From Bacteroidales bacterium (GTDB taxonomy: Bacteria > Bacteroidota > Bacteroidia > Bacteroidales > F082), in assembly GCA_019454985.1 (NCBI GenBank), contig JACFNF010000007.1, forward strand, positions 62,001 to 126,000: a stretch of DNA of 64,000 nt. Reading direction: 5' to 3'. Position numbers and translations under genes: made by a program. How positions within the stretch are numbered: the stretch's first letter is position 1; every line of letters starts with the position of its first letter. Under the pieces are notes generated by a model that saw nothing but the letters and a program-made list of their open reading frames with translations, was not told where the DNA came from and searched no databases. Below, in pieces: positions 1 through 64,000 of the stretch.

Positions 1-610
1 CAATCCAGAGCTGCTCGCGGCTGTCGAGAAGGATATATTTCACGTAAGGCGATTTCAGCCCCGAGTTATGAACAGAAAAATGCCAGAAACTGCCAAGAGC
101 GGGGTCATAGGCAAAAAGGCCGTTGGTGGTGGCTATCCAGAGCGATCCGGATTTGTCGGCAAGCAAAAAATCGGGTTCTGCATGCGTCATCATTTTTGCC
201 GTGAGGCTATCGAAGCGGATGGTCTCAAAACGATTTAGAATCTTATCATAATGAACTAACTTTCCGCTTTTCGTACCGGCAAAAATTCCAAAACCCGGCA
301 TATTACACACCGAAAGCAGGTGATTCTCGGGCAAGCTCCCGACCTGACCTTCTACATGCCTGAACACTTCAAAGCTATATCCGTCATAACGATTCAGGCC
401 ATTTTCGGTGGCAATCCACAACATCCCATCTTCGTCCTGCGCAAGGCTTTTCACTAATGCACGGCTCAAACCTTGTTGAGTGGTCAGCGATTGGAACCGC
501 AGATGACCGTATTCTCCCTGAGCAAAAAGCATTGCTTTGCCAGCAACAGACAGAAAGAAGATGAATATAACGATAACTATATTGGAACGAAAACCTTGTG
601 CCGGATACAT
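1..610 (-). CDS. Two-component-regulator propeller domain protein, N-terminal part (runs off the window)
   Basis: About 203 codons are readable from the ATG at 608-610 down to the window edge with no stop. The N-terminus has a hydrophobic signal segment (VIVIFIFFLSVAGKAMLFA). It is followed by repeated blades carrying the reg_prop signature: DEDGMLWIATENGLNRYDG, then DKSGSLWIATTNGLFAYD, then the start of DSREQLWI. Such propellers form the periplasmic sensor half of Bacteroidota hybrid two-component systems and of LuxR- or GGDEF-type relatives. The output domain lies outside the window, so the full architecture cannot be stated. A well-formed promoter (TTTG-N20-TATTTTTG) lies directly upstream, so the gene is probably transcribed separately from the transporter gene upstream. 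Confidence 0.8.
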   Translation of the reverse strand, partial: MYPAQGFRSNIVIVIFIFFLSVAGKAMLFAQGEYGHLRFQSLTTQQGLSRALVKSLAQDEDGMLWIATENGLNRYDGYSFEVFRHVEGQVGSLPENHLLSVCNMPGFGIFAGTKSGKLVHYDKILNRFETIRFDSLTAKMMTHAEPDFLLADKSGSLWIATTNGLFAYDPALGSFWHFSVHNSGLKSPYVKYILLDSREQLWI

Positions 611-652
611 TTTGCTCTCAACTTGGTTATGCTTCAGGATTGATTTGTCTTT

Positions 653-684
653 CAAAAATAAGGCAATATCACGATTGACGCAAA
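653..684 (-). promoter_or_regulatory. Bacteroidota-type promoter for the propeller gene
   Basis: On the minus strand, TTTG (684-681), a 20-nt spacer and TATTTTTG (660-653) match the phylum consensus TTTG-N19/20-TAnnTTTG exactly. The start codon is about 43 nt downstream of the -7 element. Confidence 0.75.
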
Positions 685-703
685 TAAAACACATCAAGGA
701 GTT

Positions 704-2329
704 TTAAAACCCGTTGAGTTTCATCGTCACCGTGGGGATGAGCAACAGAAATCCCAATAAAATAAGAATCAACATATAAGGCCATATCCAACGGAACCAT
801 TTTTCGTAGGGGATTCGGGCTACTCCCAAAACGGCAATCAACACCCCCGATGTTGGGGTAATCATATTGGTGAATCCGTCGCCAAACTGGAAGGCCATGA
901 CAGTTGCCTGACGCGAAACCCCAATTAAATCGCTAAAAGGTGCCATAATAGGCATGGTGATAGCCGCCTTGGCCGAGCCCGAAGGAATGGCAATATTGAT
1001 CACAGTTTGAATCATATACATCACCCCCACCGAGGCAATCTGACCAAAATTACCCATTGCTTTCGACAGCCCGTAAAGGATCGAATCAATAATGCCTCCC
1101 TCTTCCAAAGTAATAATGATGCCCCCGGCCAAACCAATGATGATGGCCGCCGAAAGGATGTCTTTCACTCCTTCCACAAAAAGTTTGGCAATGTCATCGG
1201 CCGATTTGTTGATGGCCAATCCACTGGCAATGCCAAGGCCCATAAACAGTGTGGCAATCTCCATCACATACCAGCCATAGCCCATCACGCCAACAATCAG
1301 ATAGACAATGGTATAGGCAAGTAACACAAGGATAAAGTAATGCACCGATTTGCGCAGGCTTAAATATCCGGAAAGGATAAAAACCAGCGTCAGAACCGGC
1401 AATACCGGCCAGGTGGCAGCACTGTTACCAAGCTTTAAAGTGGTCTGAGGATGAAACCACGAAAAAGCCGACATCGTCAGGATGAGCGCCACAAAAACAA
1501 TCCATGCCATGCGGGGGGTATAATAGGTGACTTCTGTTTCCTTACCACTGAATTCGTTTCGCCAATGGGCATCTTCGTGATACATGATCGAACTCTTAGG
1601 ATTCTTTTTCACCTTATGGGCATACCGAAGAATGAAGGTAAAACCAACAATATTGATGACAACCCAACTGAAAATACGGTATTCAATGCCCGAAAAAAGC
1701 GGAATTTCAGCCAAACCCTGAGCAATGCCGATGGTAAACGGATTGAGGATTGCCCCCGAAAACCCGAGATGCGCGGCCACATAAACCAATCCCACCCCTA
1801 CAATGGAATCGTAACCCATAGAGATAGCCAAAGGGATAAGGATAATGGTGAAAGCAATGGTTTCTTCGCTCATACCAAATACAGCGCCGAAAAAACTAAA
1901 AAGCGTCATAATCATCACCATGATGATATTGTCAACACCCAGCTTCTTCACTAATCTGTTGTGTTCAAGGCGTTTGGCAAACCTGAGAAAGTCGAAAATT
2001 CCCACATCAATGGCTTTGCTGGTGTTCATTATCCAGAAAGCGCCACCAATCATTAAAGTAAAAATGATGATACCGCTTTGCCTAACAAAACCTTTAAACA
2101 GCGCCGAAAAAACCTGCCAGGTCTGTGGTCCGCTTTTGAAATGGGCAGCTTCGTCGGCCGGGAGCTGATCTTTATAATAAAAGGTGAGTTCAGTATGCTC
2201 TTTCCCATCCTTTAAAACAGTGGTTTTTACATACTTGCCGGGAGGTATTACCCAGGTAAGCATGGCCGCAAAAACAATGATAAAAAAAACAATCACATAA
2301 GTGTGGGGCACTTTCCCTTTCCAGGCCAT
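704..2329 (-). CDS. YfcC family transporter (C4-dicarboxylate/basic amino acid carrier-like)
   Basis: A 541-residue polytopic inner-membrane protein. It has a first membrane helix near residues 10-28 (HTYVIVFFIIVFAAMLTWVIP), a polar extracytoplasmic loop, then about 11 more hydrophobic segments. Conserved-looking re-entrant stretches include SFFGAVFGMSEETIAF and AIPSGSAKAAITMPIMAP. This is the pattern of the YfcC/DcuC-like superfamily (C4-dicarboxylate anaerobic carrier fold). Substrate is unknown; members are variously annotated for dicarboxylates, arginine/ornithine or peptides. An upstream in-frame start (2350) exists, but it overlaps a promoter -7 element, so the ATG at 2327-2329 (MAWKGKVPH) is preferred. 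It is monocistronic as far as can be seen. Confidence 0.8.
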   Translation of the reverse strand: MAWKGKVPHTYVIVFFIIVFAAMLTWVIPPGKYVKTTVLKDGKEHTELTFYYKDQLPADEAAHFKSGPQTWQVFSALFKGFVRQSGIIIFTLMIGGAFWIMNTSKAIDVGIFDFLRFAKRLEHNRLVKKLGVDNIIMVMIMTLFSFFGAVFGMSEETIAFTIILIPLAISMGYDSIVGVGLVYVAAHLGFSGAILNPFTIGIAQGLAEIPLFSGIEYRIFSWVVINIVGFTFILRYAHKVKKNPKSSIMYHEDAHWRNEFSGKETEVTYYTPRMAWIVFVALILTMSAFSWFHPQTTLKLGNSAATWPVLPVLTLVFILSGYLSLRKSVHYFILVLLAYTIVYLIVGVMGYGWYVMEIATLFMGLGIASGLAINKSADDIAKLFVEGVKDILSAAIIIGLAGGIIITLEEGGIIDSILYGLSKAMGNFGQIASVGVMYMIQTVINIAIPSGSAKAAITMPIMAPFSDLIGVSRQATVMAFQFGDGFTNMITPTSGVLIAVLGVARIPYEKWFRWIWPYMLILILLGFLLLIPTVTMKLNGF

Positions 2330-2347
2330 ATCGTCACGAGTTTTGCA

Positions 2348-2379
2348 CAAAAGTACGCCAAGCTTGCCAACCCTTCAAC
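2348..2379 (-). promoter_or_regulatory. Promoter for the YfcC-type transporter
   Basis: Minus strand: GTTG (2379-2376), 20-nt spacer, TACTTTTG (2355-2348). The -7 element overlaps the longest possible reading frame, so translation must start at the internal ATG (2329). Confidence 0.6.
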
Positions 2380-2597
2380 TAATGAGTGAAAATATAGTAT
2401 GAAAAAAATCGAAATGGCATCCTAAGAATATCTTCGATTCGTGAAGCGCTTCGAAACAATGGGTGAACAAATCCGGCGAAAAAGTTGTTCTTTTGCAAGG
2501 TACGGAAAAACGTGACCTCGTTGAAATATAAATCCACGAAATCCGGCACTTATTAAAAAATGATTGACTTACTGATAATTTGAAAATCAATTCCATC

Positions 2598-3440
2598 ATG
2601 AAACTTTATCCCATTGAAACAGGCAACCTAAGGCTCGATGGTGGCGCCATGTTTGGCGTGGTACCCAAAGTGCTCTGGCAAAAAGTGTACCCGGCCGATG
2701 AAAACAATCTTTGCAACTGGGCGATGCGTTGTTTGCTCATCGTTGACGGCGACCGCAGGATATTGATTGATAATGGCGTTGGCAACAAACAGGACGAAAA
2801 ATGGCTAAGCCATTATTACCTCAATGGCGATGCAACCTTAGAGAGTTCGCTGGCAGAAGCAGGCTTTAAGCCCGAAGATATCACCGACATGGTGATCACC
2901 CATATGCATTTCGACCATTGCGGAGGAAGTGTGAAATGGAACAGCGATCGTACCGATTTCGAGTTGGCTTTCCCCAATGCCACCTATTGGACCAGCAAAC
3001 GCCAGTTTGATTGGGCTACCCATCCCAACCGCCGCGAAGAAGCCTCGTTTTTGAAAGAGAATATCATGCCTATATACGAAAGCGGGAAACTTCGGCTCAT
3101 CGAAACCGAAGGCGAATACATTCCCAACATCACATTCAAGCTTTTCGACGGACACACCGAGGGGCAGCTTATCCCATATATCCGCTATAACGGCCGCGTG
3201 ATCGCGTTTATGGCCGACTTGCTGCCCTCAACAGCTCACATTCCCATGCCCTGGATCATGGCCTACGACACTAAACCGCTTGTCACACTGAAAGACAAAG
3301 AGCGTTTTTATGATGATGCGCTGGCAGGTGATTTTGTCCTCTTTTTTGAGCATGACCTCTACAACGAAGCCTGTACATTGCATCAAACCCCGAAAGGAGT
3401 CCGGGTAAAACAATCAGGTAAACTGGCTGAACTGGCTTAA
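2598..3440 (+). CDS. MBL-fold metallo-hydrolase
   Basis: A 280-residue cytoplasmic protein (no signal peptide) of the metallo-beta-lactamase superfamily. The metal-binding motif HxHxDH is present as THMHFDHCGG. Further ligand positions are visible as DGHTEGQ (third His), FMADLLPSTAHI (bridging Asp) and FFEHDLY (terminal His), so a dinuclear site looks complete. Sequence style (MFGVVPKVLWQKVYPADE) resembles the lactonase/AttM-like or general hydrolase branch used for lactones or other esters; substrate is not predictable. The ATG at 2598 is chosen over an earlier in-frame start at 2580 because it gives the usual family N-terminus (MKLYPIETGNLRLDGG). A strong terminator follows, making it a single-gene transcript. 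Confidence 0.85.
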   Translation: MKLYPIETGNLRLDGGAMFGVVPKVLWQKVYPADENNLCNWAMRCLLIVDGDRRILIDNGVGNKQDEKWLSHYYLNGDATLESSLAEAGFKPEDITDMVITHMHFDHCGGSVKWNSDRTDFELAFPNATYWTSKRQFDWATHPNRREEASFLKENIMPIYESGKLRLIETEGEYIPNITFKLFDGHTEGQLIPYIRYNGRVIAFMADLLPSTAHIPMPWIMAYDTKPLVTLKDKERFYDDALAGDFVLFFEHDLYNEACTLHQTPKGVRVKQSGKLAELA

Positions 3441-3464
3441 AAAAAGCAGTCAAAAATAAATCTC

Positions 3465-3499
3465 AAAAACGGCTTTTCTTTCAGGAAGCCGTTTTTTTT
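3465..3499 (+). terminator. Rho-independent terminator after the MBL hydrolase
   Basis: Stem AACGGCTT/AAGCCGTT with a 10-nt loop, followed by an uninterrupted run of T. Confidence 0.85.
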
Positions 3500-3764
3500 G
3501 CCATACGGCAAAAGCCCATCAAAACAGGATTCTCAAACAAAACTGCCGTTTTGTCATATTTGGAAAATCAACTAAAATAACCTTTTTTATTTTACCATAT
3601 ACCGCTGAATTACATGATGTTATGAATTAATACTAACATCAATTTATCTCATTTCTCCTTATGTTTATTGCAAAATAAGCCGCAAAAGCCGGCTGGCATA
3701 AGATTTGAGGGAGGAAATGAAAATTGAAAATTTTAATTTAATATAGGTATAGGAGAATAAGATA
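3500..3764 (+). other. dnaK upstream region
   Basis: AT-rich noncoding interval. I find no full TAnnTTTG promoter and no CIRCE-like operator. The nearest -7-like strings are CATATTTG (3550s) and AAGATTTG (3700s), each with a mismatch. A clear Shine-Dalgarno AGGAG sits at 3751-3755, 9 nt before the dnaK ATG, which is unusual for this phylum. Confidence 0.4.
3537..3554. repeat. Short perfect inverted repeat in the dnaK leader
   Basis: ACAAAAC, 4-nt loop TGCC, GTTTTGT, about 210 nt before dnaK. It lacks a T-tract, so it is not an obvious terminator. It could be an RNA hairpin or protein site, or chance in AT-rich DNA. Confidence 0.25.
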
Positions 3765-5678
3765 ATGGGAAAAATTATTGGAATTGACCTGGGAACGACC
3801 AACTCTTGTGTTTCGGTAATGGAAGGCAACGAGCCTGTGGTTATCCCCAACAGCGAAGGGCGTCGTACCACCCCTTCCATCGTAGCTTTTACAGATAATG
3901 GCGAACGCAAAGTGGGAGATCCTGCCAAGCGTCAGGCCATCACCAACCCCAAGCGCACCATTTATTCGATTAAACGTTTCATGGGTGAAACCTACGACCG
4001 TGTTACTGCTGAAAAAGATCGTGTTCCGTACAAAGTTGTCAGGGGCGACAACAACACCCCTAGAGTAGAAGTTGAAGACCGTCTTTATACACCTCAGGAA
4101 ATCTCGGCCATCCTGCTTCAGAAAATGAAAAAGACAGCTGAAGATTACCTTGGCCAAACCGTTACCGAAGCCGTCATCACCGTTCCGGCCTATTTTAGCG
4201 ATTCGCAGCGTCAGGCCACCAAAGAAGCCGGTGAAATTGCCGGTTTCAAAGTGAAACGTATCATCAATGAGCCCACTGCAGCTGCTTTGGCTTACGGACT
4301 TGACAAGAAAAAGAACGATGTTAAGGTGGCCGTTTACGACCTTGGTGGCGGAACCTTCGATATCTCCATCTTAGAAATGGGCGATGGCGTTTTCGAGGTG
4401 AAATCAACCAACGGCAATACCCATTTGGGTGGAGATGACTTTGACCACAACATCATTGAATGGTTGGCCGACGAGTTTAAAAAAGACGAAGGTGTGGATC
4501 TTCATAAAGACCCCATGGCGCTTCAGCGACTGAAAGAAGCAGCCGAAAAAGCCAAAATCGAACTTTCGAGCTCTACCGAAACCGAAATCAACCTGCCTTA
4601 TATCATGCCGGTTGACGGTGTGCCGAAACACCTCGTTCGTAAACTCACCCGTGCGAAATTCGAACAACTCAACGATCACCTGATCCGGGCTACCATTGAG
4701 CCTTGTCGCAAAGCATTGCAAGATGCCGGCTATACTGCTGCCGACATCGACGATGTGATTCTCGTGGGCGGTTCTACCCGTATCCCCGCCATCCAGCAAA
4801 TTGTGAAAGACTTTTTCGGAAAAGAGCCTTCCAAAGGCGTGAACCCCGATGAAGTAGTAGCCATTGGCGCTGCCATCCAGGGAGGTGTTCTCACCGGTGA
4901 AGTAAAAGACGTGCTGCTGCTCGATGTTACCCCGCTCTCGCTCGGTATTGAAACCCTTGGCGGCGTAATGACCAAACTCATCGAAGCCAACACCACCATC
5001 CCGACGAAAAAATCGGAAGTGTTCTCGACGGCCTCCGACAATCAGCCTTCGGTTGAAATCCATGTGATCCAGGGCGAAAGGCCAATGGCCAATCAGAACA
5101 AGAGTATCGGACGGTTCCACCTCGATGGTATTCCGCCGGCACCAAGAGGCGTTCCTCAAATTGAAGTGTCATTCGACATCGACTCCAACGGCATTCTGCA
5201 TGTTTCGGCTAAAGACAAAGCCACCGGAAAAACTCAAAGTATCCGCATCGAAGCTTCGTCGGGACTGAGTGACACTGAAATCCAGAGAATGAAAGATGAA
5301 GCCGCTGCCAATGCCGAAAGCGACAGAAAAGAGCGCGAAAGGGTTGACAAGCTCAACTCGGCTGATGCCCTGATCTTCCAGACCGAGAAACAACTGAAAG
5401 ATTATGGCGACAAGCTGCCTGCCGACAAAAAATCGGAAATCGAAAGCGCTGTTGAGCAACTGAAAAATGCACACAAAGCACAGGACATCAACGCAATTGA
5501 TGCTGCCATGAACAAGCTGAACAGTATTTGGCAATCGGCCAGCGAGCAGATGTACAACAACACCCAAGCCCAGGGCGACGCCCAGCAAGCTCACCATGCA
5601 GGAGCCGAAACCGGCTCAAAAGGAGGCGATGATGAGGTAACCGATGTTGATTTTGAAGAAGTGGACGATAAGAAATAA
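3765..5678 (+). CDS. dnaK: Molecular chaperone DnaK (Hsp70)
   Basis: A 637-residue Hsp70, the standard bacterial length. The N-terminal signature [20 protein letters not shown] opens the ATPase domain (residues about 1-380), with phosphate loop [15 protein letters not shown] and the adenosine motif [14 protein letters not shown]. The substrate-binding beta domain follows (about 390-500, [17 protein letters not shown]). Then come the helical lid and a low-complexity tail ending in an acidic [14 protein letters not shown]. It binds exposed hydrophobic peptides in an ATP cycle with DnaJ and GrpE in the cytoplasm. Neither dnaJ nor grpE is adjacent. It is flanked by terminators on both sides and is monocistronic. 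The AGGAG ribosome-binding site supports the start. Confidence 0.98.
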
Positions 5679-5696
5679 TCCCTCCGCAATGTACAT

Positions 5697-5733
5697 AACA
5701 AAAAAGACGGCTTTGAAAGCCGTCTTTTTTGTT
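5697..5733 (+). terminator. Rho-independent terminator after dnaK
   Basis: Long inverted repeat: arms AACAAAAAAGACGGCTT and AAGCCGTCTTTTTTGTT around a TGA centre, with a T-run. Because it is symmetrical it could act in both directions. Its 3' arm overlaps the -33 element of the next gene's promoter. Confidence 0.9.
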
Positions 5734-5757
5734 ACACCTGATTTCGTTGTATTTTTG
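5728..5757 (+). promoter_or_regulatory. Promoter for the T9SS-secreted protein, overlapping the dnaK terminator
   Basis: TTTG (5728-5731), 18-nt spacer, TATTTTTG (5750-5757). The start codon is 40 nt downstream. Confidence 0.65.
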
Positions 5758-5797
5758 CAGACTAAACAAATCATTATTCTTTAAATAAAAAACACAT

Positions 5798-7438
5798 ATG
5801 AAAAAATTCTACCCCCTGATTACGATGCTGATTGTGGCTCTGACTGCCTCGCCACTCTTTTCCCAAAACCTTGTTCAGAACCCGGGTCTGGAAACATGGA
5901 CTAGCGACACCAAACCTGCCAATTGGAATATTGCTGAAAATATTTCGAAAGAAAGCGGTATTAAACACGGCGGGAGCTTCTCGGCTAAGCACACTTCTGC
6001 TTCATCAACCAAAAAAATGCAACAAGTGATCGAGGGCATCGTCCCCGGTAAAACCTACACCATTTCGTATTGGTATTTTGACAATGATAATTCTGCCAAA
6101 ACACGCATCTGGTCATACTGGCTCAATGGTACGGCCACCCTTGCCGATCACGAAGCCGAGCTAAGACCAAACACCTATAGCGAAAATAACAGTCAGTGGC
6201 AACAATATGAAAAAGAATTAGTGGCACCAGCCGAAGCAACAGGCTTTCGTTTTGAAGTGAGGGTTTATAACCAGGATGGCAACAATGGCGGCACCGTATA
6301 TTACGACGATTTCGTCTTTTCGAGCGAAACACAAATCAAACCCGAACCCACCAACTACCCAACTGCATTCGCTGGTAATGCCGCCGGTACAGGTATTTCT
6401 TTGAGCTGGGTTGATGCCACAGGAGAGCAACTGCCCGACGGATATCTCCTCTACGCAACACTTGCAGTGCCGAGAAGCGTCAACGACGTACCGGTTGATG
6501 GTATTCCGGTAGAAAACAACCTCGATGTGACTGAAGGTTATATTGCCTGGAATGTGAACTATGGAAAACAAGGCCATCTGTTTCCCGTTTTGCCTGGCGG
6601 AGTGGACTACTTTTTCAATATTTATCCTTACACCAACTCCGGCAGCAACATTGACTACAAAACCGATGGCACTGCACCTTCTGCTATGGTGCATCTGAAT
6701 GAATACCAGGTTCTGCTAAACGAAACCTTTGATACCGATCTTGGGGTGATGGACACCTACGATGTGGCCGGAGCACAGGAATGGACGTATTACCACCTGA
6801 ACAATGAGGATTACGCACGCATTTCGGGCTATTCGGGTGCTCCTGTGGCTAACGAAGACTGGCTTATCAGTCCGGCCATCAATACCACTGCTGCCATGAG
6901 CAATATCAGTTTGAATTTTCGTTCGGCACGCAATTATGAAGGCAACGCCCTTCAGCTGATGAAAAGCACAAACTACAGCGGTACAGGCAACCCCAATAAT
7001 GCCACCTGGCAGGATATTACCGACTTGGCCGATTGGTCATCGGGAAACTGGACCTGGGTCAACTCAGGCAATGTCGTGCTTGCAGCCAACGGAGGGTCAA
7101 ACCACTATTTTGCCTTTAAATACACATCAACAACAGCCGCTGCCGCAACCTGGCAGGTGGACGACATTTTGGTTTATGCGAATGTAACTGTCGGACAAAT
7201 TGAAAATCAAAGGCCTGAAGCACAGATTTATCCCAACCCAACCACAGAAAAAGTGTTTGTTGAAACTGTTAATCCGGCTGTGATGAATCTTTTCGATCTC
7301 ACCGGTCGCTGTGTGATGAGTGAACAGCTAGCAACAGGGAAACACGAAGTAAACCTTGGATCCCTGAAAAAAGGAATCTATTTTATCCATATTCAACAAC
7401 AGGGTTGCACACAAACCATTAAACTTGTTGTAAAATAA
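5798..7438 (+). CDS. Type IX-secreted multidomain protein (carbohydrate-binding-like, choice-of-anchor J, Por sorting tail)
   Basis: A 546-residue secreted protein. A signal peptide covers residues 1-23 (LIVALTASPLFSQ). Residues about 24-170 form a jelly-roll-like module (NLVQNPGLETWTSD, with YYDDFVFSSE at its end) resembling carbohydrate-binding modules. Residues about 185-305 look like a fibronectin-III-type domain. Residues about 306-460 match the choice-of-anchor J pattern (NETFDTDLG, NEDWLISPAI, WQVDDILVY). The last 75 residues are a type A T9SS C-terminal sorting domain (IYPNPTTEKVFVE, LFDLTGRCV, LKKGIYFIHI, QTIKLVVK). Export would be by Sec and then PorSS, ending at the surface or released. 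No catalytic domain is recognised, so an adhesive or binding role is inferred. Own promoter and terminator. Confidence 0.85.
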   Translation: MKKFYPLITMLIVALTASPLFSQNLVQNPGLETWTSDTKPANWNIAENISKESGIKHGGSFSAKHTSASSTKKMQQVIEGIVPGKTYTISYWYFDNDNSAKTRIWSYWLNGTATLADHEAELRPNTYSENNSQWQQYEKELVAPAEATGFRFEVRVYNQDGNNGGTVYYDDFVFSSETQIKPEPTNYPTAFAGNAAGTGISLSWVDATGEQLPDGYLLYATLAVPRSVNDVPVDGIPVENNLDVTEGYIAWNVNYGKQGHLFPVLPGGVDYFFNIYPYTNSGSNIDYKTDGTAPSAMVHLNEYQVLLNETFDTDLGVMDTYDVAGAQEWTYYHLNNEDYARISGYSGAPVANEDWLISPAINTTAAMSNISLNFRSARNYEGNALQLMKSTNYSGTGNPNNATWQDITDLADWSSGNWTWVNSGNVVLAANGGSNHYFAFKYTSTTAAAATWQVDDILVYANVTVGQIENQRPEAQIYPNPTTEKVFVETVNPAVMNLFDLTGRCVMSEQLATGKHEVNLGSLKKGIYFIHIQQQGCTQTIKLVVK

Positions 7439-7470
7439 GTAAATACCGAAATTCTTCTTTTATCCATCTC

Positions 7471-7501
7471 AACGGGTGCTTGTAAAGCACCCGTTTTTTT
7501 T
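7471..7501 (+). terminator. Rho-independent terminator
   Basis: AACGGGTGCTT/ AAGCACCCGTT hairpin with a GTA loop, followed by a T-run. Confidence 0.9.
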
Positions 7502-7555
7502 CGCTATATCATTGATGAATGGCGAAAAAAACCGCCCTGATTCCGCTTCATTTTC

Positions 7556-7563
7556 TATCTTTG
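7556..7563 (+). promoter_or_regulatory. -7 element upstream of purL
   Basis: TATCTTTG 41 nt before the purL ATG. No TTTG is found at the expected -33 distance. Confidence 0.5.
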
Positions 7564-7604
7564 CCCACGGCTTCCCGTTCTGAATTTACCCAAAGTACAG
7601 CGAT

Positions 7605-10600
7605 ATGATAAGATTCTTCAAATCCGGTTCAAACAATGTGATAGTGCTGGAAATCAGCACTTTACTTAGTGAAGAAATTCTCAAAAAATTAAGCTGGCTT
7701 TTTACCGGTTACACCTTCACCGATGAAGAAATGCTCAAAGGGCCTTTTATTGGGCCGCGAAAAGAGATGGTTAGCCCCTGGAGTACCAATGCGGTTGAAA
7801 TAACGCAAAACATGGGTATTCACGGAATCAGCCGCATCGAACAGTTTACCGCTGTGGGCTCGTATCCGGCCTCCTACGATCCCATGCTTCAAGCCCTTTA
7901 CCCTCAGATTGATCAGCATCTTTTCGAAATCAATATTGAGCCTGAAGCCGTCGTTACGATCGAAAACCTTGAACAATATAACGAACTGCACGGGCTTGCC
8001 TTAAGTGCTGACGAGATCACATATTTGCAGCAACTTAGCGAAAATCTCGGACGGAAACTCACTGACAGCGAAGTATATGGTTTTGCCCAGGTGAACTCGG
8101 AGCATTGTCGGCATAAAATCTTCAACGGCACTTTTGTCATTGACGGAAAAACCATGCCCGAGGCCCTTTTTGGGATGATTAAAAGAACAGCGTCCGCGCA
8201 TCCGAATCGTTTGGTTTCAGCCTATAAAGACAATGTTGCTTTTATTGAAGGTCCGATGGCCGAACAATTTGCCCCCGAACAGCCCGACCAACCGAGCTTT
8301 TTCAAAGTCAACGACATTCAAACGGTTATCTCGCTCAAGGCCGAAACACATAATTTCCCGACCACTGTTGAACCTTTCAATGGCGCTGCTACCGGTACCG
8401 GTGGCGAAATCCGCGACCGAATGGCGGGTGGCAAAGGAAGCATTCCGCTTGTCGGAACAGCTGTTTATATGACTTCATATCCCCGAACCATCGAAAACCG
8501 AAGCTGGGAGAAAAAACTCCAACCTCGCCCATGGCTTTATCAATCGCCCGAATCAATCCTCATCAAAGCATCGAATGGAGCTTCCGATTTTGGCAATAAA
8601 TTTGGTCAGCCCCTTATCAATGGAAGTCTGCTAACCTTTGAACATGAGGGCGATACGCATTATGGATTCGACAAGGTGATTATGCTGGCCGGTGGTGTGG
8701 GCTATGCACGGAAAAAGGACAGCTTCAAGGAAAGCCCTCAGGCAGGCGACCAAATTGTGGTGTTGGGTGGTGATAACTATCGTATTGGCATGGGTGGCGG
8801 CGCTGTTTCCAGTGTTGACACCGGACAATTCAGCAACTCCATCGAACTAAACGCGGTGCAGCGCTCCAATCCCGAAATGCAAAAACGGGTATGCAACGTA
8901 GTCAGAGCATTAGCCGAAGCCGACGAAAATCCTATCCGATCCATCCACGACCATGGGGCTGGCGGTCATCTGAACAGCCTCTCTGAGCTGGTTGAAGAAA
9001 CTGGCGGAACCATTGATATCGAAAAACTGCCTTTGGGCGATCCTACCCTTTCCGACAAAGAAATCATTGGCAACGAATCGCAGGAACGCATGGGTCTTCT
9101 CATCCACCCTGACAAACTCGACCTGCTCAGCCGAACGGCTCTGCGCGAGCGGGCTCCGATCTATGTGGTTGGCCAGGCTACAGGCGACCATCATCTGAAA
9201 TTCGTCAGAAATAAAAGCACCTGCCCCATTGATCTTCGCCTTGAACATCTGTTGGGCAAACCTCCCAAAACCGTCCTCGACGACAAGACCAAAAAGAACA
9301 ATTTCAGCACCCCTGCCCTCTCTGCCGATCTTTTACATCAATACCTGAACAATGTCTTGCAGTTGGAGTCAGTAGCCTGTAAAGACTGGCTCACAAATAA
9401 AGTTGACCGCTCCGTAACAGGACGCGTTGCCACACAGCAAACCATTGGGGCGCTGCAACTTCCGCTGAATAATCTGGGTGTTGTCACGCTCGACTACAAA
9501 GGCCATAAAGGTATCGCCACCGCGCTGGGTCATGCGCCTGTGGCCGGGTTAATTGACGAGCGCAAAGGCTCTCGGCTTGCCGTGGCCGAAGCCCTCACCA
9601 ACCTTGTCTGGGCTCCCATTCAGGATGGCATCAAAGGTGTTTCGCTGAGCGCCAACTGGATGTGGCCGGCCAAAAATGAGGGCGAGAATGCACGACTTTA
9701 TAAAGCCGTAAAAGCATTAAGCGACTTCTGTATCGAACTGGGGATCAACGTACCTACCGGGAAAGACAGTCTTTCAATGACTCAAAAATACCCTGATGGC
9801 GAAAAGGTGCTTGCTCCGGGAACTGTCATCGTCACTGCCGTAGGCGAAGTGAGCGATATCCGCAAAACCGTAAACCCGCTGCTGAAACCGGAACTGAATT
9901 CCCAGCTGATTTATATTGACCTCTCGAATGACGATTTCAATCTCGGCGGTTCGGCATTGATGCAAACTCTTAACAGCATCGGCAGCAACACGGTTGATGT
10001 TGTTGATCCGCAATACTTTGCCAAAGTTTTCGATGCGCTTCAGTTCCTCATCGAAAACAAGCTGATTCTTTCAGGTCACGATGTATCGGCCGGTGGTCTT
10101 ATCACTACTCTGCTCGAGATGAACTTTGCCAACACCGACTACGGTATGAAAATCCGCCTCGACGACCTCGAAGAACATAACATCATCAACCTGATGTTCA
10201 GCGAAAAACCTGCCGTGGTCATTCAGGTGGCCAATGACGAAAAAGTGGAAGACTATTTGCAACAGCAAAGTATTGGTTACATCACTATCGGACAAGTAGT
10301 GGCCGAACGATTTGTTCATATCCTGCACAACAATAACCACCATCGTTTCGACATCAACGCTTTGCGCGATGTGTGGTACAAATCGTCTTATCTGCTCGAT
10401 CGCAAACAGAGCGGCGAACAATTTGCACTGGCTCGTTTCAAGAATTATAAGAAACAAGACTTAGCCTTCAGCTTCGGTAAACATTTTACGGGTAAAGCAC
10501 AACAATATGGGATTGATCCCAATCGCCGAAAGCCATCAGGAGTTCGGTCGGCCATCATTCGCGAAAAAGGAGTAAACGGCGATCGGGAAATGGCCTATGC

Positions 10601-11297
10601 CCTTTATCTGGCCGGTTTCGACGTAAAAGATGTTCACATGACCGACCTGATCAGCGGACGCGAAGACCTTAGCCAGGTGAATATGCTGGTGTTTGTTGGT
10701 GGTTTCTCCAATTCCGATGTGCTTGGGTCGGCCAAAGGCTGGGCCGGGGCTTTCCTTTACAACGAAAAGGCAAAACAAGCCCTCGAAGATTTTTATCGCC
10801 GCCCCGACACCCTCAGCCTCGGCGTTTGCAACGGATGCCAGCTCATGGTTGAGCTCAACCTCATCTATCCTGAACATCCCGAGCAGATTCGCATGATGCA
10901 CAACAGTTCGGGAAAATTTGAATCGGCTTTTGTGGATGTCGAAATTCCTGAAAACAATAGTGTAATGCTGGGCTCATTGTCGGGCCGTCGTCTAGGCGTC
11001 TGGATTGCACACGGCGAAGGAAAATTCAGTTTCCCTTGCTATCGCGACAACTACAAAATTGTGATGAACTACGGCCAGGAAGAATACCCGGGCAATCCCA
11101 ACGGAAGCGACTGGGCCACAGCGGCTATCTGCTCCAACAATGGCCGTCACTTGGCCATGATGCCCCATATTGAACGCTCGTTCCTGCCCTGGCAATGGCC
11201 TTATTATCCCGAAGGCCGTCAACAGGACGAAGTAGCCCCCTGGATTGAAGCTTTTATCAACGCCAAAAACTGGATCGAAAAGCATTCTGATAAATAA
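7605..11297 (+). CDS. purL: Phosphoribosylformylglycinamidine synthase (single-chain PurL)
   Basis: A 1230-residue large-form FGAR amidotransferase, slightly shorter than the roughly 1290-residue proteobacterial enzyme. It converts FGAR, glutamine and ATP to FGAM in de novo purine synthesis. The N-terminal and linker regions lead into [14 protein letters not shown]. The first AIR-synthase-like half carries [16 protein letters not shown] and [16 protein letters not shown]; a second, degenerate half follows. The C-terminal class I glutaminase domain (about 1010-1230) has the nucleophile in [10 protein letters not shown] (Cys1075) and the His1188/Glu1190 pair in MMPHIERSF. All catalytic residues are present. 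A short-chain dehydrogenase reading frame starts 10 nt after the stop and is probably cotranscribed. Confidence 0.97.
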
Positions 11298-11307
11298 AAA
11301 TCCTGCT

Positions 11308-12064
11308 ATGAAAACTGTAATCATTACCGGTGCAAGCAGTGGAATCGGGTTGGCCTGCGCTCATCGCTTTGCACAGGGCGGGTGGCAATTGGTCTTGATC
11401 GCCCGTCGCAGCGTACGCCTGACCGAACTCGGGCAAGAACTTAAAAAGGAACTCAACACGACCTCATTTTTATTGACGGGCGATGTGAGAAGCCCTCAGA
11501 CTTCATCACAACTTACTGACTTATTGCAAAAAAACAATATCATCCCTGACCTTTTGATCAATAATGCCGGACTGGCTCGGACTTGACCCGATTCAGGATG
11601 GGAAGTGGGACGACTGGGATGAAATGATAGACACCAATCTGAAAGGGCTTCTTCGAATCACCAAAGCCGTATTGCCTCTGATGGTAAGAGCCCACAAAGG
11701 TCATATCATCAATATCGGATCAGTGGCAGGGAAAGAAGCTTACGCCAAAGGCAATGTGTATTGTGCCACCAAATATGCAGTGGACGGGTTGACAAAAGCC
11801 ATGCGTTACGACCTTTACACTTACGGGATAAGGGTTACCCAGATAGCGCCCGGAGCTGTTGAAACTGAATTCTCAAATGTAAGATTCCATGGCGACGACG
11901 AACGGGCAGCGGCAGTATATAAAGGTTTCCAGCCATTAACCGCCGACGACATTGCTGATGCTGTATGGTATTGTGCCAATGTACCAGAGCATGTGAGTAT
12001 TCACGACCTGTTTATCATGCCTACCGTACAGGCCGGAGCCAGCGCTATTCATCGCAGCGAATAA
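11308..12064 (+). pseudogene. Short-chain dehydrogenase/reductase (YdfG-like) interrupted by a frameshift
   Basis: Two overlapping frames encode one SDR. Frame one (11308-11586) gives the Rossmann start VIITGASSGIGLACA and ends LLINNAGLART-stop. Frame two, from about 11575, continues with LGLDPIQDGKWDDWDEMIDTNLKGL. It carries the catalytic Ser in INIGSVAGKEAY, the YxxxK motif as YCATKYAVDG, and ends in a YdfG-like tail (ETEFSNVRFHGDD). Intact relatives read NNAGLAxGLDP, so two bases appear to be missing at about 11575 (GCTCGGA where GCTCTCGGA would restore the frame). All other motifs are preserved, so this is either a very recent mutation or a sequencing/assembly error. Intact family members oxidise or reduce 3-hydroxy acids such as serine or allo-threonine with NADP. 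Confidence 0.85.
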
Positions 12065-12083
12065 TGCCGGCTGATTTCTGAAT

Positions 12084-12104
12084 GGTGATCATCCAATGAT
12101 CGCC
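12084..12104. repeat. Hairpin between the converging SDR and lplA genes
   Basis: GGTGATCAT, loop CCA, ATGATCGCC: a 9-bp stem with one wobble pair. It has no T-run on either side, so it is at best a weak terminator or a transcript 3' end stabiliser. Confidence 0.35.
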
Positions 12105-12107
12105 GGC

Positions 12108-13088
12108 TTAAAACAAGGTGCTTAGAAGCTCGTCTTCCGAAATTCTCAGGAAATAATCCGAAAGGTCGAATACCTTCAGTTTTTCTTTCACCGCAGCTTC
12201 GTGATGGGCTGTTCCAACCAGTGCTTGCTCGATATCGGATGGATCAAGCTTATTGAAATAGTCGCCATAGAAGCGGGCATCTTCAATGATTCCGTTCGTC
12301 ACTTTCAGCACAATTTCCAGCTTCCCTCCATCCGTTTTAAGTGTTTTCCTGAAATTGTACTGAGGGGAATATCCAAAATTCCAGTCCCAGCTCAAATATT
12401 TTTCCTCTCTGAGTTGGTTGATGGCGTCAATATCCTGCTTACTGAAACTATACATCTCGGCATCTGGCGTATTATTCCTCACATGATCCATAATTTTGTC
12501 TCTGAACTCCAATACCGTAAGAGGTTCGTGAAGATGTTCACTGATATTGGTCACACGACTTCTTACCGACTTCACGGCTTTATCCTGAAACTTTTCAGGA
12601 TCCACATTCAGAGCATTGGAAAGATCGGTCATCTGCGACGAAAACAACAAGGTGCCATGGTGCAGTACCCGATTTTTATACACATGTTCAGCATTCCCCG
12701 AAAACTTCCGGCCACCGATGGTCAAATCGTTCCTACCCTCAAATTTGGCTTCTATCCCCATTTTTTGAAGTACTTCCAAAATTGGAAGAGTGAATTTCCG
12801 AAAATCCACTAATTTATGATTTTCATCGGAGGCAATAAAGGTAAAATTCAGGTTCCCAAGGTCGTGAAAAACAGCGCCGCCACCTGAAAGGCGGCGCACC
12901 ACCTTAATCTGGTTTTCTTTCACATAATCAAGGTTGATTTCAGCCATGGTATTCTGATGTTTCCCAACAATGATAGCTGGTTCGTTGCGCCAAAGCATGA
13001 AGCTGTCGCGTGCAAAATTTTTCAGCACATACTCTTCGGCAGCTAAATTAAAATAAGGGTCGGTTTCGTGACGGATGATACAGAGCAT
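12108..13088 (-). CDS. lplA: Lipoate--protein ligase A
   Basis: A 326-residue, two-domain lipoate ligase, close to the E. coli LplA length. It activates lipoate with ATP and transfers it to lipoyl domains of 2-oxoacid dehydrogenases or GcvH. Visible motifs are WRNEPAIIVGKHQN, VVRRLSGGGAVFHD (substrate loop), GRNDLTIGGRKFSGNA and HHGTLLF. The C-terminal accessory domain (about 245-326) is present, so the ligase should catalyse both half reactions. The start at 13088 (MLCIIRHETDPYFNLA) is favoured because the longer reading frame runs back over a -7 promoter element at 13110-13117. It lies downstream of holA on the same strand but appears to have its own promoter. Confidence 0.93.
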   Translation of the reverse strand: MLCIIRHETDPYFNLAAEEYVLKNFARDSFMLWRNEPAIIVGKHQNTMAEINLDYVKENQIKVVRRLSGGGAVFHDLGNLNFTFIASDENHKLVDFRKFTLPILEVLQKMGIEAKFEGRNDLTIGGRKFSGNAEHVYKNRVLHHGTLLFSSQMTDLSNALNVDPEKFQDKAVKSVRSRVTNISEHLHEPLTVLEFRDKIMDHVRNNTPDAEMYSFSKQDIDAINQLREEKYLSWDWNFGYSPQYNFRKTLKTDGGKLEIVLKVTNGIIEDARFYGDYFNKLDPSDIEQALVGTAHHEAAVKEKLKVFDLSDYFLRISEDELLSTLF

Positions 13089-13109
13089 ACGTTTGGTTTT
13101 TTGAGGCTG

Positions 13110-13140
13110 CAAATTTAAACGATTGTTACAGCCAAGCAAC
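13110..13140 (-). promoter_or_regulatory. Promoter for lplA
   Basis: Minus strand: GTTG (13140-13137), 19-nt spacer, TAAATTTG (13117-13110). It sits inside the longest possible lplA frame and so supports the internal start at 13088. Confidence 0.55.
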
Positions 13141-13191
13141 CAAATTATTACCCGAAAGATGATCAATTATTCCTAACCAGGCATTTACCCG

Positions 13192-14208
13192 TTAGGCCTG
13201 TCGGACATGTATTATCTTATACAACAACTCTTTATAAAGCTCGGCATCGCTCAAATCATTGCTCCCGTATCCCTTTGCTTTCATATCGTACTCACGCAAT
13301 ATGCTGATGATTTTTGCGATATCGGCCACGGAATAATTTCGGGCAGCAATGCGAAACGATTCCTGAAAAAAGGGAATAACACCCAAAACGCCAGTCAGGT
13401 TACTGGCCGATTTATCAGGGGTAAAATGGTATTTGAGCAGCTTTGAAAAAAATTGGTAAAGCATCACAACTGTAAAGACTACAGGGGTTTCTTTGCTGTT
13501 GTCACCAAAATAGTTGATGATCTGATTTGCCTTCAGGATATTTTTGGAACCAATGGCATTTTGTAGTTCGAAGATGTTGAAATCTTTTGAAATCCCGATC
13601 TTTTCTTCCACTTCAACATCAGTGATTTTTGAGCCCGGCTTCAGTGAGATCATCAGTTTTTCGAGCTCATTGCGGATTTTATGGAGGTCGGTGCCCAAAT
13701 AATCCGTTAACATTTGCTCGGCTTTCGGGCTGATGTTATACTGACGTTGTTGAAGATATTTTCTGATCCATTCTGGAATTTTGTTGTCGTACAATTTTTT
13801 GCTTTCAAACAACACCCCTTTCTTGTCAATGGTTTTTGAAAAGCTTTTCCGCCCATCGAGTTTTTTATATTTATAATTGATCACCAATATCGTTGTTGGT
13901 GGAAAGTTGACCATAGCGGACTCAATCAGCTCAATATCTTTAACGTCCTGTGCTTCTTTCACAATGACGAGTTGATAGTTGCCCAACATTGGGTAGATTC
14001 GCGCCTGACTAATGATGGTATGCACATCCACATCGCGGCCATACATCACAAGCAGGTTAAAAGCTTTTTCGGCCTCTTCGAGCACTGTTTCTTCAAGCAG
14101 ATCGGTTATGGTATCGATAAAATAAGGTTCCTCGCCCATCAAAAAATAGATGGGGTGAAACACTTTGTTTCGAATGTTTTGAAGGATTTGTTCGTAAGTG
14201 AATGCCAT
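13192..14208 (-). CDS. holA: DNA polymerase III subunit delta
   Basis: A 338-residue clamp-loader subunit that opens the beta sliding clamp during loading. The N-terminal AAA+-like fold begins with PIYFLMGEEPYFIDTITDLL, and the family motif region TTILVINYKYKKLDGRKSFSK is present. The helical middle (YNISPKAEQMLTDYLGTDLHKIRNELEKL) and the C-terminal collar domain (FELQNAIGSKNILKANQIINYF) follow. It starts 2 nt after the amn stop codon, so the two genes are in one operon. This pairing of amn with holA next to an HsdR_N gene is, to my knowledge, a recurrent arrangement in Bacteroidota. Confidence 0.93.
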   Translation of the reverse strand: MAFTYEQILQNIRNKVFHPIYFLMGEEPYFIDTITDLLEETVLEEAEKAFNLLVMYGRDVDVHTIISQARIYPMLGNYQLVIVKEAQDVKDIELIESAMVNFPPTTILVINYKYKKLDGRKSFSKTIDKKGVLFESKKLYDNKIPEWIRKYLQQRQYNISPKAEQMLTDYLGTDLHKIRNELEKLMISLKPGSKITDVEVEEKIGISKDFNIFELQNAIGSKNILKANQIINYFGDNSKETPVVFTVVMLYQFFSKLLKYHFTPDKSASNLTGVLGVIPFFQESFRIAARNYSVADIAKIISILREYDMKAKGYGSNDLSDAELYKELLYKIIHVRQA

Positions 14209-14210
14209 CG

Positions 14211-14981
14211 TTAAAACCGCAGATGCTTAACTGTCAATCCGTTATTGATAAGTTGCTGCAACGATTCAATGCCAATTTTCAGATGTTCATGCACAAAGCG
14301 ACGGTTTACGCGGCGGTCGCTTTCCGAAGTTTTTACCCCTTCGGGAATCATTGGTTGATCGGAAACCAAGAGTAAAGCCCCGGTTGGAATTTCATTGGCA
14401 AAGCCTACAACGAAAATGGTGGCGGTTTCCATATCCACGGCCATGCTGCGGGTTTTGATCAGGTATTCTTTAAAGGAGTCGTCGTGTTCCCAAACGCGCC
14501 GGTTGGTAGAATAAACCGTGCCGGTCCAATAGTCGCGGCCATGGTCGCGGATAGTACTCGAGATGGCCTTTTGCAGGCTGAAAGCCGGTAATGCAGGTAC
14601 TTCAACCGGCAGATAATCGTTGGAAGTTCCTTCGCCTCGAATCGCAGCAATAGGGAGAATCAAATCACCAACCTGATTTTTTCTTTTTAAACCGCCACAT
14701 TTGCCCAGAAACAACACGGCTTTAGGCGAAACGGCTCCCAACAAATCCATCACTGTTGCAGCATTGGCGCTCCCCATCCCGAAATTGATGATGGTAATAT
14801 TATCGGAGGTCGCACAAGGCATTGGGTTTTCGTGCCCAATAATCGGGACATTGTGCCATTCGGAGAAAAGCTCAAGATACTGGCCAAAATTGGTCAGCAA
14901 GATGTATTCGCCAAACTCGTGAAGGGGCTGTCCAGTATAGCGCGGCAGCCAGTTGTCAATGATTTCTTTCTTCGTTTTCAT
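14211..14981 (-). CDS. amn: AMP nucleosidase
   Basis: A 256-residue phosphorylase-superfamily enzyme of the short Bacteroidota AMP nucleosidase type. It lacks the N-terminal regulatory domain of the roughly 480-residue E. coli Amn. It would hydrolyse AMP to adenine and ribose 5-phosphate, linking adenylate levels to salvage. Motifs seen are IINFGMGSANAATVMDLL, FLGKCGGLKRKNQVGDLILP, the nucleoside-site MAVDMETATIFVVGF and LLVSDQPMIPEGVKT. The ATG at 14979-14981 is preceded by a near-perfect promoter at 15051-15081. It is the first gene of an operon with holA. Other purine nucleoside phosphorylases share the fold, so substrate assignment rests on overall family resemblance. Confidence 0.88.
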   Translation of the reverse strand: MKTKKEIIDNWLPRYTGQPLHEFGEYILLTNFGQYLELFSEWHNVPIIGHENPMPCATSDNITIINFGMGSANAATVMDLLGAVSPKAVLFLGKCGGLKRKNQVGDLILPIAAIRGEGTSNDYLPVEVPALPAFSLQKAISSTIRDHGRDYWTGTVYSTNRRVWEHDDSFKEYLIKTRSMAVDMETATIFVVGFANEIPTGALLLVSDQPMIPEGVKTSESDRRVNRRFVHEHLKIGIESLQQLINNGLTVKHLRF

Positions 14982-15050
14982 GTATTCAACAATTTGATTT
15001 ATCGTTCATAAGCATAGAAAAAACAACCGGCAATTTTTTCTTCAGTTGTA

Positions 15051-15081
15051 CAAAGGTACAACAAACATCCCGTTCACCAAA
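15051..15081 (-). promoter_or_regulatory. Promoter for amn-holA
   Basis: Minus strand: TTTG (15081-15078), 19-nt spacer, TACCTTTG (15058-15051). It matches the phylum consensus at all positions. Confidence 0.75.
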
Positions 15082-15161
15082 AATGCAGTTTCAAAAGCTA
15101 GCTTCTTTAAGGCAGATTCCAGAAAAACAGGTGCTAACCTCTTTCATTTGGTAAAAGGGTG

Positions 15162-15169
15162 TAATTTTG
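15162..15169 (+). promoter_or_regulatory. -7 element upstream of the HsdR_N nuclease gene
   Basis: TAATTTTG 18 nt before the ATG at 15188. It overlaps the in-frame TTG codons at 15167 and 15170; TTG at 15167 is therefore not the start. Confidence 0.5.
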
Positions 15170-15187
15170 TTGAATTGTTACAGATCC

Positions 15188-15634
15188 ATGGGCGGTTTAC
15201 ACTGGTTTAAAACAAAGCAAAACAAGGGAAAGACAGAAGTCTTCGATCCTGTGCGAAAGCGTTATGTGGCTTTAACACCCGAAGAAGAGGTCAGGCAAAT
15301 GGTGTTACATCATTTCATTGAAAAGCTCGGCATGCCGCCCGGGCTTGTTGCAGTGGAATATTCAATAAAGCTCCACAGGCTCGAAAAGCGCTGTGATATT
15401 GTGGTTTTTTCACCTCAGGCTGCCCCGTTGTTGATCGTAGAGTGCAAGGCACGAAATGTTGAGCTTTCCCAGGCTGTTCTTGATCAGGTAATCCGCTACA
15501 ACATGTCGCTAAACGCACCCTATCTACTGATAACCAATGGAATTAATCAATACTCGATAAGAATACAAGCTTCCACCGAAAACATTGAATTTTTGGATTA
15601 TATCCCCAACTACGCACAATTAACTGCCTCGTGA
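15188..15634 (+). CDS. Orphan type I restriction HsdR N-terminal-domain (PD-(D/E)xK) nuclease-like protein
   Basis: A 148-residue single-domain protein of the HSDR_N_2 type. The PD-(D/E)xK core is readable: Glu in AVEYSIKL, Asp in KRCDIVVFS and the ExK motif in LLIVECKARN. A conserved helix follows (LDQVIRYNMSLNAPYLLITNG). No helicase, methylase or specificity subunit is nearby, so this is not a type I restriction system. The same small gene recurs beside holA/amn in many Bacteroidota (established gene-neighbourhood pattern, recalled rather than searched), suggesting a housekeeping DNA-processing or repair role (inference). The next gene starts right after this stop (TGA then A-ATG), implying cotranscription. 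Confidence 0.8.
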   Translation: MGGLHWFKTKQNKGKTEVFDPVRKRYVALTPEEEVRQMVLHHFIEKLGMPPGLVAVEYSIKLHRLEKRCDIVVFSPQAAPLLIVECKARNVELSQAVLDQVIRYNMSLNAPYLLITNGINQYSIRIQASTENIEFLDYIPNYAQLTAS

Positions 15635-15635
15635 A

Positions 15636-18617
15636 ATGACAAATACCCCTTCTTCACCCCTTCGTTCAATGCCATTTGAACTAAGATTTCCCACAGTTTG
15701 CTTTTCACTGTGGATGCTCATGATGTTCTGGTTCGCGCTTCCGATTCAGGCACAAAACAATACGCAACGTCAAGACAGTATCATCTCGCAATTTTTGGAT
15801 AATGCACCCGAAACCCTTGACGATTATAATTATCTGATTAAAATGTTTTTGGACAAAGTTCCCGAAAAATCGTTCAAGCTTAGCCTCGAAGCGATTAAAA
15901 AAACCAAAAAAAACGGAGGAGAGCCTTTGGCAAAGGCATATAAATTTGCAGGGGTTGCAGCAAACCGCCTCAGACAGTTCGATCAAGCAAATATGTATTA
16001 CGACTCGGCATTGCAAATTTTTGCTGAAATTCCCGACTCCGTAGAGATTGCTGCCATATACAACAATATGGGTAACTTGTACAACAATTTCGGGCTTTAT
16101 GTTAAAGCGCTCGAATACTACGACAACGCCCTCTCGATGTTCGAATACCTGAACAACAAACATAACTATGGCGCCGTCAACAACAATATCGGAACACTTT
16201 ACCAGAAACTCAACAGCTATGAAGAAGCCTACGGTCATCTTCAAATTTCTCTCGAAATTGCCAGCGAACTCAACGACACCACAACGATGATCAGTATTCT
16301 GAATAATCTTGGAACTATTCGCCTAGCTGAAAAAAAATACGATGAAGCCAAAAAACTATTCAGACAAAGTCAGACGCTTGCCAAACAAAAGAAAGACCTT
16401 CACAATATTGGCATAACCTTAGTCAATATTGGTCACACATTTATTCAGCAAAGACAGAGCGATAGTGCTTTTCATTATCTGAACAAAGCTTATGGAATTT
16501 TTCAGGAAACCGGTCATTCGCTTGCCGATGTCTGGTATATGATGGGATTGGCTCATAAAGTAAACAATACTCATCGCCAAGCGCTTAATGCTTTTATGAG
16601 AGCACGCGATGAAGTTGAACTTTATCCCGATATTGAGCTGAAAACAAATATATTGAAAGAACTGTATGAAACCTGGCAGAAGGTAGGAAACGAAGCTGAA
16701 GCTTTTCATGCCCTGCAAGGTTATCTGCAACTTACTGATTCTTTAAAAGCAAGTGTTGACCAAGCCACGGCTGCCAATCTGGAAACACGCTTCAATGTAG
16801 CCAAAAAGGCTAAAGAGATAGCCCAGCTCAAAAAAGAAAATGAAACACATGAAAAAGCAATCATCAAAGCAAAAGAAACAAATCGTTTCAATCGTCAATT
16901 ACTGATTTTGAGCTTGTTAGCTATTCTCATTTTATTGGGGATGATTATGTTCATTTTACGTACAAACCGCCGTTCGGTTAAAATGAACCGATTGCTTCAG
17001 AAGCAATATGAAGAACTGGAAAAAACTAAAAACGAGCTTACTCTAAGTCACAACACCATTGTCGAACAGGAAGAAAAACTGAGCATCCTCATCAACGCCA
17101 TGCCCGACATTATCGCCTTCAAAGATGGAATGGGGCGCTGGCTTGTGGCCAATACCAGTATATTGAATCTTTTCCGGCTCAACAACGCAGATTATAAAGG
17201 GAAAACTGATATTGACCTTATTGCCGACAGTCCGGAATGTGAACTGGCTTTTAGGGTTTGTGCCATTTCTGACGAGGAGGCCTGGCAAAAACACAGTCCG
17301 ATCCGCAGCGACGAAACCATCATTGACCCGATGAACATTCCACGGGTGTTCGATATCATTAAGATACCTCTGTTTTTTAGTGATGGTGCGCGAAAAGGTC
17401 TTCTGATTATTGGCCGCGATGTAACCGAGCGCAAACAAGCCGAAATCGACCTCGAAGCCGCTTTGCAAAAGGCTGAAGAATCCGATCGGCTAAAATCGGC
17501 TTTTATGGCTAATATGAGCCACGAAATCCGAACTCCGCTCAATGCCGTGATAGGCTTTGGTGAACTTTTAGAAACCGAGAACCACGATCCACAGAAAGCT
17601 CGTGAATACGTACGACATATCCGAACCAACGGCATCGCTCTGCTCCATCTGATTAATGAAATCCTTGAACTTTCAGTAATCGAATCAGGAAATATCCGGC
17701 CGCAATTTGAAATATTTGATATTCAGCAGCTTTTTAGTGAGCTAAACGAAACATTTTCTCAGCTTGCCCATCACAAAGGCAAAGAAAACATCAAAATCAA
17801 AGCGGTGATTCCCAGCTATTCGCCTACCGAAGTTTACAGCGACAAAAACCGGATACGGCAGATCCTGGTCAGTCTTTTTGATAATGCCTTGAAATTCACC
17901 GGCGAAGGCAGCATCAGTTTTGGTTACGAAATTGGGCAGTCCGACAATAATCATCAAAACTTACGCTTTTTTGTCAGCGATACCGGCATTGGCATTCCAC
18001 AAAGCAAGCAACATTTGCTTTTCAAACGTTTTACAAAACTTCATGAATCGTCGGGAATGATTTATCCCGGAGCCGGCCTTGGATTAAGTATTGTTCAGGA
18101 AATTGTTCAGCTTCTTGACGGACAAATTCATGTTGATTCAATTGCCGGAAGCGGTACAACTTTTCAGATTGAAATCCCATTTACAGTACCTGATCAATCC
18201 CAGAAGTTTGTTCAAGGCAAACGCGATGTTGATCATCTGATAGGCAAAAAAGTATTGATTGTTGAGGATGTTGATTCCAATTACGAGTTGCTCGAGGTTA
18301 TTCTCAAGTCGCTCGGAATGCAAAGTATCCGGGCTATTGAAGGACAGCAGGCAATTGATATCAGCAAAGAACAGGACGATATTGACATTGTTCTGATGGA
18401 TATTCAACTTAAAGGCATGAACGGTTACGAAGCAACTCGGGCAATCAAAAAATTCAAACCTGATTTACCCATTATTGCTCAAACAGCTTATGCCATGAGC
18501 AACGAAAAAGACGCCTGTTTTGCAGCCGGCTGCGATGGCTATATTGCAAAGCCCATCAAGCGCCAGTTGCTCATTCCGGTGCTGGCACAAATCATCCCCA
18601 TCAAACCGCAGAATTAA
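15636..18617 (+). CDS. TPR-containing hybrid sensor histidine kinase with PAS and receiver domains
   Basis: A 993-residue signalling protein. It has an N-terminal signal segment (about 18-40, ending PIQAQ). A periplasmic array of tetratricopeptide repeats follows (about 60-390; for example IYNNMGNLYNNFGLYVKALE, VNNNIGTLYQKLNSYEEAYG). Then come a coiled region, a single membrane helix (421-442) and a PAS domain (about 480-600, NAMPDIIAFKDGMGRWLVAN). The kinase core has H-box SHEIRTPLNAVIGF (His629), N-box DNALKFT, G1 DTGIGIP and G2 GAGLGLSI. The C-terminal receiver has acidic pair VEDVDS, phospho-Asp922 in LMDIQLKG and Lys972 in IAKPIK. Phosphate would pass from His629 to Asp922 and then to an unknown HPt or regulator. 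No DNA-binding output domain is present. Possibly cotranscribed with the nuclease gene upstream. Confidence 0.9.
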   Translation: MTNTPSSPLRSMPFELRFPTVCFSLWMLMMFWFALPIQAQNNTQRQDSIISQFLDNAPETLDDYNYLIKMFLDKVPEKSFKLSLEAIKKTKKNGGEPLAKAYKFAGVAANRLRQFDQANMYYDSALQIFAEIPDSVEIAAIYNNMGNLYNNFGLYVKALEYYDNALSMFEYLNNKHNYGAVNNNIGTLYQKLNSYEEAYGHLQISLEIASELNDTTTMISILNNLGTIRLAEKKYDEAKKLFRQSQTLAKQKKDLHNIGITLVNIGHTFIQQRQSDSAFHYLNKAYGIFQETGHSLADVWYMMGLAHKVNNTHRQALNAFMRARDEVELYPDIELKTNILKELYETWQKVGNEAEAFHALQGYLQLTDSLKASVDQATAANLETRFNVAKKAKEIAQLKKENETHEKAIIKAKETNRFNRQLLILSLLAILILLGMIMFILRTNRRSVKMNRLLQKQYEELEKTKNELTLSHNTIVEQEEKLSILINAMPDIIAFKDGMGRWLVANTSILNLFRLNNADYKGKTDIDLIADSPECELAFRVCAISDEEAWQKHSPIRSDETIIDPMNIPRVFDIIKIPLFFSDGARKGLLIIGRDVTERKQAEIDLEAALQKAEESDRLKSAFMANMSHEIRTPLNAVIGFGELLETENHDPQKAREYVRHIRTNGIALLHLINEILELSVIESGNIRPQFEIFDIQQLFSELNETFSQLAHHKGKENIKIKAVIPSYSPTEVYSDKNRIRQILVSLFDNALKFTGEGSISFGYEIGQSDNNHQNLRFFVSDTGIGIPQSKQHLLFKRFTKLHESSGMIYPGAGLGLSIVQEIVQLLDGQIHVDSIAGSGTTFQIEIPFTVPDQSQKFVQGKRDVDHLIGKKVLIVEDVDSNYELLEVILKSLGMQSIRAIEGQQAIDISKEQDDIDIVLMDIQLKGMNGYEATRAIKKFKPDLPIIAQTAYAMSNEKDACFAAGCDGYIAKPIKRQLLIPVLAQIIPIKPQN

Positions 18618-18664
18618 AAACCGCGAAAACAAAGATAATTTCGTGTTTATTTGCATAAATAACG

Positions 18665-18672
18665 TACATTTG
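18665..18672 (+). promoter_or_regulatory. -7 element upstream of the 199-residue membrane-anchored protein
   Basis: TACATTTG 21 nt before the ATG at 18694; no properly spaced -33 element. Confidence 0.4.
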
Positions 18673-18693
18673 CAAGTGCAAAAAAAGTGAAGC

Positions 18694-19293
18694 ATGAAAA
18701 GTAATATCATTAAAATTGCCCTGTCAGTAGTCATTGTAGTTTTGGTCTACTTGATCTATAAAAGCATTAACGAACCTATTCAGTTTCTGAATGAAAAGAA
18801 ACTCCGCGATGTGGAAGTCGTTCAGCGGCTGAAAGATATCCGTAGCATTCAGGCTTTTTACAAAAATGCCAAGGGAAAATATTCTGGCAGTTTTGACTCA
18901 TTGCTGGCATACGTTAAGGTTGGAGAAATTCCTGTTGTGAATGTGATTCCCGATCCCAACGACACAACTTTTACCAAAACCATTAACGATACCTTGGGTT
19001 ACGTCAAAGTGGCTGACTCGCTGTTTGGCAAACGCCACAATTTCAATCTGTCAAACTTAGGAATCATTCCTTTTTCCGACAATGTTCCTTTTGAGCTTGC
19101 TGCAGGTGAAGTTGAGCGTGGCGGGGTGAAGGTTAGTGTTTATGAAGTGAAAGCTCCGTTTACAGCTTATCTGAAAGGCCTCGATGAACAGCGTATTCTG
19201 AATCTTATCGCAAACGAAGAAGCCATTGAAAAATACGCCGGGCTTAAAGTGGGATCTCTCACCGAACCTTCAACAGATGGCAACTGGGAATAG
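18694..19293 (+). CDS. Membrane-anchored protein of unknown function
   Basis: A 199-residue protein with one N-terminal membrane helix (residues about 6-23, KIALSVVIVVLVYLIYKSI). A mostly periplasmic, lysine- and glutamate-rich domain follows. The stretch RLKDIRSIQAFYKNAKGKYSGSFDSLLAYV resembles the region after the N-terminal helix in pseudopilin-like proteins, but no prepilin peptidase motif is seen. It is the first gene of a three-gene plus-strand set with the DUF3822 gene (15-nt gap) and rsmD. Conserved next to these genes in Bacteroidota as far as I recall; function unknown. Confidence 0.7.
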   Translation: MKSNIIKIALSVVIVVLVYLIYKSINEPIQFLNEKKLRDVEVVQRLKDIRSIQAFYKNAKGKYSGSFDSLLAYVKVGEIPVVNVIPDPNDTTFTKTINDTLGYVKVADSLFGKRHNFNLSNLGIIPFSDNVPFELAAGEVERGGVKVSVYEVKAPFTAYLKGLDEQRILNLIANEEAIEKYAGLKVGSLTEPSTDGNWE

Positions 19294-19308
19294 TGTGCCG
19301 CTATTGCC

Positions 19309-20181
19309 ATGATTATCTCGACACGACCAATTATCAGTCGCTACGACAAAGCGTTTAAGGAAGACCACTCGCGAAATTATCACCTTACCATCCGGATTGC
19401 TCCGGATGGTTTTTCGTATGTCGTTTTCTCACTCGAAAAAAACCGTTACCTCTGTTTGGAAACTTTTCAGGCCAAGCAATTCGACCAGGCAGAGCGAACG
19501 ACTGCTGCCCTCGATGAAGTAGCTATTTTGCGTCAATGGATCACCTATCCTTTTCAGAGCGTGCTGGCTATTGTTGATAATACCTTCAATACCCTGATAC
19601 CCAACCCGCTCTACGACGAAAAAGAAAAAGGCGTCTATCTTGCATTCAATCAACCGTTTCAGGATAACAGCCGGATTCAGGTTGATGAACTCAAAACCGC
19701 CGAAGCCCAAAACATCTATTATCTGTCAAACTCGCTTATTGAGAAGATCAAAGATATATGGCCCAATGCACGTATTGCCCATCTGCAATCGGTTTTTGTG
19801 GAAAGCCTGCTCATCTCAAAACGTAACCTCACCGTAGAAACCCAGGCTTTTATCCATGTACGTGATAGAAATTACGATCTGGTTGTTTTGAAAAACGATA
19901 AACTTGTTTATATCAACAACTTCAAATACAATACACCTGAGGACTTTATCTATTTCCTCCTCTTTGCTTTCGACCAGTTACAACTAAATCCTGAAACAAT
20001 AACAGTTACCCTATCAGGCAATATTGACAAAGGAGATAAACCGTATGACATGCTTTATCTCTATGTTAGAAATATCGGTTTTGCCGAACGCAACAACACC
20101 TTCGATTACAGCTATATGTTGGAAGGTTTGCCGGTTCATCAATATCACATTCTCTACAACGCCTTGCAATGCGAATTATAA
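19309..20181 (+). CDS. DUF3822 family protein
   Basis: A 290-residue protein matching the Bacteroidota family DUF3822, nearly always encoded just before rsmD. The fold is thought to be ASKHA/actin-ATPase-like by analogy with pilus-assembly PilM-type proteins; that is inference. Landmarks are LTIRIAPDGFSYVVFSLEKNRYLCLETF, IVDNTFNTLIPNPLYDEKEKGVYLAFN and FIHVRDRNYDLVVLKNDKLVYINNF. No signal peptide or membrane segment. Its 3' end overlaps the rsmD start by 13 nt, indicating translational coupling. Confidence 0.85.
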   Translation: MIISTRPIISRYDKAFKEDHSRNYHLTIRIAPDGFSYVVFSLEKNRYLCLETFQAKQFDQAERTTAALDEVAILRQWITYPFQSVLAIVDNTFNTLIPNPLYDEKEKGVYLAFNQPFQDNSRIQVDELKTAEAQNIYYLSNSLIEKIKDIWPNARIAHLQSVFVESLLISKRNLTVETQAFIHVRDRNYDLVVLKNDKLVYINNFKYNTPEDFIYFLLFAFDQLQLNPETITVTLSGNIDKGDKPYDMLYLYVRNIGFAERNNTFDYSYMLEGLPVHQYHILYNALQCEL

Positions 20182-20732
20182 GAGGAAGACTTCAACGACG
20201 CCTCATTCATGTGCCTCCCGGATTACCGGTACGACCCACAACCGACCTTGCAAAAGAAAGTCTTTTTAACATTCTAGAAAACGATCTTGATTTTGAAGGA
20301 CTTAATGCTCTCGATTTATTTAGCGGAACCGGAAGTATTTCTTATGAGCTTGTGTCGAGGGGCTGTCGGTCTGTGACTGCGATTGACGAGAATTCAAAAT
20401 GCATTCAGTTTATTTCAGATACAGCAAAGAAATTCGAAATGCCCAATTTACGTGCAATACGTGCAGATGTCTTTCGTTTTCTTAGTTCGTTGTCGGCTCC
20501 TCTCGGGCTCATCTTTGCTGATCCGCCTTATGAAATGGAACCCGAACGATTTCACGAAATTGTACGTCTTGTTTTCGAGCGTTCCCTGCTCGAACAGGAA
20601 GGTGTTCTGGTGATTGAGCATCCGAAAAATGTTGATTTCATGGGGCATCCCTATTTGTTTGATGTAAGGAAATATGGCAAAGTTCACTTTAGTTTTTTCG
20701 GATTACAGGTTGAGAACGACGAGGGGGTATAA
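20169..20732 (+). CDS. rsmD: 16S rRNA (guanine(966)-N2)-methyltransferase RsmD
   Basis: A 187-residue SAM-dependent methyltransferase, the usual RsmD length. It begins with the family N-terminus MRIIRGRLQRRLIHVPP and has RPTTDLAKESLFNIL, the SAM-binding motif ALDLFSGTGSISYELVSRG and the catalytic motif IV as FADPPYE. It methylates G966 of 16S rRNA during 30S assembly. It is the third gene of the set and is followed by a terminator at 20813-20842. Confidence 0.95.
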   Translation: MRIIRGRLQRRLIHVPPGLPVRPTTDLAKESLFNILENDLDFEGLNALDLFSGTGSISYELVSRGCRSVTAIDENSKCIQFISDTAKKFEMPNLRAIRADVFRFLSSLSAPLGLIFADPPYEMEPERFHEIVRLVFERSLLEQEGVLVIEHPKNVDFMGHPYLFDVRKYGKVHFSFFGLQVENDEGV

Positions 20733-20812
20733 GTTTGGTACGAACCCGGATGTTAAACCACAAAAATCAAAGGCTTCGTCTGACACTGTATCTTTGGTGA
20801 AAAAGTATTGAT

Positions 20813-20842
20813 AAAAAAACCGGCTTGTCGCCGGTTTTTTTT
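20813..20842. terminator. Bidirectional terminator between rsmD and the DUF2795 gene
   Basis: AAAAAAACCGGC, loop TTGTC, GCCGGTTTTTTTT. It serves rsmD on the plus strand. The A-run on the other side would also end transcription of the DUF2795 gene, whose stop codon lies beside it. Confidence 0.9.
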
Positions 20843-21062
20843 AATATTCATCTTCGTGAAAAAAGAAATCGTCTTTGGTAGGATAATCGGGCCAGATATC
20901 TTCAATACGCTCATATATCTCGCCTTCATCCTCCATTTCCGTCAGATTTTCAATTACTTCCTGCGGGGCTCCGGTACGTTGTGCCCATTCCAGCAATTCG
21001 TCTTTAGTTGCCGGCCAGGGTGCGTCTTCAAGCTTTGAGGCTAACTCTAATGTCCAATACAT
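20841..21062 (-). CDS. DUF2795 domain small acidic protein
   Basis: A 73-residue acidic protein. MYWTLELASKLEDAPWPATKDELLEWAQRTGAP matches the DUF2795 helix-turn-helix-like core (LASKLEDAPWPATKDEL). It is followed by an acidic tail (MEDEGEIYERIEDIWPDYPTKDD). Small cytoplasmic proteins of this type are common in Bacteroidota; function unknown. A promoter lies 29 nt upstream and a terminator at its stop, so it is transcribed alone. Confidence 0.85.
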   Translation of the reverse strand: MYWTLELASKLEDAPWPATKDELLEWAQRTGAPQEVIENLTEMEDEGEIYERIEDIWPDYPTKDDFFFHEDEY

Positions 21063-21090
21063 CGCAATAAAGGTGTTAAGAAAATTTTTG

Positions 21091-21121
21091 CAAAAGTAAG
21101 GTATTTTCAGTGCTTGTCAAG
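21091..21121 (-). promoter_or_regulatory. Promoter for the DUF2795 gene
   Basis: Minus strand: CTTG (21121-21118), 19-nt spacer, TACTTTTG (21098-21091). Confidence 0.6.
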
Positions 21122-21153
21122 CGAAAAGGCAGTTTAGCTAAATCCCGCTCCAA

Positions 21154-21702
21154 TCAAGGCTTCCAGATGATTTCCTCAGAACCTGTATGATATGAGTAAT
21201 GCCTTCCAAGCACAAAAAAGTAGTCGGAAAGTCGGTTGAGATAGATCAAATCGAGTTCGTTTACCGTGGTTTCAGCAGACAGACTAATCACGACTCTTTC
21301 GGCACGACGACATACAGTTCGTGCCAGATGGCAATAGGATACCAATACATGACCGCCGGGCAAAATAAAATGCTTCAGTGGTGACAGATAGCTATTCATG
21401 CGGTCAATTTCGATTTCAAGCTGTTTCACATCATTGCCGTTGAGTGGCGGAAGACTGTCGGCTGAGGCTCCATCGCGCCCGTCGGCCAGATGCGACTCAA
21501 GACGAAAAAGTTTTTCCTGAATCTGAAGCAAGAGATGACGATTGGCATCATCGGCTCCTAAATGATCGCGAAGCAATCCTATCACTGCATTCAACTCGTC
21601 CACAGTGCCATAAGCTTCAATACGCGGATGATCTTTGCGCACGCGTGTCCCTCCGATGAGAGCTGTAGTACCTTTATCTCCTGTCTTTGTATATATTTTC
21701 AT
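21154..21702 (-). CDS. Cob(I)yrinic acid a,c-diamide adenosyltransferase (PduO/MMAB type)
   Basis: A 182-residue ATP:corrinoid adenosyltransferase of the PduO family. It has the ATP-binding N-terminus IYTKTGDKGTTALIGGTRV, the conserved HPRIEAYGTVDELNAVIGLL and the C-terminal helix motif GGHVLVSYCHLARTVCRRAERV. It makes adenosylcobalamin from cob(I)alamin. The likely client in this organism is methylmalonyl-CoA mutase, consistent with meaB at 61.3 kb. No other cobalamin gene or B12 riboswitch is adjacent. It stands alone between the DUF2795 gene and the ABC ATPase gene. Confidence 0.93.
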   Translation of the reverse strand: MKIYTKTGDKGTTALIGGTRVRKDHPRIEAYGTVDELNAVIGLLRDHLGADDANRHLLLQIQEKLFRLESHLADGRDGASADSLPPLNGNDVKQLEIEIDRMNSYLSPLKHFILPGGHVLVSYCHLARTVCRRAERVVISLSAETTVNELDLIYLNRLSDYFFVLGRHYSYHTGSEEIIWKP

Positions 21703-21879
21703 CTTTCAATTTTTTTACTAAAAAGTTTTACTACGTTTCTGGCCAGCTATGCCTCATTCTCAAAAAGGAAAAAATCTTCCGCTACAACCAATCATGAATC
21801 ATGTATCAACAACAAAATTTTCTGAAAAATTCAAACTCTTTTAAAACCCAATGAGAATTAAATTGAGAAAGATTTGATC

Positions 21880-22587
21880 TCAAAAAACAGTGCTGATATT
21901 GTGATTGATCTCGTCTGATTCGATCAGGCCGTCTTTGAGGCGGATGATCCGGTGTGCAAACAGGGCAATATCTTCTTCGTGGGTTACGACGATGATTGTA
22001 TTCCCTTTTTGATGAATTTGCTGAAGGAGCCCCATAATTTCGACCGAAGTTTTGGAGTCGAGGTTACCGGTTGGTTCATCAGCCAACAATATCGAAGGAT
22101 TGTTAACAAGCGCTCTGGCAATGGCCACACGTTGACGCTGTCCGCCCGAGAGTTCGTTGGGTTTGTGGGCACTGCGATCACTCAATTGCACATCGGCAAT
22201 CACTTTGCTGGCCATCTCGATGCGACGGGCTTTTCCCACTCCGGCATACACCAATGGCAGCATGACGTTTTCGAGGGCGGTGGATCGAGGCAATAAGTTA
22301 AATGTCTGAAAGATAAAACCTATTTCTTTGTTACGAATTTCGGCCAATTGGTTGTCGTTCATCCGGCTCACATCGTTGCCATTGAGCATATAACTTCCGG
22401 AAGTAGGTGTGTCGAGGCAGCCTAAGATATTCATCAAGGTTGATTTACCTGAGCCCGATGGCCCCATCAACGCCACATATTCGTTACGGCCAATTTCCAA
22501 GTCAATATTTCGCAGAGCCTTAACTATCTCTGAACCAACTTTGTAATGACGTGATATTCCTTTCAGACTGATGACAGATTCGCGCAT
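21880..22587 (-). CDS. ABC transporter ATP-binding protein (MacB/LolD family)
   Basis: A 235-residue ABC ATPase with Walker [16 protein letters not shown], the family loop [14 protein letters not shown]-loop [15 protein letters not shown], signature [15 protein letters not shown], Walker [13 protein letters not shown] and the switch His in VVTHEED. This is the MacB/LolD/FtsE-like subclass that powers lipoprotein sorting, macrolide or peptide efflux, or division permeases. No permease is encoded next to it, so the partner is unknown. An extended reading frame back to 22680 would overlap the next gene and a -7 element at 22614-22621, so the ATG at 22587 is preferred. Confidence 0.9.
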
Positions 22588-22613
22588 GAGCTTTTTTTTC
22601 GTTAAGTGATGCA

Positions 22614-22621
22614 CAAAGGTA
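22614..22621 (-). promoter_or_regulatory. -7 element for the ABC ATPase gene
   Basis: TACCTTTG on the minus strand at the extreme 3' end of the methyltransferase gene, 26 nt before the ABC ATPase start. Confidence 0.5.
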
Positions 22622-23416
22622 TCACATCCTGAGCACAAAATGCTGTTTCTGTATTCCCTTTTTGAAAAAAACAATGCCAAATTGAAACAAATCGAGGCTG
22701 AGTGTCACTTGGGGATGCGCACAAATCTCATCCCAGGCTTCGTTCATTTCGGGCGACCAATGAATATCATCGAAAATAAAAACGCTCTCGGTTCCGGCTT
22801 TTTCTAAACAATGATTAAAATAGTTCAGTGTCGGCAATTTGCGATGGTTCCCATCGAAAAAAACCAAATCGAAAACCTGGTTCTGCTCCAAAATGTTGCC
22901 TAACAGATTGTTAAAGTTACCAATCGCAATTTCAACGCCCTGAATATCGTTTTTCCCCAACACCCCGGCAGCCACGTTAGCTAACGAAGCGCATCCTTCC
23001 ATCGTCACAATTTTAGATCCCGGGCTGCCCAAAGCTAAGCTGGTGGTTGACAAACCGGTAAAAGTTCCGAATTCAAGGATATTGTTTGGTTTCAGAAATG
23101 AGCTGAGGCGATAAAGTAACTTATAATATTTTATAGGGAGACTTCGTTTCTTTGCCAGTGCATTTACTCTTGCTCTGAAGGTGGAAAAATCCTTTTCTCC
23201 TGAACCCGAACCAAAGTCAACGGTTTCAATCACATTTCTGTTACTTAAAACCATTTTTCTGGCTTTCAATATCTTTGAGTAAACATAAGCCGGTTCGTTA
23301 TCGTAAATAACTTTGTTGTAAAACTCAAAAACAAAAGGCGAGTGAAGTGCATGCGCACCTTTCTTCCGAAAAGTGTAAAGCAGGTATTCTTTCACACGAT
23401 GCATCAAATTTGCCAT
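22622..23416 (-). CDS. Class I SAM-dependent methyltransferase, substrate unknown
   Basis: A 264-residue protein with a Rossmann methyltransferase core: [19 protein letters not shown] (SAM motif I), [18 protein letters not shown] (motif II acidic residue) and [19 protein letters not shown] (motif IV, O-methyltransferase-like). It ends in [20 protein letters not shown]. This resembles the PF13578-type family of Bacteroidota O-methyltransferase-like proteins. The N-terminal region ([26 protein letters not shown]) is a family hallmark. Substrate unknown. It sits upstream of the ABC ATPase on the same strand with a 34-nt gap. Confidence 0.82.
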
Positions 23417-23533
23417 ATCAGATGCTTTTTGGATTCTTCTGAAAATATTTAATCCCGGACTATTCGAACTGCTTTCCGTTCAAATTGTTTTCAAACTCAA
23501 TCAATTTTTTGATAACGATCTGGTTATAGGATT

Positions 23534-23929
23534 TTATGGCACTTTCTCCAATTCAAGTACCTGGACTTTATTGGCTCCATCGGTGGTTTTCCACAACTGG
23601 TTCTTTTTTTTGTTCCGGATAACAATCCAGGTTTTTGAGAATTCGGAGCCTTCGCTAAGGATAGTTACGTAGCCACCATCGTAGGCAGTCCATTTGAAAG
23701 GATGTGTATCACTGTAATTTAGGCCAAGCAAGGTGTAATTTACGTTTTTTTCGCCTGTTCCATTTGGATTGAAATGGATGGTGCCAATATTGCTAAGCGA
23801 GGCGCCTGGTTGCCCGGGCGTAAGAGTTTCAAAGCCTTTTACCATCCAATCTCCACTCAACCGTGGAGAGCAGGAAGTAGCAAAAAGCAGCACTAAGCTA
23901 GCCGCAAAAATTAATTTCGTTACCTTCAT
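23534..23929 (-). CDS. Small lipoprotein with a lipocalin-like domain
   Basis: A 131-residue protein with a lipoprotein signal peptide: hydrophobic core LIFAASLVLLFATSC and a lipobox Cys at residue 20. The mature part (LSGDWMVKGFETLTPG, IGTIHFNPNGTGEKNVNYTLL, HPFKWTAYDGGYVTILS) has the alternating strands and the G-x-W opening of Bacteroidota lipocalin-like lipoproteins. It is likely outer-membrane anchored; ligand unknown. Confidence 0.75.
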   Translation of the reverse strand: MKVTKLIFAASLVLLFATSCSPRLSGDWMVKGFETLTPGQPGASLSNIGTIHFNPNGTGEKNVNYTLLGLNYSDTHPFKWTAYDGGYVTILSEGSEFSKTWIVIRNKKKNQLWKTTDGANKVQVLELEKVP

Positions 23930-24020
23930 CGCTAGTTTGTTTTATTGTTTAGGTTTCATTTTTCAGAGAAATATCTGTATTCGGGCAGATGGTCAGGTTT
24001 CGATCAAAAAGCATACCAGC

Positions 24021-25643
24021 CTATTTAAAGGCCATCTTTTGCATATAAAACACCTGTCGGACATTGTCGGCCCGGAGTTTTATATTGGTGATTTTCTGAT
24101 AGCCTGTCAACAAAAAATAAGGCCCATACCAATGAACGATGGTGGAAAATTCCTCTTCGAGCAGGCGATCGTTGGCAAAAAGTGGTTCAACGCGGTGTTG
24201 TTCTTGTTGCCCGATGGTCTTTCCTGACGAATCGAGCACCTTGTAAGATAAAACGCCATCGCGCAGGAAAGCCGTCAGAAAATCATCGTCATCGGCTTGT
24301 GCAAGGGTTATATCTTTTAAATAAGGTAACAAAGTTTCGCCCAAAGAGAGGTCGGAACTCCAGCGCAAATTACCTTCTTTATCAAAACAAGCATAGAGTC
24401 CGGTAAAGAAATTATAACCTTCGAATACGGTATAAGTATAAGGGATCAATCTACCATAGAAGTCGTAGCTCATACGGGTTTCCGTCCGATATTGCTTTTT
24501 AAACGCATCGCCGGCAAACACAATGGCATCTGCAGTTTTGATCAGTCGGGGGTTGAAAAATTGAAAATATAATCCTTTTGGATTTTGAGCACGGTGATTG
24601 CGCGACTGTTTTTGTCTCAATCTCATCAGGTCGTCGGTAGAAACAGCTTGATAAATATTCGAGAATTTGCCAAATGGATGGAACTGAGCCACTTTTGCTT
24701 GATCGGTATCAAAAGCCAGATAAAAAAGACCCTTGCTTTGAAAACTCCAATCTTCAGCCTCTGCAGTGGCATTTGCGGCATTGCGTTTCGTCCATTCATC
24801 ATCATAACTTCCGACAGCCACCAAAGCTCCATCAGCATCGAACGTAATCGAATAAGAATGAAGAAAATTTGGCAAAGCCGAATAGGAATGGCTCTGAAGG
24901 AGGTTTCCAGAGGCAGAATATACCTGAAACACATCTTCGATATATTTCCCTGATTCAAATCGTTTTATTCCAACCATCCATTCGTTACGCTGGGGGTTGG
25001 CGGCCACCGATTGAATGACTATCTGACCCGAAAGTCCATGCCCGAGGCTTCTTAGCTCATGTGTCTGAAGATCGAAAAGCAGGATATCGGCCTGATTTCG
25101 CGGAAGGTTGATACCCAAAAGCACGGCATTATTCAAAGCAGCAAAGCCTGCAAAGGTTGTTTTTTCGGGTAAGGTGCTGCCATATAACCGAAAGCTGTTT
25201 GAGTCGCAATCAAAACGAACCACTTCAAAACCTTCGGTACGTTTGTTACGTCCTTGCGATAAAAACAGAAAAAAGGCTACGCTGCCTTCTGTCTTGGCCA
25301 TTTTGAGCTGATAACCATCGGAAACAGAAACATTCTGCTGCCATTGTTCGTGAAAAGCGGTATCAAAAAGTGCAAAAAACCATTTTCGTCGGCCGTCATC
25401 AGTTGTTTCGCTGGTTTCGTAAAAATACAGCAGCCCTTTTTCGCCCAGCACCTGGGTATCATAAACCGGAACATCTATCCTCGAATTGAACTCGATTCGA
25501 GCCGGAGCCATGATCTGGGAATGAGTTTCAACCGCATTCCAAAGAAAAAAGAACCCAAAAACAAAACACCTCAAGCAGAATGTCACAAGATACTGGCTTC
25601 TAACAGCGCTATTTTTCCAGGATAAGGTTTCGATCGTCTTCAT
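24021..25643 (-). CDS. Secreted protein of unknown function
   Basis: 540 residues with an N-terminal hydrophobic export segment (about 20-37, LVTFCLRCFVFGFFFLWNAV) and a probable cleavage near THSQ. The rest is beta-rich with several blade-like units (LLYFYETSETTDDGRRKWFFALFD, LNNAVLLGINLPRNQADILLFD, ITFDADGALVAVGSYDDE, LYACFDKEGNLRWSSDL), suggesting a propeller-like fold. I recognise no catalytic motif, lipobox or T9SS tail. Its ATG overlaps the stop of the CDF transporter gene (ATGA at 25640-25643), so the two are translationally coupled. A role connected to metal handling is only an inference from that coupling. Confidence 0.7.
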   Translation of the reverse strand: MKTIETLSWKNSAVRSQYLVTFCLRCFVFGFFFLWNAVETHSQIMAPARIEFNSRIDVPVYDTQVLGEKGLLYFYETSETTDDGRRKWFFALFDTAFHEQWQQNVSVSDGYQLKMAKTEGSVAFFLFLSQGRNKRTEGFEVVRFDCDSNSFRLYGSTLPEKTTFAGFAALNNAVLLGINLPRNQADILLFDLQTHELRSLGHGLSGQIVIQSVAANPQRNEWMVGIKRFESGKYIEDVFQVYSASGNLLQSHSYSALPNFLHSYSITFDADGALVAVGSYDDEWTKRNAANATAEAEDWSFQSKGLFYLAFDTDQAKVAQFHPFGKFSNIYQAVSTDDLMRLRQKQSRNHRAQNPKGLYFQFFNPRLIKTADAIVFAGDAFKKQYRTETRMSYDFYGRLIPYTYTVFEGYNFFTGLYACFDKEGNLRWSSDLSLGETLLPYLKDITLAQADDDDFLTAFLRDGVLSYKVLDSSGKTIGQQEQHRVEPLFANDRLLEEEFSTIVHWYGPYFLLTGYQKITNIKLRADNVRQVFYMQKMAFK

Positions 25644-26572
25644 GAACTCAGATTTTTTGAAGACACTCCAAATGCTTCGGCAGGATGATGAACTCCGGCG
25701 GGTTCCATGTGCACGATGACATCGTAAACCGATGGGATGGCTTTTCTGATCTCATCTTCCACCTGATGGCCTACCTGATGAGCCTCATCAAGCGTAAGTT
25801 TTCCATCAACTTCTACATCCAAAGCAATCATATAATAATGGGCCATTTTTCGGGCCCGGATACGGTGAGGGTTCGTAGCCATAGGCACTCTCTCCACCGC
25901 AGCAATAATATTTGTGTACACACTTTGATCTTCAACACCATCCATGAGTTCCCTACTGGAGCTGATAATCATCCGTATCGCCACAAAGATAATCCACAAA
26001 CTCACAGCCAGAGCAGTGAGCAGGTCGAGCAACGGCATTTTTAATACATGGGTCAACACCAAACCACAAAGCACCGAAACCGAAATCACCACATCGTTTT
26101 GCATATTGCGGGCATTGGCTCTTAGCATTGGGCTGTCAATGCGTTTTCCGGTCGTTTTCAGGTAAAGGGCCAGCAGATGTTTGCCAACAATGGAAACCAC
26201 CACTGCCACAATGGCTATTGCCGAGGGCATTTCCCTGATCATTCCTTCACGCAGGCTTCCAACAGTTGCGATGGCCAATTGGATACCGGCAAAAAGGATG
26301 ATAAACGCCACCAATTTTGCAGCAACCGTATCGGCTTTGGTGTAGCCATAGGGATGCCGGGGGTCGGGCGGCAGATTGATAATCCGTGCAGTAAAAAGCA
26401 AGATGAGCGATGAGAGCACATCGCTTAAAGAATCTATCCCGTCGGCAATTACCGCCATGCTGCCGCTGAGCCAGCCCATCACAAGTTTGAGCAGCGACAA
26501 GAAAATATTGGTGCCCAAACTGAAATAAGCAGCTCTGACGATTGTCCGGTTCCGGCTTTGGGTATCTGTCAT
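25640..26572 (-). CDS. Cation diffusion facilitator (CDF) metal transporter
   Basis: A 310-residue CDF protein with six membrane helices and a C-terminal cytoplasmic domain. Helix 2 has the metal-site DxxxD in ADGIDSLSDV (Asp47, Asp51), followed by the family motif DPRHPYGYTKAD. In helix 5, where Zn/Fe transporters such as YiiP have HxxxD, this protein has NMQND (Asn156, Asp160). The metal specificity is therefore likely not classical zinc. The C-terminal domain has the usual metallochaperone-like pattern (HRIRARKMAHYYMIALDVEVDGKLTLDEAH). It exports divalent metal in exchange for protons. It is first gene of an operon with the secreted unknown, with a promoter at 26593-26623. Confidence 0.92.
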   Translation of the reverse strand: MTDTQSRNRTIVRAAYFSLGTNIFLSLLKLVMGWLSGSMAVIADGIDSLSDVLSSLILLFTARIINLPPDPRHPYGYTKADTVAAKLVAFIILFAGIQLAIATVGSLREGMIREMPSAIAIVAVVVSIVGKHLLALYLKTTGKRIDSPMLRANARNMQNDVVISVSVLCGLVLTHVLKMPLLDLLTALAVSLWIIFVAIRMIISSSRELMDGVEDQSVYTNIIAAVERVPMATNPHRIRARKMAHYYMIALDVEVDGKLTLDEAHQVGHQVEDEIRKAIPSVYDVIVHMEPAGVHHPAEAFGVSSKNLSS

Positions 26573-26592
26573 GTTTTTTTTGAAACAAGATG

Positions 26593-26623
26593 CAAAGATA
26601 ATCCATGTTTAGGAACGGCGAAA
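26593..26623 (-). promoter_or_regulatory. Promoter for the CDF transporter operon
   Basis: Minus strand: TTTC (26623-26620), 19-nt spacer, TATCTTTG (26600-26593). Confidence 0.55.
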
Positions 26624-26678
26624 CGGAAACGAGAAAGGGAACAATCCTGGCAAGCTGCCCTAATTACTGACGAAGATG

Positions 26679-26686
26679 TAGTTTTG
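26679..26686 (+). promoter_or_regulatory. Possible -7 element for the CoA-transferase operon
   Basis: TAGTTTTG about 127 nt upstream of the CoA-transferase ATG, with no recognisable -33 element. It is the only candidate in the interval. Confidence 0.3.
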
Positions 26687-26812
26687 CAGCACGAAAGTGA
26701 ACATCTGCGCCTTTCAGTGGTTTTAAGTAGAAAAAACAGTGGAAGCCGGATATACGGGGCACTATAAAGAGTGAAGGATTTTGTTTAACTGTCTAACAAT
26801 GACCAATCGGTG

Positions 26813-28063
26813 ATGGCTCAGCCAAACAGCAAAGGGATTTTAAGTGGCATCAAGGTTTTGGAGTTTGCCAGTGTGCTGGCGGGACCCGGCGTAGGTGCCG
26901 CCTTAGCCGAACTTGGTGCATCGGTTGTGAAAGTTGAGAATCTGTCAACGAAAGGCGACACCACACGTAGCTGGAAGCTGCAAACCGAAGACCAGAACAA
27001 CGATATTTCGGCCTACTTCAGTTGTGCAAACTGGGGTAAACGCTCTTTGGCAATTGACCTGAAAAAGCCCAAAGCTCTTGATCTCATCTATCAGATAGTC
27101 GCAAAAACGGATATCGTCATCGCAAGCTATAAGCCCGGAGATGCCGAGAAGCTAAAAGTAGATTACACCAGCTTGAAAGCATTACATCCCTCTTTGATTT
27201 ATGCACACCTAACGGGTTACGGTTTGGGAAACGACCGAGCTGGTTATGATGCCATCCTTCAGGCAGAGGCCGGATTCACTTTCATCAATGGAGAGCCGGG
27301 CAGCAAGCCAATCAAAATGCCGGTCGCACTGATAGATATCTTGGCCGGACATCAGATGAAAGAAGCCATTTTGCTGGCTTTACTGAAAAAGGAGCGAACC
27401 GGTGCCGGCAACTATGTCGAGGTTTCATTATTCAGAAGTGCCCTGAGTTCTTTGGCCAATCAAGCAACCAACTGGCTTGTTGCCAATACTATACCACAAG
27501 CTTCAGGCTCCGACCATCCCAATATTGTACCTTACGGAACACTTTTTTACACTTCCGATCAGAAACCGATTGTGCTGGCAGTTGGTACCGACAAGCAATT
27601 TAAAAGCCTTTGCGAAATACTTGACATTGAACATATTGCCACAGACGAACATTTTTCCGATAACCCTTCGCGGGTAAAACATCGGTCAGCGCTGAATGAG
27701 ATTCTGAAAGGGCAGATTGCAAAGGTGAAGCGCGATGACCTGCTGCATCGCCTGCATCGGCAAAAAGTTCCTGCCGGAGGGGTTTTCAATATGCAGGAGG
27801 TTTTTGAACAGCACGAAGCCCAGTCTATGCTAATAACTGCAAAAGACAAGGCCGGAAAGACTTTGAAAGGGGTAAGTTCTCTTGCCTTTCGGATAAAAGA
27901 CGAGTCCTTTGGCATTGAGCCTGTGCGCCCGCCCCATTTTGGCGAACACAGCATTGAAATTTTGAAAGAATTTACACATTTAACAGACCAACAAATCGAA
28001 ACACTGCTTAACACTCAAACAATCTATGACCGAAACTTCACAGAAACAGATGGCCTTTATTGA
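26813..28063 (+). CDS. Family III (CaiB/BaiF) CoA-transferase
   Basis: A 416-residue family III CoA-transferase. The N-terminal signature GIKVLEFASVLAGPGVGAALAELGASVVKVE, the conserved SAYFSCANWGKRSLAIDLK and VIASYKPGDAEKL are typical. The catalytic Asp is expected in VALIDILAGHQ (Asp175 from this start), as for Asp169 of formyl-CoA transferase. It moves CoA between two carboxylates through an aspartyl-CoA intermediate; substrates unknown. A GTG directly precedes the ATG in frame; the ATG is preferred. Its 3' end overlaps the oxidoreductase alpha gene by 38 nt if that gene starts at 28026. Coupled expression implies that it acts on the product or precursor of that enzyme. Confidence 0.9.
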   Translation: MAQPNSKGILSGIKVLEFASVLAGPGVGAALAELGASVVKVENLSTKGDTTRSWKLQTEDQNNDISAYFSCANWGKRSLAIDLKKPKALDLIYQIVAKTDIVIASYKPGDAEKLKVDYTSLKALHPSLIYAHLTGYGLGNDRAGYDAILQAEAGFTFINGEPGSKPIKMPVALIDILAGHQMKEAILLALLKKERTGAGNYVEVSLFRSALSSLANQATNWLVANTIPQASGSDHPNIVPYGTLFYTSDQKPIVLAVGTDKQFKSLCEILDIEHIATDEHFSDNPSRVKHRSALNEILKGQIAKVKRDDLLHRLHRQKVPAGGVFNMQEVFEQHEAQSMLITAKDKAGKTLKGVSSLAFRIKDESFGIEPVRPPHFGEHSIEILKEFTHLTDQQIETLLNTQTIYDRNFTETDGLY

Positions 28064-29153
28064 CGGCTCACGCCTCATCATTGAGGCCAGCGTCAGGGCA
28101 GGCGCCGGGGTGTATATTGGCTATCCCATCACACCGGCCAACCTGTTGTATTCATATGCCAATCAGCGCTTCCCGGCCATGTTGGCTGCTCCCGACGAAA
28201 TCACAGCCTTGCAGTGGATGTCGGGCTATGCCAGCTTAGGGATCCTTCCGGTGACTGCAACTGCGTTTCCGGGTTATTCACTGATGATAGAATCCATCAA
28301 TATGGCCATGATGATGGAACTCCCGATGGTGATCATTCTGGCTCAACGTTTAGGTCCGGCCACCGGAACCGCCACTGCCGGCGCTCAAGGCGATATCGCC
28401 GTTGTTCACGGAACGGTTTCAGGCGGATATCCTCTGCCCACTTTTTGTATTTCTAACTTAGACGACTGTTGGGAATTGACTGAAAAAGCCGTTAAAACAG
28501 CCATCTCGTTGCGAACACCTGTCGTTCTGCTCAGCTCAAAAGAAATGATTATGACACAGATGAGCTACGATCTGAGTAAGTTAAGCGAGATTAGCCCAGC
28601 TGTCTGGAAACATTTTGACGGCGTTTCCGATTTTAAACCCTACGAAACCGACGAATCATTAATTCCGGATTTTTTACCCCTAAGCCAAAATAAACATCAG
28701 GTGAGATTTACGGCTAGTACCCATAATAAAGAAGGGATCTTGCAAAACACAACCCCCGAAGCACTTGCCAACAGCAGCCGCTTAAAAGCCAAAATTGAGA
28801 AACATGCCGAATCGTTTCTCTACTATGATTTTGACCATCAGCAAGGGGCCGATACTGTGGTAATGAGTTTCGACATTACGGCGCAGGCAGCCCGGGAAGC
28901 CGTTCAAAGATTGAGAAGCGAAGGCCGGAAAGTGTCGCTGCTTATAGCCAAAACCCTTTTCCCAATACCGGAGAAATACCATGAAATCTTAGATACGTTC
29001 AGCAAAGTTGTCATTGCCGAAGAAAACCTTGGCGGACAATACCGTCATCTGCTTTTTGGCAGCCAGATCCCGTCCCATATCAAAGGAGTGAACGCCATCG
29101 GCAGAATGATTCAACCAGAAGAAATCATGAAGGAGGTAAAGAGCAATGGATAA
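28026..29153 (+). CDS. 2-oxoacid:ferredoxin oxidoreductase, alpha subunit (KorA/PorA-like)
   Basis: A 375-residue alpha subunit: pyrimidine-binding thiamine domain beginning GAGVYIGYPITPANLLYSYA (with the conserved YPITP). ALQWMSGYASLGILPVTATAFPGYSLMIESI, LAQRLGPATGTATAGAQGDI and a C-terminal transketolase-like domain (VVMSFDITAQAAREAVQRLR) follow. No fused gamma domain or ferredoxin module is present. With the beta-gamma protein it would oxidatively decarboxylate a 2-oxoacid to acyl-CoA, reducing ferredoxin, or run in reverse. An alternative start is Met9 (28050), which would shrink the overlap with the CoA-transferase gene to 14 nt. The gene overlaps its downstream partner by 8 nt. Confidence 0.88.
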   Translation: MTETSQKQMAFIDGSRLIIEASVRAGAGVYIGYPITPANLLYSYANQRFPAMLAAPDEITALQWMSGYASLGILPVTATAFPGYSLMIESINMAMMMELPMVIILAQRLGPATGTATAGAQGDIAVVHGTVSGGYPLPTFCISNLDDCWELTEKAVKTAISLRTPVVLLSSKEMIMTQMSYDLSKLSEISPAVWKHFDGVSDFKPYETDESLIPDFLPLSQNKHQVRFTASTHNKEGILQNTTPEALANSSRLKAKIEKHAESFLYYDFDHQQGADTVVMSFDITAQAAREAVQRLRSEGRKVSLLIAKTLFPIPEKYHEILDTFSKVVIAEENLGGQYRHLLFGSQIPSHIKGVNAIGRMIQPEEIMKEVKSNG

Positions 29154-30423
29154 CCGTTTTTTAACTGACAACAGAGACCTTCCATTTTGCAAAGGTTGCG
29201 GCCACACCGGCATCGCTACCTGCACCGAGAGAGCTTTACAAAAATTAGGCTTCGATCCGTTGGACGTAATTTTTGTGACTGATATCGGCTGTCATGGCAT
29301 CATTGACAAGTCGTTGCGTTCGCACACCGTTCACGGGCTTCATGGCCGTTCGGTAGCTTTGGCCGGAGGCATTGCTGCAGGTCTGGGGCAACGCTCCGAC
29401 AAGAAAGTGATTGTTTTTATCGGCGATGGCGGGGCTACCATCGGCATGCAGCACTTACTTGTAGCCGCCCATCACAACTTCCCGATGACAGTGGTCATCC
29501 ACAACAACATGCTTTATGGCATGACAGGCGGCCAACCCAGCGAGTTCACCCCAACAGGGTTCAACACGCCGGCGATCCAGCGTTCGGCAGCAGGCGCCAT
29601 TGATATGGTAAAGTTGATGGAAGCCGCCGGCGCCACCTATGTCAGCCGCCTCACCGGTATTGGCGACTTCACGGATGCCCTTGCTGAAGCATTTGCCCAT
29701 CCGGGATTTTCAGTTGTTGAAGTGATGGAAATATGTACCAGCTATGGCGTAAAATCAAATCCCGGCATGAAGCTGAAACAGGTAGTGGAAGCCGCTGGAC
29801 TACATCCATACAAAAATATTCGACCTTCAAATACATCAGATCATGCCTTTGAAGCCTATTCGGGCTATCAAAACAGCCTGATCACCGATAAGCTCAAAGT
29901 GGAAAAGGAGTTTGAACCGGTTATCAAAGGAACGGTTCGTATTTTGCTCAGCGGCTCGGCCAGCGAAGGCGTGCAGTCGGCAGCCGAGTTTTTAGCCCGC
30001 ACGGCGATGATGTCGGGGCTTTTTTCAACTAAAAAAGGACACTATCCGGTTACTGTGGGTGTAGGCTTCTCAGTTGCTGAAGTCATTATTTCTGATCAGC
30101 CGATTTTCTACACTGGATCCACACATCCTGATTTTATGGTGATTACGTCGAAAGATGGACTTGACTACGCGATGCCGCGTATCAAAAATGCCATTGACTC
30201 AGTGGTGATTCTCGACAGCACACTCGAGGCGCCCGAAACCAAAGCCCGTATCGTTACGGCCGACCTCAGGGCAATGGCGGGTTCGCGCAATGTTGCCATG
30301 ATGAGTATTTTCTGGCTGATCCATAACTACGGCATACTTTCCGAAGAGTCGCTGCACACGGCCTATGGCCGAAACAAACTTTCAGCAAAGGTGCCTATCT
30401 CCACGTTTACGGATAAACTATAA
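29146..30423 (+). CDS. 2-oxoacid:ferredoxin oxidoreductase, fused beta-gamma subunit
   Basis: 425 residues. Residues 1-235 form the thiamine-diphosphate-binding beta subunit: CxxC in PFCKGCGH (Cys15, Cys18), Cys49 in DIGCHG and Cys197 in MEICTSYG supply the four ligands of the proximal 4Fe-4S cluster. The TPP motif is IGDGGATIG with Asn120-Asn121, then YGMTGGQ, characteristic of KorB. Residues about 263-425 resemble the gamma subunit (RILLSGSASEGVQSAAEFLA, HYPVTVGVGFSVAEVIIS, DSVVILDST), which is normally a separate gene or fused to alpha. No delta (2x4Fe-4S) subunit is adjacent. Substrate is not predictable from sequence; pyruvate, 2-oxoglutarate, branched-chain or aryl 2-oxoacids are all possible. 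Confidence 0.85.
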   Translation: MDNRFLTDNRDLPFCKGCGHTGIATCTERALQKLGFDPLDVIFVTDIGCHGIIDKSLRSHTVHGLHGRSVALAGGIAAGLGQRSDKKVIVFIGDGGATIGMQHLLVAAHHNFPMTVVIHNNMLYGMTGGQPSEFTPTGFNTPAIQRSAAGAIDMVKLMEAAGATYVSRLTGIGDFTDALAEAFAHPGFSVVEVMEICTSYGVKSNPGMKLKQVVEAAGLHPYKNIRPSNTSDHAFEAYSGYQNSLITDKLKVEKEFEPVIKGTVRILLSGSASEGVQSAAEFLARTAMMSGLFSTKKGHYPVTVGVGFSVAEVIISDQPIFYTGSTHPDFMVITSKDGLDYAMPRIKNAIDSVVILDSTLEAPETKARIVTADLRAMAGSRNVAMMSIFWLIHNYGILSEESLHTAYGRNKLSAKVPISTFTDKL

Positions 30424-30430
30424 CAAGCTA

Positions 30431-31687
30431 TCACAACTTATTGTTGAACATATAGATAGCTCCGAGCAACAGCCTGACGTTATGCGTCAGGCTGTTTTCT
30501 TTCACCTTCCCGAACTCATCGGGATGGCCAAATGAGGCAGCCGTCCATTCCAGCTCACAGGCCAGATTGAGCGGACCAGATCTCCAGGTGATGCCTGGCG
30601 AAACACGAAACATCTGATTGATATTGAGTCCTTTACCAAAATATTGGCCAATATTTCGTGAAGAAGTCCCAAAATTTTTGGCATAACCGGCAAACAATCC
30701 CCATTGAAACTCCTGACCATAATGCATGTCGCCCCAAAGGAAAAGGTGATTCGACGGAGTGTAGGCTTCAATACCGGTCAATGTGTCGCGCGAGGCTACG
30801 GCATAGCCGCCCAACAACAGATGCTCGGTAAGATTTTGTCCGAAAATGGCTTTCATGGCCACATCCGACTTTTTGTTTTTCCATTTCCAGAATGCCATAC
30901 CGGAAAATGAAGAGAGATATTGTTTGTTTTCGAAGTTCAAAGCCGTGACTTTGAGAGGTCTGATCATTTTATGATCGAGCGCTCCACCCACCACAAAATT
31001 TTCATTTTTATAGAAGAGCTGAAGATGGCTGTTTGGAATTCCGGCTTCCTGCATATAAAGATGGCTGCGCCCCAACGGCCCGTCGCTGCTGTTGTCGCGT
31101 TGCATGATGAGGGCAGCAGTCAACACAATCTTCCCTGCAAAATGACGATAGCTGAGCTGGGGGTTTCGGATAAAAGGCTGGAAAGGCGCGCCGGTATTAA
31201 GCGACAAAATATCGGGAAACACCTCCGGAACAAACATCGGATGCCAGTATTGCCCAAGCAGCAACTCGTCATTTGCCCAGTTCATCCGGATATAGGCATG
31301 CCGCAGCCTCAATCCGTTAATGTCAGAATTGGTAACACCCGTAAAATCGCCTTCAACCAGGGCCATTACTTTGGCATGAAGCAATTCCGTTCCGTTGATT
31401 TTGAGTCCAAGACGTGTACTGATAGCACTGAAATTAGCGTTAAGTCCCGCATTGAGGTCATTCCCTGCTAAGTCGTATTGAGGCTCTTTAGGATAAAACA
31501 CAATCAAATCATCGCGAGCGCCATCCACTTTACGGCTATCCACCCAAAAATCACTTTTAACAAAACCATACGCCTCAAAACGCTGTTTCCATGATTTATC
31601 GTCCTGAGCTAAAGCCACTTCCGATAAAACGGTAAATATCAGGAAACTAACCATCAATTTGCTAATCCAAACACTCTTTTGCCTCAT
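30431..31687 (-). CDS. DcaP-like outer-membrane porin/beta-barrel protein
   Basis: A 418-residue barrel protein with a signal peptide (SKLMVSFLIFTVLSEVALAQ) and amphipathic alternating strands up to the C-terminus (LTHNVRLLLGAIYMFNNKL). FEAYGFVKSDFWVDSRKV and ISTRLGLKINGTELLHAKVMALVEGDFTG resemble the DcaP/porin-like families that let small dicarboxylates or aromatics cross the outer membrane. The ATG at 31687 (MRQKSVW) is preferred over 31702 because the promoter puts the transcript start only a few nt before 31702. It converges on the oxidoreductase operon with an 8-nt gap, and its 3' coding end contains that operon's terminator hairpin. Confidence 0.75.
   Translation of the reverse strand: MRQKSVWISKLMVSFLIFTVLSEVALAQDDKSWKQRFEAYGFVKSDFWVDSRKVDGARDDLIVFYPKEPQYDLAGNDLNAGLNANFSAISTRLGLKINGTELLHAKVMALVEGDFTGVTNSDINGLRLRHAYIRMNWANDELLLGQYWHPMFVPEVFPDILSLNTGAPFQPFIRNPQLSYRHFAGKIVLTAALIMQRDNSSDGPLGRSHLYMQEAGIPNSHLQLFYKNENFVVGGALDHKMIRPLKVTALNFENKQYLSSFSGMAFWKWKNKKSDVAMKAIFGQNLTEHLLLGGYAVASRDTLTGIEAYTPSNHLFLWGDMHYGQEFQWGLFAGYAKNFGTSSRNIGQYFGKGLNINQMFRVSPGITWRSGPLNLACELEWTAASFGHPDEFGKVKENSLTHNVRLLLGAIYMFNNKL
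30468..30502 (+). terminator. Terminator of the CoA-transferase/oxidoreductase operon, inside the porin coding sequence
   Basis: A perfect 12-bp stem AACAGCCTGACG/CGTCAGGCTGTT with loop TTATG, followed by TTCTTTC on the plus strand. It lies 45 nt past the operon's last stop codon and encodes NSLTHNVRLL of the porin on the other strand. Confidence 0.7.
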
Positions 31688-31715
31688 TGCGTCAAACCTC
31701 ATTTGAACAAAGCGG

Positions 31716-31746
31716 CAAAATTAGCCCTTTCCATAATGAGGCCAAT
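31716..31746 (-). promoter_or_regulatory. Promoter for the porin gene
   Basis: Minus strand: ATTG (31746-31743), 19-nt spacer, TAATTTTG (31723-31716). Confidence 0.55.
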
Positions 31747-31836
31747 GCCTACGTAGCCGGCTTGAGCTTATTTATTCCCTTTCCAAATTGATTCAGCGAA
31801 GTAGAAAAAAGAATTTTCGGCACTGCAACAGAATTT

Positions 31837-32796
31837 TTATAGCAGCGGATGGAAAAGAATCTGTCCTTTGGTGTTCCATTCGATGGCCGGAGCCGGCACT
31901 TTCACGATGTTCAACACATCGAACAGCATCCTAAGATACGGCGACCGTGTGGGAATTCGATGAAAATCAACATCTAAAGAAAGAAAAATTTTTCTGTATC
32001 GTACCACATCTTCACGATTATGATAGACTCCGTCCCGATCGTACCACTCATTTTTATAACCACCAAACATCCCACCTGCCCCATAACCAATGGCTACATT
32101 CAGCCAACGAGCTTTTTTCTGTTGAGGAAAAAATGAAGCCGGATTTATGCTTAGCCAAACATTAATGGCATTGTAGTCTTTGATAAAACGCTGCAGCGCT
32201 GTTTTGCCGTATAGGTCGTCGGCTCTTTGCTGCAATTCCGCTTCAGGATACGAAACAAAATGCGGCATCACTTTAAGTAAGATACGTTGTTCCTGCCAGA
32301 GCAATTCCTGACTTGTCATCGCCGCAGCGCCGAGCAGATTGGCAACCACATCGCTGGGCGATGCCCCCCAATGAGCCGAAAATCCATCGAAAACCTCAAT
32401 GGTGTTTTGGGCCATAAAAGCCACAAAGCCTCCCCACAAGGCGGCATTACGTTGGGGCATTCCGGTCCAACGGAACATTTGACTAAAGTAACGCGCTTCA
32501 AGATAAGCTGTTACCGTGTGCCCGGCCTTATCCACCTGCTGCCACTCGCGTGCATCATCGAGAAAATGAAACGACGAACGTGGATAGCCTTTATACCACA
32601 ACTCACTCAGACCCAATAGCGTTGCTCCATATCCAATGCTCAGGCCGGCCACCGTATAGCGTAGCCGCATCTGTTGGAGGCTATCGGCAGGATGAAGCCA
32701 AACGGGATTTTGAGCAAGCCTCGACGTTTGTTGGCTAAATACCGTATAGCCAAACAACACTAAAAAGATAGCAAGTGAAAACTTTTTAAAGCTCAT
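31837..32796 (-). CDS. DUF2279 family exported protein
   Basis: A 319-residue protein with signal peptide (residues 1-22, AIFLVLFGYTVFSQ). It matches DUF2279: YTVAGLSIGYGATLLGLSELWY, the conserved WQQVDKAGHTVTAYLEAR and VFDGFSAHWGASPSDVVANLLGA. The conserved D-K-x-G-H and F-D-G-x-S motifs recall VanZ-like or membrane phosphatase-like folds; this is inference. Several short hydrophobic segments in the N-terminal half suggest membrane association. Function unknown. Transcribed alone, divergently from DUF5606-pyrD. Confidence 0.82.
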   Translation of the reverse strand: MSFKKFSLAIFLVLFGYTVFSQQTSRLAQNPVWLHPADSLQQMRLRYTVAGLSIGYGATLLGLSELWYKGYPRSSFHFLDDAREWQQVDKAGHTVTAYLEARYFSQMFRWTGMPQRNAALWGGFVAFMAQNTIEVFDGFSAHWGASPSDVVANLLGAAAMTSQELLWQEQRILLKVMPHFVSYPEAELQQRADDLYGKTALQRFIKDYNAINVWLSINPASFFPQQKKARWLNVAIGYGAGGMFGGYKNEWYDRDGVYHNREDVVRYRKIFLSLDVDFHRIPTRSPYLRMLFDVLNIVKVPAPAIEWNTKGQILFHPLL

Positions 32797-32825
32797 TAAA
32801 GCGCGGGTATTCGTGAAATCCCATT

Positions 32826-32833
32826 CAAAAATA
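32826..32833 (-). promoter_or_regulatory. -7 element for the DUF2279 gene
   Basis: TATTTTTG on the minus strand, 29 nt before the start codon; no clear -33. Confidence 0.45.
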
Positions 32834-32908
32834 AAGTTTTTTGAGAAAATGCCTATTCGTTGAAATCGGATCGGATGTGTAGATTCCCGCGGAAAGACCG
32901 AAAAAAAC

Positions 32909-32916
32909 TATTTTTG
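32909..32916 (+). promoter_or_regulatory. -7 element for DUF5606-pyrD
   Basis: TATTTTTG 16 nt before the DUF5606 ATG; no clear -33. Confidence 0.5.
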
Positions 32917-32932
32917 CAAAAATTTTTCGACT

Positions 32933-33379
32933 ATGGATCTAAGTAAAATCGTGGCCATTGGTGGTAAACCCGGGCTCTATCAGATGATTGGACAAGGGAA
33001 AAATAATGTGCTGGTTGAATCGCTGCTCGATGGCAAACGTTTTGCTGCTTTTGCGCACGAGAAACTGAGTGTTTTAGAAGAAATCAGCATCTATACCACT
33101 GGCGAAGACCGGCCTTTGAAAGAAGTTTTTAAAAATATTCGTAGAAATATTGGCGAAACCCTAGATTTCGATTTCAAGAAACTTTCAAACAATGAGTTGG
33201 CTGCAAAGTTCGAGCTGGCTGTTCCCGACTATTCGGTTGAATCAGTCTATGTTTCAGATATGCGTAAAGTTTTTTCGTGGTATCAGTTATTGCAGCAAAA
33301 AGGTTTGCTCGACTTCAACGAAAACCCATCCGAAGGCGAAGCAAAAGTAAATCCGCAAGAAGAAGCCCCTTCTTCATAA
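32933..33379 (+). CDS. DUF5606 family protein
   Basis: A 148-residue cytoplasmic protein. MDLSKIVAIGGKPGLYQMIGQGKNNVLVESLLDGKR matches the Bacteroidota family DUF5606. A compact N-terminal domain contains VLEEISIYTTGEDRPLKEVFKNI, a helical region follows, and the C-terminal tail is low-complexity acidic (ENPSEGEAKVNPQEEAPSS). Function unknown. It is followed after 22 nt by pyrD on the same strand, so they are probably cotranscribed. Confidence 0.85.
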   Translation: MDLSKIVAIGGKPGLYQMIGQGKNNVLVESLLDGKRFAAFAHEKLSVLEEISIYTTGEDRPLKEVFKNIRRNIGETLDFDFKKLSNNELAAKFELAVPDYSVESVYVSDMRKVFSWYQLLQQKGLLDFNENPSEGEAKVNPQEEAPSS

Positions 33380-33401
33380 AACAGCAACCCGCTTTTGACC
33401 C

Positions 33402-34451
33402 ATGATATACCGATGCTTTCTTCGGCCGCTTTTGTTTCGTTTCGACCCTGAAAACATTCATCATGTGGTTGTCAGGCTGCTTCGTTTTGGTTTCAGGATT
33501 CCGGGCGTAAGGAGCTGCATGAGCGCCTTGACCACCGTAAAACATCCTTTGCTTGAGCGTCGGTTGTTTGGACTGACCTTTCAAAATCCGGTGGGCATTG
33601 CAGCCGGATTCGACAAGAATGCTGAGGTGTTTAACGAGCTTTCGGCTCTTGGATTTTCACATATCGAGGTTGGAACAGTAACACCCAAAGGCCAACCCGG
33701 AAACCCCAGACCACGGCTGTTCAGATTAGTGGCCGACAAAGGCATCATCAACCGCATGGGATTCAATAATCAAGGGTTAGAAGCTGCCGTTCAAAAACTC
33801 AAGGCTCCTCATCGCACCATTATCGGTGGAAATATCGGAAAAAATACCGCTACCCCAAACTCCCACGCCATTGAAGATTATGTGAAAAACTTTGAAGGTC
33901 TTTTTGACTTTGTGGATTACTTTGTAGTCAACGTCAGTTGCCCAAATATCAGCGACTTACGTGAGCTACAGGATCAGGAAGCACTGACCGCTATTTTAAC
34001 TCGTCTGCAACAAATCAACAACAGCCGTCCGTTGCGCAAACCCATACTTTTAAAAGTATCGCCCGACCTCAACAACCAGCAACTCGATGAAGTCATCGAA
34101 ATGGTGAAAACCACCGGTATTGATGGTGTGGTTGCTGTGAACACCACCATTACGCGTCATGGTCTGCAAACCGACAAGGAGACAATTGCCCAAATTGGCA
34201 ATGGCGGTTTGAGCGGGCAACCGCTACGCGACCGTGCAACGGAAATAATCCGTTATCTGGCTCATAAATCCGGAAAAGCATTCCCAATCATTGGTGTGGG
34301 AGGTATCATGAGTCCTGAAGACGCATTAGAAAAGCTCAATGCCGGCGCCGATTTGGTTCAGATTTACACCGGTTTCATTTACAGTGGGCCTCTTATTGCC
34401 CGGCGAATCAACAAATACCTTTTAAAAGCCTGGAAAGGACAATCTGGTTGA
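33402..34451 (+). CDS. pyrD: Dihydroorotate dehydrogenase, quinone-type (class 2), with a Cys at the catalytic base position
   Basis: A 349-residue enzyme of pyrimidine synthesis that oxidises dihydroorotate to orotate at the membrane. Class 2 features are the N-terminal helical extension (PLLFRFDPENIHHVVVRLLRF), NPVGIAAGFDKNAEVFNEL, GTVTPKGQPGNPRPRLFRL and INRMGFNNQG. Flavin-binding regions VAVNTTI and VGGIMSPEDALEKLNAGADLVQIYT are also present. At the catalytic base loop the sequence is VNVSCPNISDLREL, with Cys180 (codon at 33939-33941) where E. coli PyrD has Ser175; Cys is the base in class 1 enzymes. Convergent with murB downstream; no terminator is seen in the short gap. Confidence 0.93.
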   Translation: MIYRCFLRPLLFRFDPENIHHVVVRLLRFGFRIPGVRSCMSALTTVKHPLLERRLFGLTFQNPVGIAAGFDKNAEVFNELSALGFSHIEVGTVTPKGQPGNPRPRLFRLVADKGIINRMGFNNQGLEAAVQKLKAPHRTIIGGNIGKNTATPNSHAIEDYVKNFEGLFDFVDYFVVNVSCPNISDLRELQDQEALTAILTRLQQINNSRPLRKPILLKVSPDLNNQQLDEVIEMVKTTGIDGVVAVNTTITRHGLQTDKETIAQIGNGGLSGQPLRDRATEIIRYLAHKSGKAFPIIGVGGIMSPEDALEKLNAGADLVQIYTGFIYSGPLIARRINKYLLKAWKGQSG

Positions 34452-34472
34452 TTGAATTGAGATAAGTTAACT

Positions 34473-35489
34473 TTAAACAAAATTGACTTCAGGTTCCAGT
34501 TCAATGCCAAACATTTCTTTCACCGAATGTTGGATTTCCATGGCATATCCAAAAATTTCGCGTCCGGTGGCATTGCCGAAATTCACGATCACCAAAGCCT
34601 GATGCTGAAACACACCAACATTGCCTTTACGACGATTTTTCCATCCGGCCCGCTCGATAAGCCATGCGGCAGACAGTTTCACAGTCTGATTTTTATCGGG
34701 ATGACCGACAATATCGGTAAACTCTTGTTTAAGGTCGTTGAAAACAAGCTGATGAACGACCGGATTTTTGAAGAAACTGCCGGCATTGCCAAGCTGTGAA
34801 GGATCAGGGAGTTTGCTCCGACGAATGTTGCTCACTGCTAAGCCGACCTCACGAATACCAGGCTCCCTCACCCCCATTCGCAAAAGTTCGGCACGAATGG
34901 CGCCATAATCAAGTTTTAGCTGTGGTTTGGTACTCAACAAAAAATCAACCGAAATAATCAGAAAACGATTTTTCCAAACGGTTTTAAAGGCGCTGCTACG
35001 ATAGCCGAAATCACATTCTTTGGCAGAAATATCAACGATAACGCCCGTTTCCATATCAAAAGCAAGGAGACCTTGAAAAACATCTTTGACTTCAACACCG
35101 TAAGCACCGATATTCTGAATGGGTGAAGCCCCAACTTTTCCCGGAATAAGACTTAGATTTTCGAGCCCCCCTAATCCCTGGTTCAACATTTGTTGAACAA
35201 AACCGGGCCAGTCTTCTCCTGCAGCGACACTCACCCTCACCATGTCATTTTTTGTTTCGGACAGGCTGATGCCTTTATTGTTGACCCACAGGACAAGGCC
35301 TTCAAAATAGTCGTCTAAAAACAAAGTGTTGCTCCCGCCGCCGAGAATCAGCTTTCGCTCCCGTTTCCACAATTCCGATTTGTAGAGATCTTCGAGGTCG
35401 CTCAGATCATTGATTTGAACAAAATATGATGCAGCCACATCAAGACCGAAAGAATTATAAGATCTCAATGAAAAGTTTCGATGCAACAC
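34473..35489 (-). CDS. murB: UDP-N-acetylenolpyruvoylglucosamine reductase
   Basis: About 338 residues. It reduces UDP-GlcNAc-enolpyruvate to UDP-MurNAc with NADPH and FAD in peptidoglycan synthesis. The motifs are SLRSYNSFG, the FAD-binding LILGGGSNTLF, the catalytic-Arg region LSLIPGKVGASPIQNIGAYGVEVKD, the proton-donor Ser in GNAGSFFKNP and the terminal Glu region in LEPEVNFV. It is the long type I form. No ATG is available near the N-terminus. A -7 element (35508-35515) overlaps the upstream part of the open frame, so the start is probably GTG at 35487-35489 or TTG at 35484-35486 (V/L-HRNFSLRSYN). The exact start is uncertain. Confidence 0.92.
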   Translation of the reverse strand: MLHRNFSLRSYNSFGLDVAASYFVQINDLSDLEDLYKSELWKRERKLILGGGSNTLFLDDYFEGLVLWVNNKGISLSETKNDMVRVSVAAGEDWPGFVQQMLNQGLGGLENLSLIPGKVGASPIQNIGAYGVEVKDVFQGLLAFDMETGVIVDISAKECDFGYRSSAFKTVWKNRFLIISVDFLLSTKPQLKLDYGAIRAELLRMGVREPGIREVGLAVSNIRRSKLPDPSQLGNAGSFFKNPVVHQLVFNDLKQEFTDIVGHPDKNQTVKLSAAWLIERAGWKNRRKGNVGVFQHQALVIVNFGNATGREIFGYAMEIQHSVKEMFGIELEPEVNFV

Positions 35490-35507
35490 AAGCCCTGAAA
35501 ATTTTGT

Positions 35508-35515
35508 CAAAGATA
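35508..35515 (-). promoter_or_regulatory. -7 element for murB
   Basis: TATCTTTG on the minus strand, inside the longest open frame and 18 nt before the GTG candidate start. Confidence 0.45.
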
Positions 35516-35593
35516 TGTTTTTCAACAATAAAAGAAGCAACTTTTCAGTTTTAAGTTACATCATATTTATTCCATTGATTTGATTCTTTTTAC

Positions 35594-36709
35594 TTGAAAA
35601 AAGCAATCGTTTCGGTCATCAACGATCTGGTTACCGACCAGAGGGTTCACAAAACCTGTCTTGCTCTGCAAAAATCAGGCTTTGAGGTATTGCTTGTGGG
35701 ACGTGTTCTTCCTTCGAGCCCGCCGATGCCTTCACGACCCTATACAATTCACAGGATGCGGATTCCTTTTTCGAAAGGACCATTGTTTTATGCAGCATTC
35801 AACTTCAGGTTGTTCTTCTTTTTGCTTTTTAACCGGCATCATCTTTTGGTATCAAACGATCTGGATACACTTTTGCCCAACTTTCTCATTTCGAGGCTTC
35901 GACACACCCGCTTAGTTTACGACAGCCATGAATATTTTACCGAAACACCCGAACTTGTTCATCGTCCTGCTGTTCAGTTAGTTTGGAAACGCATTGAAGA
36001 AGCCATTCTGCCGCGGATCGGTACGATGATTACCGTGAATGAATCTATCGCACAACTTTTTCGGGAAAAGTACCGGATTAATGTTGTTGTGGTCCGCAAC
36101 ATTCCCCCATCTTTTTCTGAAGAATTTGTTTTTGAAAAAAGTCAGGCAGGCTTGCCTGCCGAAAAAAAAGTGCTGGTGCTTCAAGGTTCAGGCATCAATA
36201 TTCAACGGGGTGCCGAAGAATTAGTGCTGGCCATGCAATATCTCAGTGATTACGTATTGTTAATCATAGGCGGAGGCGATGTGATTGAACAACTAAAGAC
36301 AATGGTCGAAGAGTGCGGTATCAAAGACCGCGTCATTTTCAAAGGCCGGATGCCATATTCGGAAATGATGCGCTTTACAGCCCTTGCTGACCTTGGTCTG
36401 ACTTTGGATAAAGACACCAATATCAATTACCGCTTTAGTCTTCCCAACAAGCTTTTTGATTATATCCATGCCGGCATTCCTGTGCTGGCCAGCCCGCTCC
36501 CGGAAATAAAAAAAGTGATCGAAACTTATGATGTAGGCACTTTTATCTCTGACCATGAACCCGGCACAATTACCAAGGCAATTGAAGACATCTTTGCTGA
36601 CCCTGCACGTTACAACCGTTGGAAAGTCAACACCAAAATTGCCGCACAAGATTTATGTTGGGAAAAAGAAGAAAAAACATTACTCCGCTTGTATGAAAAG
36701 TACCGTTGA
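35594..36709 (+). CDS. Glycosyltransferase family 4-like protein
   Basis: A 371-residue GT-B glycosyltransferase starting with TTG (LKKAIVSVINDLVTDQRV). The N-terminal acceptor domain shows LLVSNDLDTLLPNF and LVYDSHEYFTETPELVHRP, typical of one Bacteroidota GT branch. The C-terminal donor domain has VLQGSGINIQRGAEELVLAMQYL, VIFKGRMPYSEMMRFTALADLGL and the nucleotide-sugar motif SLPNKLFDYIHAGIPVLASPLPEIKKVI. It probably adds a sugar to a surface polysaccharide or lipid on the cytoplasmic face; sugar and acceptor unknown. Divergent from murB. Its last 17 nt overlap the next glycosyltransferase gene. Confidence 0.85.
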   Translation: MKKAIVSVINDLVTDQRVHKTCLALQKSGFEVLLVGRVLPSSPPMPSRPYTIHRMRIPFSKGPLFYAAFNFRLFFFLLFNRHHLLVSNDLDTLLPNFLISRLRHTRLVYDSHEYFTETPELVHRPAVQLVWKRIEEAILPRIGTMITVNESIAQLFREKYRINVVVVRNIPPSFSEEFVFEKSQAGLPAEKKVLVLQGSGINIQRGAEELVLAMQYLSDYVLLIIGGGDVIEQLKTMVEECGIKDRVIFKGRMPYSEMMRFTALADLGLTLDKDTNINYRFSLPNKLFDYIHAGIPVLASPLPEIKKVIETYDVGTFISDHEPGTITKAIEDIFADPARYNRWKVNTKIAAQDLCWEKEEKTLLRLYEKYR

Positions 36710-37820
36710 CAAACACTTGCATATCGTGTCGTTCGATGTGCCCTGGCCTGCCAATTACGGCGGTGTAATAGATGTTTTTTACAAGATTAAGGCATTGGCA
36801 TCCAAAGGGATAAAAATACATCTCCATGCTTTCGAATATGGAAGAGAGCAGGCTGATGAGCTCAAACAGTACTGTGAGAGTGTACATTATTACAAACGCG
36901 ACATTTCCAAAAAGAATCTTTTTACCAGCCTCCCCTATATTGTCAGTTCACGTAATTCGGAAAAACTCATTGACCAGCTTTTAGCCGATCGCTATCCTAT
37001 TCTGCTCGAAGGCCTGCATTCATGCCTTCCGCTCAACGATTTGCGTTTCAATGGACGCAATCTGATTGTGCGGACTCACAATATCGAACATGAATATTAT
37101 CACCATTTGGCACAGGTTGAAACTGATATTCTGAAGAAATACTACTACTACAATGAAGCCAAAAAGCTCAAAAAATTTGAGAGTATTTTACTGAGAGCCA
37201 GTCATATTGTCGCCATTTCAAAAAAGGACGAGCAATATTTTTCTTCCCGTTATGACCATGTTGTTTTTATCCCGGCATTTCATCCGCACCGTGAAGTGAA
37301 GTCGCAAAACGGGAAAGGGGATTATGTGTTGTATCATGGGAATCTTTCGGTGGCCGAAAACAAAACCGCTGTCAAATATCTTACCGAGGAAGTCTTTAAC
37401 GACCTGAATATTCCTTTGATCATTGCCGGGCTTAATCCGCCACAGAGCCTCCAAAAACAGGTAGAAACCATGCCCAATGTGAAGTTGGTGGCCAATCCGA
37501 CTGATGAAGAACTTTTCGATCTTATCAATAATGCGCACGTAAATATTTCTCTCACTTTTCAGGCTACGGGTCTAAAACTAAAGCTATTAAACACACTATA
37601 CAATGGCAGATTTTGCTTAGTTAACGACAAAATGCTGAGTGGCAGCGCGGTGGACGAACTGTGCATTTTAGCCAATGATGCACTTTCGATGAAACAACAA
37701 ATCAAGAAACTGATGCGGCGAAGTTTCAGTAAAAAAGAGATTGCGCGACGGGCCCATAAGCTTGGAATGCTTTACCATAACGGGCATAACGTTGATCGTT
37801 TAATCGAGCTGATTGGTTGA
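36693..37820 (+). CDS. Glycosyltransferase (GT-B fold)
   Basis: A 375-residue protein that starts inside the 3' end of the preceding glycosyltransferase gene (17-nt overlap), so the two are coupled. The N-terminal domain begins HIVSFDVPWPANYGGVIDVFYKIKALAS and contains LIVRTHNIEHEYYHHLAQVE. The donor domain includes YVLYHGNLSVAENKTAVKYL, IPLIIAGLNPPQSLQKQVE and NAHVNISLTFQATGLKLKLLNTLYNGRF, the last in place of the usual E-x7-E region. Substrate unknown. Its 3' end overlaps the convergent ftsE gene by 21 nt. An upstream in-frame start at 36555 is rejected because it would lie deep in the preceding gene. Confidence 0.82.
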   Translation: MKSTVDKHLHIVSFDVPWPANYGGVIDVFYKIKALASKGIKIHLHAFEYGREQADELKQYCESVHYYKRDISKKNLFTSLPYIVSSRNSEKLIDQLLADRYPILLEGLHSCLPLNDLRFNGRNLIVRTHNIEHEYYHHLAQVETDILKKYYYYNEAKKLKKFESILLRASHIVAISKKDEQYFSSRYDHVVFIPAFHPHREVKSQNGKGDYVLYHGNLSVAENKTAVKYLTEEVFNDLNIPLIIAGLNPPQSLQKQVETMPNVKLVANPTDEELFDLINNAHVNISLTFQATGLKLKLLNTLYNGRFCLVNDKMLSGSAVDELCILANDALSMKQQIKKLMRRSFSKKEIARRAHKLGMLYHNGHNVDRLIELIG

Positions 37821-38486
37821 GAACACTAGGGTTCCCTCTTCGCACTTGATAATACGTGCCGGAAATTTATGAATCAGGTTGTAGTTGTGTGTGGCCATCA
37901 CCACGGCCTGACCACTTTCGCTAATGCTCATCAGTAGGCGCAGAATTCCGTTTGAGGTTTCAGGATCAAGATTGCCCGTTGGTTCATCGGCCAAAATAAC
38001 CTCAGGGCGGTTGAGCAAAGCCCTTGCAATGGCCACCCGTTGTTGTTCGCCACCCGAAAGCTGATGCGGCATTTTGTAGGCTTTCACGACCAGATCAACC
38101 TGCAAAAGCACTTCCTGAATACGCTGTTCGATGAGTTTTTTATCTTTCCAGCCTGTAGCTTTGAGCACAAACATCAGATTTTCGGCCACCGACCGATCTT
38201 CAAGAAGTTGAAAATCCTGGAATACAATGCCTAACCTTCGGCGTAAAAGCGGTATTTCTTTCCGTTTGATACTTTTCAGATCGAAACCTGCCACCCAGGC
38301 GTTTCCGTCAATCACCGGAAGTTCGCCATAGAGGGTTTTCAACAGGCTGGTTTTGCCGCTTCCGGTTTTCCCGATCAGATAGGCAAACTCACCTTTGTAA
38401 AGGCTCAGGTTCACTTTGGTCAAAACCAGATTTTTACGCTGAAAAACTGACAAATCCTTCAGTCGGATAATGGGTTCGGTGGCCAT
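37800..38486 (-). CDS. ftsE: Cell division ATP-binding protein FtsE
   Basis: A 228-residue ABC ATPase with Walker [20 protein letters not shown]-loop [18 protein letters not shown], signature [16 protein letters not shown], Walker [13 protein letters not shown] and switch His [12 protein letters not shown]. The short [20 protein letters not shown] start and [13 protein letters not shown] are typical of Bacteroidota FtsE. With FtsX it would couple division to septal peptidoglycan hydrolysis. No ftsX gene is adjacent. The start at 38486 is favoured because the promoter -7 element at 38533-38540 would leave almost no leader for the alternative at 38519. Confidence 0.83.
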
Positions 38487-38532
38487 GCGGTCGTTTCGGT
38501 CTGAATAATTCACTGCCATTTTGTTTCTATTG

Positions 38533-38540
38533 CAAAGGTA
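38533..38540 (-). promoter_or_regulatory. -7 element for ftsE
   Basis: TACCTTTG on the minus strand in the gap between the nuclease-like gene and ftsE; no -33 match. Confidence 0.5.
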
Positions 38541-38565
38541 GCAATTATGGCCATGATCTGTCTTT

Positions 38566-39591
38566 TCAATTCAGAAAAAGCCTGACCATTACCGGCAGAT
38601 GATCGCTAAAACCGCCATAATAACGTCCGCCTCCGCTCGACCGGTTCGGGCGCGGTGGTCCTTGATTCGGAAAAAAAAGCATCCAGTCGTAACGGATGAT
38701 CTGTTGTTTCGAAACACCAAGCGGCTGACCCTGAATCAACGATGAGGAAACAATGATTTGATCGAACAAGTCCCATTGTTTATAGAAGTAAGATCCTTCA
38801 CCATTTTCATAAGGTTCGAGGGCAAGGTTGTAAAGCTGTGCCGGGTGAACGGTTGACTCAACCGGTAAGGCTTTCAAATAAAGGGTTGAACTTTCGTCGG
38901 TGGGATTATCATTCAGGTCACCCATAATCACAATATTGGCAAACGGGTTTAAATTGAGAATCGAATCGGTTCTTTGTCTGAGGGCAATGGCTAAACGTTT
39001 TCGTGCGTTTTTGGTTTTTTCAACACCTCCATAGCGCGAATTCCAGTGATTGACAAAAAGATGAAGGGTATCGCCACGGGCAATAAGGCCTTTTACATAA
39101 AGGATATGGCGTTGTTCTCTTTCAAGCACTATTGGCCGGAAAACCCGTACTTCAACAGGTTGAAAATAATTCCGGCGGTATAATGCAGCTACTTCGATGC
39201 CACGCGGATCGGTATCTTCAACGTGAATAATCCCGTAGTCGGCATCGCTGATCTGAGGCTGTGCCACAAGGTCGTTCAGCACAAAACTGTTTTCAACTTC
39301 GGAGAGTCCGAGAAAGTGAGGAAATCCGGTCGTATCCATGGCTGCGATCACCCGTGCCAAATTATCTAATTTGTGGAAATATTTTACGGTATTCCAGCCC
39401 ATTTTGGATTCCGGCAAAAAATCTTCGTCCCGCGTCAGGGGATCATTGATCGTGTCGAAAAGATTCTCCACATTGTAAAACCCAATAGAAAAGCCATTTT
39501 CCGGTACGACAAGCTGTGCAAAACCATACTGCCAAATAAGAGAAGTAAGCGTAAAAACAAAAAGTCGTAACCAGCTCACTATATGATTCAT
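38566..39591 (-). CDS. Exported endonuclease/exonuclease/phosphatase family protein
   Basis: A 341-residue protein with a signal peptide (residues 1-26, LFVFTLTSLIWQYGFAQ) and the full EEP fold. Motifs in order are GFYNVENLFDT (Asn), GLSEVEN (metal Glu), FVNHWNSRYGG (His), IVIMGDLNDNPTDES (Asp/Asn) and GGFSDHLPVM (Asp-His). Active-site residues are intact, so it should be a phosphodiesterase or phosphatase, either extracellular nuclease or lipid/inositol phosphatase. Location is periplasm or outside. It lies 20 nt downstream of hslR on the same strand. Confidence 0.87.
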   Translation of the reverse strand: MNHIVSWLRLFVFTLTSLIWQYGFAQLVVPENGFSIGFYNVENLFDTINDPLTRDEDFLPESKMGWNTVKYFHKLDNLARVIAAMDTTGFPHFLGLSEVENSFVLNDLVAQPQISDADYGIIHVEDTDPRGIEVAALYRRNYFQPVEVRVFRPIVLEREQRHILYVKGLIARGDTLHLFVNHWNSRYGGVEKTKNARKRLAIALRQRTDSILNLNPFANIVIMGDLNDNPTDESSTLYLKALPVESTVHPAQLYNLALEPYENGEGSYFYKQWDLFDQIIVSSSLIQGQPLGVSKQQIIRYDWMLFFPNQGPPRPNRSSGGGRYYGGFSDHLPVMVRLFLN

Positions 39592-39611
39592 AAATATTTG
39601 ATCAAAAAAAA

Positions 39612-40001
39612 CTAATCGTTCAAATCAAAATCGTTAAACAAATCCAACTCACGCCGTTCTTTCTTGGTTGGTCTTCCTGTTCCTCGTTGTCTTTGGCCCG
39701 ATTTGAATTCTTTCAGTAATTCAAAACGTTCATATTCTTCAGGCGGTGTAAGGTCGTCGAGTAAGCCGTTCACCAATTTGGCCGAAACGCGATTGGTTGC
39801 AGCAAGTTTAACCTGAATGGTTTTTGTTATCCCGGAAAGCTGCACCGTGATGATGTCGCCCTCTTTCACTTCGCGCGAGGGTTTAATGGCTTTCCCATCT
39901 ATTTTCACCTTTCCACCTCTGCATGCGTCACTGGCCAAAGAACGCGTCTTAAACACACGGCTGGCCCAAAGATATTTATCAATCCGAACTGTTTCGCTCA
40001 T
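39612..40001 (-). CDS. hslR: S4-domain RNA-binding protein (Hsp15-like)
   Basis: A 129-residue protein. [32 protein letters not shown] is the S4 RNA-binding domain of the Hsp15/HslR family, which binds free 50S subunits carrying stalled peptidyl-tRNA. The C-terminal basic tail ([24 protein letters not shown]) is typical. The gene overlaps the der stop by 4 nt (ATGA), so it is translationally coupled to it and belongs to the era-der-hslR cluster. Confidence 0.88.
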
Positions 40002-41305
40002 TTTTGACGGAAATATAATTGAATCGGTACGCCTGTGAAATCAAAATTTTCTCTGATTTTATTTTCGAGAAAACGGCTGTAGGATTCTTTTACATCGTTT
40101 GGAAAATTACAGAAAAACACAAATTGCGGAGTTGCCGACTTCAACTGGGTGATATATTTGATTTTGATAAAATGGCCTCGTGAGGCCGTTGGAGGCGGGA
40201 ATGCCTGTATAATGGGCAACAGGATTTCGTTGAGACGTGCAGTTGGAACCTGTCGTTTGCGGTTCTCATAAACCCGATGAGCAAGTTCTAAGGTTTTGAA
40301 TATACGCTGCTTATGAATGACCGAAGTAAACACAATGGGTACATCAACAAACGGCGACATTTTTTCGCGGATTATTCGCTCAAACGCCAGATGGGTGTTT
40401 GAATCTTTTTCGATCAAATCCCATTTATTGACAACGATGACCAATCCTTTGCGATTTCTGACGGCAAGGCGCATGATATTCATGTCCTGCGATTCGAAGC
40501 CCTGTGTGGCATCAATGAGCAGCAATACCACATCGCTTTCTTCGATTGCACGAATGGAGCGCATCACCGAATAGAACTCAATATTTTCGAAGACTTTGGC
40601 TTTCTTCCGTATTCCGGCCGTATCTACAAGGATAAAATTCATGTTGAAGGCATTGAAGCGGGTATGAACAGCATCGCGTGTGGTGCCGGCTACCGGTGTA
40701 ACGATGTTGCGCTCTTCACCGAGAAACGCATTGATAAGCGACGATTTTCCCACATTTGGTCGTCCGGCTACCGTGAAGCGCGGAATACCGGCATCATCCT
40801 CTACCCCCTCGTCAGAGACATATTTTACCACTTCGTCCAAAAGGTCGCCGGTACCGGATCCATTGATGGCCGAAACGGGATAAACCTCACCCAATCCAAG
40901 CGCATAAAATTCCTGCGCCAATATATTTCGGTCAAAGTTGTCCACCTTGTTGGCAACAACATACACCTTTCTTTTGGATTGTCTCAACAAAGCTGCAACC
41001 TCTTCATCTAGCACATGCATTCCATCAACGGCATCAACCACAAATAAAATAATGTCCGCTTCTTCCATTGCCAACGCCGCCTGTTTGCGAATTTCAGTCT
41101 CAAAAGCATCGTCAGAGCCAACCACATAACCGCCTGTATCAATCAGGTGGAATGATTTTCCATTCCAATCGCTCACTCCATAGTGTCGGTCGCGCGTCAC
41201 ACCGGCAGTCTCTTCAACAATGGCCTGCCGTGCTTTGACTAACCTGTTAAACAAAGTTGATTTTCCAACATTCGGTCTGCCCACGATGGCAATGATACTT
41301 CCCAT
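39998..41305 (-). CDS. der: Ribosome-assembly GTPase Der (EngA)
   Basis: A 435-residue GTPase with two tandem G domains and a C-terminal KH-like domain. G domain 1 shows [23 protein letters not shown] and ANKVDNF. G domain 2 shows [37 protein letters not shown] and [10 protein letters not shown]. The KH-like end has [18 protein letters not shown] and PIQLYFR. It acts in 50S maturation. It lies 24 nt downstream of era and overlaps hslR. Confidence 0.97.
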
Positions 41306-41329
41306 AAGTTATGTTTTTTCTGCGTTTTT

Positions 41330-42214
41330 TTAATTTTCGTCGTAACCAAAGCGTTTGAGTTGTGTTTCATTGTCGCGCCAGTCTTTCATCACTTTCACAT
41401 TAAGCTGAAGGAACACCTTTTTGCCAATAAATTCTTCCATATCAATCCTGGCTTCGGTTCCCACCCTTTTGACAGCGGCGCCATTTTTCCCGATAATGAT
41501 GGCTTTTTGTGATTCACGGGCAACGTATATCAGGGCGTTAATCCGAACAAGCTTTTCACTTTCTTCGTAAGAATCAACAGCTACTTCAACTGAATAGGGA
41601 ATTTCCTGTTTGTAATGAAGAAGAATTTTCTCCCTTATGATTTCCGAAACAAAAAAACGCATGGATTTGTCGGTCAACTCATCTTTTGGAAAATAAGGAG
41701 GTGATTCGGGAAGCATTTCCACAATACGCTGCATCAGTCCGTCGGTATTGAACTGGTGAATTGCCGAAATGGGTAAAACCCAGGCGTCGGGCATTCGCTC
41801 ATTCCACACCTTAATCATCTCGGCAATTTCGACCTGCGTGGAAAGATCAACTTTATTCAATAGAACAAATACAGGGATACTGGTTTCATTCAGGCGCTGG
41901 ATATTGGGCTGATGATCTGTTTTCTCAGTCACATCCACCACATAAAGGATCAGGTCGGCATCAATCAGAGCAGTGTTGATATGGTTATTCATCAACTCGT
42001 GCATTTTATAGGCCGGCGCATGAATGATTCCCGGGAGGTCGGAAAAAACGATCTGAAAATCATCATCGTTCACAATCCCCAGAATGCGATGCCGGGTTGT
42101 CTGTGCTTTTGAGGTGATGATGGAGAGTTTTTCGCCAACCAGCACGTTCATCAATGTTGATTTGCCAACATTTGGATTTCCTATGATGTTGACATAGCCC
42201 GACTTATGTGTCAT
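41330..42214 (-). CDS. era: GTPase Era
   Basis: A 294-residue GTPase with a C-terminal KH domain. G motifs are [18 protein letters not shown], the switch SIITSKAQTTRHRILGI, FSDLPGI and LLNKVDLS. The KH region includes REKILLHYKQEIPYSVEVAVDSYEE and IIGKNGAAVKRVGTEARIDMEEFIGKKVFLQLNVKV. It acts in 30S assembly at the 3' end of 16S rRNA. The ATG at 42214 (MTHKSGYVNIIG) is chosen; the frame extends to 42277, but that would run into the promoter region of the divergent tRNA gene. First gene of the era-der-hslR cluster. Confidence 0.96.
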   Translation of the reverse strand: MTHKSGYVNIIGNPNVGKSTLMNVLVGEKLSIITSKAQTTRHRILGIVNDDDFQIVFSDLPGIIHAPAYKMHELMNNHINTALIDADLILYVVDVTEKTDHQPNIQRLNETSIPVFVLLNKVDLSTQVEIAEMIKVWNERMPDAWVLPISAIHQFNTDGLMQRIVEMLPESPPYFPKDELTDKSMRFFVSEIIREKILLHYKQEIPYSVEVAVDSYEESEKLVRINALIYVARESQKAIIIGKNGAAVKRVGTEARIDMEEFIGKKVFLQLNVKVMKDWRDNETQLKRFGYDEN

Positions 42215-42237
42215 GTAATTATTTTTTCCCCTAAATT

Positions 42238-42269
42238 CTTGTTTTGCAAAGAAACAAAATTTATCTTTG
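42238..42269 (+). promoter_or_regulatory. Promoter for the initiator tRNA gene
   Basis: CTTG (42238-42241), 20-nt spacer, TATCTTTG (42262-42269); the mature tRNA begins 32 nt downstream. Confidence 0.6.
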
Positions 42270-42300
42270 CACTCCAATTGTCCAAAATTGGACTTTACAC

Positions 42301-42372
42301 TGCGGGGTGGAGCAGAGGCAGCTCGTTGGGCTCATAACCCAAAGGTCGTAGGTTCGAATCCTGCCCCCGCTA
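42301..42372 (+). tRNA. Initiator tRNA-fMet (anticodon CAT)
   Basis: The cloverleaf is complete: acceptor 5' TGCGGGG with 3' CCCCGCT, D arm GAGC/GCTC, anticodon arm TTGGG-CTCATAA-CCCAA, T arm GTAGG-TTCGAAT-CCTGC, discriminator A. Initiator hallmarks are visible. The first acceptor pair is a mismatch (U1 opposite U72), the anticodon stem has three consecutive G:C pairs next to the loop, and A11 pairs with U24. The 3' CCA is not encoded. The length (72 nt) reflects a short D loop. Confidence 0.93.
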
Positions 42373-42376
42373 CAAT

Positions 42377-42411
42377 GAAAACTTCGGCGTTTTGACGTCG
42401 AAGTTTTTCCT
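42377..42411 (+). terminator. Terminator after the initiator tRNA
   Basis: AACTTCG-GCGT stem with matching ACGT-CGAAGTT (one wobble pair), then TTTCCTTTTTT. Confidence 0.8.
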
Positions 42412-42473
42412 TTTTTAACCGTTTTTCAGTTGTAAATTTTCTATTTTTTTCGTCCAACCTCTTTGTTGGAGTA

Positions 42474-42511
42474 TAAAAAAAGGTTGCCCTCTTGGGGCAA
42501 CCTTTTTTTTC
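42474..42511. terminator. Bidirectional terminator after susD
   Basis: AAAAAAAGGTTGCC, loop CTCTTG, GGGCAACCTTTTTTTT. It ends the minus-strand SusCD transcript and could stop readthrough from the tRNA. A smaller hairpin, CCAAC/GTTGG at 42454-42469, sits beside it. Confidence 0.88.
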
Positions 42512-42525
42512 AGAACAGCAGCAAA

Positions 42526-43935
42526 CTATTCGTTACCACCGGCCCACCATACTTTGTCGAAGATGGTGAAGCTGGGAACGTTAGCTGAGTTGGATGATAC
42601 CTCGCTCAAAGCCCATGGGAATCTCCAGATAAAGCCAACGGTAGCATTGTTGGGGTTCTTCATTTCGGGGATTCCGGTACGACGATAGTCGTTATAGGCT
42701 TCAATAGCTTCGCGGTCGAAGAAAGCGATATATTTCTGAGTGAGAATTTCGTTCAACTCGTTACCGGCAGTCAGCCTGGGAGCCACGTTATTGGTATAGT
42801 AGTCGGCAGCGCCATCCACGCCAACAAAATCAAACGATGCCTGGATAGCTTCCTGCAGCGAAGTTGTCCAGGTGGCATCGCCGGTGCGGAATTTAGCTTC
42901 AGCTTCGATAAATTTCAGTTCGTGGAAGGTAAACATAAGGATAGGTGATTCAAAAGCATCCCATGAATTGGTAAAGTTTGACTGGGAATAACCACCTTGT
43001 ACCTGATTAGCTGCGCCAATAGGAGCAATGTCGGCAGGATCGGTAGAGCTGAAATAGGTATCCATGCGGGGATCGTTGCGATCAACCATAATATCAAAGA
43101 TAGTTGTCGAAACTGACAGGTGGTCGCGGTTGTACCAGAATTCGCCCCAGGGGTTTGCTCCCGGCAGGTCAACAACAAAGCCACCCAGCAACATGGCATC
43201 AGCATTGCTTGTGAAGGCATTAGGTATGGCAGCTAATGCTTCCTGAGCTGCCTGATTTTCGTTAATTTTGGTCAAGCGAAGGGCATAGCGGGCCTTCAAT
43301 GCATAAGCAGCCTTGATCCATGCCGCCTTGTTACCGTGATAGATATAATCTTTCGTGGCGTAAGTCATCGTGGCTTTCCCTAAGTCGGTAATAGCTGCAT
43401 CGAGCAATTCCTGAATTTTAGGATAAAGCGTTGATTGTTTGTCGAATTTAGGATTGATGTTCTCTATTCCTTTAAATGCTTCGGTGTAAGGAACTTCTCC
43501 CCAGCCATCAGTTGCAATGGCAAGGTTGTAAGCCAGCATGACTTCAGCCAGACCTCTTGAGAAGAAATCCGTAGGCTCGGAACCTGTTTGTGGGTCGGTA
43601 GCTTTGATAATAGTAGCAGAAATATTCATCACATCGTAGAGCGAGTTCCAACTGTTGTTCAACAGGGATGAAGCGTTCTGTGCAATACGACGATCGGCCT
43701 GATACGACTGGTTCCATGTTCCGGCATTATGCTCAATATAAACGGTAGCATACCAGGCAATATCAGTAGCCGTAGACTCGAAGCCACTTTTCAGCAACAG
43801 GTCGGGCAGCAGATTTTGCGACTGCATCTCAGTCGTATTGTTGAGATCCTTGTTGATTTCATCCATCTTATCTTCACTACAAGAAAAGAGCAATACGGAA
43901 ATCAACATCAATGACAATATCTTTTTCATATTCAT
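42526..43935 (-). CDS. SusD/RagB family surface lipoprotein
   Basis: A 469-residue SusD-like nutrient-binding lipoprotein. The signal peptide ends in a lipobox (MLISVLLFSCSEDKMDE). The SusD-like 2 pattern is seen in NLLPDLLLKSGFESTATDIAWYATVYIEHNAGTW, YNLAIATDGWGEVPYTEAFKG and LYPKIQELLDAAITDLG. The C-terminal TPR-like part has KYIAFFDREAIEAYNDYRRTGIP. It caps the SusC barrel encoded just upstream (10-16 nt gap). The ATG at 43933-43935 is used; Met at 43929 is equally plausible. No glycoside hydrolase, peptidase or regulator gene is adjacent, so substrate is unknown. Confidence 0.92.
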   Translation of the reverse strand: MNMKKILSLMLISVLLFSCSEDKMDEINKDLNNTTEMQSQNLLPDLLLKSGFESTATDIAWYATVYIEHNAGTWNQSYQADRRIAQNASSLLNNSWNSLYDVMNISATIIKATDPQTGSEPTDFFSRGLAEVMLAYNLAIATDGWGEVPYTEAFKGIENINPKFDKQSTLYPKIQELLDAAITDLGKATMTYATKDYIYHGNKAAWIKAAYALKARYALRLTKINENQAAQEALAAIPNAFTSNADAMLLGGFVVDLPGANPWGEFWYNRDHLSVSTTIFDIMVDRNDPRMDTYFSSTDPADIAPIGAANQVQGGYSQSNFTNSWDAFESPILMFTFHELKFIEAEAKFRTGDATWTTSLQEAIQASFDFVGVDGAADYYTNNVAPRLTAGNELNEILTQKYIAFFDREAIEAYNDYRRTGIPEMKNPNNATVGFIWRFPWALSEVSSNSANVPSFTIFDKVWWAGGNE

Positions 43936-43951
43936 GATCAATTTTTAGTGA

Positions 43952-46900
43952 TTAAAAAGTTAAGTTAAGGTTGAAACCGTATGAAGTTGTTTGTGGCAGC
44001 GACATATAGTCCATACCGCTGGTCATGTTACCCTGGCCCTGAGATGCTTCTGGGTCGAAATAAGGCAGTTCTGACCACAGGATGATGTTACGGGCTACAA
44101 ATCCGATTGATGCCTGGCTAAGTCTCAGGCCAGAGATCATTTTCTTGGGCAGGTTAAACGAAACACCTAATTCTCTCAGTTTCACGAACGATGTTCCATA
44201 AATATGAGCTTCGCTAAGGGCATCGAGTACGCTTGAATAGAGAATCTGATATGCATTCGGATCTGTTTCGCCACCGCGCTGGATGTTGTTTGGCTGGCCA
44301 TTTGAGAGGTATCCATCATAGATGAAGGGTGTAGTGCGGTCTTCAGTACGTTTTGAAGTTCCGTAGAGGTCCATCAGACGATTGGTGCCGCTATACATTT
44401 GTCCGCCTTTCTTCCAGTCAACCTGAGCAAAAAGGTTCACATATTTAAACAGGGTAAAAGCGTTATTTACGGTGAGGATAAAGTCGGGAGAAACATCACC
44501 GATCTTTCCAAATTCACCAACCATAGGCATACCATAGCCGTCATCGTTTGGATCTTCGTTTACGAGGATGCGTCCCTGAGCATCACGAACGAATCTTTCG
44601 CCGTAGATAGCAGGATATGTATCGCCGGCAGATGCCCTGATATTGGGAGTAACATAACCGCCAAGGCTAATATTTTCGACACCTGGAGCCAGTTCAACTA
44701 CTTCGTTCACGAGTTTTGAGAAGTTGGTGGTGATAACCCAGTCAAAGTTTTTAGTCATCACTGGTTTGAGGGTCAGAATCACTTCATGACCAACACCGCT
44801 CATTTCACCAGCGTTCATCACCATCTGAGAATATCCGGTTGATCCGGCCATCGGAACGGCAAAGATCTGGTCTTTCGCTACCTGATTAAAGAAGCTATAG
44901 TCGAGGCCAATTCTGTTGTTGAAGAAGCGGAGGTCAAATCCGAATTCAACGGTTTTTGTGTTCTGTGGCACAAGGTTCGGGTCATAGATGGTCGAGCTGA
45001 GCTTGTAACCGGTAACACCTTGCCAAGGATAAATTACACCATAATCAAGGAATCCGCTTGATGCACCACCGGTAACAAAATAAGGTGCTCCATAGAAATC
45101 ATCAGCCGACTGACCAACTTCTGCATATGAGAGACGAGCCTTACCAAACGACAGGACTTTATTTTCTCTCAGGCTTGGGAGTTCGGTAAATACCCACGAC
45201 AATGAAGTTGAAGGATAGAAGAAAGTTCGGTTGTTGCGAGGCATTGAGGAAACAACGTCCTGACGGCCGGTCAGGTTGAAGTACAACATGCTCATGTAAT
45301 CCAAGTTAAGGTTACCAAAGAACCCTGCTGTCCGACGATTGTAAGTATAATAGCCAGATGTTTGGGTATTGGTATTGGCTAAGCTATTCCAACCCGGAGT
45401 GGTAAATCCCTGACCATAAGAGCTGTAGTGTTCCCTGTGGTTATCATCAATTTCATTTCCTAAAACAAGACTACCATGAAGGTTTTCGGTGAAGCTATGA
45501 GTGAGTGTTGCCGTGAGTAAGGAGTTAACCACTCTTTTGGTAACACCATAATGATCTATCACACCGCCTGTTGGAGCTAGGTAACCATAAACCGGATTAT
45601 TTGGTTTTGGGTACATTGCTGCTGTGGGTAAGTCGCCGTCACCCATTTCGGTATAATCTAAGTTATTGGTAGTATAGAAGTCAGTACCGATCTGATATTT
45701 AATTGCAGCCCACGATGCGGGTTTAAATTCGATATATCCGTTTCCGAAGAACCTCTTTGTAGCTTCCTGGTAGCTGTTGTTTTCAAGAGCCCAATAAGGG
45801 TTCGATCCAACGGCTCCACGACGGTAGCTGATCTGACGATATTTACCATTGGTACCTTCCTGATGATAAGGAGTTCCTTTGAGGTCAAAAGAAGCAGGTG
45901 CACCATAAACAGTGAACAGCCAGCTATCGTTACCCGAAGGCAGCTTATCAACTTTTGAATCGGAGAAATTACCCGAGAAACCGGCATTCCATTTGTCATT
46001 CAGTCTGAAATCGCCAGCCAGCTTGGCATTGTATCTGTCCATACCGGTTTCTTTAATAATACCAACCTGATTGGTGCTACCAAAGCCAATGGAATAGTTA
46101 CCCATGGTGGTGGCATTACTGATGTTGATGCTATTATTAAAGGTGTAGCCATTTTTGTCATAAAATGCTTCAGGGTTGTTGAAAGCTGTTGGTTTTACCC
46201 ATTGGCCTTTATACGGGTCAAAGAATTCTCCGGCGTGGCCGTCGTAATTATCGCCGCCATAGGTTGCATTCTTTGGCAGGTCAGTAATTTTTGGGCCCCA
46301 GGTGAATGAGCTGGCAGGAGCATAATTTCCGCCCGAGCCTTGTGCATACACCATTTGAACTTCGGGAAGTCTGGAAACATTGTCCATTACATAGCTGCTG
46401 CTAAAAGTAACCACTGGTTTCCCGGTTGCGGCAAGACCTTTTCCTTTTTTGGTGGTGATGATAATAACCCCGTTAGAGGCACGCTGACCATAAAGTGCAG
46501 CAGCAGCCTGGCCTTTGAGTACGTTGATAGACTCAATATCATTGGGGTCAATATCCGCAGCGCGGTTTGAGTAAGCCGATCCGGTAACGTTTGAAGTATA
46601 GTCACTTTCGCTGGCGATAGGCATACCGTCAACAACATACAAAGGCGCATTGTTGCCGCTGAATGCACGGGCACCACGGATATAGATCTGCGAAGGAGCA
46701 CCGGGCATCCCCGACGACTGGCGAACCTGTACGCCGGCAAATTTGCCCGACAATGTTGATTCAAAGCTGGGGTTGGCAGCACGAACCATTTCCTGTCCGC
46801 TGGCTTCTTGTACCGTATATCCCAGTGATTTTTTCTCACGCGAGATACCTAAAGCTGTTACAACAATCTCATCAATTTGCACCACATCCGGCTCCATCAC

Positions 46901-47182
46901 AACATTGATGGTGGTTTGAGTGCCAATGGCAATCTCTACAGTTTTCATCGAAACATACGAAAACACAAGAGTTTTGTGTGCTGGGGAAACGTTGATAGAG
47001 TATTTTCCATCAAGATCGGTGATTGCACCGATTGTCGTCCCCTTGATCTGGACGGTTGCACCCGGAATTCCAAGACCATCCTGTGAACTGGTTACTTTCC
47101 CCGATACTGTCTTGGTTTGCGCAAACACGCTCCCCGACATTAAGGCGAAGGCAAAAACCAGCATCATCGCAATTTTTCTCAT
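43952..47182 (-). CDS. SusC/RagA family TonB-linked outer-membrane transporter
   Basis: A 1076-residue TonB-dependent barrel. It has a signal peptide (1-21, MLVFAFALMSGSVFAQ), a carboxypeptidase-regulatory-like domain (about 25-105, TVSGKVTSSQDGLGIPGATVQIKGT) and the SusC signature IDEIVVTALGISREKKSLGYTVQE. The plug domain includes GAPSQIYIRGARAFSG and ESINVLKGQAAAALYGQRASNGVIIITTKKGK. A 22-strand-type barrel ends in the aromatic-terminated SYGFNLNLTF. With SusD it imports a glycan- or peptide-derived substrate using TonB energy. Upstream is a 314-bp noncoding interval. The size and TonB-box region are normal. Confidence 0.96.
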   Translation of the reverse strand: MRKIAMMLVFAFALMSGSVFAQTKTVSGKVTSSQDGLGIPGATVQIKGTTIGAITDLDGKYSINVSPAHKTLVFSYVSMKTVEIAIGTQTTINVVMEPDVVQIDEIVVTALGISREKKSLGYTVQEASGQEMVRAANPSFESTLSGKFAGVQVRQSSGMPGAPSQIYIRGARAFSGNNAPLYVVDGMPIASESDYTSNVTGSAYSNRAADIDPNDIESINVLKGQAAAALYGQRASNGVIIITTKKGKGLAATGKPVVTFSSSYVMDNVSRLPEVQMVYAQGSGGNYAPASSFTWGPKITDLPKNATYGGDNYDGHAGEFFDPYKGQWVKPTAFNNPEAFYDKNGYTFNNSINISNATTMGNYSIGFGSTNQVGIIKETGMDRYNAKLAGDFRLNDKWNAGFSGNFSDSKVDKLPSGNDSWLFTVYGAPASFDLKGTPYHQEGTNGKYRQISYRRGAVGSNPYWALENNSYQEATKRFFGNGYIEFKPASWAAIKYQIGTDFYTTNNLDYTEMGDGDLPTAAMYPKPNNPVYGYLAPTGGVIDHYGVTKRVVNSLLTATLTHSFTENLHGSLVLGNEIDDNHREHYSSYGQGFTTPGWNSLANTNTQTSGYYTYNRRTAGFFGNLNLDYMSMLYFNLTGRQDVVSSMPRNNRTFFYPSTSLSWVFTELPSLRENKVLSFGKARLSYAEVGQSADDFYGAPYFVTGGASSGFLDYGVIYPWQGVTGYKLSSTIYDPNLVPQNTKTVEFGFDLRFFNNRIGLDYSFFNQVAKDQIFAVPMAGSTGYSQMVMNAGEMSGVGHEVILTLKPVMTKNFDWVITTNFSKLVNEVVELAPGVENISLGGYVTPNIRASAGDTYPAIYGERFVRDAQGRILVNEDPNDDGYGMPMVGEFGKIGDVSPDFILTVNNAFTLFKYVNLFAQVDWKKGGQMYSGTNRLMDLYGTSKRTEDRTTPFIYDGYLSNGQPNNIQRGGETDPNAYQILYSSVLDALSEAHIYGTSFVKLRELGVSFNLPKKMISGLRLSQASIGFVARNIILWSELPYFDPEASQGQGNMTSGMDYMSLPQTTSYGFNLNLTF

Positions 47183-47496
47183 ACGTTAGAATTTTGGTTA
47201 GTGAATGATTAATTAAAACATTTTTGCACTTGTTAAGTTTTTTTATGCAAATCAGCCCACAATGATAGGGAATAAATCCAAACAATAAAATGGTTTTTTT
47301 AAATTTTGATCGCATTTCTGAAGTTTTTCGCGCCGACGATTTTCAAAAAAAAGATATATGATTGTGTATTAGACATATACAAAAAATGAATAAATGTGAG
47401 AAACAAAACAATTATCAGCGCCAAAAAAGCCTACTTACGGATGTTTTAAGCTTTTTTCGTTCAAAAACCGGAGAAATCCACGATGAAAATAGCAGT
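47183..47496 (-). other. Noncoding interval upstream of susC
   Basis: 314 bp, AT-rich. I see no gene here and no full TAnnTTTG promoter on the minus strand; the closest are TATCATTG (47268-47261, one mismatch) and TATTGTTTG (one base too long) at 47288-47280. No anti-sigma or ECF sigma gene adjoins it. Confidence 0.4.
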
Positions 47497-47982
47497 TTAT
47501 TCTTCGTCCGATGGATGATGGGCCTCATTGGTGGAGGCTTCTGCAAGCTTACGCGCAGCAATTTTGATACGGATAAAATGACGTAAGATCAAAGCCGAAA
47601 AGCTTATTCCAATCAATACCACCAATACCCATTCAAATATAATGCTGAAATGTGCTTTGAACCCGCTAAAATAAAGTCGAAGTATTGTTATTGTCAGATT
47701 CGTTGCAAAAATGAAGACAAAAAATAACCAGTACGGCCTGAACCACAAGGCAAACAGCAAAGCAACCATTCCAAAATACAAAACAGCCCATAGCGCAAAA
47801 TAGGCCATCAGTCCTTGTTCAGAAACGCCGGACAAATCCGCATATTGATGAAGGACCGCGAAAACAGCTCCAAATTTGACCAGCCCGGCAAAATAAAGGC
47901 TGCCGTTGATGAAATGATACATGACGGCTGTGAGCAGGATCATCCGATTCACTAAAAAATTAGAAAGAATCGTCTTTCTCAT
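47497..47982 (-). CDS. Four-helix membrane protein of unknown function
   Basis: A 161-residue protein with four predicted membrane helices: MILLTAVMYHFINGSLYFAGLV, FALWAVLYFGMVALLFALW, WLFFVFIFATNLTITILRL and WVLVVLIGISFSALILRHFI. The C-terminal tail is charged (RIKIAARKLAEASTNEAHHPSDEE) and cytoplasmic. It starts 4 nt after the stop of the next upstream membrane-protein gene, so they form an operon. No family is recognised. Confidence 0.65.
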   Translation of the reverse strand: MRKTILSNFLVNRMILLTAVMYHFINGSLYFAGLVKFGAVFAVLHQYADLSGVSEQGLMAYFALWAVLYFGMVALLFALWFRPYWLFFVFIFATNLTITILRLYFSGFKAHFSIIFEWVLVVLIGISFSALILRHFIRIKIAARKLAEASTNEAHHPSDEE

Positions 47983-47986
47983 GGTT

Positions 47987-48421
47987 TCAGGACATTTGAT
48001 CGCGCATACGAAAATAGGTTAAAATAAAGAGCAAAGTCAGCATTAAATCAAACATCGGGAAAATTCCTGTCGGACGGTAAATAAAAATTGTCGAGACTAT
48101 CAACATCAGTAGTTGTGAAATCGAATACCAATGAAAGCCTGCCCAGCGAAGCTGCCACATCAACCGCACTCCTGAAAACGAAGTAATGTTCAAAAGGCCC
48201 ATCAGAATGAAATAGTTGCGATTGGTATCGGTAAAAAGACTCAAATCAAAAGCAAACTGGTCGAACATGCCCGAATTGACCATCTCCACAATCAGATGGT
48301 GATTGAAATAAACAAACAGATTGCTGAGTGCCGACATGCCACTTCCCACGAAACTTAGGATAGCAAATACTGTAAGCAAAAGTGGTCGCATTGGTTTTGG
48401 GTCGGTTTCGATTGAGTTCAT
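47987..48421 (-). CDS. Membrane protein of unknown function
   Basis: A 144-residue protein with about four hydrophobic segments: LLLTVFAILSFVGSGMSALSNLFVY, YFILMGLLNITSFSGVRLMW, ISQLLMLIVSTIFIY and FDLMLTLLFILTYF. An internal start at 48421 (MNSIETDPKPMRP) is preferred over 48487, whose extension is lysine/asparagine-rich and unlike a protein N-terminus. It is cotranscribed with the four-helix protein downstream. The pair may form a complex; function unknown. Confidence 0.62.
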   Translation of the reverse strand: MNSIETDPKPMRPLLLTVFAILSFVGSGMSALSNLFVYFNHHLIVEMVNSGMFDQFAFDLSLFTDTNRNYFILMGLLNITSFSGVRLMWQLRWAGFHWYSISQLLMLIVSTIFIYRPTGIFPMFDLMLTLLFILTYFRMRDQMS

Positions 48422-48648
48422 TTGTTTCTCAGTTTTTTCTTCCTTGTTCAGGTTTATGATTATGTTGGTTTTCTTACTTATCAACAACTTATACAGCTAA
48501 TAATCAAATTGTTTGTCGCAAAAAAGCATTTTTATTTTCGTCCGGCTAAATTAAAGAAAACAAGCACACCTATATCTGAGTGATGCCATATGAAAGCTTT
48601 CGAACGGTCTTTTTGTATTTGAAAGGTCGTTTCAAAAGCATAACGGCT

Positions 48649-48656
48649 TACTTTTG
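48649..48656 (+). promoter_or_regulatory. -7 element for the thioredoxin gene
   Basis: TACTTTTG 15 nt before the ATG at 48672. It overlaps an alternative in-frame TTG at 48654, which excludes that start. Confidence 0.5.
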
Positions 48657-48671
48657 CACGAAAAATTTGTC

Positions 48672-49001
48672 ATGGATTTATCCGCTTTGCAACAAAAGAT
48701 TGCCGGAAACTCTGCTATTTTGCTCTATTTCTTCAATGATCATTGTGCCCCCTGCCTCAGCCTGCGGCCAAAAGTTCAGGATTTGATCGAGAACGATTTT
48801 TCAAAAATAGACCTGCTTTTTGTTAATTCTGAAAAATACCCTGGCTTGACAGCACATTATAGCGTTTTTTCAAACCCCACTTTGATTATGTTTTTCGAAG
48901 GGAAGGAATTCCAACGTTGGAGCAAATTTGTTTCGGTTTCACAAATTGCATCGGCCATCGAAAAGCCTTATTCTCTGCTTTTTGACAACGAAAATCAGTA
49001 G
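48672..49001 (+). CDS. Thioredoxin family protein
   Basis: A 109-residue cytoplasmic thioredoxin-fold protein. The active site is CAPC (Cys25, Cys28) in LLYFFNDHCAPCLSLRPKV instead of CGPC. The cis-proline loop is YSVFSNPTLIMFFEGKE. No signal peptide. The CAPC dipeptide should shift its redox potential relative to classical thioredoxin. It is transcribed alone, convergent with hutH, with a 35-nt gap. Confidence 0.88.
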   Translation: MDLSALQQKIAGNSAILLYFFNDHCAPCLSLRPKVQDLIENDFSKIDLLFVNSEKYPGLTAHYSVFSNPTLIMFFEGKEFQRWSKFVSVSQIASAIEKPYSLLFDNENQ

Positions 49002-49036
49002 TATCTGAAGAAAGCTGATTGCGTACTGATTGATTT

Positions 49037-50533
49037 TCAAGGTAGCTTGAATTCAAGCTTTTGCAGAAACTGTACGCTTTTTTCGATTTCGGGATACATC
49101 ACTTTGTCGTGATCAACAAATACCACCTGTTTACGATATTGAGCCACCAATTCTTCGAGGAGTTCGCTTGATTTCAAGGGGCGACGAAAATCAAGGGCTT
49201 GTGCTGCGTTGAAAAGTTCTATGGCCAAAATGCGTTCCAAATTACACACGACACGCCAGGTGCGAGTTGCTGCATTGGCTCCCATGCTCACATGATCCTC
49301 CTGACCTTGCGATGACTCGATGGAGTCAACCGAAGCGGGTGTGCAAAGTTGTTTGTTTTGGCTCACGATGCCGGCAGCGGTGTATTGCGGAATCATGAAT
49401 CCGGAATTGAGACCCGGCTCAGCCACAAGAAACGAAGGCAGGCCGCGTTTGCCATGCACAAGCTGATAGGTTCGCCTTTCGGAGATATTGCCCAATTCGG
49501 CACAAGCGATGGCCAAATGATCCAAAGCCAAAGCTAATGGCTGCCCGTGAAAATTACCAGCCGAAATAATCAGGTCTTCATCCGGAAAGATGGTTGGATT
49601 GTCGGTTACTGCATTTATTTCGTTGCTTAAAACATCGGACACATATTTCAGGGCATCTTTGGAAGCGCCATGTACCTGAGGCATACAACGGAAACTATAA
49701 GGATCCTGGACATGATTTTTCTTTCGGCCAATGAGCTCGCTGCCCTGAAGTAAAGCACGGATACGGCGGGCGGTTTCTATTTGCCCCTGATGGTGGCGCA
49801 CTCTGTGTACAGATGGAAAGAAAGGCTCAATACGGCCATCAAAAGCATCGAGCGAAAGTGCTCCGATCACATCGGCAAGATCGGAAAGCCTTGTGGCCTT
49901 CAGCAGGCTGTATATTCCATAGGCACTCATAAACTGGGTTCCATTGAGCAGGGCTAAGCCTTCTTTCGACTGAAGCTCGACAGCTTGCCAGCCAAAATGC
50001 TGCAACACTTCGGCAGCCGGCCTCACTTTTCCCTCAAAAAACACTTCGCCTAAACCCAAGAGAGGAAGGCTCAGATGAGCCAATGGTGCGAGGTCGCCAG
50101 AGGCGCCCAAAGAACCCAACTCATAAACAACCGGCAATACATCATGGTTAAAAAAATCAATCAGCCGTTGCACGGTGACCAATTGTACGCCCGAATGACC
50201 ATACGAAAGACTCTGTATTTTCAGTAGCAGCATCAGTTTCACTATCTCGCGCGGTACTTCTTCGCCTGTGCCGCAGGCATGCGACATCACTAAGTTTTTT
50301 TGCAGTGCACCCAAATCGCTTTTGGAAATGCTTTTATCGCAAAGCGAACCAAAGCCGGTTGTAATACCATAGATAGGTTCGGAGGACGACTCGATCTTTT
50401 GGTCGAGATAGGTGCGGCAAGCCTGAATTTTTTGTGCAGCCTCATCCGAAAGCTGTAAACGGAAGTTCTGGCTGAGGATATCGGAAATTTGCTGAAACTG
50501 AAGTTCTTCGCTGGAAATATAATGTGTTTTCAT
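49037..50533 (-). CDS. hutH: Histidine ammonia-lyase
   Basis: A 498-residue lyase that converts L-histidine to urocanate and ammonia. The MIO prosthetic group forms from Ala144-Ser145-Gly146 in LGSLGASGDLAPLAHLSLPL. Other active-site markers are PIYGITTGFGSLCD (Tyr55), MSHACGTGEEVP (His86), SFRCMPQVHGASKDAL and ENQ-like GQEDHVSMGANAA. All expected residues are present. The ATG at 50533 gives the family N-terminus; the frame extends to 50629 but with unconvincing sequence. No hutU, hutI or hutG gene is nearby, so the rest of the pathway must be encoded elsewhere. It lies 160 nt downstream of hisS. Confidence 0.95.
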   Translation of the reverse strand: MKTHYISSEELQFQQISDILSQNFRLQLSDEAAQKIQACRTYLDQKIESSSEPIYGITTGFGSLCDKSISKSDLGALQKNLVMSHACGTGEEVPREIVKLMLLLKIQSLSYGHSGVQLVTVQRLIDFFNHDVLPVVYELGSLGASGDLAPLAHLSLPLLGLGEVFFEGKVRPAAEVLQHFGWQAVELQSKEGLALLNGTQFMSAYGIYSLLKATRLSDLADVIGALSLDAFDGRIEPFFPSVHRVRHHQGQIETARRIRALLQGSELIGRKKNHVQDPYSFRCMPQVHGASKDALKYVSDVLSNEINAVTDNPTIFPDEDLIISAGNFHGQPLALALDHLAIACAELGNISERRTYQLVHGKRGLPSFLVAEPGLNSGFMIPQYTAAGIVSQNKQLCTPASVDSIESSQGQEDHVSMGANAATRTWRVVCNLERILAIELFNAAQALDFRRPLKSSELLEELVAQYRKQVVFVDHDKVMYPEIEKSVQFLQKLEFKLP

Positions 50534-50693
50534 GAAATTACTAAAATAAACGATTGATATGTAAGTGATTAAGTCAATGTTTTTCTTGGTCGTTTTACCA
50601 AAAGCAAGTTTGGGGAAGTGGGAGCTCAACTAAACAAGGCTTTCCGGTTGACTTTAATCAGGAAACAAATCATCCATTGCATAGACGAAATTT

Positions 50694-52064
50694 TTAAAAA
50701 AGTTGCTGAAGTTGGGGAACCAGATTTTCGATATCCAAGACGAATTGTTCGCCGGTGCGCATGTTTTTCAAAGTGACTTTTCGATTTTGCATTTCGCTTT
50801 CACCAGCAATCACTACAAAGGGGATACCTTTCTGGTCGGCATATTTCAATTGTTTTTTCAGCTTATCCGATTCGGGGTAAATCTCGGTGCTAATCTCATT
50901 TTGGCGTAATCTGTCAGCTAAAGGAAGACAATATTTTTCTTCTTCAGACCCGAAATTAACAAAGAGAACCTGTGTTGTTTCGGCAGCTTGATCAGGGAAA
51001 AGCGCAAGCTCTGTCATCACATCGTAGATGCGGTCGGCACCAAAGCTGATCCCCACGCCCGAGACACCAGGCAGCCCGAAAATACCTGTTAAGTCATCGT
51101 AACGACCGCCGCCACAGATACTTCCAATTTGAGCATCAAGCGCTTTCACTTCGAAAATTGCTCCGGTATAGTAGTTCAAACCACGGGCAAGTGTCAGATC
51201 AAGTTCGTAAGGCATTTGGAGCAACAACTGTTCAAGATAGGAAAAAAGGGTTTTCACTTCATCAATTCCTTTTTTTCCTGTTTCGTCAGTGCCTATGAAG
51301 GCTTCGAGTTTGCTCACTTTGGCACGACTATCGCCATCCATGAACAGCACAGGCTGGAGCTTTTGGATGGCCTCAGCTGGCAGTCCGCGTTCGGCCAATT
51401 CTTTGTTCACATTGTTAATGCCAATTTTGTCGAGTTTGTCAATGGCAATGGTAATATCGGTCAGGCTGCCTTCATAGCCTATATATTTTGCAATTCCTGC
51501 CAAAATTTTGCGGTTGTTGATTTTGATTACGGCTCTGATTTTAAGCCTCTCAAACACATCATTCACAATCTGAACCAATTCTGCTTCGTTGAGCATCGAA
51601 TCGCTTCCTATCACGTCCACATCGCACTGGTAAAACTCGCGGTAGCGCCCTTTTTGTGGCCGGTCGGCCCGCCATACCGGCTGTATCTGATAACGTTTGA
51701 AAGGGAAAGTGATGTCGTTGCGGTATTGCACCACAAAGCGCGCAAAAGGTACGGTGAGATCGTACCGAAGGCCTTTTTCGCTGATGTACGACACCAAATC
51801 TGCCGATGTAATCTGCTCATTATTTGCACCTTGATATCCGGCAATAAAATCTCCGGAGTTTAAAACGCGAAAAAGAAGTTTATCTCCTTCTTCACCATAT
51901 TTTCCCAGAAGGGTGCTCAACTGTTCCATGGCGGGGGTTTCGAGCGGCTGATAGCCATACAAGCGAAATACGCGGCGAATGTTGTCGAAAATATAATCGC
52001 GACGTACCATTACTTGTGGTCCGAAATCGCGTGTACCTTTAGGAATTGAGGGTTTTTGAGCCAT
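50694..52064 (-). CDS. hisS: Histidine--tRNA ligase
   Basis: A 456-residue class II synthetase (461 if started at 52079). It begins [19 protein letters not shown]. It shows motif 2 as [24 protein letters not shown] and the histidine-specific [15 protein letters not shown] and [14 protein letters not shown]. Motif 3 is [15 protein letters not shown], and the C-terminal anticodon-binding domain is [25 protein letters not shown]. The start is fixed between a -7 element at 52095-52102 and the conserved N-terminus. It belongs to the long form with the insertion typical of Bacteroidota. It is transcribed divergently from the antiporter gene. Confidence 0.97.
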
Positions 52065-52094
52065 TTTTAAATCGTTCATCAAACGTTCGGTCTG

Positions 52095-52102
52095 CAAAAA
52101 TA
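52095..52102 (-). promoter_or_regulatory. -7 element for hisS
   Basis: TATTTTTG on the minus strand, 30 nt before the start; no matching -33. Confidence 0.5.
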
Positions 52103-52188
52103 GTCAAATGTTTGGCGCCTTTGCCTTCTTTCAATGCCACATCATAAAAAGAGGGGTTCAGGATTGGGCAAATTCGTTTATCAAATAG

Positions 52189-52218
52189 CTTGATAATAGA
52201 AAAAGGGCACTACCTTTG
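52189..52218 (+). promoter_or_regulatory. Promoter for the antiporter gene
   Basis: CTTG (52189-52192), 18-nt spacer, TACCTTTG (52211-52218), 26 nt before the ATG. Confidence 0.55.
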
Positions 52219-52244
52219 CGGGCGTTATTTAAACATCAGGTTTT

Positions 52245-53546
52245 ATGGAACATTCACATGCAGTTATTCCGCTTTGGGCATCGTTGCCTTTTGTTGCTAT
52301 GCTTTTAAGCATTGCTTTGGGGCCTTTGTTTTTCAGTCATTGGTGGGAAGAAAATAAGAATAAGCTGATTGTCAGCCTTGTTTTAGGGATACCGACAGCC
52401 ATTTTGCTGATTAGCTGGGGGCTTTCGCACAAGCTTCTTCATCAAATGGTGTTCGACTATATTCCCTTTATTGTGTTGTTAGGTTCACTTTTTATCATCA
52501 CCGGTGGGATTCAGCTCAAAGGTGATATTGAAGCCAAGCCGCTTATCAACACCATCTTTCTTGGTATTGGTGCCGTTCTGGCCTCATTCATGGGAACCAC
52601 CGGCGCTGCCATGCTGTTGATTCGTCCGGTGATCAAAACCAACTCACAACGCCAATTCAAGGTTCATACCATTCTGTTTTTTATTGCAACCGTAGCCAAT
52701 GCTGGCGGATTGCTCACACCGCTCGGCGACCCGCCATTGTTCCTGCTTTATCTGCGTGGCGCACCATTTGAATGGTTTTTCCATCTGACTAAAGAATGGG
52801 CTTTTGTGAACGGAATTTTGTTGGTAATTTATTTTATTTTCGATAGCTATTATTACAAAAAAGAACCAGTTAAAAACATCATCAAAGACCGCGTACAGGT
52901 TGAAAAACTCAGTTTGTCAGGAATATACAATTTTCTATTTCTGATTGGCATTGTGATGTCGGTGGCATTTCTGAATAGTCACTACCTTCCTTTTATCAAC
53001 GATAACGCCTACTATGGTTTCATCCGCGAAGCCGCGATGCTGTCGTTTGCAGGCATGTCGCTCTATTTCACTCCCAAACTGCTTCGGACGGAAAATAAAT
53101 TTACCTGGACTCCGATTATTGAAGTAGCATTCTTGTTTTTGGGAATTTTCATCACAATGGTTCCGGCGCTTTTATGGTTGCATGATAATGCTGCCACGCT
53201 GGGTGTCAATTCGTTAGCTAAGTTTTATTATTCAACGGGAGCACTTAGCTCGTTTCTCGACAATGCACCTACAGCCTTAGCTTTCCACAATCTAGCACTG
53301 GGGATGGTTCCCGAAGGTGCCACTGATTTGGTCGCCGGTATTTCGGCCGATATCCTTGCAGCCATTTCCTTGGGGGCTGTTTTCTTTGGAGCCATGACTT
53401 ATATCGGTAACGGACCCAACTTTATGGTGAAAGCCATAGCCGAAGAAAACGACATCAAAATGCCGAGTTTCTTTGGTTATATTGTTCGTTTTTCGCTGAT
53501 TATCCTTCTGCCTGTTTATATTCTTGCCCAATTACTTTTCCTGTAG
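52245..53546 (+). CDS. NhaD/CitMHS-like sodium:proton antiporter
   Basis: A 433-residue inner-membrane transporter with about 12 hydrophobic segments. It belongs to the ion-transporter superfamily (CitMHS_2/NhaD-like; UIT6 type). Characteristic stretches are ASFMGTTGAAMLLIRPVIKTN, TVANAGGLLTPLGDPPLFLLYLRG and the second half-repeat LSSFLDNAPTALAFHNLALG with AMTYIGNGPNFMVKAIAEE. The two inverted halves each carry the re-entrant motif (TPLGDPP and YIGNGPN). The likely function is Na+/H+ exchange; citrate or dicarboxylate transport cannot be excluded from sequence. Monocistronic, ended by a perfect palindromic terminator. Confidence 0.88.
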   Translation: MEHSHAVIPLWASLPFVAMLLSIALGPLFFSHWWEENKNKLIVSLVLGIPTAILLISWGLSHKLLHQMVFDYIPFIVLLGSLFIITGGIQLKGDIEAKPLINTIFLGIGAVLASFMGTTGAAMLLIRPVIKTNSQRQFKVHTILFFIATVANAGGLLTPLGDPPLFLLYLRGAPFEWFFHLTKEWAFVNGILLVIYFIFDSYYYKKEPVKNIIKDRVQVEKLSLSGIYNFLFLIGIVMSVAFLNSHYLPFINDNAYYGFIREAAMLSFAGMSLYFTPKLLRTENKFTWTPIIEVAFLFLGIFITMVPALLWLHDNAATLGVNSLAKFYYSTGALSSFLDNAPTALAFHNLALGMVPEGATDLVAGISADILAAISLGAVFFGAMTYIGNGPNFMVKAIAEENDIKMPSFFGYIVRFSLIILLPVYILAQLLFL

Positions 53547-53560
53547 GAAGCCAGGCCTAA

Positions 53561-53600
53561 ATAAAAAAGGGGCGCCCTGTACAGGGCGCCCCTTTTTTAT
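53561..53600. terminator. Perfect 40-nt palindrome, bidirectional terminator
   Basis: Two complementary 20-nt arms meet at TGTACA (5' arm ATAAAAAAGGGGCGCCCTGT). It forms a GC-rich stem with A/T runs on both sides, ending both the antiporter transcript and the converging WbuC operon. It overlaps the stop codon of the WbuC gene at 53597-53599. Confidence 0.92.
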
Positions 53601-54070
53601 TTGATTTGGAGTTTTCTGAGGATCTCCTTATTGAATTCCAAAGCGTTAGGATGCCCTTCAGGAGGCGCCCAGGTTGCAAAATGTTTATCAACAGCAGGAT
53701 CGTAAGGACCATCCTTTACTTCATAAGCCACCGAGCCACTTTCCAAACTGATGATGCTGTGCCAGCTTCGTGGCTCAATTTCGCAGCCAAAATTACCCTG
53801 AGCAGCATCGAGCACGATATAATCGCTGATATTGCCTTTATCATCAAATTCTACCACCAAAATACGTCCTCTGAGGCAAAAGAAAGCTTCAGACTTATCG
53901 GGCAGTTCGTGTTTATGAGGTCTGATATAAGTGTCGGGTTCCATGGCATTAAGCATCCGCTGCAAAGTATCGCTGTCGTGATGGTGAAAATTATAATTCA
54001 TCCGCCGTCGGGCCGTGGCTTTGGCCTGTTGTGATACCTTCTCGATAAAAGCCTCGTCAATTTTAATCAT
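53597..54070 (-). CDS. WbuC family cupin metalloprotein
   Basis: A 157-residue single-domain cupin of the WbuC family. The motifs are ATARRRMNYNFHHHDSDTLQRMLNAMEPDTYIRPHKHE (His-rich metal-binding strand), SEAFFCLRGRILVVEFDDKG and IEPRSWHSIISLESGSVAYEVKDGPYDP. In other bacteria wbuC lies in O-antigen clusters; its role is unknown. Here it lies 24 nt downstream of ettA, in the same direction as a glycosyltransferase gene two steps upstream, which fits a surface polysaccharide context. Confidence 0.88.
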   Translation of the reverse strand: MIKIDEAFIEKVSQQAKATARRRMNYNFHHHDSDTLQRMLNAMEPDTYIRPHKHELPDKSEAFFCLRGRILVVEFDDKGNISDYIVLDAAQGNFGCEIEPRSWHSIISLESGSVAYEVKDGPYDPAVDKHFATWAPPEGHPNALEFNKEILRKLQIK

Positions 54071-54094
54071 CTGCTGATTGGGCTGAGATTGGAG

Positions 54095-55768
54095 CTACAT
54101 CAATTTTTTATACCGGATGCGTGTTGGCCCTGCATTTCCTAATCGTTTTCGTTTGTTTTCCTCATACTCCGTATAGCTTCCCTCGAAGAAATACACCTGG
54201 GAGTTACCTTCAAAAGCCAGAATGTGTGTGGCAACACGATCGAGAAACCAGCGGTCGTGGGAGATGATGACAGCACAGCCGGCAAAATTTTCGATTCCTT
54301 CTTCGAGTGCACGGAGGGTGTTCACATCAATATCGTTGCTAGGCTCGTCGAGCAGCAACACATTGGCCTCCTGTTTGAGCGTCATGGCCAAATGCATACG
54401 ATTTCGTTCGCCGCCCGACAACACCCCGGCTTTTTTTCCCTGATCGTTACCCTGAAAATTGAATCGGGCTACATAAGCCCGAGCGTTAATGGTACGATTC
54501 CCAAGGCGGATGTCGTCGTGGCCGCCAGAGATGATTTCGAACACTGTTTTTTCAGGATCAATTTCTTCGTGAGCCTGGTCAACATAGCCGATCTTGACGG
54601 TCTCACCTACCTCGAAACTACCTGAATCAGGCTTTTCGAGCCCCATAATCATTCGGAAGAGGGTAGTTTTTCCGGCACCATTTGGTCCGATAACCCCAAC
54701 GATTCCGGCCGGTGGCAGGCTGAAACTGAGGTTCTCGAAAAGCAGCTTATCGCCAAAAGCTTTGGTAACATTGTTGACTTCGATCACCTTATTACCAAGG
54801 CGTGGGCCATCGGGAATAAAGAGTTCTAATCGTTCTTCTTTTTGTTTGGTATCTTCGTTGAGCAGCTTTTCATAGGAGTTCAGTCGGGCTTTGGATTTGG
54901 CATGGCGTGCCTTTGGAGCCATACGCACCCATTCAAGTTCGCGTTCGAGGGTTTTGCGTCGTCGGCTTTCGGTTTTTTCTTCCATCTCGAGCCGTCGTGA
55001 TTTCTGTTCGAGCCAGGAGGTGTAGTTTCCTTTATAAGGAATGCCTTCGCCGCGATCGAGTTCAAGAATCCATCCGGCCACATGGTCAAGGAAATAACGG
55101 TCGTGGGTTACGGCAATCACCGTGCCTTTATATTGCTGTAAGTGCATCTCGAGCCATTCTACTGATTCGGCATCAAGATGGTTGGTAGGCTCATCAAGCA
55201 ATAATATATCGGGTTCGCTCAACAGCAGGCGACACAATGCCACCCGCCGCCGCTCGCCTCCCGAAAGCACCGATACCGGCGTGTCGCCTTCGGGGCAGCG
55301 AAGGGCATCCATCGCACGCTCGAGCTTGCTGTCGAGCTCCCAGGCATCTTTCTGTTCAATGAGGTCGGTCAGCCTCCCTTGTTCTTCGATGAGTTTAGCC
55401 ATCTCGTCGTCGCTCATTGGCTCCATGAAACGGTTGTTGACCTCTTCATAGGCTTTGAGCAGATTCACCACGTCCTGAACGCCTTCTTCCACAATCTCTT
55501 TCACTGTTTTCGTCGGATCAAGTTCAGGCTCCTGATCCAACATCCCCACACTATAGCCCGGCGAAAACACTACCTCGCCCTGAAACGATTTTTCTTTTCC
55601 GGCAATAATACGTAGGAGGGTGGATTTTCCCGAACCATTCAAACCAATGATACCAATCTTGGCACCGTAAAAGAAAGAAAGGTAGATATCCTTGATGATC
55701 TGTCGGTTAGGAGGAACAATCTTGCTCACCCCCACCATTGAAAAAATAATTTTTTTATCGTCTGACAC
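54095..55768 (-). CDS. ettA: Energy-dependent translational throttle protein EttA (ABC-F)
   Basis: A 557-residue ABC-F protein with two ATPase cassettes. The first has GLNGSGKSTLLRIIAG, LSGGERRRVALCRLLL and ILLLDEPTNHLDAES; the second has GPNGAGKTTLFRMIMG, LSGGERNRMHLAMTL and VLLLDEPSNDIDVNT. The P-site tRNA-interaction linker and arm lie between them (SRRLEMEEKTESRRRKTLERELEWVRMAPKARHAKSKARLNSYE, residues about 240-300). It gates the ribosome E site according to the ATP/ADP ratio. It sits in an apparent operon between a glycosyltransferase (81-nt gap) and wbuC. Confidence 0.96.
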   Translation of the reverse strand: MSDDKKIIFSMVGVSKIVPPNRQIIKDIYLSFFYGAKIGIIGLNGSGKSTLLRIIAGKEKSFQGEVVFSPGYSVGMLDQEPELDPTKTVKEIVEEGVQDVVNLLKAYEEVNNRFMEPMSDDEMAKLIEEQGRLTDLIEQKDAWELDSKLERAMDALRCPEGDTPVSVLSGGERRRVALCRLLLSEPDILLLDEPTNHLDAESVEWLEMHLQQYKGTVIAVTHDRYFLDHVAGWILELDRGEGIPYKGNYTSWLEQKSRRLEMEEKTESRRRKTLERELEWVRMAPKARHAKSKARLNSYEKLLNEDTKQKEERLELFIPDGPRLGNKVIEVNNVTKAFGDKLLFENLSFSLPPAGIVGVIGPNGAGKTTLFRMIMGLEKPDSGSFEVGETVKIGYVDQAHEEIDPEKTVFEIISGGHDDIRLGNRTINARAYVARFNFQGNDQGKKAGVLSGGERNRMHLAMTLKQEANVLLLDEPSNDIDVNTLRALEEGIENFAGCAVIISHDRWFLDRVATHILAFEGNSQVYFFEGSYTEYEENKRKRLGNAGPTRIRYKKLM

Positions 55769-55849
55769 AGTGATTGAGGTATTAATCGTTATCGGAATTA
55801 AAACTATGCATTGTTGTTAAGGTGTAATGAATCGTCATCATGCTAAGGT

Positions 55850-57073
55850 TCAGCCCAAAGGTTGATCATTCGTTGTCCCGTGTTTCTCACGAGGCAATTT
55901 TTCCATGGCTGACAACAGTTTTCCTGTAGAGGCATCCCAGTTATAGTTCTGAATGACAAAATCATAACCATGATTGGCCACTTGAGTGGCAAAAGCATTT
56001 GACCTTAGCAGATGCTGAATCAGCTCGGCTAATTCTGAAGCTGTCTCACCAACTAAAACATCAACATCTTTTTGTGCTTTAAGGGGTTCGAAAGCCAGCG
56101 GTGTTGTGATACACGGGAGCTTCATTGACATGGCTTCCAGTAGCTTGTTCTGCAGCCCGGTTCCAATTTTCATGGGTGCAATAAAGATTCTGGCGCTGGC
56201 ATAAGCGTCCCTGATATCGTCCATCCATCCACTGACGGTGATCCGTTTATCCTGCAGCCTGAGCAATTGACGGTCGGGTGTAGCGCCTGCAAGCAAAACC
56301 TTGGTTTCAGGGTAAATTTTCCAAACGAGCGGCATCACCTCGCGGCAAAGAAACAGCGCCGCATTCACATTGGGCGGATATGCCATATTTCCGGTAAACA
56401 CAAGGTCGTATTTCTTTTCAGCATCTATAGGTCGGAAAAATTGATGATCCACACCATTGGGCACCACCATTATCTGGTCGCGGTCGGGATGCGGAATCAG
56501 ATCACGGTCGGGATAGCTGATGATGGTTTTCAGGTTGAAGTCATCAAAAACTTCTGCTTCATAACGTAGAAGTCGTTTGTATTCAAATCGGTAAAAGAGG
56601 TTGAACGGCCATGAAGCCAGCTCCATCCGGCGTTTCATCCCCATTGAAAACACATCCTGATAATCAAGGGTTTTTGGCAATGGATAGGATCGAACGTATT
56701 CTGCTACACGCAAAAGCTGGGCATAGATAAGGTCGGGTTTATGCTTCAGAATCAAGCTGTTCACTTGTCGGAAAGCTTTGGCATTGAAAAAATAGCCGGT
56801 CTGTAACGGTTTACCGTTTAAAAAAGCCCGAAGCAAGTTAAAAAACAAAGCGTGGCGTGGCAGATCAATGAAAGTCACCGATTTACAATACGGCTGAAGC
56901 GCTCTGAATGCCGATTGTTTATCGGCTTTTGAATCGCTATTAAGAGCGCAGAGGATAATTTCTGACGAAACAGACAGGCTCTTAATCTGGTGAAATGCCC
57001 TCAGCTTATCGCCTTTTTCAAGCGGCCAGGGAATTCGGGATAAGAGTACAAAAATTTTCAATTTGGTTTTCAT
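55850..57073 (-). CDS. Glycosyltransferase family 4-like protein
   Basis: A 407-residue GT-B glycosyltransferase. The N-terminal domain starts KIFVLLSRIPWPLEKGDKLRAFHQIKSLS and has TLDYQDVFSMGMKRRME. The donor domain has VVPNGVDHQFFRP, DLVFTGNMAYPPNVNAALFL, VSGWMDDIRDAYASARIFIAPMKIGTGLQNKLLEAM and ITTPLAFEPL, the E-x7-E-like nucleotide-sugar site. It resembles the family annotated as PEP-CTERM/exosortase-associated or Stp1/WreQ-type sugar transferases; substrate unknown. A -7 element lies only 5 nt before the ATG, implying a leaderless message. Confidence 0.86.
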   Translation of the reverse strand: MKTKLKIFVLLSRIPWPLEKGDKLRAFHQIKSLSVSSEIILCALNSDSKADKQSAFRALQPYCKSVTFIDLPRHALFFNLLRAFLNGKPLQTGYFFNAKAFRQVNSLILKHKPDLIYAQLLRVAEYVRSYPLPKTLDYQDVFSMGMKRRMELASWPFNLFYRFEYKRLLRYEAEVFDDFNLKTIISYPDRDLIPHPDRDQIMVVPNGVDHQFFRPIDAEKKYDLVFTGNMAYPPNVNAALFLCREVMPLVWKIYPETKVLLAGATPDRQLLRLQDKRITVSGWMDDIRDAYASARIFIAPMKIGTGLQNKLLEAMSMKLPCITTPLAFEPLKAQKDVDVLVGETASELAELIQHLLRSNAFATQVANHGYDFVIQNYNWDASTGKLLSAMEKLPREKHGTTNDQPLG

Positions 57074-57078
57074 CCTTG

Positions 57079-57086
57079 CAAAAATA
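57079..57086 (-). promoter_or_regulatory. -7 element immediately before the glycosyltransferase start codon
   Basis: TATTTTTG on the minus strand, 5 nt from the ATG at 57073; a TTTG at 57114-57111 is 24 nt upstream, slightly too far. Confidence 0.45.
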
Positions 57087-57158
57087 ATAGCTTATCCCCA
57101 ACTGCCATCACAAAAGCAGTCAAAAATATCAGCCGGCTACTCGTGAGCGATGCGGTGG

Positions 57159-58304
57159 TTATTCTTTACCTGCAAAAAGCAGGTTCACTTTTGCTCCGCC
57201 ATTTGGATTGTTTTCAATTTTCATACTGCCGCCATGAACATCCATGATCAGTTTGACCGCTGTAAGCGATAATGCGCCCATGTTGCGCACCAGGTTGTCG
57301 CGTGAGGGAACTGTTTCGCCGAATACTTCAAGAATATCGGCAGGAAATCCGGGACCATTATCGCTCACATGAAGATTGATTCTGTTATCGGGCAAAATGG
57401 CTGCTTCGAGCATGACCGTACCGCCTTCGGGTAATTGTTTGATTGCGTTTTCGATGAGGATAATCAGGCACTTACGAATGAGTTCGGCATCGCCAAAAAG
57501 CATGATTTCCTCAAGTGGCAAAGTGATTTTGGTATGGATTTTCTTCTCTTCAATGGCTTGGCGAAGCTCAAAAACAGCAATCTCGAAAAGCAAATTCACT
57601 TTCAGATCGAACATTTCGGGGAGCTGACCTCCGGTTTGCAGAGAAGTGATAAGAAGAGCCATTTCCGAAAACCGGGCGAGTCGGGCCGAAGCCAGTTCAA
57701 TGGCCTGGAGATAATCCTGCTGCTCATCGGTGAGCGGGGTGTTTTGCAACAAATGAGTAATTCCGGTCAGGGTATTGAGCGGAGTCCGCAATTCGTGGCT
57801 AATGACAGAAAGAAAATCACTTTTTGACTTTTCGAGTCGCAACAGCCTTCGGTTGGCATTGGCTAATTCAATGGTACGTTCGGCCACTTTTTTCTCTAAG
57901 TTCCTGTTTAGCTGATCGAGCTGCTTCCGTTTTGAGCTGAGTTCGAGCTGGGTCTTTACACGAGCCAGCAGCTCATGGCTATTAAAAGGCTTGGTTACAT
58001 AGTCGTTGGCGCCAATTTCAAAGCCTTTTACAACACTGGCCGAATCGGTCTTGGCGGTTAGAAAAATAATCGGGATATTTTTGCTTCGGTTATCCGTCCT
58101 GAGTTTACGACATACCTCAAAGCCGTCCATCCCGGGCATCATCACATCAAGAAGGATAAGATCAAACTCGTGTTCACGCGTCAGTTCAAGGGCTTTAGAA
58201 CCATCCGTTGCAAAGGCAATCTTCAGGTTTTGCTCTTTGAGCAGGTTACCGACGATTTGTATATTTCGCGGATTGTCGTCAACAACTAAGATATTCATTT
58301 TCAA
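57159..58304 (-). CDS. Response regulator fused to a histidine kinase core
   Basis: A 381-residue cytoplasmic protein with receiver first, then kinase. The receiver (about 3-122) has VVDDNPRN, phospho-Asp53 in LILLDVMMPGMDG and Lys105 in YVTKPFNSHELL. A coiled coil (125-160) leads to the HisKA H-box SVISHELRTPLNTLTG (His170) and a HATPase with N-box IENAIKQLPEGG and G1 DNGPGFPAD. The G2 box is eroded (GALSLTAVK instead of GxGLGL) and no F box is evident. No membrane segment or DNA-binding domain. Its start lies 8 nt after the stop of the TPR sensor kinase gene, so the two form an operon and probably a phosphorelay. Start could also be Met3. Confidence 0.87.
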   Translation of the reverse strand: MKMNILVVDDNPRNIQIVGNLLKEQNLKIAFATDGSKALELTREHEFDLILLDVMMPGMDGFEVCRKLRTDNRSKNIPIIFLTAKTDSASVVKGFEIGANDYVTKPFNSHELLARVKTQLELSSKRKQLDQLNRNLEKKVAERTIELANANRRLLRLEKSKSDFLSVISHELRTPLNTLTGITHLLQNTPLTDEQQDYLQAIELASARLARFSEMALLITSLQTGGQLPEMFDLKVNLLFEIAVFELRQAIEEKKIHTKITLPLEEIMLFGDAELIRKCLIILIENAIKQLPEGGTVMLEAAILPDNRINLHVSDNGPGFPADILEVFGETVPSRDNLVRNMGALSLTAVKLIMDVHGGSMKIENNPNGGAKVNLLFAGKE

Positions 58305-58312
58305 GCATTCAA

Positions 58313-61102
58313 TTATTCATCAATTTGAAATTCATCAACATTGGTCTGTTGTCTGAATTTTCGGAAGCACTGTTCAATTCCTTCGATATCAAAAGCGTCC
58401 ACAGCCCGGCGAATGATCGAATCAAACTCGTCAAGTTGAGGTTTTGACGCTGCTTTTGCATATTGTCCAAGCTGATTCGCAAATTCGGTAATATCATCGA
58501 AGAAATGGCTTCGTTCGGCCTGTAAAAACGTACGAATCAAACCACTGGCTGCCATGTCGTGTGGAAAGACAAATTGAGGCACTTTATTATCCACGTCTCT
58601 ATTCGGCAGATATTCAGCCGAAAATCGGATGTGTGTCGAGAGTTGATCTATTTGATCCGGCAAAATAAAATGAGGCCACACTTCGTGAACAAAGCGCTGA
58701 TCATCAGTTGTTCCGAGGGTTGCCACCGGCGCATTGCGCGAGGTGAGCCATAGAATTATTTCATCATTCATTCCTCCGGATTTTTCCGGCATGGCTGCCA
58801 AATCCAAATCCAGCAAAAAGAGCCGATAAAAATTTTGCGAATCGTTTTCCCGAATCAATTGGAAATCGGGATAGACGTCGCATTCACAGTGTGTGTTCTC
58901 GAGCGCTTTATCCACAAAAGCTTTAATCAGGTTTTGATTACTAAGCAAGCAGACTTCCGCATGATGAAAAAACTCGGTATCATGCGAAATGAGTTTCAGC
59001 CGATGCAGTCCCGGAATTAAAGCCACACGAGGGAACGAAAGGTAAAAAGTAGTTCCCTGTCCGGCTTTGCTTTGAACACTGATACTCCCGCCCAAAGCTT
59101 CAACCAAACGCTTGGTAATCGTTAGTCCCAGGCCGGTTCCACGGTTTTCTGTTTGACCGGAATGGGTTTGATAAAAAGCCTCGAAAATAAACTCTAAGTC
59201 TTGTTCGGAAATACCTGAGCCTGTATCGGCAACCTGAATAAGAAGGGTAGCCGTATTTTCAAACACATCCGAAATAGAGGTTGAGAGGGTGATTTTGCCT
59301 GAGTTGGTAAATTTCATGGCATTGCCCACCAAATTAAAAAGCACCTGCCGGAGTGCACTCTCGCCAAACTGAAAAAAACGCGGTACCGAGGCGCCGGTTT
59401 CGATAATGAGTTCGTTTTTCTGCTGAATACATTGTAGATCAAACACTTTGCGAACATCTTCGAGTAAAGCAAAATAATCCATCGGCGCTTGCACAATGTT
59501 TGCTTTTCCGGCCTCAATTTTGGACAGATCGAGGATATCGTTGATGAGGGCCAGTAAGCTATGTCCGCTCACCCGAATGGAAGCCAGATAGTTGAGTTGC
59601 TCCGGATTGTCAATCATTTTCGAAAGGATGTCGGCAAATCCAATAACCGAGTTCATCGGGGTACGGATTTCGTGACTCATATTTGCCAAAAACTGGCTTT
59701 TTAAAAGGTTTCCTTTTTCGGCTTCCTGCTTGGCCACTAATAACTGATCGGCATATTCACGAAGCTGGTTACGAGCCGTTTCAATCTCTAAATAACTTGT
59801 TTTCAGTTCGTTGTTTTTTTTCCGCAGATAATACAAAAAGAGAAGCACAGCTATCATTCCCAGTACAATCGCAAACATGACTCCCAAAATGAACATGGTA
59901 AGCATCTTCTGACGCTTCATTTTGAGGTCGGCCAACTGTTTTTCGTTTTCGAGCAGGGCAATTTTATGGTCAGCCTGTTCACGGTTGAACGTAGCCTGCA
60001 TCCGATACACTATTTTCTGAGTATTTTCATTCAAAATACTATCATTCAGCACAGTGGCCTTCTCAAGAAAATCAAGGGCTTGTTGTGTTCGACCCAATGC
60101 CTTGTTGATCTGATACAAATAGGTATAGGCATCTTTGAGAACAGAACGGTTGTTGGTTTTTTCTGCCAGCTCTTGCGACTGGGTAACGTAAGGCAAAGCT
60201 TCAAGGTCATTTTTCGACAGCAGTATTATTTCAGCAATTTTCAGTTTATTCCACGAGAGATAATACAAATCATTAATATCAGTATTAATTTGATGGCTCA
60301 TCATGAAATAATGCATTGCTTTTTCATTGTCACCCTGTCGTTGGTAGATCTCGCCGATATCGTTGTAACATATTGCAATACCCCGTTTATTGTTCAGTTC
60401 GCGGTTTACCTCGAGTGACAGCATAAAATATTCAAGGGCTTCCTGAGGGTTATTCTGTTGCAAATAAACATGTCCTATATTATTCAGGTTGAGCGCTATC
60501 CCTGTCAGATTATTCAAGCTCTGCTCAAGACGCAGACATTCTCTGAAATTGCGCAAAGCTTCGTCACTGTTGCCCAGCAGAAGGTAGATGTTACCCAGTC
60601 CATTGGTTGCGTGTGTCATTCCTTTGACATATCCAAGCGAGTCGGAAATACGTAAAGCAAGTTGATAAGCTTCAATAGATTTGGCATACCGATCCATGCG
60701 GCGATTGAGTAACCCGATATTGTTAAGCGCAACAACAGCGCCAACAGGGTAATGGGCCAAATCGGCAAACTTTTTTTGCTGATGATGCCAGAAAAAAGCA
60801 TGATCAAAATGATATTCTTTACGTCTTTTGATTCCCTTTTCGCCTAAACGTTCGATGAAAAAAAATTGTCCGGTTGAATCCGAAAGACTTTCATAGAGTT
60901 TTTCGAGCTTATCGGCCACATCATCTTCATCCTTCGAGGAAGCCAAAAGGCTATCAAAAATTTCCAGCGAATGACGAATCACCAAAGTGTCAGAGGCCTG
61001 CTTTTGCGAAGCGGAAATAGCTTTTACCGGATTGCCGTACTGATAAAAAGACAACAGCAACAGGCATCCGATTTTTAAAACTATCCCCTTAATTTTTTCC
61101 AT
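58313..61102 (-). CDS. TPR sensor histidine kinase with a degenerate receiver and helical tail
   Basis: 929 residues. It has an N-terminal export segment (about 5-22) and periplasmic TPRs (about 120-350; for example VVALNNIGLLNRRMDRYAKS, LNLNNIGHVYLQQNNPQEA). A membrane helix (401-426) and coiled linker lead to H-box MSHEIRTPMNSVIGF (His477). The catalytic domain has N-box NLVGNAMKFTN, G1 DTGSGISEQD, F-box FEAFYQTHSG and G2 GTGLGLTI. After about residue 700 a receiver-like segment follows in which the phosphoacceptor region reads FLLDLDLAAMP. The flanking conserved Lys/Thr context is not evident, so it is probably a pseudo-receiver. The last 80 residues are a helical domain (FDDITEFANQLGQYAKAA) of the kind seen after receivers in other hybrid kinases. 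Operon partner: the receiver-kinase gene downstream. Confidence 0.87.
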   Translation of the reverse strand: MEKIKGIVLKIGCLLLLSFYQYGNPVKAISASQKQASDTLVIRHSLEIFDSLLASSKDEDDVADKLEKLYESLSDSTGQFFFIERLGEKGIKRRKEYHFDHAFFWHHQQKKFADLAHYPVGAVVALNNIGLLNRRMDRYAKSIEAYQLALRISDSLGYVKGMTHATNGLGNIYLLLGNSDEALRNFRECLRLEQSLNNLTGIALNLNNIGHVYLQQNNPQEALEYFMLSLEVNRELNNKRGIAICYNDIGEIYQRQGDNEKAMHYFMMSHQINTDINDLYYLSWNKLKIAEIILLSKNDLEALPYVTQSQELAEKTNNRSVLKDAYTYLYQINKALGRTQQALDFLEKATVLNDSILNENTQKIVYRMQATFNREQADHKIALLENEKQLADLKMKRQKMLTMFILGVMFAIVLGMIAVLLFLYYLRKKNNELKTSYLEIETARNQLREYADQLLVAKQEAEKGNLLKSQFLANMSHEIRTPMNSVIGFADILSKMIDNPEQLNYLASIRVSGHSLLALINDILDLSKIEAGKANIVQAPMDYFALLEDVRKVFDLQCIQQKNELIIETGASVPRFFQFGESALRQVLFNLVGNAMKFTNSGKITLSTSISDVFENTATLLIQVADTGSGISEQDLEFIFEAFYQTHSGQTENRGTGLGLTITKRLVEALGGSISVQSKAGQGTTFYLSFPRVALIPGLHRLKLISHDTEFFHHAEVCLLSNQNLIKAFVDKALENTHCECDVYPDFQLIRENDSQNFYRLFLLDLDLAAMPEKSGGMNDEIILWLTSRNAPVATLGTTDDQRFVHEVWPHFILPDQIDQLSTHIRFSAEYLPNRDVDNKVPQFVFPHDMAASGLIRTFLQAERSHFFDDITEFANQLGQYAKAASKPQLDEFDSIIRRAVDAFDIEGIEQCFRKFRQQTNVDEFQIDE

Positions 61103-61123
61103 TGGCTGATTCTAAAACTGGCT

Positions 61124-61131
61124 CAAAGTTA
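61124..61131 (-). promoter_or_regulatory. -7 element for the TPR kinase operon
   Basis: TAACTTTG on the minus strand, 21 nt before the start. A second match, TATTTTTG at 61151-61144, lies just upstream. Neither has a clear -33. Confidence 0.4.
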
Positions 61132-61246
61132 CAAAAACCCAAACAAAAATAGAGGTTCGAGAAAAACGCCCTCTTTTAGAGTACCCGTTCGCTTTAGAGA
61201 CGAAAGATGCTTATTGTTGAAGAAACACAGCTAAGGTCATTTTTTG

Positions 61247-61254
61247 TATTTTTG
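61247..61254 (+). promoter_or_regulatory. -7 element for meaB
   Basis: TATTTTTG 17 nt before the meaB ATG; no clear -33. Confidence 0.5.
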
Positions 61255-61271
61255 CAATAAGCTCAACAGCT

Positions 61272-62366
61272 ATGAAACAAAGCAAAAACGCCGAAACGGC
61301 ATTAAAAGTCAACGAAGGCATTCCTCAGCCCGATTCTTTAAACCCTCAGGCGATTGAGCGGTTGAAATCAAAACGCAGTGGTATTTTACCCGCCTCCGAA
61401 TACATCAAGGGTATTCTTGAGGGCGATATCATGCTGCTTAGCAAGGCCATCACACTGATTGAAAGTGCGTTACCCGCACACCAACAGGTGGCCCAACAGG
61501 TGATTGCTGCTTGTCTTCCACATTCGGGCAAAGCCGTTCGTTTGGGGATTACCGGCGTTCCGGGAGCCGGCAAAAGTACGTTTATCGAGGCCATTGGCAT
61601 GCATCTGACCGGAAAGGGTCACAAAGTGGCTGTGTTGGCCATTGATCCCAGCAGTCAACGTTCGGGTGGCAGCATCTTGGGCGACAAAACCCGTATGGAG
61701 CGCTTAGCCATTCATCCTTCGGCTTATATCCGCCCCTCGGCATCGGCCGGAACTCTGGGCGGTGTAGCCCGAAAAACGCGTGAAAGCATCATCCTGTGCG
61801 AAGCAGCCGGATTCGATACCATCATTGTGGAAACCGTTGGCGTAGGCCAATCTGAGATCGCCGTCCATTCTATGGTTGACTTTTTCCTGTTAGTACTCAT
61901 CAGTGGGGCAGGCGACGAACTGCAAGGCATCAAAAGAGGTATCATGGAAATGGCAGATGGTTTTGTGGTAAACAAAGCCGATGGTGATAATATTACTAAG
62001 GCCAATCGTGCCAAAGCTGAGTGTATCAATGCTTTACATCTGTTTCCGGCAGCCGCTTCCGGAGTTGAGCCCAAAGTGCTCACCTGCTCTGCACTCGAAG
62101 GAACCGGCATTGCCGAAGTATGGGGAATGATTAGCGAATACATGACCACAACCCGCCAAAATGGTTTTCTGGAGCAAAAACGACTGATGCAGGCCGTCGA
62201 AATGATGCACGACAGCATCAGGCAACGGCTTTTTGAAAGTTTTTATCAAAATGGCGATATTCAATCGTTAATCCCAAAACTCGAAAATGCAATCCGCAAC
62301 CAGTCGTTAAGTCCTTATATTGCGGCATCACAACTGCTCGACATTTACTTCCGGCCAACAAAATAA
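61272..62366 (+). CDS. meaB: Methylmalonyl-CoA mutase-associated GTPase MeaB
   Basis: A 364-residue G3E-family GTPase (ArgK/MeaB). Motifs are ITGVPGAGKSTFIEAIGMHL (Walker A), LAIDPSSQRSGGSILGDKTRM (base-specific and switch region), TIIVETVGVGQSEIAVHSMVD (Walker B/switch II), NKADGDN (guanine specificity) and a C-terminal dimerisation arm. It protects and reloads adenosylcobalamin on methylmalonyl-CoA mutase. The mutase genes are not adjacent; the adenosyltransferase that makes the cofactor lies at 21.2-21.7 kb. Transcribed alone and convergent with the flippase-like gene. Confidence 0.95.
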   Translation: MKQSKNAETALKVNEGIPQPDSLNPQAIERLKSKRSGILPASEYIKGILEGDIMLLSKAITLIESALPAHQQVAQQVIAACLPHSGKAVRLGITGVPGAGKSTFIEAIGMHLTGKGHKVAVLAIDPSSQRSGGSILGDKTRMERLAIHPSAYIRPSASAGTLGGVARKTRESIILCEAAGFDTIIVETVGVGQSEIAVHSMVDFFLLVLISGAGDELQGIKRGIMEMADGFVVNKADGDNITKANRAKAECINALHLFPAAASGVEPKVLTCSALEGTGIAEVWGMISEYMTTTRQNGFLEQKRLMQAVEMMHDSIRQRLFESFYQNGDIQSLIPKLENAIRNQSLSPYIAASQLLDIYFRPTK

Positions 62367-62431
62367 GCCGGATTAGTCATTCAGCCGACGAAAAACGACT
62401 TTCACATATTTATCTAGAGCGGAATATAGGG

Positions 62432-63490
62432 TCAATCCACCACTTCGTAAGTATATTTTTTTTGGAAAACACGTTTCACCCAACGTGGGAGTACAATGGC
62501 TCCGATGAAAAGATAAGGATAATAGGTGACAAGCCGCCACAACAAAGCCATTGGGATGGCCCATGAAAGATTGGGCAGGATATCGCCCAGAAAATCACTG
62601 AAAATAATTTCGGCAATGCCGCTTCCACCCGGGGTCGGACTGATGAGCAAAATAATCCACATGGTGAGTTGTCTGGCATAGATAAGAAAATGCTCTGTCA
62701 GACCAAGATGATTGAAAAACCAGGCCATAAACATGAAGTTGACCACCCAGTAGCGCGCCGTCCACGAAATAAAAGTTGAAACAGAAGCTTTGAACCAGAA
62801 TTTTGCCGGTTTACCCTTCATCATGTTGGAAGTGATGATGAGCTGATTGGCTAATTTGCGCATCTTTCCGCGCCAGGGTTTTAAAAACGGGAGAAGAAAT
62901 AAGTTGGAAAACAGCCACTTAAAAAAGTAAGGATTGAAAAATAAGGTATAAGCCAACAAAAGGGTATAAATCAAAATGCCAAGGTAACCTAAAACCAAAG
63001 CTGCTTTCACGCTCCCGGTGATCAATCCGCTGTCGGGTGGAAAAACCTGACTGCCGAAGAAAACATACAGCAGCGGAACCATCACCACAAAAAACACCTC
63101 GTCGAGAAAAATAGCCATCAAAATGACAGCAGTACTTTTCCCAATGTTCACGCCTTCCTTATAGAGAAAAAACACAGCCGGACCGGTACCGCCCACCACC
63201 GAAGGCGACACTGCCGAACTAAACTCCCACAGCATGATGACCTCAAAAGCCTGTTTCCAATTTAAATGATTGTCAGTAAGTACCTTAATGCGATACATAT
63301 AAGCTAGGTCGCGTACCCCCATCATGGAAAATGCCGCCACTAATCCGGCCACTGCTGTCCAGCTCCAGATGAAAAAACCAAAAGCATCTTTATCAAAATT
63401 GCGCAAAAGCAGCCAAGCCGCAACCATTAACCCAATAAAGATGGGATAAACCACACGGCTTGATCGAAGATATCCCGGAAGTCGGCTCAT
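62432..63490 (-). CDS. Flippase-like integral membrane protein (LPG synthase TM/UPF0104)
   Basis: A 352-residue protein with about eight membrane segments, of the lysylphosphatidylglycerol-synthase transmembrane/YbhN type (PF03706). Family features are EFSSAVSPSVVGGTGPAVFFLYKEG in the middle and LLISPTPGGSGIAEIIFSDFL near the C-terminus. The soluble aminoacyl-transferase half of MprF is absent, so it is not a lipid aminoacylase by itself. A lipid or glycolipid translocation role is inferred. The ATG at 63490 (MSRLPGYLR) is preferred over 63526, because a -7 element lies between them at 63502-63509. Confidence 0.88.
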   Translation of the reverse strand: MSRLPGYLRSSRVVYPIFIGLMVAAWLLLRNFDKDAFGFFIWSWTAVAGLVAAFSMMGVRDLAYMYRIKVLTDNHLNWKQAFEVIMLWEFSSAVSPSVVGGTGPAVFFLYKEGVNIGKSTAVILMAIFLDEVFFVVMVPLLYVFFGSQVFPPDSGLITGSVKAALVLGYLGILIYTLLLAYTLFFNPYFFKWLFSNLFLLPFLKPWRGKMRKLANQLIITSNMMKGKPAKFWFKASVSTFISWTARYWVVNFMFMAWFFNHLGLTEHFLIYARQLTMWIILLISPTPGGSGIAEIIFSDFLGDILPNLSWAIPMALLWRLVTYYPYLFIGAIVLPRWVKRVFQKKYTYEVVD

Positions 63491-63501
63491 GGCTTTTTTG
63501 G

Positions 63502-63509
63502 CAAAGATA
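63502..63509 (-). promoter_or_regulatory. -7 element for the flippase-like gene
   Basis: TATCTTTG on the minus strand, 11 nt before the ATG at 63490. It lies inside the longer open frame and fixes the start. Confidence 0.5.
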
Positions 63510-63604
63510 CAGAAGTCATAAGCCAATTCCGAAATCTCGCTGTTTTTTCAACCCTCAAACCATTGAGTAAGCTGAATGTGATAAAAACCATTTTCTAAGC
63601 CAAA

Positions 63605-63642
63605 TTGTCAGCTTGATGATTTAATCAAACGTCATATTGACA
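63605..63642. repeat. Nested inverted repeats upstream of hsp20
   Basis: TGTCA (63606-63610) and TGACA (63638-63642) enclose TTGAT (63613-63617) and ATCAA (63624-63628). They lie about 110-150 nt before the hsp20 ATG. Possible operator; no known heat-shock element is matched. Confidence 0.25.
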
Positions 63643-63754
63643 GTATAATGAGATAAAAACCGAAAAAAACAGACTTGGAACAGGATTTGACCGGATAAAG
63701 ATGAAAACGTTCAAAAAAATATTCAGTCAAACAAAATTATAGGAGGAACAAAAA

Positions 63755-64000
63755 ATGAACTTAATCAGATTTAATCAGCATCCAGTGAACATGCTTTCAG
63801 AAATGATGGACGATTTTGACAGAAACTTTTTCTTTCGTCCGCAGGTGAACCGTACCTTTACCCCTTCGGTTAATATTCATGAAACCGACGAAGGTTTCCT
63901 TCTTGAGCTGGCAGCTCCCGGCATGCAGAAAGAAGACTTCAAGGTAAACCTCGACAGCAATGTGCTTACCATTTCGGCCGAGCTGAAAAGCGAAAACGAA
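63755..64000 (+). CDS. Small heat-shock protein Hsp20/alpha-crystallin, N-terminal part (runs off the window)
   Basis: 82 codons are present, with no stop before the window edge. MNLIRFNQHPVNMLSEMMDDFDRNFFF is the usual Bacteroidota Hsp20 N-terminus. The alpha-crystallin domain begins at TFTPSVNIHETDEGFLLELAAPGMQKEDFKVNL, with NVLTISAELKSENE following. It is an ATP-independent holdase that keeps unfolding proteins soluble for DnaK. A strong Shine-Dalgarno AGGAGG at 63741-63746, 8 nt before the ATG, confirms the start and resembles the one in front of dnaK. Confidence 0.95.
   Translation, partial: MNLIRFNQHPVNMLSEMMDDFDRNFFFRPQVNRTFTPSVNIHETDEGFLLELAAPGMQKEDFKVNLDSNVLTISAELKSENE

Follow-up and report, generated by a model that had tools for sequence, protein, structure and literature searches.

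The familiar 2-oxoacid:ferredoxin oxidoreductases (OFORs) are of four types, which use pyruvate, 2-oxoglutarate, branched-chain or aryl 2-oxoacids as substrates, and OFOR reactions are reversible. The best profile and fold matches of the enzyme described here come from the OorDABC 2-oxoglutarate:acceptor oxidoreductase of Helicobacter and Campylobacter (PDB 8ys5), with which it shares the alpha, beta and gamma domains and the Cys ligands of beta. However, Oor gamma (OorC) is a separate protein and a delta subunit (OorD) is present, while here gamma sits on the C-terminus of beta and delta is missing; OorB also has GCSGR where our beta domain has GCHGI. The Sulfolobus (alpha-beta)2 enzymes StOFOR1/2 and the Magnetococcus OGOR likewise consist of two polypeptides with a single beta [4Fe-4S] cluster and no ferredoxin domain, and share the YPITP and Arg motifs. 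In these, alpha carries gamma (domain III) in the order III-I-II (PMC5020499), whereas the fused protein described here has the order VI-III and conserves neither their Lys49-beta nor their Asp468-alpha. Outside the OFORs, the 2-oxoadipate dehydrogenase built from DHTKD1 E1 and lipoyl E2/E3 uses TPP chemistry on the substrate that we predict below and yields the same acyl-CoA product, but it is an unrelated lipoamide/NAD complex, while the expected acceptor of our enzyme is ferredoxin.

The window, a 64,000-nucleotide stretch of a Bacteroidales genome, has three overlapping plus-strand genes at 26810-30423. The first encodes a family III CoA-transferase, the second OFOR alpha and the third OFOR beta, which is extended at its C-terminus by a gamma domain. 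The features are as follows:

26810..28063, plus strand: family III (CaiB/BaiF) CoA-transferase, 417 aa (PF02515, 308.8 bits; NCBIfam; PDB relatives)
26810 and 26813, plus strand: GTG and ATG start codons of the CoA-transferase, the ATG being likelier
27335..27337, plus strand: codon of the probable nucleophilic Asp, D176 counted from the GTG start, in VALIDILAG (alignment with the Asp stretch of 4ed9)
28026..29153, plus strand: OFOR alpha subunit, domains I-II, 375 aa, without gamma part (POR_N and PFOR_II; solved KOR/OGOR alpha chains)
28122..28136, plus strand: YPITP motif of alpha, residues 33-37 (sequence; 13 alpha homologs)
29146..30423, plus strand: fused OFOR beta-gamma subunit, 425 aa (TPP_enzyme_C at residues 46-193, POR gamma at 273-375; AlphaFold2/Foldseek)
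29146..29775, plus strand: beta domain (VI), residues 1-210, with [4Fe-4S] ligands C15, C18, C49 and C197 and a GDGG/NN TPP motif
29932..30420, plus strand: gamma domain (III), residues 263-425 (PF01558; solved gamma subunits by profile and fold)

According to the ORF calls, CoA-transferase and alpha overlap by 38 nt and alpha and beta by 8 nt, in agreement with the tight overlaps described in a sequence-only reading of this DNA; the end that it gave to the cluster, 30502, lies 79 nt beyond the last stop. Alpha matches POR_N (103.7 bits) and PFOR_II (35.2 bits) and aligns over its full length with the solved KOR/OGOR alpha chains 1yd7, 6n2n and 8ys5. Its YPITP stretch (Y33-P37), a motif with a catalytic role in OFORs (PMC5020499), is invariant among 13 alpha homologs, and the carboxylate-binding Arg is R108. 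In the beta protein, TPP_enzyme_C scores 100.6 bits, and C15, C18, C49 and C197 are invariant across 82 rows. That its C-terminus is gamma-like had been proposed from sequence, and Pfam, solved gamma subunits and structure prediction agree on this. POR (PF01558, gamma) covers residues 273-375 with 33.7 bits (cutoff 27.4), NCBIfam gamma models match the same region (E = 2.3e-8), and the C-terminal half of a 40-member whole-protein profile matches two solved gamma subunits, 3on3 (5.8e-9) and the OorC of H. pylori (8ys5_B, 1.4e-7). An AlphaFold2 model (pLDDT 91.4, pTM 0.82) retrieves the beta chains of OorB and StOFOR in Foldseek, as well as solved gamma subunits (TM by target 0.68-0.73); its first gamma strand begins at residue 263, so that the earlier boundary of 263-425 is a fair one. 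The earlier observations of four intact cluster cysteines, an intact TPP motif and a missing delta subunit also hold, the three-gene operon having no Fer4/delta domain. Thus, by domains and motifs, alpha and beta-gamma form a member of the OFOR superfamily, a predicted CoA- and ferredoxin-dependent oxidative decarboxylase, in which known parts are arranged in an unusual order.

The CoA-transferase combines its CoA_transf_3 match with D176, the probable active-site nucleophile of this family. Its top NCBIfam model is succinate--glutarate CoA-transferase (NF052585; 300.7 bits, the next model 112 bits lower), and human SUGCT (9br6), the family III succinyl-CoA:glutarate CoA-transferase, is among its PDB relatives, but it stays below the NF052585 equivalog cutoff of 750 bits. 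A specificity for glutarate/glutaryl-CoA would fit the genomic linkage to glutaryl-CoA dehydrogenase (GCDH) described below.

Alpha together with fused beta-gamma was found in 74 retrieved loci from about 13 phyla; Perlabentimonas gracilis (L089) is a carrier that has been cultured. The fusion had been singled out as unusual; it is real, yet widespread. A single-gene alpha-beta-gamma fusion, considered for L105, was rejected, as the N-terminal 354 aa have no alpha match in that frame. Of the 74 loci, 25 have the CoA-transferase gene next to the pair, usually downstream of an SSF symporter gene, and so do roughly half of the loci in a sample from the same order that overlaps with these. The proposed coupling of a CoA-transferase to one 2-oxoacid enzyme therefore recurs in relatives and is not dissolved outright, but it is optional, since its place is taken elsewhere by GCDH, by SSF alone or by Ptb/Buk. 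A true GCDH adjoins the alpha/beta-gamma pair in 12 loci, where the acyl-CoA dehydrogenase matches solved GCDH with 457 bits, the next family with 256, and has the GCDH-type Arg/Ser and Tyr-Glu residues. Locus L202 has the order GCDH-SSF-CoA-transferase-alpha-betagamma, and a different genome has SSF-CoA-transferase-alpha-betagamma-saccharopine dehydrogenase. In L194 and L108 saccharopine dehydrogenase (SDH) begins about 17 nt past betagamma. In the tree, the window protein falls into a clade with 11 GCDH-linked enzymes, in which CoA-transferase and GCDH contexts are interleaved. Not all acyl-CoA dehydrogenase neighbours are one enzyme: those of L065, L068, L113, L122, L124, L125, L130 and L131 belong to other acyl-CoA dehydrogenases. 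Such acyl-CoA dehydrogenase/thiolase genes, as in L065-L068, or Ptb/Buk contexts could indicate other substrates in those loci.

The genome of the window carries a GCDH (81% identity), an LKR (lysine-ketoglutarate reductase) and SDH pair whose neighbours are enoyl-CoA hydratase, 3-hydroxyacyl-CoA dehydrogenase and thiolase genes, and genes for crotonyl-CoA oxidation; operon, GCDH and LKR/SDH lie on three contigs. It also encodes PFOR, a gamma-alpha KOR that scores above its family cutoff, IOR and a VOR-type enzyme, and hence the operon enzyme is a fifth OFOR. Among 295 genomes of the order, GCDH occurs in 14 of 21 with betagamma versus 44 of 274 without (p = 1.2e-6), and SDH in 20 of 21 versus 140 of 274 (p = 2.9e-5), both values being uncorrected for phylogeny. 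Searches run without a positive control found neither SSF remnants upstream of the operon in the window or elsewhere in this genome nor a homoisocitrate dehydrogenase in the genome.

The sequence-only reading had left the pathway unnamed; the candidate is now probably lysine, saccharopine, 2-oxoadipate, glutaryl-CoA. We consider it probable that the operon encodes a 2-oxoadipate:ferredoxin oxidoreductase that makes glutaryl-CoA, and a CoA-transferase that swaps CoA between glutarate and another acid. This reading is based on the adjoining GCDH, the L202 operon and the SDH gene just past betagamma, on GCDH, LKR/SDH with beta-oxidation genes and four other OFORs in the same genome, on the co-occurrence and the clade shared with GCDH-linked enzymes, and on the rank of NF052585 and the homoaconitase- and homoisocitrate-dehydrogenase-like neighbours in L036. 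Lysine would reach 2-oxoadipate by the saccharopine route (LKR, SDH, semialdehyde oxidation, aminotransferase). The TPP- and [4Fe-4S]-dependent enzyme would then convert 2-oxoadipate, CoA and 2 oxidised ferredoxin to glutaryl-CoA, CO2 and 2 reduced ferredoxin, and the CoA-transferase may exchange CoA between glutarate and an acid such as succinate or acetate. Gene structure, domains, recurring genomic linkage, co-occurrence and the case for a fifth OFOR come from the data, whereas we infer the substrate, direction, CoA donor and acceptor, and subunit stoichiometry. Glutaryl-CoA could enter GCDH and crotonyl-CoA oxidation, for which this genome has all genes, or glutarate could be released with the thioester conserved. 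An OGDH E1 in the same genome might be an alternative enzyme for 2-oxoadipate. No 2-oxoadipate:ferredoxin oxidoreductase or saccharopine-type anaerobic route was found described in the open-licence papers searched. If true, such an enzyme would be a fifth OFOR type, the beta-gamma family of 74 loci in many phyla would gain a function, and anaerobes would be able to break down lysine through saccharopine, as animals do, with no need for a lipoamide dehydrogenase complex.

The spread of operon, GCDH and LKR/SDH over three contigs and the OGDH E1 count against the 2-oxoadipate reading, and so does the substrate site. In StOFOR1, K49I and D468A abolish 2-oxoglutarate activity, for which Lys49-beta is needed (PMC5020499). 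In the operon enzyme Ile52 takes the place of this Lys (each of the 76 clade rows has Ile, Leu or Met here), and Ser231 is the residue aligned with Asp468-alpha, which leaves recognition of the distal carboxylate unaccounted for. H. thermophilus KorAB also lacks a basic residue at the Lys49 position, so that the residue is not strictly required (PMC5020499). The same position bears on a second 2-oxoglutarate:ferredoxin oxidoreductase, which would make succinyl-CoA and let the CoA-transferase hand CoA to another acid in place of succinyl-CoA synthetase. The nearest solved relatives, OorABC/KOR chains, speak for this, as do the ICDH- and aconitase-family genes downstream in L036. Nevertheless, we regard it as unlikely: Ile, Leu or Met stands at the position of StOFOR Lys49-beta and the OorB Arg, the KOR/Oor NCBIfam cutoffs are missed (PRK08659 211 vs 411, PRK11866 129 vs 402, TIGR03710 234 vs 482 bits), the genome already has its gamma-alpha KOR, and the GCDH and SDH linkage would stay unexplained. 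Moreover, the L036 ICDH-family protein has SPIVxLR instead of the ICDH-type S-x-N motif and scores best, below cutoff, with homoisocitrate dehydrogenase, and the aconitase relative reaches 883 bits with the homoaconitase model, whose cutoff is 530. With this motif, the homoaconitase score and the GCDH/SDH links, the plain-KOR reading that the two L036 genes had suggested was set aside. Homologs of the dehydrogenase occur in L055 and L076, and homocitrate-synthase-like genes in two of the three genomes.

A hydrophobic residue at the Lys49 position would suit a branched-chain or other hydrophobic 2-oxoacid; the CoA-transferase, or Ptb/Buk in other loci, would then convert the acyl-CoA product to the free acid. 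Ptb- and Buk-type genes do lie near L110, L114, L119 and L126, the last three belonging to six tree rows that have SSF without CoA-transferase, and a thiolase and a methylmalonyl-CoA-mutase N-terminal domain are found near L068. This seems very improbable given the VOR-type OFOR of the same genome, the SDH linkage, and the identity of the adjoining dehydrogenase in the window's clade as GCDH by residues and score. Running the operon in reverse, with glutarate import by SSF, activation by the CoA-transferase, reductive carboxylation to 2-oxoadipate and lysine synthesis via 2-aminoadipate and saccharopine, would draw on OFOR reversibility, on the symporter and CoA-transferase genes standing ahead of the OFOR genes in many loci, and on the many genomes without GCDH. 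We give it little credence, as the GCDH adjacent in 12 loci and L202 implies oxidative consumption of glutaryl-CoA and LKR/SDH is paired with beta-oxidation genes in the genome of the window.

Within the oxidative 2-oxoadipate reading, carriers without GCDH deserve separate mention. Saccharopine dehydrogenase is present and GCDH absent in 15 genomes with the CoA-transferase operon, a hint that they may ferment lysine to glutarate. Tentatively, the operon may be the core of an undescribed fermentation in such carriers, running from lysine through saccharopine, 2-oxoadipate and glutaryl-CoA to glutarate without oxygen or GCDH. It would reduce ferredoxin and conserve the thioester (or, by way of Ptb/Buk, make ATP), and if true, these carriers are predicted to release glutarate from lysine.

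The window encodes a 2-oxoacid:ferredoxin oxidoreductase (OFOR) whose familiar components stand in a less familiar arrangement and whose substrate is probably new. Its operon comprises three overlapping plus-strand genes, as coordinates and Pfam matches bear out:

26810-28063, +, family III CoA-transferase (PF02515, 308.8 bits)
28026-29153, +, OFOR alpha subunit (POR_N and PFOR_II)
29146-30423, +, fused beta-gamma subunit (TPP_enzyme_C, then gamma PF01558)

The sequence-only reading had placed a gamma domain at the beta C-terminus, and several analyses agree: Pfam (PF01558, residues 273-375, 33.7 bits, cutoff 27.4), the NCBIfam gamma models as a further test, a 40-sequence profile that matched the solved structures 3on3 (5.8e-9) and OorC (1.4e-7), and an AlphaFold2 model (pLDDT 91.4, pTM 0.82) for which Foldseek gave two separate sets of matches, one to the OorB and Sulfolobus OFOR (StOFOR) beta chains and one to gamma subunits of solved structure. 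The four cysteine ligands of beta, described as intact, are invariant in 82 alignment rows, and the ferredoxin-like delta domain is indeed absent. The operon with its beta-gamma fusion is confirmed as first observed, and its interpretation is extended here.

In known OFOR layouts gamma is separate or fused to alpha, as in the III-I-II order of Sulfolobus (PMC5020499), whereas in the window it is joined to beta. This order is recurrent and not unique to the window. Among 296 genomes sampled from the phylum, 14 have a full-length match, counting the genome that holds the window, and a genome-wide scan confirmed at least 497 relatives, with the fusion shown for part of them. The best 80 of these at least 497 loci gave 74 usable beta-gamma rows, among them Bacteroidota, Ignavibacteriota, Chloroflexota, Acidobacteriota, Fermentibacterota, Planctomycetota, Spirochaetota, one Thermoplasmata MAG and others, and alpha lies directly upstream in nearly all loci. 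A more distant clade (L037-L048, e.g. L040:8325-9647 and L043:8445-9812) has the same fusion with different gamma motifs (QKNDNPVTQ in place of KKGxYPVTVG); no glutaryl-CoA dehydrogenase (GCDH) or CoA-transferase was recognised beside its beta-gamma genes, and its substrate may differ. A third alpha and fused beta-gamma pair (L053:6964-9767, genome G001; 464 and 471 aa) shows only 24-26% identity and carries the VOR-like motif YGMTGGQMAPTT. The fusion may therefore have more than one origin.

The gene neighbourhoods converge on 2-oxoadipate or glutaryl-CoA. Among the best 80 of at least 497 loci, an acyl-CoA dehydrogenase adjoins the alpha and beta-gamma genes in 12; the member tested (L059) scores 457 bits to solved GCDH, with just 256 for the family that follows, and the enzyme of these loci retains the Arg/Ser and Tyr-Glu residues that serve glutarate binding and catalysis in GCDH. 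The two most telling loci come from an overlapping sample within the same order and from closer examination of one Planctomycetota genome: L202 (thiolase-ACAD-GCDH-SSF-CoA-transferase-alpha-betagamma, on a single strand) and L194/L108 (SSF-CoA-transferase-alpha-betagamma-saccharopine dehydrogenase). At L036 an aconitase-family gene scores best as homoaconitase (above cutoff) and an ICDH-family gene as homoisocitrate dehydrogenase (below cutoff). Homologs lie at L055 and L076, and a homocitrate-synthase-like gene, scoring under its cutoff, occurs in the L036 and L076 genomes as well. A homocitrate route could feed glutaryl-CoA at these loci. The homoaconitase-like and homoisocitrate-dehydrogenase-like genes lie beside the OFOR at L036:5304-8435, L055:7293-13253 and L076:3-3287; GCDH is also adjacent at L055 and L076, and a CstA-like transporter lies between the neighbour genes at L076.

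The proposed link between CoA-transferase and OFOR holds in part: within the same best 80 of at least 497 loci it recurs directly upstream in 25 of 74, the remainder lacking it there. An SSF symporter precedes it in 22 of these 25, and six rows have SSF and no CoA-transferase. The best family model for the CoA-transferase is succinate-glutarate CoA-transferase, with a score below the equivalog cutoff. Phosphotransbutyrylase- and butyrate-kinase-type genes (called partly by HMM at L110 and L119, by clustering at L114 and L126) lie near SSF-alpha-betagamma operons without CoA-transferase, as if substituting for it.

Co-occurrence was counted in 295 genomes of the order, 21 with and 274 without the beta-gamma gene. 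With kinship ignored, GCDH is present in 14/21 versus 44/274 (Fisher p = 1.2e-6) and saccharopine dehydrogenase, two sequence types pooled, in 20/21 versus 140/274 (p = 2.9e-5). The 24 genomes with the CoA-transferase operon include 20 with saccharopine dehydrogenase, only 6 with GCDH and 15 with the former lacking the latter; some absences may reflect MAG incompleteness. In the 74-row tree (best 80 of at least 497 loci) the window protein falls into a 26-row clade with 11 GCDH-linked enzymes (SH-aLRT 100), where CoA-transferase and GCDH contexts interleave, which is what action of the two on a single product would predict.

OFORs use TPP for decarboxylation and pass electrons through [4Fe-4S] to ferredoxin and the acyl group to CoA. 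In the proposed enzyme, TPP at the alpha/beta interface would attack 2-oxoadipate with release of CO2, ferredoxin would receive two electrons by way of the beta [4Fe-4S] cluster, and transfer of the acyl group to CoA would yield glutaryl-CoA. The CoA-transferase might then move CoA to an acid acceptor or activate glutarate, direction and partner acid being inferred. StOFOR1 requires Lys49-beta and Asp468-alpha for 2-oxoglutarate (PMC5020499), whereas the window enzyme has Ile52 and Ser231. We take this as a caution and not a refutation, because H. thermophilus KorAB uses 2-oxoglutarate despite having no Lys49 (PMC5020499) and the pocket of DHTKD1, the 2-oxoadipate dehydrogenase, is roomier than that of OGDH (PMC12655727). 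We found no paper on such an oxidoreductase among the open-licence papers searched; one may exist elsewhere.

The genome holding the window encodes a GCDH 81% identical to that of L059 and a saccharopine dehydrogenase (PF16653, 262 bits) adjoined by an AlaDh/PNT-type protein, read as lysine-ketoglutarate reductase; enoyl-CoA hydratase, 3-hydroxyacyl-CoA dehydrogenase and thiolase genes share the latter's contig. A close SSF was not found there in a search run without positive control. PFOR (1860 bits), gamma-alpha KOR (635 bits) and IOR are present, as is a three-subunit OFOR with no NCBIfam hit at 1e-40, read by eye as VOR-type. The usual four OFOR substrates thus appear covered, making the window enzyme a fifth OFOR. 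At L004 (C104 of this genome) the gamma-alpha KOR gene and a gene for 2-oxoglutarate dehydrogenase E1 are divergently oriented, placing both ways of 2-oxoglutarate oxidation side by side. A histidine ammonia-lyase (49037-50629) and a MeaB-type mutase GTPase (61272-62366), recognised by eye in the window, are consistent with an amino-acid-degrading organism.
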